Assembly (NCBI GenBank): GCA_016618085.1
Contig: JABLTG010000089.1
Span: forward strand, 19,085-83,084
Length of the DNA: 64,000 nucleotides
Reading direction: 5' to 3'
Source: Neovahlkampfia damariscottae
Taxonomy: Eukaryota > Heterolobosea > Selenaionea > Neovahlkampfiida > Neovahlkampfiidae
Numbering within the stretch: position 1 is the stretch's first letter; every line of letters starts with the position of its first letter. The notes beneath the pieces were generated by a model. It made no database searches, was not told where the DNA came from, and worked only from the letters and a program-made list of their open reading frames with translations. The translations under genes and the position numbers were made by a program. Below are positions 1 to 64,000 of the stretch, piece by piece.

Positions 1-13
1 TGTTAAAATGGTG

Positions 14-2333
14 CTAGAATAAACAAAGAAAAACAAACTGAAATATCCAAAATATGAAGCCTGTGGACCAATGTACTACCGGTTCAATTAGTTTAAATAA
101 ACTACATACTGTTGACGCTGATACTACATTGATTGATTGAAATGGTATTGTATGTATACCTCTTCTAATATTCAGTACCTTTTTTTTGTAATTTGAAAAT
201 AGTAAAATTGATGTAACCAAAGCACAAATGATTGAAATCTAAAAACTATAAATGAAGATGTAGTGTATTACTAGGCAAGATAATGAGTATACTGTAAGCA
301 TTGATCCATAAATCCAATCTACTACGTTTTTCACATAGGATATCACATCAGCACATTGCAATTGCAGAAAAAAAGCTCCAAAACAAATAAAATCTCTATA
401 AAATTCTACATTGAATAACATGTGAAGATAATTTGCAAATGAAACTGAAACAAATCCCAACACAATTGACACCATCACAGATGTCACCAAACCCTTTGAT
501 TAAATGTTTTTTTTGTTTACAATGACAACTCCAGTTATCAATCTTATTGGGAAATAGAATTCCAATGAAGAAACAGGAGCATATTTCTTTTCCTTTTTGA
601 AAAATCCTTTCACCCAATTAAACAAAGATTTTGTTGAAACTTCTAATCTAATCCAAATCAGCTTAAAGTAATTAAATCTTGTTTTTTTAATGTTTTGCCA
701 TTTGTCTCTAACTTGTTCCTCATTTGTCAACTCAACTTCTTCATCGATTTTTGTCATTTCTGATCCTTGTGGGGAAATGGAACCCAAAGCAGTTTCTTCT
801 ATTGAATCTGGTTGAATCACTTTTTTGGTATGTTTTGAATAAAGATGCTTTTTTAATCCAAAATAACTCAAATCATTTTTTCGAAGGACAATTTCAAAAA
901 ATACTAAAATCATGGATATTGGTATGAATATCCAAAGTAAGGCTCCTAAAAAATTTCTGAATAACCGAACAATCACAAGAATTGTGTTTGCCAAATTATT
1001 TCTCATAACAACTAAAAAAGGATTAGAAAATTTCGTGAAGTACTTGAGCAATAAATGATTCTTTGAAAGTCAGTGATTGAATTTCCCAGGCTACATGGTT
1101 TATTTCCGAATTCTAACGATAATAAAGAGTCCAAAAGAGCGATTGGGTAAATGGCTAATTCAATTTGAATAAAAAATGTCAACATTAACAAAAATACGGT
1201 GTTCCTGAAACGTTTTTTCCACCTCATGTTGATAACAATAGTTGATACCAATGGAACCAACTTGTAACTGAAATAAAGAACTTTTAAAATTCTAGATTCA
1301 ACTGCACTACTTGATAAAAGTACATCACCAGTAATCAATGATGTCAATGGAATATATTCATTCACAGAATCAACTCCAGGTAACAGAATGGTCAAAGTTG
1401 TTTGTATGATCTATTTTACTAATTAGTTCTGGAAAATCTTACTTCAACATAGATCAATGCTAAAGAGACAATCAGTGTCGGTCTAAACATCATTCTTTCG
1501 TTAATCATATCTGCGACCACAAATTTATTTTGTGAAGTTGAAACCCAAATAATTACAGTAAATACAGCACCAAAAGCGCAAATAAAGACACCAAATCCAT
1601 TGAATATGTGTTTTCTACTGGATGAATCCTGATGTTCAGAAAAAACATGATCATTGAAGATCACATCAGGTGAATCTTCTCGTACAATAACTAAATTCAT
1701 TGTCACATTATTTAATCTTGAAGCATTCCAAAAATTTTTCGTGACCACATGATTAGTCCTCACACCTACAACTTGAATTGGTTTTGAATTTTCATTTGGA
1801 ATCAAGAGAAATGCAGTTCCAAAAGTTGAATAAAAAGTTGTTGATGACTTGTCAATAGGTATTGAAAAATTGAATTTATGATTATTTTGAGTTAAAGAAA
1901 CATTAAATTGATCCAAATGAGTTAAGTTACAATTTTGACAAAGTGAAGTTTCGTTTTCAAAATAAAATGATGAAAATGGTGGTATAGGTTCGTACCAAGT
2001 TAATGTAATATCAAGTTTTACATATGGACCCTGAAAAATAAATATTTTAACACTTGGAAAACCGTTTTTCTTGAAAAACTCGTGATTGAGTTTAATTCAA
2101 ATTCAAAGTTTGAATTTGCAAAAGTTGAATTGACTTTATTGAAGCTATCAATACTTTGAACAACTTTACTAACATATAAACTTCTTTGTGTGTACTGACT
2201 TCCAAAAAGAAGAACCATGAAAACTACAATCTAAAAAATTAACATTTCTTTTTTTTTACAAAAGCAAAATACAGAAAACCCCACGAAATAAATAAACAAA
2301 GAGTAAATCTTTTCCAAAGGACCCAAATTGCAT
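14..2333 (-). CDS. Orphan multi-pass membrane protein, seven exons
   Basis: I do not recognise a family. The spliced reading has exons 2333-2273, 2223-2054, 2030-1443, 1410-1044, 1011-521, 493-293 and 238-14, which join in frame to 700 aa; introns are 49, 23, 32, 32, 27 and 54 nt with GT-AG ends. A hydrophobic N-terminus (signal peptide or first helix) is followed by a lumenal or extracellular segment with several N-glycosylation sequons (NVS, NVT), then about eight hydrophobic helices interrupted by one acidic and basic cytoplasmic-looking loop around 640-880. The layout, a globular ectodomain then a helical bundle, resembles a receptor or transporter, but no motif fixes this. The first exon is the weakest part: translation could instead begin at the ATG at 2218. 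Two ATTGG pentamers (2380-2384 and 2396-2400) lie 50-70 bp upstream. Confidence 0.6.
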
Positions 2334-2460
2334 TTTTTAGCCACTGCAGGGCTGCTTCTTTGTTCATTAATTCAATTTGATTGGTTGAGAAAATGATTGG
2401 TTAAAATACCAGATATTTTATTGTTGTTTTCGCCAACAAATTAATTCAATGAATAAAAAA

Positions 2461-3645
2461 TTAAAATTTCTTCCTTTTTTTCAGACCACTTTGTTCTTTT
2501 TCAGTTATTTTTCTTGCCAACTTTTTGGAATTTTGTTCCATCCTTTTTCGTTCTTCTGGATCTTGAAATTGATCTTTCATTGTGTCTTCTTGAACCAAAT
2601 CTGTATATTTTGTTCTTCCTTTCTTACCAAAATTCTTTACTTGCATAACTTTTGGTAGTATTGAATAATTCAATTTATCTTCTGCAGTTGGTGCAGATGC
2701 ATAATCTCTTTTCAAAACTTCACCCATTTGATCTCCTTCTTTCTCTTTCAAATCTTGATAAAAAACACCTTGTTTATAATATTTCTGCATATAATTCCAT
2801 TCTTTCTTTTCTCTTGAAGCATCTTTTTCTTCTTCATCTTCTTTTCTTCTTTCATAATCTGTTAAATTTCTTCTTCTTTCAATTTCTTTTAGTTCTTTAA
2901 TTTTTTCTAGTTTTTCATTTCTTTCTTTTTTTACTCTTTTGATTTCTCTTTCTCTCCAAAGTTCATATTCTTCTTCATCGTCTGAATCATCAGAATCATC
3001 AATCAATTCTTCTTCATCATCTGTATTTACATCTTTTTTTTTATTTAACTCTTCAAGTTTTTTTTTGGTGGCAAGTTTCTTTTCTTCTTTTTTTTTTTCA
3101 TTTTCTTTTTGTAATCTTTCTTCTTCTTGAAGTAATTTTTCTTTTTCGAAAATTGTACCTCTATGTGTTTTAGGTATAAAAAGAGGTTTTTCCCAGACTT
3201 CTTCTTCTTCTTCTTCTTCTTCTTCTGACTCTTCCTCTGATTCTTCTTCGGATTCTTGTGAAATCTCTTCTTCTCTTTTTGTTAAAATAGGCTTTTTTAT
3301 AATGATTTTATGGTTATTTTCTGAATCTTCCTTGTTTTTTAAAGCGTTCATTCGTTTTTGTCTTCTCTGCAGAAATTCTTCGTCTTCTTCTTCAGATGAA
3401 GAAGAAGAACTATTTTCAGGTAATCTTCTTTGAGTTTTTTTTTCTTCCAATGTTATGTTTTCTTTTATTTTGATTGTACTTTTTTCATGTTTCTTTCGTT
3501 CAATTATTTTTTTTCCAAAAAAAAGTTCTTGTTCATCTTCCGATTCTGATTCTGATTCTGACTGAGGTTGTCCAGCAAAATGTCTTCGAACTTTTACTCG
3601 TTCAACTTTGTTATCACTTGTTTTAACGGCTGAATAACCACTCAT
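2461..3645 (-). CDS. MFAP1: Spliceosomal protein MFAP1 homologue
   Basis: This is a single-exon gene for 394 aa. MFAP1 (Spp381-related in yeast) is a nuclear component of the spliceosomal B complex. The N-terminal 270 residues are highly charged, with Ser/Glu and poly-Glu runs that produce CTT-rich DNA on the plus strand. The C-terminal third carries the diagnostic conserved block: YMQKYYKQGVFY, then KRDYASAPTAEDK, SILPKVMQVKNFGKKGRTKYTDL, here given in pieces, and a lysine-rich tail. Known family members are about 440 aa, so it is close to full length. It is transcribed divergently from the acid phosphatase gene; the two start codons are 53 bp apart and share an ATTGG and a CCAAT element. 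The opposite-strand open frames here are products of the low-complexity sequence. Confidence 0.9.
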   Translation of the reverse strand: MSGYSAVKTSDNKVERVKVRRHFAGQPQSESESESEDEQELFFGKKIIERKKHEKSTIKIKENITLEEKKTQRRLPENSSSSSSEEEDEEFLQRRQKRMNALKNKEDSENNHKIIIKKPILTKREEEISQESEEESEEESEEEEEEEEEVWEKPLFIPKTHRGTIFEKEKLLQEEERLQKENEKKKEEKKLATKKKLEELNKKKDVNTDDEEELIDDSDDSDDEEEYELWREREIKRVKKERNEKLEKIKELKEIERRRNLTDYERRKEDEEEKDASREKKEWNYMQKYYKQGVFYQDLKEKEGDQMGEVLKRDYASAPTAEDKLNYSILPKVMQVKNFGKKGRTKYTDLVQEDTMKDQFQDPEERKRMEQNSKKLARKITEKEQSGLKKRKKF

Positions 3646-3698
3646 TGAATTAAGAAACCAAACTATTGGTCAAATCTTGAATATCCAATCAAATAAAA
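3646..3698. promoter_or_regulatory. Divergent promoter with CCAAT and ATTGG elements
   Basis: Only 53 bp separate the start codons of MFAP1 (minus) and the acid phosphatase (plus). The interval holds ATTGG at 3665-3669 and CCAAT at 3685-3689. Each element is therefore within about 40 bp of both start codons. No TATA-like consensus stands out in this AT-rich context. Promoter function is inferred from position and from recurrence of the same pentamer upstream of many genes in the window. Confidence 0.5.
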
Positions 3699-5219
3699 AT
3701 GAAAAAACAATTATTGTTTGTGCTGTTAATATTTTTTATTGATGCCACAATATCAAAATTAGTTCAAGTTCAAGTTATTACAAGGCATTGTGACAGGTAT
3801 TTTTGGAACAAAAAAATTAATTTTTTAACAACAGAACACCTGTCAATATTAAATTTCAAATGCCAAACAATCCAATAGACTGGAGAAAAATATTTAATTT
3901 AGAAGCTGGTCAATTGACACCTCTTGGAATGTCACAGTGTCGCTCTTTAGGTGAAAAATTACGAAGGAGATACGTTTCTCGTGAATCTGAAAATAGAATA
4001 ACGGATATTTCTTCAAATTATCATGCCAATGATTATATATTTCACAGTTCTCAATATGAGAGAACAATAATTTCAATGAATGTATTCACGAAAAAAATTT
4101 GTTCATCTTTTTTCAAAGAGTATTTCTTCAGGTTTATTTCCAAATGGACAATTAAATTTAACCAAAACAATAACTGTAAGAGTTGGAAATGAACAAAGAA
4201 ATGTTACAGTTTTACAATCTTATCAACCAATTCCAGTCAATGTCGTAAATAAAGAAGATGATGGGTTTTTTTCACAATATGATAAATGTGGAATGAGGTA
4301 TCAAATGAACAGTTCATTAACCATTTTGTTGTTAGTGAAAAAAGAAAACTTGTCACGAACACAGCTGAATGGACGAAATATGAAGAAGAAAACAAAGAAT
4401 TTTTAAAAAGAATCAGTGATATTTCAGGAGTTAAAGGATTAACTGTAGAAAATTTAGCAACTTTTGGAGATAATGTCAATGTACAATATTTTCATAATTT
4501 ATTGCTCCCAGAATTGAAAGAAAATTTCAAAAAAATCGAAAAAATATTCGAAAAAACAGTACGCTTCATTATCCAATTAAAAAACAAAGTTATGGAGTTA
4601 TTTTGCAAGAGATACTTGGGGTAAGATTGGATCTGGACCATTAGCTGGTTTATTTTTAGATGGAATGAGAAATTACATCTCAAAAAAATCATCTCAGAAA
4701 TATATCCATTATAGTGCTCACGACTCATCAATTTCAATGTTGATTTCTGCATTAAGGTTAGATAAAGAATATCCAGATATTGATACTGTTCCTGCTTACG
4801 GAGCTGCACTCGCTTTCGAACTTCATGAAGATGAAAATCATAATCATTTTGTGAAAGTGGTTTATTCAAAAGGATATGAAACTAAAGATTTCCAAACATT
4901 AATTTTGAAACCTTATAAATGTGAAAACGAAAAATGTGAATTTAGTCAATTCCAAAGAGAAATAACAGCTGATTTAATTCCAAGTTGGGAAGAATGGTGT
5001 TATGAGTGTTCAAATAGGGAATTGAAGCAATGTTTGAATGTGAAATTGAAAGATAAAGGTGTTGAAACTATTGTTTTATCCACAACAATTGTTACTTCAT
5101 TGTTGTTCAACATTGCAGCTATTTTTATTATTTTGTCTTTGTGTATTTGCAAAGGTTGTTTAATTAAGTCAAAATCTCAACAACAAGAATATTCATCATG
5201 GACAAATTTGAATCAATAA
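3699..5219 (+). CDS. Membrane-anchored histidine acid phosphatase
   Basis: Five exons (3699-3796, 3835-4081, 4119-4297, 4336-4558, 4590-5219) give 458 aa in frame. The enzyme would hydrolyse phosphomonoesters in a lysosomal or extracellular compartment, like animal ACP2. Residues 1-18 form a signal peptide. The catalytic block is at residues 29-35 (RHCDRTP), where the family consensus is RHGxRxP. An ERT motif near residue 110 and the HD pair (SAHDSS, His293-Asp294) supply the expected substrate-binding and proton-donor positions. A hydrophobic segment near the C-terminus (around nt 5080-5150) followed by a short Lys/Gln-rich tail suggests a type I membrane anchor. The Gly-to-Cys change beside the nucleophilic histidine is unusual. 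The AATAAA at 5215-5220 contains the TAA stop. Confidence 0.85.
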
Positions 5220-5521
5220 ATTATTTTCCAATCAAAATACGCAAACATTGTGTTCAAGTCTCCAATGTAATTTCTTCCTCCGTGATTTGAAGTATCATTT
5301 TCTTCTAATAAAATAATTTTACATGTAATCTACTGGAATTTCATTGAAAAAGTGTCCAATCTGTTGTGTTTTAAGTGTTCATTTTGTTAATAAAAAATAC
5401 ATTCGAGTTTTCTGAATGATTTCATTTGCCAAATTGTTCTTGTGAGGTGGAGAGTTATTATTGGCTTTCTATTTTTAGATTAGTAAACAAAAAATTTCCT
5501 CCTCAATTAAAAACATAACAT
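5220..5521. other. Intergenic stretch with no recognised gene
   Basis: About 300 bp between the acid phosphatase and the small ORF at 5522. It contains several CCAAT pentamers (for example within 5227-5232 and around 5261 and 5371) and one ATTGG near 5459-5463, the last 60 bp upstream of the next start codon. I see no ORF with coding character, no RNA gene and no repeat. Confidence 0.5.
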
Positions 5522-5779
5522 ATGCCAGACTTAGAAGAAGAACAAAAGGTTGAACTCGTTGATGATTTACTTTTGGGTACACACGCAATAGCAAATGGAG
5601 AATTAATGAAGGTAATACAAGAAACTGAAGAAATGAGCAAACAAATAAATATGATAGACTTTCACGGAGGAAGGGTACCACTCGACTTTTCCTCATTTGT
5701 TTTGGAACGAGAAAACAGATCAAACAAGAACAGTTTATGGTCAAAAATTGTAAATAGTGTCAAATCAATGTTTCAATAA
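5522..5779 (+). CDS. Small acidic protein of unknown function (85 aa)
   Basis: This is an intronless ORF of 85 codons that I do not recognise. The N-terminal half is acidic and probably helical (MPDLEEEQKVELVDD start), the middle contains a GGR turn and the C-terminal 15 residues form an amphipathic basic helix ending in SMFQ. There is no signal peptide or transmembrane segment. Support for it being real: it begins with ATG, has normal codon use for this window, fills an otherwise empty interval between two well-supported genes, and its TAA stop lies inside AATAAA (5775-5780), as in many genes here. A short cytosolic adaptor is conceivable but this is only a guess. Confidence 0.55.
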   Translation: MPDLEEEQKVELVDDLLLGTHAIANGELMKVIQETEEMSKQINMIDFHGGRVPLDFSSFVLERENRSNKNSLWSKIVNSVKSMFQ

Positions 5780-5880
5780 AATGAAAAACCTCAAAAAAAA
5801 CTTTTATTGTTTTTTTCTTCCACTTCACAATTGACCAATCATTTACTTTTTCTTTTACAATTATTTTTTCACACACAAAA

Positions 5881-6941
5881 ATGACTGAAAAAAAATCAGA
5901 GCAAAGTAAATTTATCAACAAACAAAGAACATTGGTTTTTGCAGCCAGAGGTATAACAGCAAATCATAGTAAAACCAAAAAAAAATTAAAAAAAATTCTC
6001 CAGGACATTTCATGAATGATTTGAAAAAATTACTTCCTCATTCAAAAGATGAAAACAAATTTGATCATAAAGCAGATATTAGAGATATTAACGATCTTTG
6101 TTTGATTAAAGATTGTTCAAATTGTATGTTTTTTCGTAAAGAGTCCAATGATTTATGTTTATATATGAGCAAAGTACCAACTGGACCAACTTTGAAATTT
6201 AAAGTTTCAAATAGTATTTTGAACATTTTTTTTAAAATTCTTGAAAGTTACAACACTTGCTGAAATGAAACTTACTGGAAATTGTCTTTTAGGTTCACGT
6301 CCAGTTTTACATTTTGACGGAAATTTTTCAAAACAACCACATTTGAAATTGATTAAAGAAGTATTAAAACAAACATTTGCAACACCTGAAGGTCATCCAA
6401 AATCAAAACCTTTTTCAGATCACGTTTTTGGATTTTATGTCTTAGATGATAAAATTTGGTTTAGAAATTATCAAGTAAACTATTAATTGTATTTTAAAAT
6501 CTATTAACAGATGGTTGATAAATTAACTTCAAACAAAAAAAAAACTGAAAAACAACTCGTTGAAATTGGACCTAGATTCGTTTTGGAACCAATCAGAATT
6601 TTAGACGGATCATTTGAAGGTGAAGTATTATACAACAATGACAGTTATGTTTCAACAAGAAATGTTCGATTTTATATCAATTTTAATTATTTTACTTTTA
6701 GAAATTGAGAATGAAAAGAAAATTGAATTTAGAAAAGAAACAATCAAAAGAAGAATCAAAAAGCAAAAGAAAAAAATTAATGGAAGAAAGAGAAAAAGAT
6801 CCAGTTCAAACTGTTTTCCTTGAAGGAGGCAGTGATGAAGAAGGAGAAGAATCATTTGATGAAGAAGAAGAAGGAAATTTTGAAGAAGAAGGAGATGTTG
6901 GACAAGAATCATACGATGAAGAAAGTTCAGAAGAAGAATAA
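5881..6941 (+). CDS. BRX1: Ribosome biogenesis protein BRX1 (Brix domain)
   Basis: Five exons (5881-5968, 6004-6213, 6248-6474, 6511-6663, 6702-6941) join to 305 aa; introns are 34-38 nt. BRX1 acts in the nucleolus in early assembly of the 60S ribosomal subunit. The reading matches the family from end to end: an opening TLVFAARGI then HFMNDLKKLLPHS, the CSNCMFF segment, LAEMKLTGNCLLGSRP, HPKSKPFSDHVFGF, IWFRNYQ and LVEIGPRFVLEPIRI. The C-terminus departs into a Lys-rich stretch followed by an acidic Glu/Asp tail, typical of nucleolar proteins. A CCAAT at 5835-5839 lies 42 bp upstream of the ATG, and the stop codon is inside AATAAA (6937-6942). FCF2, another ribosome-assembly gene, lies 20 kb away. 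Confidence 0.93.
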
Positions 6942-6995
6942 ATTACATTTAATTTAACTTATTGTTTCTTCTTCTATTAGAGGATTAGAAATTGA

Positions 6996-7936
6996 TCCAT
7001 AATTGCTATTGAATTCTTTATTTCATGTGCGAACTTCATTGAAGAATTACTTGATTTGACCAAACCAGAATTTTTACATTTTACTGTTAAAGAAGGGAAT
7101 AATCTTGATTTACTTTTCTGTCAAAATCCAAAACCTAAAGCAAAATGTTATTTTATCGCTTTGAAAGAATACAACCAATCCGGAATTTGGTTTGGAAGAG
7201 GAAGAATTGAATACAAAAAAAGAGTGCACTCAGGAGTCAATTTTAGATTCATCAGAAACTCCAAAGTAAAGCACACCAAAAGATTTTGGTTGAAATTCAC
7301 TCCTTCAGGAAGAATTAAAATTGGAAGTGAAAACAGTGAAAGTTATTTCTTGAATACTGGACTTTATCATAATTTCAGAGTAAATTCGGTTGCTTTTTCA
7401 AAATCATCAAGAGCTCCAACAATTCATATTACAAATGTCTATCAAAAAGGAAAAGATATTTGTTATATTCTCGACATGAGAAGAACACTCTTTCATTTAA
7501 CAATAATCAATACTCCTGTTGGAAGAGCGAAAAAGAGGTTGTAAATCGGATATGTAATGGCAGGAATCAAAAGAGGGAGAAGATACATTGCTTGGTATAA
7601 TAAAACCAAAGTAGCTAACTGGAGGCTCTCATTGGATGTAGCAGGATGGAGTTTAGTTCGAAGGGGCTATGTTGTTCAATCAATTCTTAAACAAAGAAAT
7701 GGCTTACATGATTGTGTTTGAGCTTATTCAGTTCGAGGCATTGAAAGAGGAAAATGTTATGATTTAAATACAAAGTACATATTTGATGCTCCTGGTTGGG
7801 CAAGTTGCGAACCAGGTATGCTATTTCGGGCTTTTATAGAAGTGCTCCATTTCGTTGGGCTTTCTGGTTTGGTTACGTGCCTATAGGTGAGAATGGATTA
7901 CATAATCTTGAACATTTCAAATGTTGTCAATATTAA
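6996..7936 (+). pseudogene. Decayed gene with two stops and one frameshift, GW/GLH repeat protein
   Basis: One reading frame stays open from 6996 to 7541, resumes after a TAA at 7542-7544, runs to a TGA at 7719-7721 and continues to about 7816. There a single-base loss would explain a shift into a second frame that runs to the TAA ending at 7936. No ATG starts the frame and no GT-AG pair with matching phase removes the stops. The downstream part shows two related units: GWSLVRRGYVV with GLHDC, and GWASCEPGYAISGFYRS with GLHNLEHFKCC, so the encoded protein had at least two copies of a Trp/Cys repeat. I do not know its name; the pattern recalls Cys-rich secreted lectin-like repeats. The upstream 160 codons have no family assignment. 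Base composition is slightly richer in G than its neighbours. Confidence 0.6.
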
Positions 7937-8184
7937 TCAATAAAAAGATCATTAACTGAAAATTTTCTCTGATTTTCAACCAGACAGATTTTTGATTTTG
8001 CAGAAAATAATTTTAAAAAGATACAACACTTTGATTTTATTCAATACATTTTGTAAATACATCTGAAATTTAGCATTGGTGGATGATTTCTAATTGTGAC
8101 GTTTTAATTGTTGGGGTTTGAATTTCTCCAAAAAAGAAATACAAATGATTCAACAATTAAAACATTTCCAATTATGCGATTGTT

Positions 8185-9668
8185 TTACAACATTTTCTTC
8201 TCCTCTATTGATTGGTTGTTCACAAAATTTTGAAAAGGTTTTGCAAACTCCTCCACGTTGTAATTTGAAAACAAACTCTTTTTGAGACCTGATTGTGTGA
8301 GTAATCCTTCTTTTTCAATAAAAGGAATGTTCGTGAAAATTGGAGCCAAATTATCTCTGAAATGATGTAAAAAAGGAATATTGCTTTGGAATACAGGATT
8401 TAACAACGAACTTGTGTTTTGAATGAAATTACATGATGATTTTCTGAGACTTGTGAATTCTTTCAATGCAATTGACATTTGATCTATTTTTGACAAACAT
8501 TGGGACAATACCAATGCATCCATCAATGCAAGATTTGTACCTTGTCCCAAAACAGGTGAAGTTGCATGAAAAGAGTCACCAATAAATATGATATTTCTCT
8601 TTCCAGTATTTTTGGCTTTGACATTTTTGTAATTGGCAAACTGTAATTGTTCTTTAGTTTTGATTTGATCTAGTAGAGGTACAGAAAATTTAGGATCCAG
8701 ATCATAAATTTCTTGCTTTAATTCATCAAGAGTAATCTCATTATTTTTCCATTTTTCATAATCTCTTTTGTGAATGGACCAAAAAAACGAAAATTTGTTT
8801 GTCGCATCTTGTTGATTACAACCTGAAGGCATGTATCCCACCATTTGGGCACATGTATTTAAAACTTGTAAGAGAGTATTTTTATATTTTCTTTCTTCAC
8901 ATTCATTGACTATTGTCCATAAACAACACCATGCAAAATCATGGATATAGTATCCAAAATCTTGATCAGTTTTTGACAAGAATTCTCTTAGAACAGAACG
9001 TTGACCATCAGAAACTACTACCATATCAAAAGGTCCATACTCTTTTCCGTTGATATCTTTCAGATAATTTTGATGTTGATTTTTAACAGTATCTGTTTCT
9101 ACCTCAATGATTTCAGTTCCTAATTTCACCTTTATTTCAGGAAATTTGTGGATTTCTTGATATAATTCATTGAACAATGTTTGCTAAATCACTAAGTATA
9201 ATTCTTTTTTTACTCTTTGAACTCCTATTCCGTGTAAATTTGGATGCAATTTATCATAATGTAAATTCATAATTTGTTTGTGCTGTTTGTTCAAAATTCT
9301 TAAATCTTTTATTTTTTCTCCATAATAAAGAATACGATTGGAAATATTAGGGTCATAATCATACAAAGCTTTGAGACTGAATTCAATTAAAAAAAAACAA
9401 AAAAAAACCCTTTGACTATTAGAATCAATAACCATTACCTAAAGGTTGCAAAGCAATTCCTTTGTTTAATTTAATAATCAAAATTTTTATTACCAGCTCC
9501 AACTATTGGTTTTGTTTCAATTTTGCATTGTTAAATACCTGCTTCTGGTTTTACAAATTTTTCGAACAATGTGATGTTCATATTTTTCAAATTTTTGTTT
9601 GCGAATAAAGAAAACATTTGACCAGAAAAACCGGCTCCAATGACAGCAACTGATAATTGTTTCTTCAT
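8185..9668 (-). CDS. FAD-dependent monooxygenase (PHBH-type fold)
   Basis: Six exons (9668-9539, 9502-9494, 9459-9439, 9415-9409, 9376-9214, 9183-8185) give 442 aa in frame. The N-terminus has the Rossmann dinucleotide-binding motif GAGFSG followed by a strand ending in LFEK. The second FAD motif GDSFHATSPVLGQGTN lies in the large last exon and is followed by LALMDA, the standard end of the family's FAD site; the GVQR segment matches the conserved region before the substrate domain. The family hydroxylates aromatic or other small substrates with NAD(P)H and oxygen; the substrate cannot be told here. Exons of 9 and 7 nt are required for the frame and were chosen because they restore the family sequence, so they deserve transcript support. 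Its start is 68 bp from that of the divergent TLC gene. Confidence 0.8.
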
Positions 9669-9736
9669 AAAAATAGATGCAATAATTGGCTAACAATTTT
9701 CCACGAATCAAAATACATCAAGAAAAGCAATTGAGG
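9669..9736. promoter_or_regulatory. Divergent promoter with ATTGG element
   Basis: The FAD monooxygenase (minus) and the TLC-domain gene (plus) start 68 bp apart. A single ATTGG is at 9685-9689, about 17 bp from the monooxygenase start and 48 bp from the TLC start, so it could serve both directions. Function is inferred from position and recurrence. Confidence 0.45.
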
Positions 9737-10688
9737 ATGAACATTCTAGACAATCCGTTGGTGCTGATTATTGCTTTCAGTATTTATCATGCTCTATGGT
9801 TCTTCTTTTTTAAATCAACATTTTCCTCTCAATGGTGGTTTGTCAAAGTAAAAAAAAAAATAATTAATCAAAAGAAATTTTATGGCTTTACCAATGTTCA
9901 ATTAAGAATCGAAGACAGAAAGAAAGAAGATGATCCTTGGGAATCAGATATTGAAGAAGATTTAGAAAATCAAATTCCTGAAACCACAGGCTTAATAACA
10001 AATGAACCACATGTTCAAGAAGACATAAAAGATGAAAAAAAGAATTTTGTTTTGGCAGAAGAATGGTTTTCAAGATGTGTAAGTAGTGAACATGCCATTG
10101 GTTCCATAATACTTTGCGTCATTTGGATTTTTACACCAATCATCACTGAAAACTTTATTTTAGCTCATTCAGGTGCGTATTTGATTAATGACTTGATCCA
10201 TATGCTTTTAAATATAAAATATATGGAAGGAGTAGCACAATCTATCGTACATCATTTAGCAGCTATCATTGGAATTTTCACTCAATTTTATTTCCATAAT
10301 TTTTCTCGATGGTTGATCGGATATTTTATATTAACTGGTAAATTAAATTATTTATTCGAACTCAATAATTTCAGAGGCCTCAACACCATTTGTAAATTTG
10401 AGATGGAGATTACATATTCTAAATTTGCATCATGGAAAAGAATTCATTTTTGTTTCATTATTGATGTCAGCATCATTTTTTATTGTCAGAACGATACCTT
10501 TACCAATAGTTGTATATCAAGGAATTATAATTGAAGGGATTTTTAGGATCAAAATTGCACCAATCGCAAGTGTCATTCAAATTATTGGTTTGGTGGCTTT
10601 ATGCTCATTGAATTCATTTTGGAGTTATAAAATAGCTGCAGGGTGGTTTGGTGTGATTTATAAAAAATGTAGAAGACACAATGAATAA
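9737..10688 (+). CDS. TLC-domain membrane protein (TMEM56/TLCD4-like)
   Basis: Two exons (9737-10337 and 10375-10688) give 304 aa. The TLC fold (TRAM-LAG1-CLN8) occurs in ceramide synthases and in TLCD proteins that tune membrane lipid composition. Visible landmarks are an N-terminal hydrophobic helix, an acidic cytosolic stretch of about 60 residues, a DLIHMLL segment, the paired histidines in IVHHLAAIIG, and across the splice junction EASTPFVNLRW, the TLCD signature. Further helices and a basic C-terminus follow. The Lag1 motif of ceramide synthases is incomplete, so the TLCD branch is more likely than a synthase. The ATG at 9737 was preferred because the upstream frame has no other ATG. 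Confidence 0.85.
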
Positions 10689-10831
10689 TTTTGTTTTTCT
10701 GTAAAAATACAAAAGCAACCAGAATCCATTATTTCTGTTTTTCAATTCATTTTTTATTGAGGGATTTTTTTAAAGTCAAATATTTCTTTGTCCAATCAAA
10801 CTCCATTTTCAATCCCAAATTTGAAAAAAAG

Positions 10832-11731
10832 ATGGAATCAAAAAAAAACCTCGTCCAATTCTTTTCAATATATTGTAATATATATGATAAAATTGTGTTA
10901 CTAGACTATGACAGAATAACTGGTACCCAATTTCTGGACTTTAGAAAAAGTTTGAATAATAAAAGTGTTCTGTTAAACGGAAAAAACACAGTTTTTCGAA
11001 AAGCAATACAATTAAAAAAAGATAAAAATTTGGACAAGTTGATACCGCATTTGAAAAATCAAGTTTGTTTTTTATTCACAAATGAAAATTTTGAAACAAT
11101 ATCAAAATTAATAAAAGATAATATTGTTATGGCTCCTCCAATATTAAATGCAAAAGCAGAAGAAGATATAATTATTTACCCACATATAACAAGACTTGAT
11201 CCATCTCAAATAAGCTATGTTGCAGTCAATAATGTTGTAACAAAAATCACGAGAGGTGCAGTGGAGATTACGAATCAAGTTACTCTTGTAGATGCTGGAG
11301 AAAAAATTACTTCATATAAATATAAATTGATGATGAAAATAGGAATGAAACCAACAAAACAAGCATTTGTGTTGAAAGGAATTTATCAAAATTGTCAAGT
11401 ACTTCCTCCAGAAGTGGTAGAAATGACTGAAGATAATATGAACATATTATTGCAAGAATCTATTCAAAATATTGCCTGTGTATCTCTCGCCTCCAATTAC
11501 ACAACTACCGCTTCATTTTCTCACGAAATGATAAATGCATTAAAAGATGTTCTGGCGATTTCAATTGAGAGTAATTATTCAATACCTGAAAATGAATTAA
11601 TTTTTGAGTATTTCAAAAATCCCGAAAAATTCAACCCAAAAGTTCTGGAAGAAGAAACTGATGGAGATGATACTGACACATCTGGCTATAATTCACTAGA
11701 TTATTGGTATATTTTCGATGAATCAGATTGA
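10832..11731 (+). CDS. RPLP0: Ribosomal stalk protein P0 (uL10) with an atypical C-terminus
   Basis: A single exon encodes 299 aa. P0 binds 23/28S rRNA and carries the P1/P2 dimers of the ribosomal stalk. Family landmarks are present: a start segment KKNLVQFF, KSVLLNGKNTVFRKAI, QVCFLFTNENFE, KITRGAVEI, the GMKPTKQAFV region and a block with INALKDVLAISIESNY. Instead of the Ala/Gly-rich hinge and the universal acidic tail ending in DDMGFGLFD, the protein ends in an acidic stretch followed by SLDYWYIFDESD. It is therefore either a lineage-specific stalk protein or a specialised paralogue; an Mrt4 identity is less likely because the P0-type second domain is present. A CCAAT lies at 10792-10796, 36 bp upstream. 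Confidence 0.8.
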   Translation: MESKKNLVQFFSIYCNIYDKIVLLDYDRITGTQFLDFRKSLNNKSVLLNGKNTVFRKAIQLKKDKNLDKLIPHLKNQVCFLFTNENFETISKLIKDNIVMAPPILNAKAEEDIIIYPHITRLDPSQISYVAVNNVVTKITRGAVEITNQVTLVDAGEKITSYKYKLMMKIGMKPTKQAFVLKGIYQNCQVLPPEVVEMTEDNMNILLQESIQNIACVSLASNYTTTASFSHEMINALKDVLAISIESNYSIPENELIFEYFKNPEKFNPKVLEEETDGDDTDTSGYNSLDYWYIFDESD

Positions 11732-11810
11732 ATTCACATATTATTTCCAAAAAACGAGTAATAAATAATTTACTCAAAATAAAATCATCCAATAAAAATC
11801 TTTTACTGAA

Positions 11811-14800
11811 ATGGGTCTTCATCTAACAAAAACGTTGGTTGAAAATTTTGTTGAAAATGGAAAAATAGATGAGAAGAATATAGAAAAAATATTTGAAAAT
11901 CATTCAAAAGAAAAAAAAATTCTGAAAGAAGAACACCCAAGTAAAGTTAAAAAAACAATTAAAACAAATTCAAAGATTTGATTAAAGACTTTACTCATGA
12001 CTTCATTATTATCATTGAAGAAGAACTAAAAAAGAAAGATACTGTTATTTCAAAATTAACTTTTGAGCAACAAAAAAAAATTTGGAAATCTCCGCATTTT
12101 GCACAAGAAAAATCTGAAGAAATGGAAGATGAAGAAATGGATTCGAATTCTTTCAAGGAGTGGTTCACGGACTTTTTTACGGAGAATTTAACAGCACTAT
12201 TTGTTAAAAGAGCAAAAGTTGATATTCATTTCAACACAATTTATGGATTGAACAATCACGATAAAGCGTTTTTGAAATCTCTATTACAAGTACATGGAGG
12301 TCATGATAAGATCACTTTCTTAAAACAACGTAAAAAAAAATTGTTCAATTAAATTTTTCAAGTTGAAAATCCATTGGAGCTAAAAGATGAAACAAACAAA
12401 ATAGATCAAAAAATGACATTTGAAATTGAACTATCTAAAAATCCACAAACAAATGAGTACGAACCTTATTTTTTGATGATTGCACTTGATCCAAACGCCA
12501 AGAAAGCGTTGATCAAAAAAGGAAGTGCCAAATCTGCTCATATTGACATATCCAAATATTTAAAGGAGGAAAAGAAGGTAGAATCAGATAATTATGATGA
12601 AAAATTAACCGGTGCACAAAAACAAACAAATTTGGGAATTACTTTCAATTTCACTTTAGAGTTTGAAAATTTACAAAGTATTAAATTATCAATTCAAAAA
12701 GAAAAAAAGGATAGAAGAAAATCAATGAATCCATTATCGAAAATGTTATCTCAAAATCATATCAAACCTGATTTTGGTGGATCTCCTAGAAAAACTGATA
12801 ATGAAGAATTGAACAAATTAAAAGATCAACTGAACAACTTAGAAGATGAAAAATCTATTCTTCAACAAAAGGTGACAGAATCTCAGCTAAAATTTGATAT
12901 TCAATTACATGATTTGAATAGCACAATAACAAAGCTTCAACAAGCTCAAGAATCATTGAGATTGGAAAACGAAACACTCAACAACACATTGAAAGAAAAA
13001 GAAGAGAAAATTCATGAAATTGAACAAACAAAAGAGGAATTTGAATCATTCTTGAAAGAAAAAGAAGAGAAAATCAAAGATTTTGAAGAAATGAAAAATG
13101 ACTCAAAAAATCAAGATGCAATGAATGAATTGCTTTCAAAAATTTTGAATTTGGAAATTGAAAAGAAAAATCTTGATGAATTGGTGTCTAATTTGAAAAA
13201 AGAAAAGGAAAATGTTATGAATGATTACGAATCCCAATTGAATGCATCTGAGAAACAATTGGAATCAGAAAAGGAAAAAATTGACTCATTAATAAAAGAA
13301 ATTGAATTATCCAAATCAAAAATTGAAGAAAAACAAGAGGAAATAAACAAAATGAACATAGAATTGAAGGAAGTACAAGAAAAACATGTTAATGAAATTA
13401 CTAAAATGAAAGAAATTTTTGGAAGAATCAAAGAAAATTTGACACAAAAAATTGAAGAAAAGGAAAAACTACTCGAAGAAAAAGATACTTCATCTAACAA
13501 TGAATTGGATATATCAGTGATCAAACAAGAACTTGAAGAAAAAATTGTTAAATTAACTTCAGAAAAAGATGAAATTGAAATTAATCTCAAAAATGTTCAA
13601 CAAGAAGAAGAGAATTCAAAACACCTAAAAGAGGAATTGAATGAAAAATACTTAAAGTTGAAAGATAATCTTTCAAACTCTGAAATGAATTTCCAAAAAG
13701 TTCAAGAAGAAAATGAAAAATTAAAACAAACCAATGATGAAATTATAAAAAATCTTCGTGAGACAACTTCAGAATTGACATTGAAGAAGATGGAAGAGAA
13801 TGAAAATCTGAAAAATATTACTATTTTAAATCAAGAAGTTGAACGTTATTCAAGAGATTACAGTCAATTAGAAGAATCATTGAAAGAAGAACATGAAAAA
13901 TCAATCATTGCTGAAAGGGACTTTCAAAAAAAAATGAATGAAATAGAAACAGAAAATTCAGAAAAAATTTCAAAAATGCATCAATCAGTTGAAGAAATGC
14001 AAAATGAAAATATCAAATTTCAAAAATTACAAAAGGAATTCGATGAAAAACAATTAGAATTGACAAAAGAAATTGAATCATTAAAAAAATCAGCAAATGA
14101 AAAAGATGCATTATTGGAAGATCAAAACGATTCCAATTCTCAATTGATTGAGTTGATGAATGAAAAGAGTGAATTACAATCAGAATTTGAACACTTTAAA
14201 GCTTCTTCAAAAATTGAAATTGAAAATTTGAGTTCAAATCTTCAAAATCAACAAATTGAAAAACAAAAAACTGAAGAAGAATTGTCATTGATTATGAAAG
14301 ACTGTAATGATTTAAGGATTGAAAAAGATGATTTCAAATTGAAATTTGAAGCATCAGAAAAAGAAATTGAAATATTGAAAGAAAAAAAACAAAAACTGCA
14401 GTTGAATTTAAATCAAATCTCTCTCACAACATCAGAATCTGAAAATAAAATAAATGAAGAATTATCCAATCAAATTCATGAAAAAGAACAAGAAATTGAA
14501 AATGTTCAAAAACTTCTTCAAAATGAACAAAATATCAACCAAAATCTCAATCAACAGATTGTTCAAATTGAAGAAAAGCTAAAAGAAGTCACAATTAAAT
14601 TTGAAGAATCTGCAAAACAATCAATGATCACTCCGTTATTGAATGAAGAAGAAAAAGTTGAAATTAATGAAGAAGAAATAATCTCCAGAATTCAAAAAGG
14701 AAACATCAAAATCATGACATTCAATATTAAAATAAAAAAAATTGATGAACAAACTGATAATGAAAAAGTTGAAAAAATTTTGAAATTGTGCAAAGAATCA

Positions 14801-15445
14801 TCTTGTGATTTGATTTTTCTTCAAGACACAAATGAAGATTTTGAAAAAATTTTTAGAGTTGAATTGAAACATCACTATCCATTTCAATATTATCAACAAT
14901 CAGGAGAATGGGAAGATGGAGGAATGGGAACACTTTCAAAAATCAAAGTTGAAACAATAACCATCAAAATAGGTTCAAAAGCATCTCCATTTACTGCTCA
15001 ACTTACTTTTATTGATAAATTTCAATTTTTGAATGTTCATTTGAGTCAATTAAAAGATTACAAAAAAATTGATGAAAGTTCTTTTGAAAAAGTGATTCAA
15101 AATATCAAGTCAATTCAAAAGAAAGGTTATAATCAGCATTCTGAAGAAATTGAGTTCTTGATCCAAAATTGTGAAGATGAAGAAAACGTGATTATTTTAG
15201 GAGATTTCAATGATCAAGAAATTGTCAACTGGATGAAAAAAAGAAAATTCAAAGATTGTTTAGAAGTATCAAAGGAAAAATCAACATTTTATTTGGACTT
15301 ATTTCTCGGGTTATCTTTAGTTCAATCTTATGATCACATTTTTCATTCGTTAAATTTTGAATGTAAAAATTGTGAAGTTTTGAATGAATTCAAAAATATT
15401 TCAAAACATGTTCCATTAATGGCAACTTTGAATAAATTGAAATAA
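11811..15445 (+). CDS. Long coiled-coil protein with C-terminal EEP (endonuclease/exonuclease/phosphatase) domain
   Basis: Three exons (11811-11940, 11976-12329, 12363-15445) give 1,188 aa in one frame. Residues 1-300 contain a small globular part that I do not recognise. Residues about 300-930 are a continuous Glu/Lys/Leu heptad coiled coil. From about residue 940 an EEP-fold domain begins with KIMTFNIK; the catalytic landmarks LIFLQDTNE, GDFND (about residue 1107), YDHIF and KHVPL are visible, though the consensus SDHxP is weakened to KHVP. EEP domains cut phosphodiester or phosphomonoester bonds in nucleic acids, inositol lipids or sphingomyelin. The coiled coil suggests dimerisation or tethering to cytoskeleton or membranes. 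The stop codon is inside AATAAA (15441-15446). Confidence 0.75.
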
Positions 15446-15481
15446 AGGTTTATTTGTTCCTCCAATGATATTTATAAACCA

Positions 15482-16641
15482 ATGATGTCTAAGTGTATCA
15501 ACAACAATGGTGATTCTGTACTTCACATGTGTTTCAAATATCCAAATAATTCTTTGATTTACAACTTTTCTTACTTTTTGAATCAGTTTATAAATCCAAG
15601 ATTGTTTGCTATTTCAACAACTTTTTTTATTTTAATTTTACCATTTTTGTTTTTATTGGAAACTCCTATTTCGATTATCAAACGACAAATTGAAAAATAT
15701 TCAAAAATTAAAATTGAAACACTCCATTATTTGCACAGAATTATTTTTTCTTTAGTTTTGAATGTTGTTTTGTACACAGTTTTTCGACAGAGACGTCCTT
15801 GTAGTTGTATCGGAGAAAATGGAGAATATGAACATTTAGGTTCTTCTTATGGATGTAATTTGACGACCAAAAACTCATTTTTTTTGATAGTACCATCTGG
15901 TGATGTGCTAAATGCAACTTTATTTTCAATATTTTTCATAGAAATTTTTGGAAAGAAAAGAATTATGTAACAACTTTATTTTACATATTTAATAATTTAA
16001 AAGACCTCAGTTATTTGCTTTTGTACTGTTAATATTCATAATAGTTGAAAGAATGACATTAGGATTTCATTCATTATTTCAAACACTCTCTGGAAGTTTT
16101 CTTGGAATTATTTTACATTTCTATACAATCAATGTTCCTCAATATTTCATTTTCATCGATCTTTTCATTCAAGTTTGATATTTTTTCAATCTCATTTTTT
16201 GAAAAGTCTTTTGTTGGATATTTCATTTTAACGTTAGACCCAACGCTTATCAAACAAAAATCATCTCGTAAGGGATTTATTCTATTAAAATATAGATAAT
16301 TTATACTCATGGTGGCTATGGGGAGTCTCGTTCCAAATATTCAACACATTATTGATTTTCAGACATTTCAAAAAAAATAACATTTTGAATGGAATGATAT
16401 CAAGTCTAAATCAAATGAGAAACAATAATTATTACATTGGAAAAACTAATTTATTATCCATTGATTATCAATTAGACGTAAAAAAAAAACTTCTTCTTAA
16501 ATTTAACAGAAAAATGAACAAGAAGAAGGTGTTTTGGAAATGGAAAAAGTGATTGAAATTTCGGATTTTAAATTCACTCTATTTTCCTTTATTGTATTAT
16601 TGTTCATCAATTTTCTTTCATTTTATTTCATTTACCTTTAA
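15482..16641 (+). CDS. PAP2-superfamily-like membrane phosphatase
   Basis: Five exons (15482-15966, 16004-16172, 16207-16267, 16296-16477, 16510-16641) join in frame to 342 aa. PAP2 enzymes remove phosphate from lipid or sugar phosphates at membranes. The first motif is RQRRPC, the second PSGD (consensus PSGH), and the third is R-x5-H-x3-Q in ERMTLGFHSLFQ (consensus SRxxxxxHxxxD). Thus the nucleophilic histidine and arginine are kept, while the proton-donor histidine of motif 2 is Asp. At least six hydrophobic helices are seen, the last just before the stop. It is convergent with RFC2; the two stop codons are only 14 nt apart and the gap is almost wholly poly(A)-signal-like sequence. Confidence 0.65.
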
Positions 16642-16655
16642 AATAAAAAAATAAT

Positions 16656-17781
16656 TTATTTTGAAGGTTTGTTTAATTGTGAAAGTGTTGCCATCAAAGA
16701 AGACAATTGTAAAGATGAATCAACACCATCACTAATTCTCAAATGAATTTTACCAATTTCTTTGATGAATTCCAATTGAAGAAATTCATTTCCAAATTCA
16801 AAACTTCTGGCAACTTTTCCAAGAGTCAAAATGACATCAATTGTTGAATATCCTTTGTTCAACAATCCATCCATTCTTTTCTGTGCTTCTGTAAAATTAT
16901 TTTTCATGCATGATTCTAAAATATCATTCACCAACATTGGGTGTGGTTGATCACAAATTTTAAAAACATTTTCTGCTGTTAAAATGCCAAATCCAGCATT
17001 AACAGATTGTAAGTTATTTAATGCATTTCTCATATCACCTTCTGCTGTAAATAAAAGAGCTTCTAATCCAGATTCATCATCTCCTTGAATAATTCTAGTT
17101 TTAAATCAGGTGAATATTTCAAATGATTACTTTTCACTATCTATAACAAATTTCAATCTTGTTAACATTTCTTCTGATGATAAACGACGATACCTAACCA
17201 TAGCACATCTACTTTGAAGTGGTTCTATAATTTGTGAACTGGTGTTACATGCCAGAGCAAATCTTGTTGTACTTGAATAAATTTCAATAATCCTACGAAG
17301 AGCTTGTTGTGCTGCTTTTGAAATTGAATCAGCTTCATCTAAAATTATAATTTTATGTTTTCCAGGTGGTAAAGAAACTGTTTTAAAAAATTAAAAAAAA
17401 ATGAATAGAAACCTTTCTTTTGTGAGAACAATTTGATTTTATTTCGAACTACATCCAGAGTTCTGTCGTCACTTGCGTTTAACTCTAGAACTGCTTCTTT
17501 ATAATTTTTTCCGAGAAGTTGTCGTGCAAGACAAAGTACTGAAGAAGTTTTACCAGTTCCTTTGAGTTTTTAATTACTTTTTTTGAAATTTATACCTGGT
17601 GGACCTGCTAAAATTAAATTTGGCATGTTTCCTTCTTCTGCTATTATTTTTAATCGAGCAATTGCTTCTTCATTTCCAACAATATCATCAAGTAATTTTG
17701 GACGGTATTTTTCAATCCTTAAGGTTTAATTATTTCAAAAAAAAATTCTCACCATGGCTGATCCAGTTTGTATGAAGTCAT
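16656..17781 (-). CDS. RFC2: Replication factor C subunit 2
   Basis: Five exons (17781-17753, 17717-17596, 17559-17413, 17377-17131, 17094-16656) give 327 aa; introns are 35-36 nt. RFC2 (Rfc4 in yeast nomenclature) is a small subunit of the clamp loader that opens PCNA onto primed DNA. The sequence starts with PWIEKYRP, has Walker A GPPGTGKT split by intron 2, LNASDDR, a DEAD-type Walker B box (ILDEA), the SRC motif region, and the RFC2-specific C-terminus including [21 protein letters not shown] and [13 protein letters not shown]. Length and order match the family exactly. Start codons of RFC2 and the divergent Cys-rich gene are 140 bp apart. The stop lies in AATAAA on the minus strand. Confidence 0.93.
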
Positions 17782-17921
17782 GAGAAATATGAATGTGATT
17801 GGATAAATTTGGCGGTTGAAAAAAAAAAAAAATTGAATAAATTTGAACAATTAAAAAAAAAAAGTTTGTTTAAAAACTGATTGAAATATGTTAATATCAT
17901 TGGTCCATTTTTTTTGTTTGA
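17782..17921. promoter_or_regulatory. Divergent promoter between RFC2 and Cys-rich membrane protein
   Basis: The 140-bp interval carries ATTGG at 17798-17802, 17 bp from the RFC2 ATG, and ATTGG at 17899-17903, 19 bp from the other ATG. Between them lies a 25-30 bp A-rich block. The symmetric placement suggests one element per gene; regulatory function is inferred. Confidence 0.45.
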
Positions 17922-18705
17922 ATGAAGTTGTTGTTGTCGTTTCTGGTGGTATTTTTCTTAATCACTGAGCTTATGACTCAAACAGTTACACAAAATCACT
18001 ATAATACTCCTGAATGTAAAAATATTTATGCTAAAAGAGAGTTTTCTTCAAAATGCATGACTGAAGTAAAAACCAAAATGGTTTGTGCAAAAGACCACGT
18101 TGAAGTGCACGCAAATTGTGATGATGATTGTGAGAATTGTCGAGATATTCTTCAAAGTACAAAAAAAAATTTGATTGATTTTTTTAGATCCAACTGCTGT
18201 CTGTAATTCAACAAGAGAGTTAGAATCATACTCATTCTCATGCACTGACCATAGTAAAATTGATGTCAATGAATTTGGTTATATCTCTGAAACTTATTTT
18301 AACAACAAATGCGAAGGAGAACCATTTGAAAAAGAACAAATGGTTGGAAACATTTGTTCAAAAAAAGAAAAACATCTTTGTGAAGGAGGATTAGTCAAAG
18401 TTTTTCATTATAGAACAGAAGATTGTTCAGGAGACTCATATAAATCAGAAAACCGTTATACTTTGAATACATGTGTTGAACTTAGTCCAGGTCTTTATAG
18501 AAAAGTACTTCATTGTGGAAATGATCCATTATTACCACAATGGTTTATCATTGCTTCTGTTGTTTCAGGTAGTGTATTGTTGGGTTTGATATTTTTATTG
18601 GTTGCTTCAATTTTTATTTTTTTCACTGCCATCAGAAAAGGAAGTTATTATAATCCAAAAATTGAAGAGGAAAAGGGAATAGTTGAAGGATATTCAGAAT
18701 TATAA
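17922..18705 (+). CDS. Type I membrane protein with Cys-rich ectodomain
   Basis: Two exons (17922-18156 and 18188-18705, 31-nt intron) give 250 aa. The first 20 residues are a signal peptide. The ectodomain of roughly 190 residues has about 20 cysteines but no EGF spacing. A single strong transmembrane helix (PQWFIIASVVSGSVLLGLIF and following residues) precedes a 35-residue cytosolic tail containing two tyrosines. I do not recognise the family. Cell-surface location is predicted from the topology; a ligand-binding or adhesion role is only a possibility. The gene shares its promoter region with RFC2. Confidence 0.7.
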
Positions 18706-18807
18706 TAAAAAATTTTTTGATTAAAAAAATCAGTTATTTTTTTCAACACATTAAAAACCAACCGATTTTATTTGACAAATCAAATTTCTTTCGGTTTGTT
18801 TTTTTTG

Positions 18808-20525
18808 ATGAAGTTTGGAAATCAGCTCTTGTTACAAAGAAACCCTCTTTGGAAGAATTTCTATATAAAATATGACTTGGCCAAGAAATCAATCAAGAAA
18901 TTTGATAAGAATACAACAGAAAAAGAAAGAGAAGAATTTTGTAAATTCTTGACTGAAGAAATTGAAATTGGTAAGAAAAAAAACATAAAAATTGAAAATT
19001 AAAAAGTAAATTCATGGTATAACAAACTAGAATTATTAGCTTTTTCAACCTTAAAAGAGTTAAAAGTACACTTTGCCAGTTCAGACGAACTTTATGATAT
19101 AAATCAACAAATTTTGATTGCTGAATTTTCAGATATGTTATTTTCACTTCGAAATTTTGTTACTTTAAATGATTTAGCTTTTCAAAAAATTATAAAAAAA
19201 TACAGAAAACATTATGAGGATGAACACATTGAAAAAGTTGAAAATTTATTAGCAGAGCAATATTTTCTTACTTCAAAGGCTTTAGATACTATCATGTCAC
19301 CTATCCATGTTTGTTTAATTTGGCAAGAAATTTAACTTTTTTTTAGGGTTTGCTTTTACATGGTGATTCTGAAACAAAAATTGAATCAAAAATTACACCA
19401 CAACCAGAAAATCCTGTAATGATTTCAGAATTTAATATAAAATCACTTGAAAGAAACAAAATTCATCATTTCTTTTATAACATTGCAACAGATTCAATTG
19501 GAACACCTATTTATGTACCAATTATTGTAGGTAAGAAGAAACAAAAAAAACTAAAAAAAAACAGCACGTGGTATCAAAAAAGGTCCATTTTTTTGTATCA
19601 ATTCAGCACTACATGGTAATGAAGTAAATGGTATTCAATTAATTCATGAATTGATGAAAACTATTGACACAAATATATTAATTGGAACTGTTATTTGTTT
19701 ACCTGTTTCAAATCCTTTAGGTTATTTCAATAAAACTGGTGCTTATGTGGATGGAATTGATTTGAATAAAATCTTTCCTGGTAAACCAAATGGAAACCCA
19801 AGTCAGATATTTGCTCATAGATTACTCAATGATATCATTCTACAAGTTGAATATTTGATCGATATTCAAACTGCTTCATGTAAAATTAAAAAAAAAAAAT
19901 TTAATTTTTTGTAGTTGGTTCTGTAAATTCATTATGTGTTTCTGCAAATATGAAAGATCCTATTGTTCGTAGATTAGGTAAGGATTGAATGTTTTATTTT
20001 AATTTTTTCAAGCTTTTCTTCAAAATCCTCAAATTATTGTTCACAACTCGGTTTCTAATACATCACTTGAAGGAGCTGCTATGAAACTTGGTATTAAATC
20101 AATTGCTTTACAAATTGGAAATCCTTTAGTCTTTCAAAAAAAACATGTTAAACATGCATTGGAGGGTGTGAGAAAAATTATGAGTTTTCTCAAAATGATA
20201 CCAGAACCACAAAACACAATCATAATGAAATTACCTATTATTTGTTCTTCATCAAAATGGTAAATCAACTTTGAAATTTAACTTTTTTTTTTTTTTCAGG
20301 TTGAACACAACAGAAGGAGGTATTATTCATATTTTCCCAGAAATCAACACTTGGGTGAAAAAAGGAGAACTCATTGCTAAAGTCAAAAATTTGTTTGGCA
20401 CAGTGGTTGAAGATTTTTATTCACCTGATGATTGTGTAGTTATTGGAAAGAATTCAAATCCTGTCACTCAAAGTGGAACGCCTTTCATTTATCTTGGATT
20501 TTGTCACAAAAGTTATGAAGATTAA
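18808..20525 (+). CDS. SPX domain fused to aspartoacylase/succinylglutamate desuccinylase-like domain (probable pseudoenzyme)
   Basis: Seven exons (18808-18970, 19007-19308, 19347-19530, 19565-19879, 19915-19977, 20013-20259, 20300-20525) give 499 aa. Residues 1-155 form an SPX domain: MKFGNQLL start, a mid-helix LRNFVTLNDLAFQKIIKKYRK with the basic residues that bind inositol pyrophosphates. Residues about 190-499 match the AstE/AspA zinc carboxypeptidase fold: the first two zinc ligands are present in ALHGNE (His233, Glu236) and a biotinyl-like C-terminal barrel is intact. The third ligand motif, normally D-L-H-T, reads DIQTAS (Gln318), and the catalytic Glu motif, normally V-E-I-G, reads LQIGNP (Gln376). 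The protein therefore probably senses phosphate state through SPX and binds, rather than hydrolyses, an acyl-amino-acid-like ligand. Confidence 0.82.
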
Positions 20526-20608
20526 ATATTATTTTCAATTTTAATTTCTCTTTTTTAAGTATAAACAATTTCCTTTTTCAATTTCAACGAATCAGATACT
20601 ACCACATC

Positions 20609-23600
20609 ATGTTCAGTTGGTTCAGTTCATCTTCCTCAAAAGAATCTGAATTAATTAATAACATCCAAAATCTGGAGACAAGTAATCCAGAATGGTCAAG
20701 GTATATCAAAAACTCATAATTCTAAATCTTTTTAGCGTCATTCGAGAATTTATGGATACTCAATTGACCGATGACTATCAACAAAGTACTTTGATTAAAG
20801 CCTGACTTACATTTTTTCAGTCAAGATTGATATTAAAGCGTTGAATGTTTTATGCAACTTTTTACGACATTCTGATGAAACAAACAACAAAGATGGTGTT
20901 TTATTAAGAATATTAGTTTTCAAAGCAATTCAAAAACTTTTAGTCAACAAATTTTTATTTTCTCAAATATCAAAATATTTTCAACTTGATTTATTTATCA
21001 AAGAAGTCGCAAAGAGTTCAAGACAGTTTGAAAAAAAAAAAAAAATTAATCTTCCAGATCTTTGCCTTATGGTATAAATTCACTTCATGCCATCATATAC
21101 TTGGAAACTAAAGATGATGTTTCAGAAGAAGAAAACAAATTCATGTTTTCAAAAGTCAACGGTTTTGAATTTTTGTTATATATTTTACAAACTTATTCAA
21201 CTGATGATTCAGATGCTGATGTGATTGAAGTAACCCAAAATATCAAAAAAATTAATTTTTAAAAAAAAGAGCGTCTTGGAAATTTTAAAAGTTTTTCTGA
21301 TCACAAGAAGACAAAATTCAGCAATGGAGTGTATAAAAAAAGTAAGAAAAAACTTTTTAAAAGATTAGTTACAAACAGTATTTCTACCTGAAATACAAAT
21401 AATTATGGATTTATTACATCATTCAGATGAAAAAGTTCGTTCATCTTCAAGTTTAATCATTAAACAAATTCTAAAAGAATCACCACCAAATATCATTCAA
21501 TATATACAATTGAATGCATTAGAAAGTGGAGTTTTATTACATCAATTATTGTTCATTTTGAATGATGAAACAACTTCAAATGATGCACAAAGAGAAATTA
21601 GTATTGAATTGATTGGTAAACTTTTTTTTTTTAATGAACTTTTGAAGGTTTATTTTGTACTGGTTGTCATCAAAGTTTACTCGTTATACAAAATATTTTT
21701 CCTGAAATTTTGATTCAATTTTTAAAGCCTGATCAATCATCCAAAAACTTGTTTGATTTTTTTTTTTCTGAAATTTCATAGGAATTGGAATCGGATGTTT
21801 ACAAAAGTCATGGAAGATTTTGAAGAACCAAAAGTTATTTGGGATAAAAAAACAAGAAATGAATTAAAACAAGTTTTAGAAGAAGAAATTTCAATTTTAG
21901 AAACACAAATCGATAGAAATGATTGGGATTATGAAAATTTCTCAGTAGTTTATAAATCACCAAAAGATTTTTTTGTTATTCCTTATTATTTAAATTTATT
22001 AGAAGAAACAATAAAAAAATCAAAAGATTTTAAAATTGATGATCCAGTTACTTTTGTGAGAAATTTATATGATTCCTTAGTTGTTTCAAAACAAGATGAA
22101 ATTGAAATTATTTTAAGAACAATGAAAAATGTCATCAACCGATATCTTGATTCATTTCAAAAGTTTGAACATATGCATTACCTGGTAATTAAATAAAAAA
22201 ATTAAAAGTTTTACCAACAGGTTTGGTTGATGGATATCCAACGTTCAAATGATAAATGGTTGGAAGAATTATTTTTGTTGATCAAAAAATTATTTACTTA
22301 TACTTTCAATATTAAACTTTTTGTTGAAGCAGGTGGAATTCCATTACTCGTTGATCATTTATGTGTTTTACATACAAATGCAAATAAAATTGAAAGAAAT
22401 ACAGAATCACCAAATATCTTTACTATTACAGTTAATGCATTGGCTTTAATCGAAGCAATTTCTGTTATACCGAGATATAGAAGAGCATTATCAACAAAAG
22501 ACAATTTACAATACATAATTCAAGTAATTATCACTGTAAAAACTAATCATTTAAACAGACACTTTTGGTGAATCAAAGAGAGATTATTAATCAAGTTGTT
22601 GTTATTTTATTAACATTGACATCACATTTTCAAGAAATTCAACCTGTCTTATATGAAACTGGTGTTTTTTTATTCTTAATGAGATTGATGAACACAGGAT
22701 GTACTGAGTTGATGGCTTTATTTTTAAGAAAGTATCATAGAGTTCAAGATTATTCAGAAAATGAAAAAAACAGTTCTTTTCTTCAAAATTTCTTACCTGC
22801 TTCATTATATCTTTTGTTAGATAAAGATAAAGGAGAAATGTTATTCTCTGAAGCAATGAATACAAATTCTTGTGGAGTAAGAATATTTTTCATCAATTCT
22901 TACTTTTAGCCTTATTTGATTTGGTCTAAAGATCAAAGAACTAAAATGGTGAATGAAATCGATTTATATTTAAATGATTTTCAATTGAAATTACCAAAAA
23001 ATCCTAAAATTTATTATAAATTCGAAACACCTTTTAAGATTAATTATGAATCAGATGAAGAAATTTTCATTGAAAATATTTATGTTCGCTTACATAATGA
23101 ATATCCAGATTCAGATATCATTGAACCTGAAAAATATTTATTTGGTTTAATTGACAATATGAAAGAGTAATCAAAGTTTTTTCTTTTTTTAATATTTTTT
23201 TGAAGAGATTCAAAATTGATCACTATCACCACTGCTCAATCAAATTTATACAAAAAATATTCAAAATTAGAAGTCTTTACAAATTATCCTGCTTTTGATA
23301 AACTTAATTTGTTATTAGATCGATGTAAGAAAGATATTTTCTAATTTCAATAGATTCTGATGTTCAAAATGAACAAAATATTGAAGTTTTAGAATCCTTG
23401 ACAAATTTATTATCAGTCATATTCTCTTCTGAAAATTCATCAGAAAATAGAATTGGTTTCATTCAAAAACAAGAATATGTTGAAAAATTATTCGAATTCT
23501 TGAAAAAATGGTATTCAACAATTGTTTATTTCTTATTTCATAGTTCAAATGAATTGAATGCTTTTCAAAGAATCATATTCAATGTTTTAAACATTATCAA

Positions 23601-25872
23601 TCTTTTATCAACCAATTTAGTCGATTACTTTGCAAATCAACCAAAATTATTTCAAACTTTGACAAAATACTATACATCAGTAAGAAACATTGAAATATTC
23701 TAATTCTTTTTTAAGTTAAAAAATCATTCAAAAATATCATTAGAATCAATCAAAATTATCAATAATCTTTCAAAATTTGAATCACTTCATGAAAAGATGA
23801 TTGAAAATGGTGTTTTATTACATTTACTTGATATTGGTGTTCTTTATCAAAATGAAGAAAAAAATGGAATTGATGAAATTCTATTCATTTCAGTTGTTAG
23901 TTTGATCAATTTATCCAAAAATTTCGAAGTTCATACATTACTTATAAATTGTTTAACTGACAATTTATTAAATTTAATGATAGAATCACCTTCTGAATTT
24001 GTATTTCACTCAAGAAAAACAATCGAAAATCCAAAAATCATTTGGAATCATTTAACACAAAAAGAATTGAAAGAATTCGTCAAAAGTGAAATACCAAAAG
24101 TTACACAAGATGGAGAATGGAAGATTCCAACATTTAGATATTCATGTTTAGAAGATGAATTAATGATTGATGGTGTTTATATTAGCGGTATCAAAATGGG
24201 TTCACAATTTGAACTTGAAAATCCAGGAAAATTTTTAGAACATATTTTATTGTCTATTTCTGAAGATAATCTTGGATTATCTAAACCTGATAATGATGAA
24301 AAAATAGTTCAAGTGATTTTGAAAAAATTATGCATGAAATTAACAGCACTCAAATCTTTATTGAAAGAACAAAAAGATAATCTTCATTTATCAGAATCTA
24401 ATTATCTAAATTTAACACCTTTATTCAATATTTTACTTGAATTACCAAAATTAGAAAATAATAGAGGTAGTTTCAAATTATTATTGGAATCATTTTTGTT
24501 ATTATCAAATGATGGATATACATGGAAACATACATCATCTCTATTTTGTTTTCATAAATTATTACACATTTCAAATGAACACAAAGAAATAATTCTAAAA
24601 ATTTTAAGTGAAATCTGTTTGAATGAAAATAAAGCAGTTGATAATGCAATTACTTCAGGTGTTATAATTACAGCTCTTTATATCATTTCAAGTGAAGAAA
24701 ATGAAGAAATTAGATTAGAAGCTTCTAAATTATTGGGTGTAATTGTTGGAAATTTAAAATTTGGTGAATTTGGATTACATATTTTACAAAAAGTAATGAT
24801 GCAAAGATTTGGTGAATATTTATTAAAATCATCTGAAATACCAGAATCTCTTTTAGATTTTTATGATGATGACCACAATGCACCTGACATTGTTTGGAAT
24901 GATGGTGTAAGAGGAGATTTACAAAATTATTTAAAATCACAAATTGATTTAATGAATGCCTATTTTGAAAAATTCAACAAAGAATACACTTATCTTTATG
25001 AACCATATGAAAGGAAAAGTTTAAAAAAAGAAATTTTAGTTGGTGATATCTTCATCAAGAGTTTTAATGATAATCCATATTTCAAAGTGAATAATCCAGA
25101 TAGATTATTATCTTTATTATTTGCAAGATTATCAGATGAACATTCTGAGTATTTAAAATCAGTTGATTATTCAACAACACCATTGGACCTTTGTTCATTA
25201 TGGGATGCTATTAAAAATTTAATAAAAAACTCACAATCACTTCAATTAGAGTGTAACAAATATATCAGAATTGTATTCGCATTTTTACAAGATTATGAAG
25301 AAGAAGATACCAATGTTATCAATAGTGTTTTGAATGTACTCGCTATTTTAGTTCAAAATGAAACAAGTGTTAATCATGTTGTTCAAGGAAAATATTTACC
25401 TATTTTATTATTTTTAACTAACATTGATGATTTGTGTTTATCAATTTTGAATGTTTTTGTTGAAATGACAAAATTTCCAGAATTTTTATTGCAATTCAAA
25501 TTGGCAGGTGGAATTGTTTATGTTTTAAAGTTAATTTTGAGACAAGAAAATAAAGTTCGTGAAAAATCAGCTGAGTTATTGAGTAAAATAACATTGAATT
25601 CAAAATATGGATCTCAAATGAAAGAGTATATTTGTCAATTTTTGACACCAAAATTTTCATCAAAATTTGAATCTAGACCTGATAAATTTATTGAATTTTT
25701 TGATGGTTTTCATGAAACAACAGGAAAATATAAAAGAAAATGGAGTAAAGAAATTAGAGAAGATCTTTTGTTATTTTTAGAAGAAAGAATTAAAGAATTT
25801 GAAGCTGAAAAATGGAATGGATCAGAAAGGTTTTCAATTGATTCAGTTTCTCAAATATTTAAAAAAGAATAA
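20609..25872 (+). CDS. RME-8/DNAJC13-like protein lacking a J domain
   Basis: Fourteen exons (20609-20700, 20736-20785, 20821-21025, 21058-21229, 21270-21341, 21369-21615, 21648-21750, 21782-22184, 22221-22523, 22559-22876, 22910-23166, 23206-23324, 23354-23679, 23716-25872) join in frame to 1,607 aa. Four IWN-type repeats, the hallmark of RME-8, are visible: VIWDKKTRNEL, LIWSKDQRTKM, IIWNHLTQKEL, IVWNDGVRGDL, plus a degenerate KWSKEIREDL near the end, each followed by a similar 90-residue block. The rest is armadillo-like helical repeats. RME-8 is an endosomal scaffold that recruits Hsc70 through its J domain; no HPD motif was found here, and the N-terminal PH-like region of animal RME-8 is also absent. 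The stop lies inside AATAAA. Confidence 0.7.
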
Positions 25873-25954
25873 AGATTTATTATAGTAAAATAATGATGAA
25901 TTAAAAAAACAATTCACTGTTTGATTATTCAGATAGTTCATACAAATACCAAAA

Positions 25955-26073
25955 AGCTTACAACACTCCCGGTTCCCAGGTGGTCTCCCACCCTAGTACT
26001 AGGAGAGCCTGTAGGAGCTTAACTTCGCAAATCGGACGGGATGCGGTGTATTCTCCTAAGTATGGCCGTAAGC
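25955..26073 (-). rRNA. 5S ribosomal RNA
   Basis: The minus strand reads GCTTACGGCCATACTTAGGA and continues as a canonical 5S sequence: GCATCCCGTCCGATTTGCGA, AAGTTAAGC, the AGTACTAGGGTGGGAGACCA region and CCTGGGAACC. The 5' end GCUUAC pairs perfectly with the 3' end GUAAGC to form helix I, which fixes the ends at 119 nt. A run of T residues follows directly on the minus strand (25951-25954), as expected for a polymerase III terminator. It stands alone between protein genes rather than in a tandem array. It is used in the large ribosomal subunit. Confidence 0.97.
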
Positions 26074-26610
26074 GAAATAATAAAACAACATGATGAACTG
26101 ATCCAAATACATGATGAACTGATGTGCAAAAAACCAAATGATTTCTCCTGCAATTTTAACTCTTCAAATAAAAAGAAGGAAAGTTGGAGAACTAAAGTGT
26201 TTTCTTTTAAGTGCTTTTGTGTGGAAGGAAGATCTCCAGAAAGCCTTCTTAAAGGAAAATCCTGAAATTGAATTAAATACCAAAGAGTAATGTGACTGAA
26301 AAAATTGAGGTTGAAAATTTGAAACTTCAAAAAAAATAAAATTCAATAACTTAAAAAAGTGAATTTGATGAGAACTAAATCACAAATCTACAATTCTGTT
26401 GATTAATCATCAAATTCAATTGCACTGAATTCCTCTTCCATTTCAGTCTTTTTTTTAAAACTGGTTTCTTCTTCGTTTGTAGTTTTGTTCAGAGGATGAT
26501 TAACCTTTTAACTGATATTTCGCCTGTTTGTCTTATTTTTCTTTTCTAGATTTAACCAATCAGCTTTCATTTTTAGTACAAAAAGTTTTGTCAAAAAGAA
26601 CAAAAGAAAT
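26074..26610. other. Intergenic region between 5S rRNA and FCF2
   Basis: About 540 bp. Open frames on both strands at 26041-26346 overlap the 5S gene and lack coding character, so I reject them. The interval 26403-26570 on the minus strand holds a weak candidate small gene listed separately. A CCAAT at 26556-26560 lies 51 bp upstream of FCF2. No repeat or further RNA gene was seen. Confidence 0.5.
26403..26570 (-). CDS. Possible very small protein with one intron
   Basis: An ATG at 26570 opens a frame of 20 codons ending in a TAA, and the same frame continues to a second TAA at 26403-26405 with an acidic end (EMEEEFSAIEFDD). A 42-nt GT-AG intron of length divisible by three would remove the first stop and leave a protein of 41 aa, Lys/Asn-rich then acidic. 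I do not recognise it. Against it: the CCAAT motif of the FCF2 promoter would lie inside its coding sequence, and it is extremely short. It may be chance. Confidence 0.2.
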
Positions 26611-27411
26611 ATGAAAATTGAACATTTTAATTTAAATCATGATATATCAAATCTTGACTTTGACCAAATAAAACAATGCAAACCTAAACATGTTTCAACA
26701 AAAAAACCACAAAAATTAACCACAAACAACACAGAACCATTTAAACTCGGTGAAATTGAAGAAGAAATATTAAAAGTTCTCAGTGAAAGAATAACAAAAA
26801 CTTTTGAAAGATATTACAAAAATTCATTAAAACTTAATTTTCCAACACTTGAAAGTAATCATGAAAAAGTTGATTTATCAAAACTTGAAATTGACACTGA
26901 CTTATTTGAACAAAGTTATTTTAAATATGACGAAAAGAACCTTGGTATTGAATTGAATGAAGAATTTCTCATCAAAGCAAATGGAATTAGAAACTCTGAA
27001 AAATTTCTCAAAGAAAAAGGAGTGTTAAATGATTTAGAAAAAAAGAGTTTAGCACCAAATTCAAAAGAAAAAACAAAAAAAAAAGAAGGATTAGTGAAAT
27101 GGTTTGGCATGGAAAAACCGATAATGACACCAGAATTAAGATTAGAATTAGAAGCACTTCGTCTTAGACATACTCTATCAGGAAGAGGAAAAGAACAAAA
27201 AGAACAATTTGAAAAACCAGAATATTTTCAAATTGGTACTGTCATAGAAGGAGCAACTGAATATTATTCAGACAGAAGAAAAAAGAGAGATCGAAAACAA
27301 ACCTTCTTAGATGAAATTATTCATGATCAAAAAGAAACAAATTATTTAAATGAAAGATTTGACCAATTAACAGCAAAAGATAAAAAAAAAAAGAAAAAAA
27401 TTAAAAAATAA
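26611..27411 (+). CDS. FCF2: Pre-rRNA processing protein FCF2 (Tdt-interacting factor 2 family)
   Basis: A single exon encodes 266 aa. Fcf2 is a nucleolar factor needed for cleavage of pre-18S rRNA at sites A0-A2. The C-terminal 100 residues hold the Fcf2 domain: WFGMEKPIMTPELRLELEAL, then LRHTLSGRGK, PEYFQIGTVIEGATEYYSD and DRKQTFLDEIIHDQ. The protein ends in a poly-lysine nuclear or nucleolar targeting tail. The N-terminal part is not conserved, as usual. A CCAAT lies 51 bp upstream. Its TAA stop is inside AATAAA (27407-27412) and only 3 nt separate it from the stop of the convergent AMPK gene. Confidence 0.9.
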   Translation: MKIEHFNLNHDISNLDFDQIKQCKPKHVSTKKPQKLTTNNTEPFKLGEIEEEILKVLSERITKTFERYYKNSLKLNFPTLESNHEKVDLSKLEIDTDLFEQSYFKYDEKNLGIELNEEFLIKANGIRNSEKFLKEKGVLNDLEKKSLAPNSKEKTKKKEGLVKWFGMEKPIMTPELRLELEALRLRHTLSGRGKEQKEQFEKPEYFQIGTVIEGATEYYSDRRKKRDRKQTFLDEIIHDQKETNYLNERFDQLTAKDKKKKKKIKK

Positions 27412-27414
27412 AAT

Positions 27415-29055
<1,641 letters not shown>

Positions 29056-29272
29056 TTTTCAATTGAGTTCAAAAAATTTGGTTTGTCCACGTAAGTCACT
29101 GATTGCTATTGGATGAAAAACTCCTTGTGGTTTTAAAAAAAATCACTTCCCATTAAAACCAATTCATGAAAAAAACAATTAAAAAATAAGACGTTAAAAA
29201 TTCTATTTATAACCACCAATTAAGTTGTCGTTTCTTACTTCCAATCATTGAGTTAAGAAGAAAAATTGGTTC
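29056..29272. promoter_or_regulatory. Divergent promoter between AMPK alpha and ARF-GAP
   Basis: The 217-bp interval contains ATTGG at 29108-29112 (53 bp from the kinase ATG) and CCAAT at 29241-29245 (28 bp from the ARF-GAP ATG). Each gene thus appears to own one CCAAT-type element. No other recognisable signal. Confidence 0.4.
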
Positions 29273-30424
29273 ATGGGCAAAAACAGTAAAGAAGTAAACG
29301 CAAGACACAAAAAAATACTTGATGACTTATTGAAACAACCTGAAAACAAATTCTGTGCAGATTGTAACGAAAAAGGTTCAAAAAAAAAAAAATTTAAAAA
29401 GCAACTTTTAAATAGGACCTCTTTGGGCTTCTACTAATCTTGGTGTCTTTGTTTGTATCAAATGTTCTGGTGTTCACAGAAAAATGGGTACACATATTTC
29501 AACTGTTCGTTCCACAACTTTAGATGAATGGACACCTGCTCAAATTAAAAGTATTCATTCAAAAGGCAATGCTCTTGTTAATTCTACTTTTGAAGCGAAT
29601 TTAGGAAAAACATCAAAGATTACAACTCAATCTGATGACAGAAGTCGTGAATCTTATATCAGAAACAAATATGAACACAAAGCGTTTTATGGTGCTTCAA
29701 ATGATGATATGAAAGAATTTAAAAAACAAGTTCAAAAACCAAAAGTTGAAAAACAAACTTCAAAAACTACAACAAAACCAAAAGTTGAGAAACAAAAAAA
29801 AGTAACAGAAGAACCTTCAATGATTGATTTTGGTTCAAATAACAACAACAACAACAACAAAAAGAGTTCATCACTTCAAGATTTCGTTTTTGACTCAAAA
29901 ACTAATGATGGATTTCCTGAACCAGATGAATTTGAAAAACAAGCAATGATGAAACAAACTCAAGTAACACAATCAAGTAATTACATTATCTTTTTAAAAC
30001 TAAATATTTAGATTTGTTAAAGTATACTCAAAATGATACTGATAAAAAAAGTAACATTATGGCACTCTTTGATGAAGCAACATTACCTGCTCCAATGAAA
30101 CCACAAATTGTTAATCAACCTGTGTATCAACAACAACAACAACAAAAACCAATGATGAATCCTTATCAACAACAAAATAAACCGATGATGTATCAACAAC
30201 CAAGACCAATGTATGGAAATCAACAACAACAACAACAACAAATACAAAATAAACCTATGATGTATCAACAACAAAGACCAATGTATGGTAATCAAAGACC
30301 AATGTATGGAAATCAACAAAGTCAACAACAAATGATGTATCAACAAAGACCGATGATGGGTCAACAACAAGGTCAACAACAGTATGGAAATAATTTTCAA
30401 CAATCAAATAATTTTAAATTTTAA
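29273..30424 (+). CDS. ARF GTPase-activating protein (SMAP-like) with Gln/Met-rich tail
   Basis: Three exons (29273-29375, 29416-29976, 30012-30424) give 358 aa. The ArfGAP zinc finger begins at CADC, continues GPLWASTNLGVFVCIKC, and has the arginine-finger and structural motif CSGVHRKMGTHISTVRS followed by LDEW. Such proteins switch off Arf GTPases in vesicle trafficking. A central Lys-rich region follows with EPSMIDFG and a hydrophobic FDEATLPAP segment that could be clathrin- or adaptor-binding motifs. Residues from about 240 on are low complexity: poly-Gln runs and repeated MYQQ, RPMYGNQ units, which create strong tandem CAA repeats in the DNA (30127-30410). Size and layout fit SMAP1/AGD5-type proteins. 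Confidence 0.9.
30127..30410 (+). repeat. Low-complexity CAA-rich tandem repeat inside the ARF-GAP gene
   Basis: Repeated units encoding Gln runs and RPMYGNQ or KPMMYQQ heptads, each 15-30 nt and imperfect. The plus strand is dominated by CAA triplets. Such sequence is prone to slippage, so length variation between strains is likely. The reverse-strand ORF across it is an artefact. Confidence 0.7.
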
Positions 30425-31157
30425 ATTAAAAACGGTTTCTTTTTTGAATGCTTTTTTTTTTTTTATTTTCAGGAATTTCGTGATTTGTCAGCTCTGTTGA
30501 AAATTAAGAATGTATAATATTTCCTTCCATGAATTTTTCTGAGATACAAACAATCACTTCTTTTTTTTTCATGTTTGTTTCTAACTACCAAAGCACCAAA
30601 TTCTTCCTTCAATTATTTTATTTTGTAATTATGTCCTAAACATTAAGGTATCGAAGTTATGTTCATCAGAACCTTTAGGACTAAGCATTAAGTGTTTGTC
30701 ATTTAAAATTAATTTTTTTTTTAACCTGATTGGTCAATTCAACAAACTTAAACGTGAAAGAGAAATTCAACCACCAAATTAAAAAAAGAGTTTTCTGCAT
30801 GGTGTTACCAGTTCAATAGTCCATCTTCAAATTTCTGATTCAAATCAACAAATTAAAAAAATTACTTTTTTTTTGGAATTGACAGGCTTGAAATTTGTCA
30901 AGTTGCTTCTTGCATTTTCTGGAATTAATGTAATTCAAATAACATTGGTTCATTCACTCGTTTCTTGACAAATTTAACCGTAAAATCACTTAAATGAAGA
31001 AGGAGAATGCAATAGATACCATGGATTTTCAATTATGTGCTCACACATCAAACAATCAACAAAATAAAATAGATACATTATTTTATTGAATTTATTTAAT
31101 TTCTGATTCGCCAATTTTATCCAATCGAAAAGAAATCGTTGTAAATTTACTTGTCCA
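30425..31157. other. Long intergenic region with a possible structured element
   Basis: About 730 bp, the largest gap in the first half of the window. No coding frame is convincing. Positions 30633-30640 and 30674-30681 form a perfect 8-bp inverted repeat with an internal GTTC/GAAC hairpin, treated separately. Two CCAAT elements (31111-31115 and 31121-31125) lie 33-47 bp upstream of the ATPase gene. Several poly-T tracts are present. Confidence 0.5.
30633..30722 (+). ncRNA. Candidate small structured RNA (speculative)
   Basis: GTCCTAAA at 30633-30640 pairs with TTTAGGAC at 30674-30681; inside, GTTC pairs with GAAC around a 4-nt loop. A near-exact direct repeat (CTAAACATTAAG and CTAAGCATTAAG) begins at 30636 and 30681. 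A T-run (about 30713-30722) follows on the plus strand and could end polymerase III transcription. No match to tRNA, U-snRNA or box C/D consensus was recognised, so this is a weak call. Confidence 0.2.
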
Positions 31158-34100
31158 ATGCCACCAAAAAGAATTGGAGGTAGAAACTCAAGAAGAGAAA
31201 CCAGAAGTTCATCAAGAAAGAGCTATGCGGAAGATGATGACAATGATGAAATTTTTTATGAAGATTGGGATGTTGAACCAAGATACAACACCAGAAGGAG
31301 TAAAAGAAATTTTGAAGAGCCACTACAAGATAATATGAGCCAAAGAGAAAAAAGAGCACTCAAAAGAAATAATATACCAATCGAAGAATTTTTTGAAGTA
31401 AGAAATTTAATTTTAAACATTTTAGGAAACGACCACTGAACTAGAACCAGTAGTTGAGACAACAACACCACCTAAAAAGAAAGGTGGTCGTCCTAAAAAA
31501 TCAATAACACCAACAAAACCACAAGAAATAGTTTCAGAGGAAGTTCAAGAAGAATCAAAAGAAGTTATAGAAAATGAAGAACAAAAACAAGTTGAAGAAG
31601 AAATAGAAGTTGAACAAAAAGAAACTACCACTGAAAAAAGACCTCGTCCAAAAAAACAAGATGAAGACATGGTTTATGATTTGGAAGAGGATGAAGAAAA
31701 TGAGGAGGAACCACCAGAAGAAAAACCTAAAAAAAAAGCAAAATTATATGTATCTGATGATGATGAATTTACTATTGAACAAGTTGATCAAGAAGAAGAA
31801 GAGGATGATGATATTCTAAGTGAAGAAGAAAATTTAACACCTTCATCACCTTCTTCGCCATCACCTCGTTATCAAACAAGAAGAAGATCATTAATGAAAC
31901 GTAAATCTAAACAACCAGTGGAAGAAGATGATGATGAAGAAAGATATAGTCTAAGACCGAGAACACCAATGAAATCACAACCAATTTATGAAGAAAGCCC
32001 AAAGAATAAACCAAAATCAAAAAAACATTATGACAAAAGACCGAAAAGATATAATGAAGAAAGTTCTTCAGTAAGTTAAAAATTTAGTTTTTAATTCATG
32101 TTAAAAAAGAGTGAAGATGAAAGATTGATGATTGGAAAATCACAAGCAGATATTAATCCAATGTTTATCGATAAATCAATCACTTGGGAATCTATTGGAG
32201 GTTTACATTCACACATTGAAGCTTTAAAAGAAATGATTCTTTTGCCACTGTTGTATCCAGAAATTTTCACAAAATTCAATATTACAGCACCAAAAGGTGT
32301 TTTGTTTTTTGGACCTCCAGGTTGCGGAAAAACTTTAATGGCTAGAGCACTTGCAAATACATGTTCGAATGCTGGTCAACCTGTTGCTTTTTATATGAGA
32401 AAAGGTGCAGATGTTTTGAGTAAATGGGTTGGAGAAGCAGAAAAACAATTGAAATTACTTTTTGAAGAAGCAAGAAAAACACAACCTTCTATCATATTTT
32501 TTGATGAAATTGATGGTTTAGCGCCAACCAGATCATCAAAAAATGATCAACACACAGGCTCCATTGTTTCAACATTATTGGCTTTAATGGATGGTTTAGA
32601 TTCAAGAGGAAATGTCATTGTTATTGGTGCTACAAATCGAATTGATGCTATTGATCCTGCTTTAAGACGTCCAGGACGATTTGATAGAGAATTAACATTC
32701 AAATTACCTTCAAAATCAGACAGAGGAGAAATTTTCAATATTCACACAAAAGATTGGGTTCCAACCATTTCAAATGAATTGAAAGAATTTATCAGTGAAA
32801 AAACAGTTGGCTATTGTGGAGCTGATATCAAAGCACTTTGCACAGAAGCTGCACTTTTTTCATTAAAACGATCGTATCCACAAATTTATAAAAGTCAAGA
32901 TAAATTGTTAATTGATATTGATCAAGTTAAAGTATCAAAAGATGATTTTATCAAAGCAATGAAAAGAATTGTTCCTGCAGCTCATAGAAATTCAGTTGTT
33001 CATGGAAGACCAATGCCAATGCACTTAAATTCTTTACTAAATGATGAATTACAAAATGTCAGTAAATTGTTTAAAAAAGATTATGAAAATGGAGTTAATT
33101 TGTATCGTCCATGGTTATTAATTCATGGAAATGGAAATATGGGTCAAAATTATATCTCAAGAGCTTTACTTTATGATATGGAACAATTACCAACTTTTTC
33201 TATTGGATTACCAACATTATTGTCAAGTTCATTTGGTAGAGAAGAAGCTTTGATTCAAAATTTTGCAGAAGCAAGAAAAAACGTTCCTTCTATCATTTGG
33301 ATTCCAGATATCCATGTTTGGTGGGAAAAATCAACTGAATTAATGAAATCTTCATTGATAACATTAATGAATGATATACCAAGTACCTTACAAGTTTTTG
33401 TTTTAGCTTCAAGTGAACAAGATTTCAATTCTTTACCAGAAGAAGTTAGATATCTTTTTAAAGATTGTAATTATAATGTTGATTATACAAATGAAAAACA
33501 AAGAAGAGAAATGTTCAAACAAATTGAAGAAGATGTAAAAAAGAAACCAGAAATTGAACTTCCATTATCAATGTTACCAGTACTACCAAAAGTTCAATTC
33601 AAACCAACTTTCAAAATACCAATTGAAAAATTAAAAGAAGAAGAAGCTTATTTACGTGATTTAAGAATTAGATTAAGAGATTTGTTAATGAAAGTTTTAG
33701 GAAACAAAAAATTTGAAATTTTTGTTAAACCAAATGACAAGAATCCAGATCCAAATGATGAATTAATTTGGGTCCATCAAATTTTGGAAAATGTTAATGA
33801 CAAAAAATATTCAAAAACTCAACAGTAAGAAAAATCTTTTTTTTAAAAACCTCTCTTTAGAATCATTAATGATTTTCAATTTTTTGTCGATAATCATACA
33901 TTGTATGCTGATGAAATTGCAAAAGTAAATAATATTGATCCTTTATTGTATAATAAAGTCAAATCAAAAGCTCATGATTTATTTGATTCAGTTGAATTTT
34001 CTGTGAATCAATTTCCAAGAGATTTGAAGAAGAAATGTAATGAAATTTTTGAGAGAAGATTAAACCAACAACTTGAAGAATCAAAAGAAAAAATTCAAGA

Positions 34101-34557
34101 AGAACCAAAAACAAATGAAACAGAACTGGTCAATGAAGAAATAATATTGAACACAGAAAAACAAGTTGAAACAATCATCGAACAAAAAACAAATGAAATG
34201 GACAAACAAGTTCATCTCGAGACAATCATTGAAGATGGAATTCAACAAGAAGAAAAAATTGAACCACCAAAAGAATTGGAATCTGTGGAAGAATCAAAAG
34301 AACCTTCTGTTGAAGAATCAAAGAATGGAACAAATGGAATTGTGGAAGATGTGATGATTGTTGAAGATAGAGAAGTTGAGTTTGATGAAAAAAGATTTGC
34401 AGTATGGTTCAATAAATTGATTAATCAAACAATTGATTTTAAAATTCCAGAACTGGATCAAATTTATTGTCAAATTTATGGAACAATTTATCGTTTCAAA
34501 GATGATTGGAATAAAGATGAATTGCTAGATGATTTTGAAAAAATTTTGAAAAAATAA
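31158..34557 (+). CDS. ATAD2/Yta7-type AAA ATPase
   Basis: Four exons (31158-31397, 31426-32070, 32110-33824, 33861-34557) give 1,098 aa. Family members bind chromatin and remove or load histones. Residues 1-295 are charged and basic, with an AT-hook-like GGRPKK and acidic runs. The first AAA module (about 305-560) is intact: ITWESIGGL, Walker A GPPGCGKT, Walker B IIFFDEIDGL, sensor ATNR and arginine fingers ALRRPGRFDRE. The second AAA module has a degenerate Walker A (HGNGNMGQNY), as in ATAD2. In the bromodomain position, FVKPND resembles ATAD2's opening helix, but the YY-x-VI-x-P-M-D-L loop and the acetyl-lysine-binding Asn are not recognisable. An acidic tail with many Glu follows. CCAAT elements lie at 31111 and 31121. 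Confidence 0.88.
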
Positions 34558-34606
34558 ACATTTAATTGTTGACGATACAACACATTTAAACAATTTTTTT
34601 TGAAGA

Positions 34607-35214
34607 ATGGATTTGAAGTGCAAATTAAAAAATGAATCAAAAATTCCACCAATAAAACCTGACATTGACCAAGTTAAATAGTTCAACAGAACGGAGAAAA
34701 AAAAAAGAGACTGGATCAAGTGCCCTTCAAGAGGTAAACCATTTCTTTTTCCTGACATTTTTCAGTCTTAAGATATGCAGAGTTATTGAAAGTTCATCCT
34801 GATTCAATCATCAAATGTGTGGTCATTAAATCTGAAGAAAGTAATATTTTGATAGTTTCCAATGGAAACTCAAGAATCGATTTGGAAAAACTTGCGGAAA
34901 TATTGAAGCAAAAGGAACTCAAATTTATTCAATTGAAAAAATATTCAATTAATCCATTTTTCAAATCCACATTGTTTTCCAAGGTGTATTACAATGAATC
35001 AATTTTTGATATCAAAGAAGAAATGATTTACATTGAATCAAGAAGAGATAAACAATACATTGAAACTAAATTGAAAGAATTCAAAAATTTCATACCGAAA
35101 GAATCAATTCTTCCAATAAAAACAACTGAAAATCAAATGAAATCAAATTTTAATTTGAAACACCAATTGAAATTGGATAAAACTTCAACCAATCCATACC
35201 ATCCAATTTTATAG
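34607..35214 (+). CDS. YbaK-like aminoacyl-tRNA deacylase domain protein
   Basis: The well-supported part starts at about 34697 and runs over a 32-nt intron (34734-34765) to the stop at 35214. It contains YAELLKVHP, IIKCVVIKSEES, LIVSNGNSRIDLEKLAEIL and NPFFK, which follow the YbaK/ProRS-associated fold (the Lys in IIK is the usual catalytic position). These enzymes clear mischarged tRNA. The N-terminus is uncertain: an ATG at 34607 is in the same frame but a TAG at 34679 interrupts; a 24-nt GT-AG intron at 34673-34696 would remove it. Length would be about 180 aa. Its 3' end overlaps the convergent secreted-protein gene by 65 bp. Confidence 0.5.
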
Positions 35215-36040
35215 ATTTAAATGACTTTTTCTTGATATCAGTGATAATTAAATAAAAATTTGATGTCAAATTTTCAGTCAAAAGACAATAATGTAAATTA
35301 CCAACAATACGAGTTCTTTGAAAACCTGAGAATCTATTGAAAGTAAATTCAGCAGGATATGTAACTATTTTTTCAATGAAATTATTTTCTAAATCAAATG
35401 ATTGTAAAATAAATCTTCTTTCTAATGTATCATAATAAACTGAAATTGCTGTTTCGTCATTCAATAATTCGAAAGTTCCAAAAGATCTGTACTTTATAAC
35501 TTTGTCTAATTCTCCTGAAACATAATTTTGAACCCTAAATTCTGTAGATGTGACGTAGTATCCATTTGTTTTTTCTTTTGCAATTTTTAATTTTGTTGGT
35601 ACGAGTCCTGGTACATCTATTTTTTTATGTTCTGTTGTTTTCCCAGTTTTCAAATCTGTTTCCATAAAATAAAATCCGTTGTTGTAATTTCCAATTGACA
35701 TCAAAGAATCAGTTTTTTTGTTGTATTCTAAACTGAAAGTTTGTTTCATTGGAGGTGTTACTTTCATAGGTTGAATTTCTTTTGTTTTTGTATTAATTTT
35801 GAACATTTCTTTGTTCAAATGAAGATAAAAATATTCATCATCATAAGTTCCATCTGTATTTATAACTTGAATTTGATGTGGAAACACTTTTGATGAAACT
35901 ATTTTTCCAGTTTCACCATCTGCTGTTAAAACAGTCAAGTTACCTAAAGGTTGTGTAATTTTTGATGTTACCAATAAATGAACTTTTTCAGAATGTGCTT
36001 GATGAAAAACAAACAATAAGAAAAGAAAAATGATTTTCAT
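35150..36040 (-). CDS. Secreted protein of unknown function (296 aa)
   Basis: A single exon begins MKIIFLFLLFVFHQAHSE, a clear signal peptide; the ATG at 36040 was chosen because upstream there is only a TTG. The mature part is a series of short beta-strand-like segments with repeated patterns of aromatic and Thr residues (for example FYFMETDLKTGKTTEHKK), suggesting a beta-propeller-like fold, and two glycosylation sequons. There is no transmembrane segment or retention signal. I cannot name the family. The coding ends overlap those of the YbaK-like gene on the other strand (35150-35214). Confidence 0.65.
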   Translation of the reverse strand: MKIIFLFLLFVFHQAHSEKVHLLVTSKITQPLGNLTVLTADGETGKIVSSKVFPHQIQVINTDGTYDDEYFYLHLNKEMFKINTKTKEIQPMKVTPPMKQTFSLEYNKKTDSLMSIGNYNNGFYFMETDLKTGKTTEHKKIDVPGLVPTKLKIAKEKTNGYYVTSTEFRVQNYVSGELDKVIKYRSFGTFELLNDETAISVYYDTLERRFILQSFDLENNFIEKIVTYPAEFTFNRFSGFQRTRIVGNLHYCLLTENLTSNFYLIITDIKKKSFKSIKLDGMDWLKFYPISIGVSN

Positions 36041-36120
36041 TGGCGAATAATTCTCCACCAACCAAATCCCAACAAAAATAAAAAAAAAAGAATTGAATCA
36101 TTCAATTTTTGAAAAAAAAT

Positions 36121-39100
36121 TTATTCAAGTTCAGATCTTGTATTACTTGGAGGTGGTCTTTCATCATCAGATTCTTCTTCATCTTGTTGTTGTTGTTTTT
36201 GTAATTGCTCAAGTCTTTCTTGTTGACGAGCTTGAATATCTGTTTTTTCAGTTTGTAAAAGACTCTTATTTCCAGTTCTTTGAGTACTCTTTGAACCAAC
36301 ATAAGAAACACTTCCATTATATTCTGATTTGATTAAGTAACCATTTGGCATCATTTGACCTTTAATACTTTCTTCAGGTACCAAATGAGTTCTTGATGAC
36401 ATTTTATCCAAATTTTGAGAAATGACACCATCCAATTTTGTTTTTTTTGCAATTTTGACAGCAGTTCTTTTTCCTGCTCTTGTGATTAAATATAATTTTC
36501 TTTTTGCTCTTCTAGAAGAAAATACATCTTCAAGAATTTCATTCATTGATTTTAAGTTATCTTCAGGTTCAGATCCTTGTTCAAAGTTGATTGTAAATTG
36601 AAAATCATGTTCTGTTTCCCAAGGAACAATATTATCATTGACTTCAATATGTCTTCCATGTAAATCATCTAACACATTTGCAAGTTTTTCTTCATTTGCA
36701 ATTTTTTCTTCTTCAACTCTTTTCTTTCTTTTTATTCTTTTTTTAGCTTTTTTTCTTCTGATATAAACATCAAATAAAAACATGAAAACTACAACAAGAT
36801 TTGAACCAATAATCAAAGCAACGGTGATAAAAGGCATAATGAAACTTAAAACATTTTTCAAACCAGGATCAATAACAACATTTGTATCTCCATTGGCATT
36901 AACAACAAATAATAATAAACCAGCGAATAAAGTCATTAAAGTTGACATCAAAATGAAATAATCCATTAAATTGTGGAATTTTTTACGATAAGGAATGAAA
37001 TTAACTTGTAACATCATACCAGTAAAAATAATGGCAATACCAACAGTAATCAAAAACATAGGTTTGAAAAATGTTGTCAATACTGAGAATGAAGCTTTTC
37101 TAATAGAATCAAATAAATCCCAAAAGAAAAATCTCTTTTTATATTTGGATAATGTAAATCTATTGATTAAAATGAATGTTTCAGATTTTTCCAATTTCTT
37201 ATAACGAAGAATCAAAATAGTGAAATATAAAATAGATCCAAGTCCAAATAATATAATTGATATCACAGAAAGAGGTAAAAATATGAACCAAATATTTTGG
37301 AAGCAAATAATATCAGGACTTTCTTTAAATGTATAAATACCATTTGGTTGATAATCACATCCAAAAATTTGAAATGATGTTGTCATAATTCTTAAAAAGA
37401 AAAATGAAATGAATGATAAATAAGCACCAACAATTTTGTTAAACAATCTTTTTAGTTCAACAAAAGTAGATTTTTGTCTAACACTCCAAACCATAAAATT
37501 TCTAACCCAAATAAATGTATTACCAATTGATCTAAAAATAGATTTGATTATTTCAATAATTTTGTTTGTCTTTTTTGGTTCATCATCGTCACTATCTTCA
37601 TCATCAGATTCCAAAGGTCTTCTGTATTTTAATTTTAAAATTTTTGCAATTCTAAATCCTATTGATGCTGCAAAGAGTGATCTTAAAACAGCAATGAAAT
37701 AAATGATGATAAAGGCAAATAAAAACACAAATGGCATTGAAATTTGAGTGAAATAAATGTAGAAGTAATTATAAGTTAATCCAAAAATTCTGAAAATACA
37801 TTCAGGAGCAAGAAAATCAAAATTAAAGTTGGCTGCAGAAGCAGCTGATAATGTACCACCAACAGCTTCTGGCCAGTCTAAATCTAATGTTGCAAAAGTG
37901 GAAATAATTTGCCAATAACCAAAAGTGATAGAAATGGAAGTCATTTGTGAAATTTTTGTTGAAGTGATAACAACAAAGAATGCAGCAATAATCATAATTG
38001 CAAACATGATTGCAATTGCAGCGATTAACAGTAAAGCTGTAATTCCAGAATCATTACATTTTTTACAAACTAATTTTGATTTGTAATATCCATCAGCACA
38101 TCTTCCACATCTTAAATCAGTGTAACCAACTGTACAATTATCTGCATTATCTGGTAAACATCTTTCTATAGGATAACATTGATAAAATATCGTAACATCA
38201 ACTTTACTGAACCACCAACCTTTTTGTGATTTTGGAAGTGTAACATTTTCAGGATTACAAATTGCACCTTGAGGACAATCAATACATACTTTAGTGATTG
38301 GATGAACCATTGAATTATTGACACAAACACATTGATCTACAGATGTTAAACCAGTTGTGCTTCCAGGTGATTTCATTTTATCTGGACAACTTGTACAATT
38401 TATTGATCCAATTTTGTCAGTATATGTGTCGACTGGACAATCAGTACAAACTTCAATTCCATTATTTGATTTAAATTGACCTAAAGGACATGGCTCACAA
38501 GCTTCTTGATAAGAAGATGTTCCATAACCACGTATGCAAGGTATAAATGTAAAATTGGAAGTTGTTGGATACCAATCAATTCTGTTATAAGACAAATCAA
38601 ATGCAATAGATACATCAGCGTTTGCGATAACACCACAACGAACAGCTGTTGAATTTATAATTTTGCATGGTTGGTCAACTTTAACAGATCCGATTCTCAT
38701 ATAAATCTCTGAAAATCTTGTGTCAAAAGAACCTGTGATAAGAACAGAATAATTTCCTGCAGCGACACCAGAAGAAGGTGTAATTGTTTGTGGCATTGGG
38801 TTTTGAATCATGTAGTAAACTACAGTATCTGAAGTATCATTAAATGAATTCTTCAAACTGAGATAAACTTCATTAACAGTATCATATTTTGCATCATAAA
38901 TAAATGTACAAATGATTGAATCACCTTCAATGATTTTGTCAATGGAATAATACAATGTTGAGTTAGAGTCTTTAAATTCGCAAGTTCTGACGTCTTTTAA
39001 ATTTGCTCCTTGCATTGTAAGATTTAAAGTTTTTCTTTCTCCAATTGCAGGTTCAATTCCAACTAAAAATAAATTCGCAAACTTGTCAGCAATTGTGATT

Positions 39101-42100
39101 GATCGTGTTTTGAAATCAATTCCATCATTCAACGAAATACCTAATGTTGCAATAATTGGAAATGAAAATGAAAGTGTTGATGGTGAATAAAATTCAAATT
39201 TTGGAACAATGAATTCTATCATATTTGCATCTGAACTGTCAATTGTTTGTGTGTATGAAAATAGTTCATTTTCCAATTTTATAATTGCAGATTCATTTAA
39301 TTTTGTTCCTTTCAATTCTAAAGTAGTGTTTTGAAATGAGAAAGTAGTATCAAATGAATTAGTTCCTTTGGCAGCAACTGTATCAAATGTAAATGCATCA
39401 ATCAATTGAATTTGACTTGATATTGTTGCATAATCAAAACCTTCATTGAATGAGATTTGAATTGAATTTCCAAAACTCTTTTTCAAATTCAGAAGAACTG
39501 TTGTTTGAATTGGGGAAAATAAGAATCCAATTTTATCATCCATAACGTTGACTGATGATGCTTCAACTGTTTTTCCATCAAAAATACCACGAACTTTAAC
39601 TGAATTGGTGAATGGTGATAATCCAGTTCCTGTTAAATAAATCATGTTTTCCATGTTCCTTGATATTTTTTTTGTTGGAATTTGAACTGTAGGTTGAGTC
39701 AAAACTGAAATTTCTGAAAGTATTAACGGGATGAAATATCTGGTTTGTGAGTCATCAATGAATTCAATTGAATACTTATTATCCAATGGATTTGATTCAC
39801 CAATACAAGAGGTCATATTTGAATTACAAGTGAATTTAATTACTTCTGAAGTTGATTTTAATTGCATTGCCATTTTTTTTCCAGCTAAATTTATTTTTGG
39901 AAAATTAACAAAAGAAAATTTCAATGTTGTTCCGGATAAAAATACTTTTGGTGAAAAATCAACAACATCAAATCCTGTGTATTGAATTAATTGAGATCCG
40001 AAATAATCAGTTCCACCATCTAAAGATGTTTCAACACTCAATGTTCTTGGGTAATATACGCTATATTGTGCTAAATGAGGAGCTTCACATTTAATATTTC
40101 CATTTTCAATGGTAGCAGTTGTAACTTCATTGATGAATTGATCTTTAAATCTAACAAGACAAGAGTTTGTTGGTAAAACAATTCCAGTTGGGATCACAAT
40201 TGAATAAGAAATTTGTGTGACATTTGGATTTGCAACAGTTGTTGGTGATAATGTGTTTGATGATGCTGAAATGACTTTTTCACTGGAAAGGTCATTTGTA
40301 AATAAATATAATTTCTTGTCTAATGTTTCAAAATTTTCACCATCCATTGAAAGTTGTAAAGTTACTTGTTGAGCAATAATAGCAGAATTTTTTGAAATTG
40401 GGCAAGAAATAAGGTTAGTAGCTTCAACAGTACAATCTTGAGTTTCTAACAATTCAACATACTTGATTTTATAGCTTAATTTACTTGAGAAAGCAAATGA
40501 AGAACTTTGCAGTTTAATTGTCTTTCCTGTGGTAAAAATATCAACCAAAGATGATGGAAAAATATTTGAAATTGAAGGAACAGCAAAATATTCAAACCAA
40601 GGTGTCAAAGAAATTGCTTCAACATCGTCAATATGAATCGAAAAACGAATTGATTTTGGATAAACCTTTGATTCAACTTTTGGTGATCTACAATATCTTA
40701 AAGTTCCCACTGTTGTATTACAAGTAATTGTTTGTGAATTCAATTGATTAATAGCTTTTAATGAAATGTTATAATCACTTTTGAAAAGAGTTGGGAATCC
40801 TTTTTGTTCTATGAATGAAAATTCAGTATTTCCTGTGCTAAAACCATTGTAAGTGCTCATGTAAATCGGATCAATGAATTGAATTCCAGCTTGAGTTGAA
40901 ATTTGATAATTGGTTTCATTGATTTGAATTCCAACTGTCAATTGTAAAGTTTCTACTCTTGAGCTTTTCACTGTACATGTTACAGTTGAATTTGCACTTC
41001 CAGGATTTTCAACAGTTGCAATTGATAATATTTCATTATTTGATGAATTAATACAATTAAATTTAAATCTTTGTGAATTTAAAACACTTCCAAATGATAA
41101 TTGTAATTTCAACGGATTAATTCTATGAGCAACAAAAAGAGCAAAATATGGAACTGCTGATATTAATTGGTTATCATTATTGAAATATACAATTGAATTA
41201 AAATTCAAAATAGTTTCAACTCCAGGTGTATTGTTCTTTGTAATGATTAATGAAAGATTGTAATTTGAAGGTTGAACTAAAGGATTCAACACATTAGGTT
41301 TACATTGTAAATCTATTCCTTTCACGCAATTTACAATTGTACTTCTATCAGGAGATAATTCTTCTGTAAAGTTCAATTGATAATTAAATTCATTTTCATA
41401 ATTCAACATATCAATTTGGAAGTTTTCTGAAAATGAATTATCTGTGATTGTCAAATTTTTGAATTTCAATGGTTGTCTATAAAAAACAACTTTCACTAAA
41501 TTTGAAAAATAAGTTGAATCAACTGAAAATAATGTTGTATTCAATGCAAGTCCAACTTGAAGATAAGCAATGGATTCTGAAAATTTGGAAATTGAAACAG
41601 AACATTTGATCAAATTTCCTTCAATTCTTGCATTTGATCTTCTATAGCCATGATGTGTTGAATTGTATTTACAAATCAATCCTTTCTCATTTACAACAGT
41701 GTCTCCAGTTTTTAATGACAATGAGACATCAAATGTAAAATCTTCAATATTATTTGAGAATCCTTTTGCAAATGGTGAAATCGTTTCAATTTCAACTGGT
41801 TTTCTGTAAATGTATTGGATTGAGTTTGATGAAAAATCTACACCTGAAGCACATCCTGTTGGTTTTATTTTCAAGAATAAACTTTCATTTCTTGCATTAC
41901 CAGTTCCAAGAAGAGAACAAGAAAATCTTCCATTTGAATGAAGAGTTGCTGTAAATTCATCAGATCCCAAAGAACAATGGTAAGTGGCATTTCCTCCAAA
42001 AATATCCAAATTGTAATTTGTGTGAATATCGGCAGCAGTAGTTGTTCCAATCATGGTAGTAAATGGATTGACACTTTGAATTGATATTTTTTCAACAAAT

Positions 42101-45100
42101 AAAATTGGTGATGAATTTGGTGAGATTAAAATTTCACCATTTTCAGCATCATCATTTACATACCAAAGTGAAATTTGTTGTACTCCTGCAACAGATGATG
42201 AAACATTACATAAATATTGTTTATCTGTAACTCTAGTTGTTGGAACTAAAGTGTTTCCCAATTTACATTTCACAAATGGTGAAAGATTTGATGGGAATGA
42301 TTTTTCTCTATTTACTGTCACAGTTAATACTTCATTCAAATGAACGATTGTTTTACAGTCAGTAATTGAAAGAATACTATCAACATCAACAAATGTAACG
42401 TTCTTTGAGTCAGTGAATGTGAATTGTTCATTGAAAGCAAGTGATTGTGCATTTTTATAGTTGATTTTTGCTTGATAAATTCCTGCGATTAAATCACTTG
42501 GATCAATATCACTTTTAAAAGATGTTGTTCCATCCAATGCCGCAAATTCAATATATTTAGTTCTTTCTCCAGAAAGTTCGACAACTAAAACACCTTCATT
42601 CATTTTTATTGCACTACTTAAAGTGACGTTTAATGAAAACTTTGGAAAAGATGTTGAAATTGGAAATATAGTTGGAAACATTCTTGCAATTGTTCTTTTT
42701 TCATACAAAACAAATTTAGCACTTAATAAATCTTGATTTTCTGTGAAGTATAAATTATATGATGAAAAAGAAGAAAAAGTTGAATTAAATGTTGGAGTAA
42801 TACAAACTAATTTTCCTAAAATTGTTGAGCAATTAAAAATATGATCAATATTGAAAGGAGTTCCAATGGTAATCAATTTGTTTGTAGTTTTTGGTTGTAA
42901 AATTTCAACAGTTTCTCCTCCAGATATCAAACCATGATTTGGAGTGAAAAAGTTTGATTCAATGAATTTATAAGGAACTGAAGGTAAAATTTCAAGTGTA
43001 TGTCCGTAAGTAGTCATCTGAATTGACAACAGGTAAGTGATTACTGTAGCAGAATACATATCTGTAGTAAACTTGAAATTATTTCCATCAACTGAGAAAT
43101 TTGTTTGAGCTGTTTGAAGTGTCAAAGGATCTGATTCACCATATTTTGTTGTAAATGTAACATTGCCATAATCTTTTGCAAGAAAACCAGAAAACATATT
43201 CACATTATTTGTAACATTTGTCGTAGCAACAGATGGACTAAATCCGGTGAAAGTTGATTTTGTAACTAAAACAAATTCAATTTGATTGGTAGTGATCGAA
43301 AATCTTTCATTTCCTTCAACATATTCAAGAAAAACATTGACTCTCCCAGATGTTCCATACGTGAATTTTGCTTCCGAGTCCACACTTCCAGAAATAGACA
43401 ATGTATTTTTTTGTTCATTTGTATAACTATCTGAAGTATTTAAACTTAATTTAACATTTGAGATCAAAGATAAATCCATAATTGTAGTAGCTGAAAAGTT
43501 CATGAAATTAGTAGAAACAGATGTATAATGAAATCTTATTGCTGAAGTATCAATGTCCAAAAGACCAGGTTGAATGTAAAAGAGTGTTGCTGTATTGTTT
43601 GAAATCAACAAATAATCATTTGATATTTGAGGAACTCTGATATATCCAGTAATCGTGGTTTGATTAAATCCAGCATATGGGATTGAACAATTCATTTGGT
43701 TGTTGTTAATTCTAGTTGCAGAATATTTCAAATTTCCATTTTCTTGAATGTTACAATAATATTCAATGTTCGAAATTCTTGGATCAACTCTTAAAGTATT
43801 TTCAGCAAATGTCATTGTGATGTCAATATTTTTTCCAACAACAGTGGCATGTGGTGAAATGTCCATATCAATTGATTTATATACCAATAAAGGTTTTGAA
43901 ATATTCATTAAATCTAGAAAGTTGACAGTTAGAGGTACGGATTTTTGAAATAAAAAGTAACTGAGGTAGACATCCAATGCAGGCACATTAACAGTTGACT
44001 GACTACAAACAGTAGTCATAGTGCCTAGAACGCAATCATAACGATTTGTAGTTGACAGCTCTTTTAATGAATAATCAGTGTTTAAATCTTGATAGTGAGG
44101 AGAAATTACAAATTTTGATGAATCATTTCTCAAAATTTCGAAATTTCTCGGTTGTGATTTTTCAATATAAGATGGTGATATTTTTAGTTGATTAAAAGAA
44201 AGTGGCAACAAAGTTGAAACTGCTTCATCAGATAACCCTGGAATACTTGTATTCACATGAACAGATATTGTAAATTCTTCATCTATAAAATTGCTTTGAA
44301 TATCGCATGTAATTGAAAGCACTAGTAAGTTCTTCACATCTTTTTTTACTGGTATCTTAGTTGAACTTCTTGAATCCAAGCAATAGTAATCCAAATGTAT
44401 GTTAAATCTTGGCTTTGATATCATTGAAACTGTCATCATATTAACAAGTGGATCAAGTACAAAGGGAAATGGAGAAACTTTGTACATTGTAACTTTTCCA
44501 AGAATATAAAAATCTGCTGTAACAAAAGATATTTTTTTTGTGCCGTCAATAATCTCCAAGCGGATGTGCGCAGTTTCTGGTAGTCTAGCAGCAGGTCTTG
44601 TATCAACTGCACAATCTAGAATATCATCACAGTTTAAATCCAGACTTCCGAATTCAGATACACCAATCATAGCAATACTGTAGTTACTCAAACCAAAAAT
44701 TTTTGTCATATTCAACGAAAATGGAACTGTTTGATTAAATGGAATGACTGAAGACATATTTGTGCTCATTGGTTCTTTGATAACAACATGTGATAAATTC
44801 TTATTTGATAAATAAAATGAATTATCTCCTCCTAATGAAGTACTAGTATTGACCCATAATCCAATTAAACTATCATCTGAATTTAACTGTGTAATTGAAG
44901 GGAGTTTCATTGTACAAGTTGCAACAGTTGAACTCATTCTAGTTGCCTTCGAGTAAAGAACACCATCCGAATTAGTAACATGTCTGCAATAAACTTTTGA
45001 AAACTCCACAGGTAAATTTTGTGTTGTGATAGAAATTTCTTGTGAAGTAACACTTTGATTATTTGCAAATGGATAGAGTTGACCAGTTTCAACAGTTTCT

Positions 45101-48100
45101 AAATAAAATTAAAAAAATAAAAAAGAAAACTAACCAAATACATAAAATTTTTGAAAATTTGAAGTTATTGGAAGCAGTTCACCAGTAATTGTATGATTTG
45201 CAAATATTTTGATGTTAACAAATGCTGAAGATACTGTCAAGAATAATTCACAAGTAAATATTGATCCACTTTGAATTGCTGGTGTCAAATAATTTCCTGA
45301 ACTTGAACCACAATGGAAAGTTACAGCTCCTTGATAATCAATTTCAGTAATATTTGTATAAACAGATAATTTAAGGTTTTTTCCTTTCAAAGCACCATAA
45401 GGATGCAATCCTAAAATCGTTCCTGTTTCTAATGAAGCAAAATCCATTGGTTTTGAAACTACCAATGATTCAGAACCTTCTGGATTTTTCCAAAGCAAAT
45501 TAATTTTAGCAATGCCTGGTTTTGGAACTTTAAAAGTTGTTTTGAATTTATCATAATCAGAAAGAACAATATCTCCAGCAGCAAAATTGAGTGTTGAAGC
45601 AGCAGTCGTATTAACCAGAACAATTTTGTTGATTTCAATATTATTCTCTCCTCTCCAGAGAAATATATCATTTACTCCTGCTTTTGAAATTTGAATGATT
45701 GGAGCTGTTGTTTTTGCACTTGCTAATGGATAAAAATTTGAATTGGAAACAGTTCTGTTGACTCTCACTGCATATGAAGTATTTGTTCCAATAAAAAAAT
45801 ATCCAGTTTCAGTTCCAGAAACAGTTTGATGAAATATATAATAATCTCCAGGTTGATTGAAATTTATTCTGTAATGAGCAAAAGGAGAATTATTCAAATC
45901 ATAATTCGCTTGAAATCCCAAATTAGTCATGAAAGTTGATTGACCAACATATGTGTTGCCATCCATAAAAAGACTGTTAGTAAATGATGACTTGTAAAAA
46001 TTTAATGCTGAAAATGAAATAAATCCTTCATCTGTGGCACCAATTTCAGGTGGTGAAGGAACATATCTTGTTCCATTTACAGACACAAGAATCAAATTTC
46101 TTGCACGTCTTGTAATTGGATAATTGGCTGAGTCAAGTGGATGTTGAATTTCAATAGTTTTCATTTCTCCTGAATAACCTAACATTGAAGCTGACTTAAT
46201 GACAGTATTTGGATCTAAGAAATCTTAGGAAGTTTATTTTTGTCTTACCAAAAAGAGGAACTGGAATTATAGATTTACTGGCAATGTTATTAACAGCATT
46301 TCCATAAGAATATTGTAACAAGACTGATATATATCCACGATCCGGGTTTGTTCTATTTCCTTGGACTACGCAGAATATTTTATCATCTTTGTCATTGATG
46401 GCAGTAATTGCTGAAATATTCTTTATAAGTGGCGTACGACCAACACAATGAACATGTTGATGGATTTCTTTTGGAATACCAATACCTAATTTGATTTTAA
46501 CTTTTATATCTTGATCTGACAATCCAGCTGTACTTCCATTTATTTCACTGATATGTTGTCTATAAATTCTGTACATTGATGAATTCATTGAAACTGTATC
46601 ATTTGAACCTGACCAAACAAGATAAATTTGATTTCTTAAATTTTTAATTCCTGAAGTTCCACATCTCACACCTGATGATGTGAATCCAACATTTGAAGTA
46701 GAATCAAGACTTTCAGTATTTCCACAATTCAATTGAGAATAATCAATTTTACAAGTTGAAGAAAATGTGATATTTGCATCTTCATTTGAATCACCAATAA
46801 CAAAATATGGATTTGTTACAGGTAATAAACCTTTGAAATGAAAATTCAAAATTTGATAAAAAAACTTACTACAAACGTCTTTGTTAATTGATTCATCACA
46901 CCAAAGTGTTTTTGTATGACCAGCTAAATTTAAATTCAATCCAACGGTTTTCCAACCTAATGGATATGGACCACATAAATTATTTCCAATCAACGAAATG
47001 TTCTTTAAATTTGGAAAATCTGCAGATTTGAAATCAATATCTGATGCAGCTTGTCCATTAGTTATGTCATTCATAATAAAAGATTCAATTGATTGAGGTA
47101 AATTTTCTTTAAAGCTTGGATATTTTTGAATATAATTTCCAGATAAATCCCTAAGAAGATGATTTAGCATTCATATTGTCTTACAAATATTTTAATTTTG
47201 TATAACCTCTTAAATCAACAATAGTACCATTTAAACCAGAATTAATAAATTTTCTGTGACGAATTAAAAAAAATTGAACTTACATATCAGTAACATCAAT
47301 ACCTGAACATTTGACATATGATCCATTTTCATTGAAAGCATTACAATAACAAGAAGGTCCTTCATTCAATATGCAATTTTCCCAAGTTGAATTAATTGTG
47401 CATGTTGGTTTGTCTTTACATAAAGACACCAATAAATCATAAATTAATTTTCTTTGTTCACATTTTGTTCCTTGATACTCTTTTTGACAGACACAATTGT
47501 CAGGAGACGTACAATTTCCGGCACCTGAGCAAACACTTGGATTTGAAGCACTTATTCCAAAACAAACTGGAATTTCACAATTTGATCCAGTGTATGAAGC
47601 TGTACAATTACATGTATCTGCAGCAATACACGAACCATGTGAAGAACAAACATTTGAGTCAGAAGAGTTTTTTCCATTGCATATTGGAAGTTGACAATTG
47701 TTTCCAGTGTATCCAATATTGCAAGTACAATTGTTGAAATCAACACAAGTACCTTGTGAAGAGCAGATATCTGCTTCTGTTGAATTTTTGCCATAACAAA
47801 ATGTATTTTCACAATTACTTCCAAAATAATTTGAAACACAAGAACATTGATTTTTGTCAATACAATTTCCTCTTCCTGAACAAACACTTGGATCTGTTTC
47901 AAGAATTCCTGAACATTTTACAAGTAAGCAATCATTTCCTCCATATCCATCAAAACAATCACATGTATCAATACGTGTGCACGTACCATTTCCATTGCAT
48001 ATCATTGGTGAATCATATTTGGTTCCAAAACAGGTCAAATCTGAAAAAATGAGTTGTGGCAAAATGGAAAACCTGTAACATTGAAAAATAGTGTATCTCC

Positions 48101-49512
48101 AGCTGATGGATAAAAATGAGTGACCGTTCTATTGGCAAGTACTCCAGTTCTGATGACCCTTTCTGCCAAAAACGGTTTGGGTGTTGTTGTCCCATCACTC
48201 AATTGAGAATAAGGATTTGATCCCATATTCAATAAATACTTAAAAGTGAATAAATATCAAAGTTTACTCCTTTTGTTGTCCATAAATACATTGCCCTTTG
48301 CATTGAAACAAATTCTGAAACAAGACCCATTTCTGTTGGCAAAGTCAGTACTGTTGGGATAAGGAGACCATTTGTTGAATTGGTTGCAACTAAATCATTT
48401 AGAAATTTAAAAATTACTCCCAGATCCAAACCTATAAAATGTTGTGGGATTTCCAGCATAAGAAATTTCATTTCCAGCTGCAATGAATGCAATGCTTGTT
48501 AATATCAGAACGGGGGTTGCTAAAAAAGTGAGTTGAATGTAAACTTACATCGAGAAGTTATATCATTGGCAGTTCTTCCAATCTGTCCTGCACCTATTTA
48601 GTATTATTTCAATAATTTTTGAACTCACCTTGTGAACCACAAGATTTTACCGCTCCACTTGAGTCTAAGAATAAAGTATGGTCAAGACCAACCGCGATTT
48701 GAGTGATTGATGTCAAATCATTGATCAGTGCTGGTGATTCACTTGCTGTTTCTCTACACAAAGAGTTTTGTGTGTTAGAACCCCTATCAATTAAAAATAA
48801 AGTGTCTTACAAAGCATATACTGCACCGTTACTTTTTTGAATAAAAAAACAATTTTGGTATCCACAAAATACTGATTTCATCTCATCGTAGGAATCAACT
48901 AGCATCAAGACGTCAGCTTTTTTCGTGTCAAGTGGCGAAAATCCGTTTAACGTCCCTGATACCATTTGAGTATACGATCCAGAAGTATCATCTCTACATA
49001 GTACCACTGTAGAAGTTTCTGTGACAGCAACATCTGAAATGTTTGAATAAAAAATGCCCAAAAAAAATACCTTTAACAAAGCCACCTGGACACGCACCTT
49101 CAAGTTCATCAGAATTACGAATAGAAAAAGAAGTTGGATTCTGAAGAGAAACTGTTCCAGCTGTGCCTCCTGACTATTGAACAATGAGAAAAAATAAAAA
49201 ATCATACAAATGCACCAGTTGAACTTTTGCCCCATACACTGATAAAAGGAATAAATAAAAATAAACATACTAGGTCTTCTCATCATATCCTATTGCTGCT
49301 GTATGTGTTATGGAAGAAACAATTTTTCTTCAAAAAAAAATTAAAAAAAAATAAATAAACTTGAATGAAAAGTTGGTTAAAGTTGGTTCTGTTGACGTTA
49401 AAGAACCCACACCATATTGAAAGTCTTGATTATTACCAACCACTACAGTTTCATCGCACACAGCAATGAAAACCAACGAAAGTAAAAAGACAGACAGAGC
49501 TGTTTTCATCAT
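36121..49512 (-). CDS. Giant multidomain surface protein (RCC1, EGF, LRR, TIG, GCC2/3, multi-pass membrane), about 4,300 aa
   Basis: Starting at the ATG at 49512 (signal peptide MMKTALSVFLLSLVFIAV) many short exons read through RCC1-type repeats (for example YVWGKSSTGAF, assembled over two introns). Then come five or six EGF-like modules (47280-48062), a short leucine-rich segment (around 46960-47170), and after introns ending near 46221 and 45106 one enormous exon of nearly 9 kb. The latter holds repeated beta-sandwich units, a TIG/IPT-like domain (ITPSSGVAAGNYSVLITG), Cys-rich GCC2/GCC3-type repeats (CPLGQFKSNNGIEVC), about eight transmembrane helices and an acidic, Gln-rich cytosolic tail. 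This resembles adhesion-receptor architecture. The frame was verified over the junctions at about 45106-45134 and 46221-46250; upstream exon limits are less certain. Confidence 0.75.
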
Positions 49513-49710
49513 CAAACAGAAATATTTTGATTGGTGGAAAAATCCAGATATTTTATTGTAGCACAAAAACGAATATTTCTAAACAATACTGTCTATTTAG
49601 AAATTTCATTTTTTTCGATTTTGAAGTGTAATTGTGATTGGCTAATATTTCAACGTTCAACATTCTCAGTTTTAACTTTCTGTATGATCCAATCAATTCA
49701 TACATCAACA
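49513..49710. promoter_or_regulatory. Head-to-head promoter of the two giant surface-protein genes
   Basis: The 198-bp region between the two start codons holds ATTGG at 49530-49534 (18 bp from the minus-strand ATG), ATTGG at 49637-49641 and CCAAT at 49689-49693 (18 bp from the plus-strand ATG). The arrangement suggests coordinated expression of the pair. Confidence 0.5.
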
Positions 49711-52700
49711 ATGAACAAATTAATGCTAAGTATCGTTTTGTTCTCAGTTTTATTGTTTTCTACTCATGGAGGATTGGTAATTAGTGGTGATAATGATTTG
49801 GGATTCAATATGTTTCAAAACGACAAGTTGTTATACAGCTTCACACAAATTCATCCAGATTTAACTTCTGGATTAAACTTTACCACAGTTTCAATTCCAG
49901 CACAAGACCAAGAACATGGAACTGCCCTTACGTCAACTGGTGACTTATATTCATGGCACGGAACTTATCAAGTTTTTTCTTTAATAGAAAAACGTGCTTC
50001 TTCTGTTGTTGCAATTTCATCTTCAGTTAGTCATGTGTTATATGTCACAAGCGACAAAAAAGTTTATTGCTTCGGTTTTTTTTTTTTTTTTTTTAATTTT
50101 CAGGTGACAATTCAAAAAGAGCTTGTGGTCTAATAGCTAGTTGTACAAAAGCATCACCTTGTTTATATGGAAATATTGCATCACTAAATGCCACAAATAT
50201 TGAAGCTGCAGACAAATTTAGTTTTGTTTTATCTGATGCCGGAGAAATTTATGCGTCAGGTGATAATTCAGATCCACAAGAACATTTAGGTGTGAATTCA
50301 ACAGAATCAACAGTTGGATCACCTTTAAAAGTTTTTGGCTCTGTCACTGGTAAAACAATTGTAAAAGTGAAATCAAGTACTATTCACCACGCTGCTCTTG
50401 ACAGTGATAACGTCCTTCATGCTTGGGGTTCAAATTCTAACGGTGAAGTAGGAGATGGTACAACAGTTCTGAAAACTTCATCTGTTATATGCAACATTAC
50501 TGCTCTCAATGGTGAAACAATTGTGGACTTTGCTTTACCAACTAGAGCTACTATCATTATTACAAGTACTGGAAAAATATTTGCAGCGTAAGATTTTCTT
50601 TTTTTTAATTTCTTCTTTGTCAGTGGTGATTTTAGAAATGTTGTATTTGCTGGTCAATACGGAGTTAATCAATTAATACCAGTTTTTGTTGCTCATAACA
50701 ATTACATTCAAGGAAAAGTTGTAAAAGTTTCAACAGTACAAACATCCAAAAAAATTGTTTCATTTTTAACAAGTGCTGGAGATATTTATGTATGCGGAGA
50801 AACTGTGTTCAATGGAAGTGTTCAATTTGCTCAACATTTGCCATTTGATAAAAAATTTATTGGAATGACAGGAGATTTAATCGCCATTGGAGAAGATGGA
50901 AAATTATACGGAATTGGAGATAACCGAAAAAATTTCATCGTTCCTACCTTTGCAAATGAAAGAATGACAGGAACTAAGTTTGATGATATCTCTGTTCTTC
51001 CAAAAATGGTTGACAGCTCCGACTCAGACGAACAAAAGACATTCTTTGCAATATCAAAAAATAACGTACTATATGGTCAAGGAAACACAGCTGGAGGTAA
51101 TTTTAAAGATTTTAAAGTTTTTTTTTACTAGGAAAACTTGGTTTGAATCCAAATTCATTAGTTTTATCGCATAGAAACAGTTATCCTTTTTCACCAATAA
51201 ATTCAAATACAAATTTTAATAATACTGGAATTACAAAAGCAGCTCCTTCATCAAAACATCTGGCTTTATTAAAAGGAACAATATTATACACCACCGGAGA
51301 ATTTACTGGTAACAACAAAACTTCAAATGAAGTTGTTGAAGTAAACCTCGCTTCAATGGCTGGAAAAACTATTAAAAATATTTATCCTTCTTCAACTACT
51401 ACAGTTATTCTCACTATGGATAACAATGTTTATTACTTTGGTGACGATATTTTCGATGGTGGTTTAACAACAACACAAGGAATTAAAAAGATGAATACAT
51501 CAGTTCTAGGAAGTGAAACTATCAAAGACATTCAATGTGGAAATAGATTTTGCTTGTTTCACACAAATGAAGGAAATGTTTTTGGTTCAGGAGAAAATAC
51601 CAGAGGTCAATTAGGAAATAATGTCAAAATAGATTCTTTCAGTGAAGTTGTAAAAACAGATATGTCACTTGTCACTGCACCTATTGCAGAATTTTCTGTT
51701 GGTAATGCACACGTCATTTACAGAACAACAGACAGTCTTGTGTTTGGTGCTGGTAGCAATGCAGAGAGGGCTCTTGGGTTTAAATCTACTATAAGCGGAG
51801 ATAAAACCAAACCAACTCAATTGATCAATGTAACTGATAGTGATTATCTAATTACCCGAAATGTTACAGCTAGAAAGATTGCTGCTGGTGGACAAATTTC
51901 CATCATTCTCACAACCTCAGGCAGTTTCTTAGTATTTGGAAAATATGCATCATATTATCGCAATAGTGTATATGAAATTGCAAGTTTAACAAACACTCCT
52001 TCATTTATTTATCCACCTATTTATGAAAATGAAACAGTTGTTGATATTTCAGTTAGATATAGAACTATTTATTTCTTGACTGATTTTACATGTCAAGGAA
52101 TACTTTCATCTAATTCATCTGTTTGTAGTGGGTTTGGTCAATGTGCTTCATATGACAATTGTAAATGTAATGCAGGTTATATTGGTGTTACTTGTGAACT
52201 CTCTGTTTGTGCTGGAAAAAATTCATCAGATCCAAATGTTTGCTCTGCTCATGGAACTTGTATTGCTCCAAATAATTGCTCTTGTACTGATGGTTATACA
52301 GGTGACACGTGTCAATTTCCAATTTGTTATCAAAAAAATGCTTCAGATTCTTCTGTTTGTTCAGGTAAAGGTTCTTGCATTGCTCCAAATAATTGTTCAT
52401 GTTTAACTGGTTATGAAGGCAATCAATGTGAATTATTTAAATGTAATGGAAAGAATTTCTCAGATCCAAACGTTTGTTCAGGAAATGGAATGTGTTTAAC
52501 ACCAAATAATTGTACTTGTCAAAATGGTTATATTGGAAATGATTGTCAACTTGTGACATGTTCAGGAAAGAATACTTCAGATCCAACAATTTGTTCAGGT
52601 AAAGGTTCATGTGTAGCACCAAATAATTGTTCATGTTCAACTGGATATTCAGGAAATCAATGTGAATTGTTCCAATGTAATGGAAAGAATTTTTCAGACC

Positions 52701-53569
52701 CAAATGTTTGTTCAGGTAAAGGAACATGTTTAACACCAAATAATTGTACTTGTCAAAATGGTTATATTGGAAGTGATTGTCAATTAGTCACCTGCTTTGG
52801 AAAGAATTCATCTGACCCGACTATCTGTTCAAGAAAAGGATCTTGCGTTGTTCCAAACAATTGTTCATGTTCAGTTGGATATTCAGGAAATCAATGTGAA
52901 TTGTTCCAATGTAATGGAAAGAATTTTTCAGACCCAAATGTTTGTTCAGGTAAAGGAACATGTTTAACACCAAATAATTGTACTTGTCAAAATGGTTATA
53001 TTGGAAGTGATTGTCAATCCATCAGTTGTTTTGGAAAGAGTTTCTCAGATCCCACTGTATGTTCAGGAAAAGGAAATTGTTCATCAGTTAATAATTGTAC
53101 TTGTGAAAATGGATATTCTGGAAATCAATGTGAAATTCAACCATTTGTGTCACCAGTTGCTTCTCCAATGACTCCAATGCCTTCCAATGCACCAATGACA
53201 TCAAATGGATTTCCAATGAATTCACCAAATCCAATCACATCAAATGGAGCTCCAAGTACTTCACCAAATCCAATGACATCAAATGGAGCACCAATGAACT
53301 CACCAAATCCTTCAACATCAAGTGGAACTCCATCTACTTCACCAAATCCTTCAAAATCACCAACTGTTATTCGTAGTTGTTTTGGTAAATTATCAAATGA
53401 TTCAACTGTTTGCTCTGGAAGAGGTAAATGTAATTCACCAGATGTTTGTACTTGTGAAACTGGATTTAATGGAAATCAATGCCAAAATACAAATACAACA
53501 TCTGATTCATCAAGACTATTATACTCTTTTACTCTTTTGTTATCAATTTTAATATTTTATTTATTTTGA
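49711..53569 (+). CDS. RCC1-repeat and EGF-repeat surface protein, probably GPI-anchored (1,252 aa)
   Basis: Four exons (49711-50074, 50104-50587, 50624-51096, 51132-53569). The ATG at 49711 opens a signal peptide (MNKLMLSIVLFSVLLFSTHG). Residues about 20-790 contain RCC1-type propeller repeats (TALTSTGDLYSW, VLHAWGSNSNGEVGDG, VFGSGENTRGQLGNN, VFGAGSNAERALG). Eight or nine EGF-like modules follow, each of the form C-x-GKN-x-SDP-x-VCSGKGxC-x-PNNCxCxxGYxGxxC; six of them come from three copies of a 234-bp duplicated pair. A Pro/Ser/Thr/Asn-rich stalk (NPMTSNGAP repeats), one more EGF module and a hydrophobic end without a cytosolic tail (LLYSFTLLLSILIFYLF) suggest GPI attachment. Intron 1 is nearly all T. 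It is the head-to-head partner of the giant gene. Confidence 0.88.
52441..53142 (+). repeat. Three tandem copies of a 234-bp two-EGF module
   Basis: The sequence ATGTAATGGAAAGAATTT recurs at 52441, 52675 and 52909, exactly 234 bp apart, each unit encoding two EGF-like domains (78 aa). Copies 2 and 3 are identical for about 110 nt from that point, while the second halves have diverged more. This suggests a recent duplication or gene conversion inside the exon. Confidence 0.9.
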
Positions 53570-53752
53570 ATAAAGAGTTGACTATAATTTAATCAAAATC
53601 AATTGAATTGAATTTATTTAAATTTTTTCTTCTCGTTCTATCTCACAATCCTGGGATGTTTATTTTCCACAATGAAAAATTTATTTGGAAAAGTGAAGAA
53701 CTCAAATCAGACAGAAAATAAATTCATTTTGAAGCACTAACTTTCTAAATCT

Positions 53753-56363
53753 TTAATTTTCTTCAATCTTGTTTTCAATTTTTGACAATTTCTTGTTCAA
53801 TTCATCAATGCTTTTTTGATAATCTGAAAGAATAGATGGTTTTGATTTCTTGATTTTATCAATGGATTCTTGAATTTGGAATTGATATTGATGTGCAAAT
53901 GTGAATTTTGAAACCTCAAGATTTTTCAATTCACTTTTAGCTGATAAACTTTTCAAGCCTGAAATCGATGCTTTTCTAATTCTACCTTCATCATGTCTTA
54001 AATAGTCAGATAATATGGATTTCACTTCATTTTCAGCTTTTTCACTGACTTTTGAAGCCGAATCACCTAAATACATCAATATAGTTTTCAAAGATTCCCC
54101 ATGTTCTTCAAAACTCTTTTTCACTAAATAATCATGAGCTTTCGTTGTGAATAATGACAATTTAGCTAATCCTTTGTATCCACCAATTCTAATATAATTT
54201 CGGTATAATAATTTAGTATCCTTTTTAATTTCATTCACTATGATCTCATACATTTCATCAGCTGATTCACGTGTTTCAAAATATTGACTTCCTAAAGCAT
54301 TAAGTGCATTTCCTTTTGACATGTAACCAAATGTCTCCTTCTTGATGAATTTCAAAAGAGATTTTTTAATTAAAGGATGACGGAAATATAAACAATTAGA
54401 AGTGATTGTTACCAAAGCTTTGAAATCTATTTCAGTTTCTAAAACATTTGAAATGACCAATGCAGCTTCTTCATTTCTTTGATTGGCTATTTCAGAAATC
54501 AAAGTTTCTCGAACACCAAAAAATAATTCATCTTTCAAAATGGATTCAATTTTTGGATAATTTTTCTTTGATGATTTGATCAATGTTAAACCTGATCTGA
54601 TTCTATTGAAAATATCTTTTGATTTTTTCAAATTCTCAAAAAGGATTTCATCACCAGGATTGAAATCTAATTTAAAAAGACATTTTAAATCTGGATCAAT
54701 TCTAATCATTTTTGGGGCTACATTGGTTTCAATCTTTTTTGAAACTTTTGATTTTCCATCTTTGAATGATAGAACTTCTGTTTGAACTCTGATTTGTTCA
54801 TTTTCAATGAATGTGAATTCAACTTCAATATCAAAAGAAAATAATCCAATTTCTTTTTTTTTGTCCATTTGTTTTTGTTGCAATTCAATGATTAAAAATC
54901 CATCTTTTTCTTTGAATGAATAATCACCTTTTAATATTGGATATCCTTTTGAATAGAACCATTCATCAAAATATCTTGTTAAATTTATACCTGATTCTTC
55001 TTCTAACATTTTTCTAAAGTCATCAGTTTCAACAGTTTTCTTTTCAAATTTGGTGAGATATTTAGTGATTGAATTCCAGAAAGTTTCTTCACCTAAAATG
55101 TTTCTCAATTGATGAATTCTCCAAGAACCTCCTGGATAACAATGTGAATCATACATATCCCAACTTGTGTCATAAACTCTTGTTACAATTGGTCGAACGT
55201 ATTTTGAATCAACTTCTCTCATGTACTTCTTCATTTGACTATATAATTGATAATCACCTTCTTCACGTCCTTTTGTGTCATAAAACCAACAATATTCAAA
55301 ATATTTGGCAAAACCTTCTTTTAACCAAGTATGTTCAAAATGACGAATCACAACTGAATCACCAAAATAGGAATGAGCGCATTCATGAATATTGACACGA
55401 TCAGTATTCCATTTATACTCTTTAGTTAAAATAGAATCATGCACAAATGAAAACCCAAATGTCGGAAGACTGATATTTTCCATTGCACCTCCTTTTGGTG
55501 AAATCAATATGTAATATTTCGGAAATGGGAATTTTTTTTTGAGCTTCGTTTGGAGATATCTAATGATATTTGGTGTTTCATTAAAGCTATGTTTTAAATC
55601 ATCTAAATTAATCCCATCTGGAGCTACATATGCAACTTGAATTTCATTATCAACTTTTTCATCATAAACAACTTTGAATTTACCAACACCAAAACAAATA
55701 AGATAACTAGGAGCTATATGGTCACATTTCCAATTTGAAATTTTCATTTTTTCATCTAATTCTTCTTCTTTCTCTTCTAATCCATTCGCAAATGCTTTAA
55801 GAAATTTTGGTATAGTAAAATGAAACTCTAAAGATTGTCTGACACTAGGAAAGTCCATACAAGCTAACCAATATCTAAACAAATTGTTGTGTTTAAGTTT
55901 TTTTTTTTTTAAAACCATACCTTGCTCTTTCTGGTTCATGGTCAGTAATTGCGTATTCATAGTTAAAAGGAGAGTTTTCAGAAAATTCTATTCCACTTGT
56001 TGGTTCAATGATATCATATTCTATTTTGATTTTTCTCTCTTCGTTCACTTTCCATTCTTCATTCCACCAAATGGTTATGAAATTTCCATCGTACCTAAAT
56101 TTGTATGAATTTTTGGTAAAGTCAGAAACTTTAACATTAAAAAAACCAACTCCGTTTAATATTAAAACTGAATGTGGCTTTACACATTTCACTGTATGAA
56201 TAATTTCAGCTTTAATATTTTTTTTCGGCCATTTTTCAAAATTCAAGTTGATATTGAGATGAACTGGTTGTAATTTACAATCTGGTGGGTATGTTGATTC
56301 ATTAGTAAATGAAAAAGTATCAAATGAACAATCTTCTTCTTTTTGTTCTTCTTCTAAAGTCAT
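53753..56363 (-). CDS. M1-family zinc aminopeptidase
   Basis: Two exons (56363-55921 and 55874-53753; 46-nt intron) give 854 aa. M1 enzymes remove N-terminal amino acids from peptides. The substrate-recognition motif GGAMEN is near residue 277, the zinc motif HECAH at about 311-315 and the third zinc ligand Glu 19 residues later in TWLKEGF, so all catalytic features are present. The N-terminal beta domain (residues 1-150) and a C-terminal HEAT-like helical domain (from about residue 570) are seen. There is no signal peptide, so a cytosolic enzyme is likely. A final coiled segment of Lys/Glu closes the protein. It starts 32 bp from the divergent unknown gene at 56396. Confidence 0.92.
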
Positions 56364-56395
56364 TTGGAAGTACGGTTGAATTTGATTAGTCAATT

Positions 56396-57107
56396 ATGTT
56401 CAATTTATCCTTGGTCAGAAGTCAACCAACACAAAACAATCTTGCTTTAGAAAAACATAACTGCAACAATTTAGAACCCCCTGTTATCCCTCTCTCCACA
56501 GTAGAAGAAGAAACAATGAGTTCATGTTTTGTTTATCTAAAAAAAACCCATTTGAATACAAACTTTGGATTCATGAACACAAAAGCACCAAAATTAGAAA
56601 AAAATTTCATGAAAGGAAATAAAAAATTAGTCTTCACTAAAAAATATAAATTTCACAAGGTAAGATCTAAACAAAAAATTTTATCACAAAAAAAAGGATG
56701 ACATTACACCATACTTGGATAACCTTTCTCTTACAAAAATACCTAAACCACTATTAGAGTCAAAATATTTCTTCAAATCTTTGAAATGTTCAAATTTGGA
56801 CTTTAAAATTTGTTTAGAACTAAATTTTCATGAAACCATTGAAAATGTCTCAAAAGAAGATGAATTTCAATTTAAAACTAGTAATGAATGTATTGTAGAA
56901 AATGAGACACGTATTTACAAAAATGATGAATGGACATTGATTTTACTTCCAGAGTACAAAGTAATGCTAATTTATTGTTTTTATGACATTATGGCTTCTC
57001 GTTCTGATATGTATTATTATACAGTTTTCTTGGGTCGTATTCATGTAGGTGGAAAAAAATCTATTCTCGATGTTCATGTTGAAGATGTTAAATTTGAATT
57101 TAAATAA
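56396..57107 (+). CDS. Unknown protein (224 aa), partner of the M1 gene's promoter
   Basis: Two exons (56396-56659 and 56697-57107, 37-nt intron) give 224 aa. I recognise no domain. The N-terminal half is Asn/Lys/Thr-rich and probably disordered. The C-terminal half has alternating hydrophobic strands (YKVMLIYCFYDIMAS, YYYTVFLGRIHVGG) that look like a small beta-fold ending in VKFEFK. There is no signal peptide or membrane helix. The reading is supported by correct splice-phase joining and typical codon use. With only 32 bp between start codons, it may be coregulated with the aminopeptidase. Confidence 0.6.
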
Positions 57108-57753
57108 TGAGATTCATTTTATTCTAATTTGTTCTTTTAGATACCATTAAAATAATATCGGTCTTGAATGATATTAATGCTGATGTAAACCTCAAATAAG
57201 CTCCATTTTATCTGAAATAATTCTACAAACAATTGTCTTTTTAAATTTCTGTTGTGAAAGACGTTCTTTGAAATTTTAGCATTTTTTTAAAAAACACAAA
57301 TTGTTCCTGAGTATAAATTCCAGTGAATGAAGTACTACTGCATTGAAAATTGAAAAAATCGTTAAATCTTGACCAATAAAGCCAAAAATTTAAGTGGGTA
57401 CAAAAAAATCTTCAGTCAACCAATAAAAAAATGTTGTTATGAAAAACAACAAAGGATGAGATAATAACAAAACTTTTGAATCATGCTGATGTTTGAAATG
57501 AGAAGGATGATTATATGAAAGGTGTCATGTTAGTTTTAAATTATTCAAAACAAGAAAAAATCTCAAAACAAAAAATTGTTAATTTTTTAAATCTAACCGG
57601 AAAATATTGAAAAACAAGTTTGGCATTGCTGTGAGATACATTCAAGAATTGCCATTCAAAGAAGAACTTTGAATTTTAAGTTGCTTCATTTTCAAATTGC
57701 ATTCCACATGAAATTATATCTATAAATACTCATTTTCCGATTCAAGTTGAGCT
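57108..57753. other. Intergenic region, no gene recognised
   Basis: About 650 bp upstream of the second EEP gene. All six frames are closed or too short. Two CCAAT pentamers occur near 57371 and 57418, more than 300 bp from the next ATG and thus unlike the usual promoter spacing. I saw no tRNA, snRNA or repeat. An unannotated RNA gene cannot be excluded. Confidence 0.4.
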
Positions 57754-58539
57754 ATGTCAAACAACAAACATCAAAACAAAAAGCAAAAACAAAAAAAAGC
57801 TCAAAATAAGCTTCAAGCCAGAAAACAACCATCAAAACAAAAAACAAAAACAAATAATGATTCAAAGACTTATGATTATATCAGTTTGTCAGAATTCAAT
57901 TTAGGAGCTTATAAATATGTCACTCGTAAAGTTAAGAAAGAGCTCACTTCTTTTTATGACTCTGACATTATTGTATTTACAGAAGCACATTCAAAAAGAA
58001 ACAGAATTTTTCTTGAAAAAATGTTCAGTGACTCGTTTTTTTTATGGCACAAGATCAGAAATAATGACTATATTGGGATTTTCATCAACAATAATGAAAT
58101 TCAAAAAGATGGTCGCCTTCAGTTTAGTTTGTTAGGTGGATATGTGATACTTCCTTTGGCTATTCAAAATTTTAAGTTTCATCTTTTTGCTGCTCACTTA
58201 CGTTGGAAAACAAACAGAAATTCATCAAGAGAACTTTGTTTCAAAGCTTTAACGGAATTTCAAAATGTAATTTTAGTTGGAGACTTGAACATTGAACCAA
58301 ATGACATTTATCATCACGAACATTTTCCTAAAGATGAATTTTCAATTGCTTTCAAACAAAATGATCCAACAACAACAACTGCAGGTGGAAGAAAAGACAA
58401 TGTAATATTTATGAAAAAAAAATTTTCTTTAGTCAACAAATCTGTTGGAAAATTTTGTTCAGATCATTACCCAGTCACTGTCAAGTTAAAATACGCTTTT
58501 AGTTCAACCCAATCAAAGAATTCAAAAAAAAATTCTTGA
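57754..58539 (+). CDS. EEP-fold (endonuclease/exonuclease/phosphatase) protein
   Basis: An intronless ORF of 261 aa. Residues 1-40 are Lys/Gln-rich, like a nuclear or nucleic-acid-binding tail. The EEP domain then shows the expected order: SLSEFNLGAY, DIIVFTEAHSK (metal-binding Glu), HLFAAHLRW, VGDLNIEPND, a GGRKDNVIF segment and the C-terminal SDHYPVTVKL with the catalytic Asp-His pair. All key residues are kept, so it is likely an active phosphodiesterase, though the substrate (DNA, RNA or lipid) cannot be assigned. Compared with the coiled-coil EEP at 12-15 kb, it is compact and better conserved. Confidence 0.85.
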   Translation: MSNNKHQNKKQKQKKAQNKLQARKQPSKQKTKTNNDSKTYDYISLSEFNLGAYKYVTRKVKKELTSFYDSDIIVFTEAHSKRNRIFLEKMFSDSFFLWHKIRNNDYIGIFINNNEIQKDGRLQFSLLGGYVILPLAIQNFKFHLFAAHLRWKTNRNSSRELCFKALTEFQNVILVGDLNIEPNDIYHHEHFPKDEFSIAFKQNDPTTTTAGGRKDNVIFMKKKFSLVNKSVGKFCSDHYPVTVKLKYAFSSTQSKNSKKNS

Positions 58540-58594
58540 ATGAAGTTTTAGGTTACTTTTCACTTACAAAAAAAAAAATATAAAAAAAAATAAA

Positions 58595-59935
58595 TTAAAA
58601 TGTATTCATATCTTCTATTATTTCATTAAGTAAAACCAATAAAGGTTCAGAATCAAGAACATCATCTTGTATTGAATAATCACTTGGTATCATTTTCAAG
58701 CCATCTATTATTTGTTGTTCCATTGAAGAAGCTGTTATTTTAAAAATTCTTTCCATAACTTTTTGAGAAAGAAGACCTTTTGGACTAACTGTTGTAACAA
58801 AAGAAACTTTTGTTAAAAAGTTCGACAAAATTTCAAATTTCATCATAATCACTGAAGCAATTAAATAACCATTTACATCTTTTTTTTCACCATTTGGCAT
58901 TATAAATTTTTTGAGTTTTATTTTTTTTTCTGCGTCTACTGAATCACCTTCAAAATCACCAAAGTAAGGTCTTTTTATAAAAACTAAAGAATTTTCTTCT
59001 TGATTAAAACTTAAACTGTGAACGTCAATTCCTTTTCTTGGTGTATTAAATGGAAATTGTTTGATTATATATTGATTTGTTGTTAATGAATAATTTTGTG
59101 TTATAGTCTCCTCTCGTTTTGAATTTTCAACTAAAAACTTTTTATCTATTTCTACAGCAGTTGTACCTTGTACTATATTATCTAAATGATTTCTCGATAA
59201 AAAATAACCAACAACTTTATCAAAAGAATGTGGTAAAATTGTTTGATATTTCATTGAAACTGAATTTGGAAAACAAGTAGTTTGTGGTAAAAAGTTTGTT
59301 TTGCTAAAATACATGTTGAAATGTTTCTTTCCATAAATTTGTTCCCATACAAATGAATCTGTAAATATTTCGTTCATATAAGCCAATTCAGATTTTGATA
59401 TAAAAGGTGAATTAAAATTCTCGTCTGTTATTTTGTATCTTGTTCCTGTTTCTTTTTTTTTCATTACACCTGGTTCTTTTTCATATTTTCCTATAAATTC
59501 TCTACACATTTTTGAACGTACAAATCTGGCAAAGTTATCAGCTCCCAACTCAGATAATAATATTTTCTTCAATGGATAAAATATTTCAATTGGTGTTTGT
59601 GGTAAAATCCATTTCTTTTTGTTTTTGATTTGTTCTTCAAACTTTACAATTAATCTGTCTTTGATTTCTAAAGAAACATCTAATTCTTCTTTACTATCTG
59701 GAAATATATGAGATTCAAGTATATCAAGACATAAAGCTATCTTTTCTTCATCATTTTCTGTTTCTGTTTCTAATCTGTTCATCTTTAAGACGCACTTTAA
59801 TGGTTCTGTATTTATTTCTGTTTGTAAAAATTCATAGAATTTTATTTGTATTTCTTGGTAGTAGAAGATGGAATCAAACTCTATCGAGTACTCTTTTGTC
59901 TGGAAATTCTTTTTGAAGTTGAGTAGTTTTTGCAT
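58595..59935 (-). CDS. RGS domain plus START-like lipid-binding domain protein
   Basis: A single exon of 446 aa; the ATG at 59935 was preferred to an upstream TTG. Residues about 1-165 form a helical RGS-type domain (F-x-x-E-Y-S opening, FYEFLQTE, and LGADNFARFVRSKMCREFIG near its end). RGS domains accelerate GTP hydrolysis by G-alpha subunits. Residues about 200-440 have a START-like pattern (FVWEQIYGKKHFNMYF, QTILPHSFDKVVGYFLSR, SFVTTVSPKGLLSQKVMERIF), suggesting lipid binding. Together they point to a link between G-protein signalling and membranes. A further START-like gene lies 2 kb downstream. ATTGG at 59975-59979 is 40 bp upstream. Confidence 0.75.
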   Translation of the reverse strand: MQKLLNFKKNFQTKEYSIEFDSIFYYQEIQIKFYEFLQTEINTEPLKCVLKMNRLETETENDEEKIALCLDILESHIFPDSKEELDVSLEIKDRLIVKFEEQIKNKKKWILPQTPIEIFYPLKKILLSELGADNFARFVRSKMCREFIGKYEKEPGVMKKKETGTRYKITDENFNSPFISKSELAYMNEIFTDSFVWEQIYGKKHFNMYFSKTNFLPQTTCFPNSVSMKYQTILPHSFDKVVGYFLSRNHLDNIVQGTTAVEIDKKFLVENSKREETITQNYSLTTNQYIIKQFPFNTPRKGIDVHSLSFNQEENSLVFIKRPYFGDFEGDSVDAEKKIKLKKFIMPNGEKKDVNGYLIASVIMMKFEILSNFLTKVSFVTTVSPKGLLSQKVMERIFKITASSMEQQIIDGLKMIPSDYSIQDDVLDSEPLLVLLNEIIEDMNTF

Positions 59936-60208
59936 GTTTTGAACAAAAAGTTGAAACAAAATTTAAAGTATTTGATTGGACAGGAAAAAGTTTTAAATTG
60001 CTTTGTTTGGATGAATCATCCATAATAGGAAATGTCAAAACCATTACGGAATGTTAAATTTCCTAATTTAAGCAATTTTAATACCAAATGAGTATTTCTC
60101 TTTTGAAGTTTGTCAAATTACATTATTATTTTTCAATTCTGAACCTTGAAACTTTATTTTTTTTTTTTTTTTAAAATGAATTAATTTCATTGGACAAAGA
60201 CAGAGTTA

Positions 60209-61422
60209 ATGAAAATCCTTCTTTTCTTGGTGTTTTCTGTCTTGTTCTTGAATATCAAAGCAAATGAAAAACCACCAAAACCAAACATGAGGTTAATCGA
60301 ATATGGTTCAAAAAGAACATGGATTCCAGCAGAAAAAATAGAATCATTACATTTTGTTCAAAATGAACGTTATATTGATGTCACAGATACACAAGACTTA
60401 GAAATAAACCCAATTCAACAAAAAAAATCAATTTTCCCAGAAAAACCAACACAACAAAAAATCATGAAAAAATTAATAAAAAAAGTTTCAGAAAAACAAT
60501 TAATGAACACTGTTACTTATTTATCAACAAATTTTTCATCAAGACATTGTACAAGAGCAGATGGTTTAAAATCAGCAAACTGGATAAAAGAACAATATGA
60601 AAAAATTATTGAGTCGTTGGAGCCAGAGAGAAGGAAATTATTTTCTGTTGAATTTGTTCAAACTCCAAGTCGTCCTCAACCATCTATTGTTGCAAAAATT
60701 AAAGGAAAAAAAAATGAAGTTGTCATACTTGGAGCTCATGAAGATTCTATAACTTTCAGAAGAAGTGAAAAAGAACCAGGTGCAGGTAAACAGGATTTTA
60801 TTAATTTTTTTTTTAAAAGATGACAATGCTTCAGGCACTGGTACAGTCATGGAAGCTTTTAGAATTATAGCAAATAGTAAATATATTCCAATGAGACAAC
60901 TTGAATTTCATCACGTAATTTTTTTTTTTTCTTTAACACTTTTTTTTCACACAGTACGCATGCGAAGAAACTGGACTTTTAGGAAGTAGAGCAATTGCAA
61001 ATATATACAAAGGTCAAAAAGTTGATGTCTTTGGATTATTAAATTGTGACATGACAGGTAAAAAAAAAACAAATTTTTTAACACTCTTTTTCTTAGGTTA
61101 TCATCCACCAAATAATGAAGATGTAGGTGTAATTATGGATTATACAAGTGCACCTTTAAATCAATTCTTCCTTAAAATTATCAAAGAATACTCATCTGTC
61201 ACACCAGCTTTATATAGATGTGGTTTTAGATGTGGAGATCATTATTCATGGTTTGCAGCAGGATACAAAAATTTAGTTTACCCACAAGAAGTAACATCTA
61301 TGAGAAATGTAAATCCAGGTATACATACAGATAGAGACACAGTTGACAAATTCAACCCTAAAAGAGCCACTGAATTTGTAAAATTTGTTATTGGATTTGG
61401 CATAGAAATGTGTGAAGCATAA
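60209..61422 (+). CDS. Secreted M28-family zinc aminopeptidase
   Basis: Four exons (60209-60785, 60820-60914, 60955-61057, 61097-61422) give 366 aa. A signal peptide (MKILLFLVFSVLFLNIKA) and a propeptide of about 80 residues precede the peptidase domain. All five metal-binding positions are seen: GAHEDS, ADDNASG, CEETGLLGS (Glu-Glu pair), LLNCDM and PGIHTDRDT. The closest recognisable type is the leucyl aminopeptidase Ap1 group, which works on secreted or lysosomal peptides. Introns are 34-40 nt and each restores a conserved motif when removed. An ATTGG at 60189-60193 lies 16 bp upstream. The END is 50 bp from the convergent START gene. Confidence 0.92.
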
Positions 61423-61472
61423 AAACCTAAAACAATAAAAAAAACCTTATTTATGAATTTTCATTGTTTTCA

Positions 61473-62487
61473 TCAACCTACTGAACCTAAATTATCAGAG
61501 TATTGATCTAAACTTCGAATTGAAATATCTTCTTCATTGATAAGATGTTCTTTTTCTTGTAAATTAACTAACAGTTGTGAAATTCCATCTTCTTCATAAA
61601 ATTTCTTTGTTTTTAGTTCTTTAATTTCTTTAATTGAATTAAGTCGTTTTAAGTTATTCAGTAATCCAGTCAAGGTAAGATTACCTCTATTCAAGGCTAC
61701 ATCTCTCAAAAATAAATCATTTTTGATCCATCCACCCAAGGAAAATAAATTAATTTGAGTATATTTTGTTTGTTTATCTTTCAATTTTTCAATATAAATA
61801 CATTTAAATTCAAACATTTTGTACATTTTTGATTTTCCATTTTTTCCGTTTTCTGATTCAAAATGGAATGATTTGTTTGTTCCCCATTCAACATCTTGAA
61901 TACCTTCAAATTCATATGGTTTTGAAATGAATAAACACTTTCCATTTTCTTTGTCAAGTTCTATTGAAGAAACACAAGGAATCATTCTTTTTGAAAAAGG
62001 CCATGGTAATTTTATTGTTTGTATATATGTTATGTAATGTGTTTTATCATCTTGTGATATATCTAATGTTTGAAAATTGGTTATGGATGTATCTATCCTT
62101 TTTTGTTGACTTAAAGGTATTGAAGAACAAAGAACATGTTCAAAATTGAATGGCAATAGTATTTCATATTTTGAAACTCGGTTTTGTTTCACAGATTCCA
62201 TGTTCCGCAAGAAATTTTTTTTTGATGTATGAATTTTTCCGATTTTTGGTGCGTTTTCACTTTCTCTAACTGATGCTATCTCTTTCCATTCTGTTCCTTG
62301 TTTTAGTAAACTTTTCATGAATGCTGCATCTTTTTCTGTAATTTTAGGAACCACAAAGTCTTTTTCTTGATATGTGGAAATACTTGATTCCTCACTGGAG
62401 AATAATTGAATTGTTTGTATTAACTTACGTCAGTGGTTCGGTATCTTTTTGGTCCACTGGTTTTCTTTCTTCCTCTTGGTTCTTCAT
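61473..62487 (-). CDS. START-like lipid-binding domain protein
   Basis: Two exons (62487-62429 and 62394-61473; 34-nt intron with a perfect GTAAGT donor) give 326 aa. The N-terminus is Glu/Lys-rich. A START-like core follows: WKEIASVRESENAPKIGKIH, then a KYEILLPFNFEHVLC segment, strands including YITYIQTIKLPWPFSKRM and SSIELDKENGKCLFISKPYE, and a C-terminal helix region after LGGWIKNDLFLRD. START domains carry sterols, phospholipids or ceramide. No membrane helix, targeting signal or catalytic motif is seen. It is a plausible paralogue of the C-terminal half of the RGS-START protein. The ATG is at 62487. Confidence 0.75.
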
Positions 62488-62661
62488 TATTTTTCCTGCG
62501 ATTCGGTGGCAAAAAACGATTGGTCAATTTTGTAGTACGTTATTTTTTTGTCGTTTTTTGTGAAACCTTTGCTTGAAATTCATTCTTTTTTCAATAAATC
62601 AATTTTTTTGAATGTTCAATTATGAAGGTTTTTAACTTGTTTTGGGGTTTGAGTTAGCCAT

Positions 62662-63002
62662 TATTGGCATTTTCTCAAATGGAGAATTGCCTCATCAGTA
62701 AACAATACCATTATTTGTTTCTAAGTGTTTTATTTTGAAAGTAATATTTTTCTCATCAACATTTGAAGTGAATTTTAGAATTTTAGTTAATGGTTTAATT
62801 AGTTCATTTTCATCTTTTATCGTGTACTTTGGTGAGTCATATATTTTCCAACTTCAGGTACGTGCTTCAATAAAGTAAAATAATCTCCATACGTGGTATT
62901 ATGCGGGTTATAAATCAGAGGTGAATATTTATATTCTTTTATTTCCGATGTTTTCCCAAAAGAAAGGAAAACAAACAACAACAATATGAAGAACAACTTC
63001 AT
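62662..63002 (-). CDS. Small secreted protein (101 aa)
   Basis: Exons 63002-62862 and 62826-62662, with a 35-nt intron, give 101 aa. The first 20 residues (MKLFFILLLFVFLSFGKTSE) are a signal peptide. The mature 80 residues are Tyr-, Asn- and Lys-rich with two N-glycosylation sequons (NTT, NIT) and one cysteine near the end. I recognise no family. Two ATTGG elements lie at 63010-63014 and 63026-63030, 8-30 bp upstream of the ATG, giving the tightest spacing in this window. The protein may be truncated compared with relatives, but nothing shows this. Confidence 0.6.
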
Positions 63003-63070
63003 TGTTGTTATTGGTTAATTTAATGATTGGTTGAATACACGATTGTTTTTTTTTTTTTTGCAAAAATTAT

Positions 63071-63580
63071 TTATTTTTTTAAAAAACAGATATTTTTGTT
63101 TAATTTTTTTGAAATCATCTCAGCAGTGTTCCCAGCTTTGTTTTTGATGTTTACATCAGCTCCTTTAGAAATGAGAAAATCAACAGATTTTTGTTTTCCA
63201 AGACCAGCTGCTAATTGTAATAGTGTCCATGGAATAGAATCTCCATATTTTTTTGAATCAATTTCCTTCATAGAAATTTGAATTAAAAAAATAATGACTC
63301 ACCATCTTTTGAAATTAAATTTTAAATTCTTACATATACAGGAGGATAATAATCATCATATTTAGATCCAAATTCATACAAATGTACACCTGGCTTTTTA
63401 TTTTAAATAAATTATCAAAGGACTTACAACAGGTGAAGTTGGAGTTTCTTCCAGTGATGGCAAATCTGAGTCACTATATACTTTACTGTACAAAACACAG
63501 CCAATTGGTCTTTCATAAACTTGGTCAACGTTCAAACCATTCAAGAAACTATTTTCGATGGATTTGATATCTTCATTAAA
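63071..63580 (-). CDS. Ankyrin-repeat protein, start unresolved
   Basis: The last exon (63265-63071) encodes an ankyrin repeat: WTLLQLAAGLGKQKSVDFLISKGADVNIKNKAGNTA. Upstream exons at 63393-63334 and 63428-about 63580 continue the frame (introns 34 and 68 nt; the latter could instead be two introns around a 3-nt exon). The upstream part contains GCVLYSKVYSDSDLPSLEETP. No in-frame ATG was found before a stop codon around 63600, so the first exon may be missing, begin with an unseen splice, or the gene may be broken. The TAA stop lies inside AATAAA on the minus strand. Confidence 0.5.
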
Positions 63581-63715
63581 AATGAAATTATGGATTAAAT
63601 TCTAGTTTATCAACCCTTTGTCTACTGATTGGTGGAAATTTAATGGGCCAATCAATTAAACAGCTCAAAAATCAAACAGTATCCAATCGGCTTCTAAACT
63701 AAAAAAAACGAGTCA

Positions 63716-64000
63716 ATGAACAATTTCTTGGTCAGCATCGTTTTATTCGTGATTTTATTCTTTTCTGTACAAGGAGGATTAATTGTTCACGGTGATAATG
63801 ATAATGGATTCAATATGGTGAAACATGACAGAATTTTATTCAACTTTACAGAAATGTATCCTGATTTAACTGTAGGATTAAACTTCACCACTATCTCTGA
63901 ACATGCTCAAGATGCAGGGTTTGGATCCGCTCTCACCACAAACGGTGATTTATATACCTGGGGTTCCAATATAGCTAGCGACTATTTTTTAATTGAAAAA
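63716..64000 (+). CDS. RCC1-type surface protein, 5' end only (runs off the window)
   Basis: An ATG at 63716 opens a signal peptide (MNNFLVSIVLFVILFFSVQG) and a frame continuing to the end of the window, 95 codons without a stop. The residues that follow (GGLIVHGDNDNGFNM, PDLTVGLNFTT, SALTTNGDLYTWGSN) align closely with the start of the gene at 49711, with about half the positions identical. It is therefore a third RCC1-type surface gene in the same orientation as the second. CCAAT elements are at 63648-63652 and 63683-63687. Confidence 0.85.
   Translation, partial: MNNFLVSIVLFVILFFSVQGGLIVHGDNDNGFNMVKHDRILFNFTEMYPDLTVGLNFTTISEHAQDAGFGSALTTNGDLYTWGSNIASDYFLIEK

What the first reader, a model, noticed from the sequence alone, without database searches (positions are those of the whole stretch)
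18808..20525. SPX domain fused to an aspartoacylase-like domain missing two catalytic residues
The first 155 residues are SPX-like; the rest is an AstE/AspA-type zinc hydrolase fold. The first two zinc ligands (His233, Glu236) are kept but the third position is Gln318 (DIQTAS instead of the usual DxHT) and the catalytic Glu is Gln376 (LQIG instead of xEIG). Both changes are direct codon reads (CAA). Combined, they suggest a phosphate-linked sensor built on a dead hydrolase.
Basis: partly seen in the sequence, partly recalled or inferred. Interest (0 to 1): 0.75.

Follow-up and report, generated by a model that had tools for sequence, protein, structure and literature searches.

The report
Phosphate-sensor fused to a dead hydrolase
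A single-celled eukaryote carries a protein that joins a seemingly intact phosphate-signal-sensing domain to an enzyme domain that has lost its active site, while intact copies of the same protein lie elsewhere in its genome, which suggests that the dead copy regulates rather than catalyses.

Summary
Observation confirmed. Window 18808-20525 (+) is a seven-exon eukaryotic gene for a 499-aa SPX + AstE/AspA protein. His233 and Glu236 are kept; the third zinc ligand is Gln318 and the catalytic Glu is Gln376 (both CAA). Eleven further near-invariant positions have changed, but all six SPX residues known to bind inositol pyrophosphates are kept. The fusion itself is common (70 of 258 collected proteins show the SPX part, many fungal) and usually intact: His/Glu/His/Glu in 253 of 258. 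The five exceptions lie in one branch, with this genome's paralogs. The tree favours two dead groups, each sister to a live paralog of the same genome (C274, C305); a single loss is not rejected. The double Gln is private to the window: the metagenomic sisters keep His and have Gly for Glu. Bacterial homologues lie beside an ATP-grasp-like ligase gene in 15 of 20 loci, and the protist has that gene too. Best reading: a catalytically dead SPX-hydrolase paralog acting as a regulatory partner, comparable to Vtc2/Vtc3 of the polyphosphate polymerase. Loss of the active site is well supported; the regulatory role is inference.

The parts
18808..20525 (+). SPX-AstE pseudohydrolase gene, 7 exons, 499 aa, ATG to stop
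   Evidence: spliced frame; identical EukProt model P0001; place C295 in own genome
18808..18970 (+). exon 1, aa 1-54 (SPX N-terminal hairpin, MKFG start)
   Evidence: model helices 3-11 and 22-31
18971..19006 (+). intron 1, 36 nt GT-AG
19007..19308 (+). exon 2, aa 55-155 (rest of SPX domain)
19309..19346 (+). intron 2, 38 nt
19347..19530 (+). exon 3, aa 156-216 (linker, start of AstE domain)
   Evidence: linker 162-171 pLDDT under 50
19531..19564 (+). intron 3, 34 nt
19565..19879 (+). exon 4, aa 217-321 (HGNE zinc motif, DLN, DIQTAS)
19880..19914 (+). intron 4, 35 nt
19915..19977 (+). exon 5, aa 322-342
19978..20012 (+). intron 5, 35 nt
20013..20259 (+). exon 6, aa 343-424 (LQIG)
20260..20299 (+). 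intron 6, 40 nt
20300..20525 (+). exon 7, aa 425-499 (C-terminal beta domain) and stop
18871..18885 (+). codons Tyr22 to Lys26 (inositol-phosphate PBC residues Tyr22 and Lys26 kept)
   Evidence: alignment to Vtc3 chain; residue roles PMC9911596 section 8
19186..19209 (+). codons Lys115 to Lys122 (KSC Lys115, 118, 122 and PBC Lys119 kept)
19612..19623 (+). HGNE: His233 and Glu236, first two zinc ligands kept
   Evidence: kept in all 257 proteins with letters there, window included (P0121 is partial)
19867..19869 (+). Gln318 (CAA) in place of the third zinc ligand His
   Evidence: His in 257 of 257 others
20111..20113 (+). Gln376 (CAA) in place of the catalytic Glu
   Evidence: Glu in 253 of 257 others

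Best explanation
The gene encodes a pseudoenzyme: an SPX domain with the residues for binding inositol pyrophosphates, fused to an AstE/AspA-fold domain that can probably no longer hydrolyse amides because one zinc ligand, the catalytic Glu and all five near-invariant arginines are gone. It arose by duplication of a live SPX-AstE hydrolase (sister of the C274 copy) and most likely works as a phosphate-status-responsive regulatory partner of the live SPX-AstE paralogs, through SPX-SPX or hydrolase-domain contacts, as Vtc2/Vtc3 are thought to do for Vtc4. Shown here by sequence: fusion, loss of active-site residues, kept SPX pocket residues, paralogs with intact residues in the same genome, a sister lineage that also lost the Glu. 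Inferred: no activity, ligand binding, partnership with the live paralogs, the substrate.
Against: No expression, binding, activity or interaction data. The second dead paralog C234 lacks the SPX N-terminal residues and dead P0165 has Ser for one KSC lysine, so 'dead = sensor' is no uniform rule. In VTC the SPX of the non-catalytic subunit Vtc3 was not the sensor (PMC9911596 section 8). The SPX part of the dead sisters P0002/P0121 is not in the predicted fragments (342 and 261 aa), so joint keeping of SPX in that clade is untested. One origin of all dead copies is not rejected (AU p 0.194). pTM 0.67 leaves the domain arrangement open.
Confidence: 0.5

Rival explanations
1. The dead domain has taken on a binding role of its own (for example holding the former substrate or another metabolite), independent of the live paralogs; the SPX gates that binding.
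For: Fold, DLN motif, His233 and Glu236 are kept, so a pocket remains; H489Y is shared by window, P0002 and P0121, as a shared new role could give.
Against: All five near-invariant arginines, candidates for holding a carboxylate substrate, are lost in the window; live P0010 also departs at 489 (Leu), so that site is a weak sign. No ligand data.
Confidence: 0.2
2. The gene is a decaying copy without function.
For: Many changes at conserved sites and an end branch of 0.66 against 0.37 for live P0003; but live P0004 has 0.73, so the branch length says little.
Against: Seven exons and six splice sites are intact over 499 codons; a dead clade persists elsewhere with open frames (P0002 and P0121, 90% identical to each other, P0002 57% to the window); changes are concentrated at active-site positions while all six SPX ligand residues are kept.
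Confidence: 0.1
3. It is still an enzyme, with altered metal binding or other chemistry (Gln318 as a weak ligand, another base for Glu376).
For: Two zinc ligands are kept; that Gln can bind metal in rare cases is recalled, from no call.
Against: Glu178 of human ASPA, the equivalent by family alignment, is listed in its catalytic site (PMC5412892 passage) and its E178D change is said to affect activity (PMC10240701 passage); the arginines are lost too; the sister clade has Gly there.
Confidence: 0.13
4. Assembly or gene-model error.
For: Each Gln codon is one base from a codon of the family residue; the EukProt model may come from the same assembly, so it is not independent.
Against: Thirteen changed near-invariant positions, clean splice sites, and metagenomic sisters that lost the same Glu.
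Confidence: 0.02

Closest known systems
VTC polyphosphate polymerase, non-catalytic subunits Vtc2/Vtc3 beside catalytic Vtc4
   Same: SPX fused to an enzyme fold, with a catalytic paralog in the same cell; a homotypic SPX contact between Vtc2 or Vtc3 and Vtc4, released by inositol pyrophosphates, is proposed to control activity (PMC10167327, start of abstract and passages)
   Different: Different catalytic fold (AstE/AspA, not the VTC tunnel); no complex shown here; that the Vtc2/Vtc3 tunnel domains are inactive is recalled, the paper passages name Vtc4 as the catalytic subunit
Fungal SPX-AstE fusion proteins (Neoconidiobolus, Basidiobolus, Coemansia, chytrids, Mortierellaceae, Pneumocystis)
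   Same: Same two domains in the same order, about 33-45% identity to the window protein over the part aligned
   Different: Every collected protein with a fungal name keeps His/Glu/His/Glu; no description of function found in the searches made
DoeB / EutE, N-acetyl-L-2,4-diaminobutyric acid deacetylase (6twm, 6twl), and 3cdx
   Different: TIGR02994 score 44.6 against cut-off 402.7; two key residues lost; SPX added
Human aspartoacylase (ASPA)
   Same: Same superfamily and motif order: zinc ligands His21, Glu24, His116, and Glu178 in the catalytic site (PMC5412892 passage)
   Different: The counterparts of His116 and Glu178 are Gln

Membership tests
SPX domain (PF03105) | Profile match over the curated cut-off | tested here: met
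   31.1 bits against 27.8
SPX domain (PF03105) | Inositol-phosphate residues PBC Tyr22/Lys26/Lys130 and KSC Lys126/129/133 (Vtc3 numbering) | tested here: met
   Y22, K26, K119 and K115, K118, K122 by alignment
SPX domain (PF03105) | Binds inositol pyrophosphates | not testable with these tools
   needs a binding assay
AstE/AspA family (PF24827) | Profile match and fold | tested here: met
AstE/AspA family, active enzyme | Three zinc ligands His, Glu, His | tested here: not met
   third is Gln318
AstE/AspA family, active enzyme | Catalytic Glu | tested here: not met
   Gln376
DoeB (TIGR02994) | Score over the equivalog cut-off | tested here: not met
   44.6 against 402.7 bits
SPX pseudoenzyme regulatory subunit (Vtc2/Vtc3-like) | SPX fused to a paralog, inactive by its residues, of an SPX enzyme with intact residues in the same genome | tested here: met
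   C274 (P0003) and C305 (P0004) keep the quartet; activity itself not tested
SPX pseudoenzyme regulatory subunit (Vtc2/Vtc3-like) | Physical complex with the catalytic paralog | not testable with these tools
   needs co-purification
VTC proteins (PF09359) | VTC tunnel domain | tested here: not met
   only AstE_AspA_cat and SPX listed for the 499 aa up to E = 1; the one VTC match in the genome is on C238

The most novel reading that the evidence does not exclude
SPX-AstE proteins and the ATP-grasp-like ligase found beside their bacterial homologues form an undescribed inositol-pyrophosphate-controlled module that makes and breaks an amide-linked metabolite or modification, and in this lineage two live/dead hydrolase pairs evolved in parallel, the dead members setting the phosphate response of the live ones.
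Probability: 0.25. Interest if true: 0.82.

Novelty: new variant of a known kind. Interest (0 to 1): 0.58.

Why it matters
SPX domains are eukaryotic receptors for inositol pyrophosphates (PMC9911596 section 8); from recall they sit on phosphate transporters, the polyphosphate polymerase, a kinase inhibitor and ubiquitin ligases. An SPX-controlled amide hydrolase would be a further output of phosphate signalling, and no paper in the held library combines 'SPX domain' with 'aspartoacylase' or 'succinylglutamate desuccinylase'. A genome with live and dead copies offers a natural separation of sensing from catalysis, and the ATP-grasp-like gene gives a first lead to the substrate.

Full report
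Gene. The window segment is eukaryotic in structure: the frame is broken by six short GT-AG introns (34-40 nt), and splicing gives 500 codons including the stop. The same protein exists as a EukProt gene model, P0001 (100% identity and coverage). The genome has 20.4 Mb in 307 contigs and the window lies on C295. Pfam finds SPX (31.1 bits, cut-off 27.8) and AstE_AspA_cat (72.4 bits, cut-off 25) and lists nothing else up to E = 1.

Active site. In human aspartoacylase the zinc ligands are His21, Glu24 and His116, and the catalytic site includes Arg63, Asn70, Arg71, Tyr164, Arg168, Glu178 and Tyr288 (PMC5412892, passages). The window has His233, Glu236, Gln318 and Gln376. In 258 aligned proteins (257 listed by three searches, plus paralog C234 spliced) the quartet is His/Glu/His/Glu in 253; the exceptions are the window (HEQQ), P0002 (HEHG), P0121 (partial, last two HG), P0165 (HEHA) and C234 (HEHS). 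The searches had 161, 755 and 151 hits and listed 120 each, so the sample is of the nearest relatives. Of 53 positions at least 97% conserved among the 253 live proteins the window changes 13, P0002 9, P0121 9 of 44, P0165 13, C234 15; live proteins change at most 5 (P0003), median 0. The window loses all five near-invariant arginines (275, 324, 331, 362, 486). Its overall similarity to live relatives is not exceptional: 51.5% AstE identity to P0122, against 55.0% and 52.3% for the two live paralogs of its genome. So the change is concentrated on conserved, mostly active-site, positions.

SPX site. The binding residues were taken from PMC9911596 section 8, read in full: Vtc3 Tyr22, Lys26, Lys130 (PBC) and Lys126, Lys129, Lys133 (KSC). 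The alignment to a Vtc3 chain puts them on window Tyr22, Lys26, Lys119 and Lys115, Lys118, Lys122. All are kept. Of 70 proteins with the SPX helix aligned, window included, 53 have this full set; live P0004 has Phe for Tyr22 and dead P0165 has Ser for Lys118. That section also reports that in the assembled VTC complex the Vtc4 SPX and not the Vtc3 SPX acts as the sensor, a caution for the analogy. Another paper proposes that contacts between the SPX domains of Vtc2/Vtc3 and Vtc4 hold the complex inactive until inositol pyrophosphates release them (PMC10167327, start of abstract and passages).

Paralogs. The own-genome search finds four AstE places: C305, C274, C234 and the window (by the tool's own note counts can be lower bounds). 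C305 (P0004) and C274 (P0003) have the intact quartet. C234 keeps the zinc ligands and has Ser for the catalytic Glu; as spliced it starts at an ATG past the MKFG segment and lacks Tyr22 and Lys26. The genome also has an SPX-VTC gene on C238 and inositol polyphosphate kinase family matches on C98, C274 and C106; whether any of these makes pyrophosphates was not tested.

Tree. With 60 AstE domains chosen from the 258, the 24 standalone rows (bacterial where a name is given) and the other 36 rows part (100/98). The five dead rows lie in one branch of nine rows (100/98) that holds this genome's four paralogs and unnamed metagenomic sequences. Dead window + P0002 + P0121 are sister to live P0003 + P0010 (99/87), and dead P0165 + C234 are sister to live P0004 (99/93). 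The least number of changes is two. On 37 rows the same shape appears when the 53 conserved columns are left out (94/82 and 98/95) and, with weaker support (79/84 and 82/84), when the long row C234 is left out too. Holding all dead rows together is not rejected (p-AU 0.194). So two losses are favoured, not proven.

What is in print. No paper in the held PMC library contains 'SPX domain' together with 'aspartoacylase', 'succinylglutamate desuccinylase' or 'pseudoenzyme', nor 'ATP-grasp' with 'succinylglutamate desuccinylase'. Most subscription papers are not in that library.

Judgement. Dead hydrolase: about 0.87. SPX still binds inositol pyrophosphates: about 0.75. Functional gene: about 0.9. 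Regulatory partner of the live paralogs: about 0.5. The architecture is not confined to this organism but seems undescribed in the literature searched, and a live/dead pair under an SPX is a clear, testable variant of what VTC does.

Noticed in passing
G000 C234:22618-24239 (locus L027): Fourth AstE-type paralog with zinc ligands kept but Ser for the catalytic Glu; its SPX part begins past the usual MKFG segment.
   Followed up: partly
L037-L050 and L052, upstream of the hydrolase gene (in L045-L049 with a second ATP-grasp gene between); protist copy in L063 (C220): A ~475-aa ATP-grasp-like family without a Pfam match in the four tested, conserved beside bacterial AstE homologues and present in this eukaryote.
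   Followed up: partly
L052:4978-6945: Plesiocystis pacifica has two AstE-type genes in tandem (46% and 51% to P0079) downstream of the ATP-grasp-like gene; both keep HGNE, DLHT and the Glu.
   Followed up: partly
L026 (C274): The EukProt model P0003 ends in other residues than the genome frame, which goes on in the family pattern past its end; a gene-model matter, the quartet is unaffected.
   Followed up: no
window 12374-15445 (+): 1023-aa frame with an endonuclease/exonuclease/phosphatase domain near its C-terminal end (PF03372, 1.4e-6) behind what looks by eye like a long coiled coil.
   Followed up: no
window 23797-25872 (+): Frame with a partial RME-8 N-terminal match (PF19432, 3.6e-8), perhaps part of a larger multi-exon gene downstream of the finding.
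   Followed up: no
window 36121-45009 (-): Single open frame of 2962 codons with an ephrin-receptor-like match in two stretches (PF07699).
   Followed up: no
window 51143-53569 (+): 808-aa frame joining RCC1-like and EGF-like repeats.
   Followed up: no
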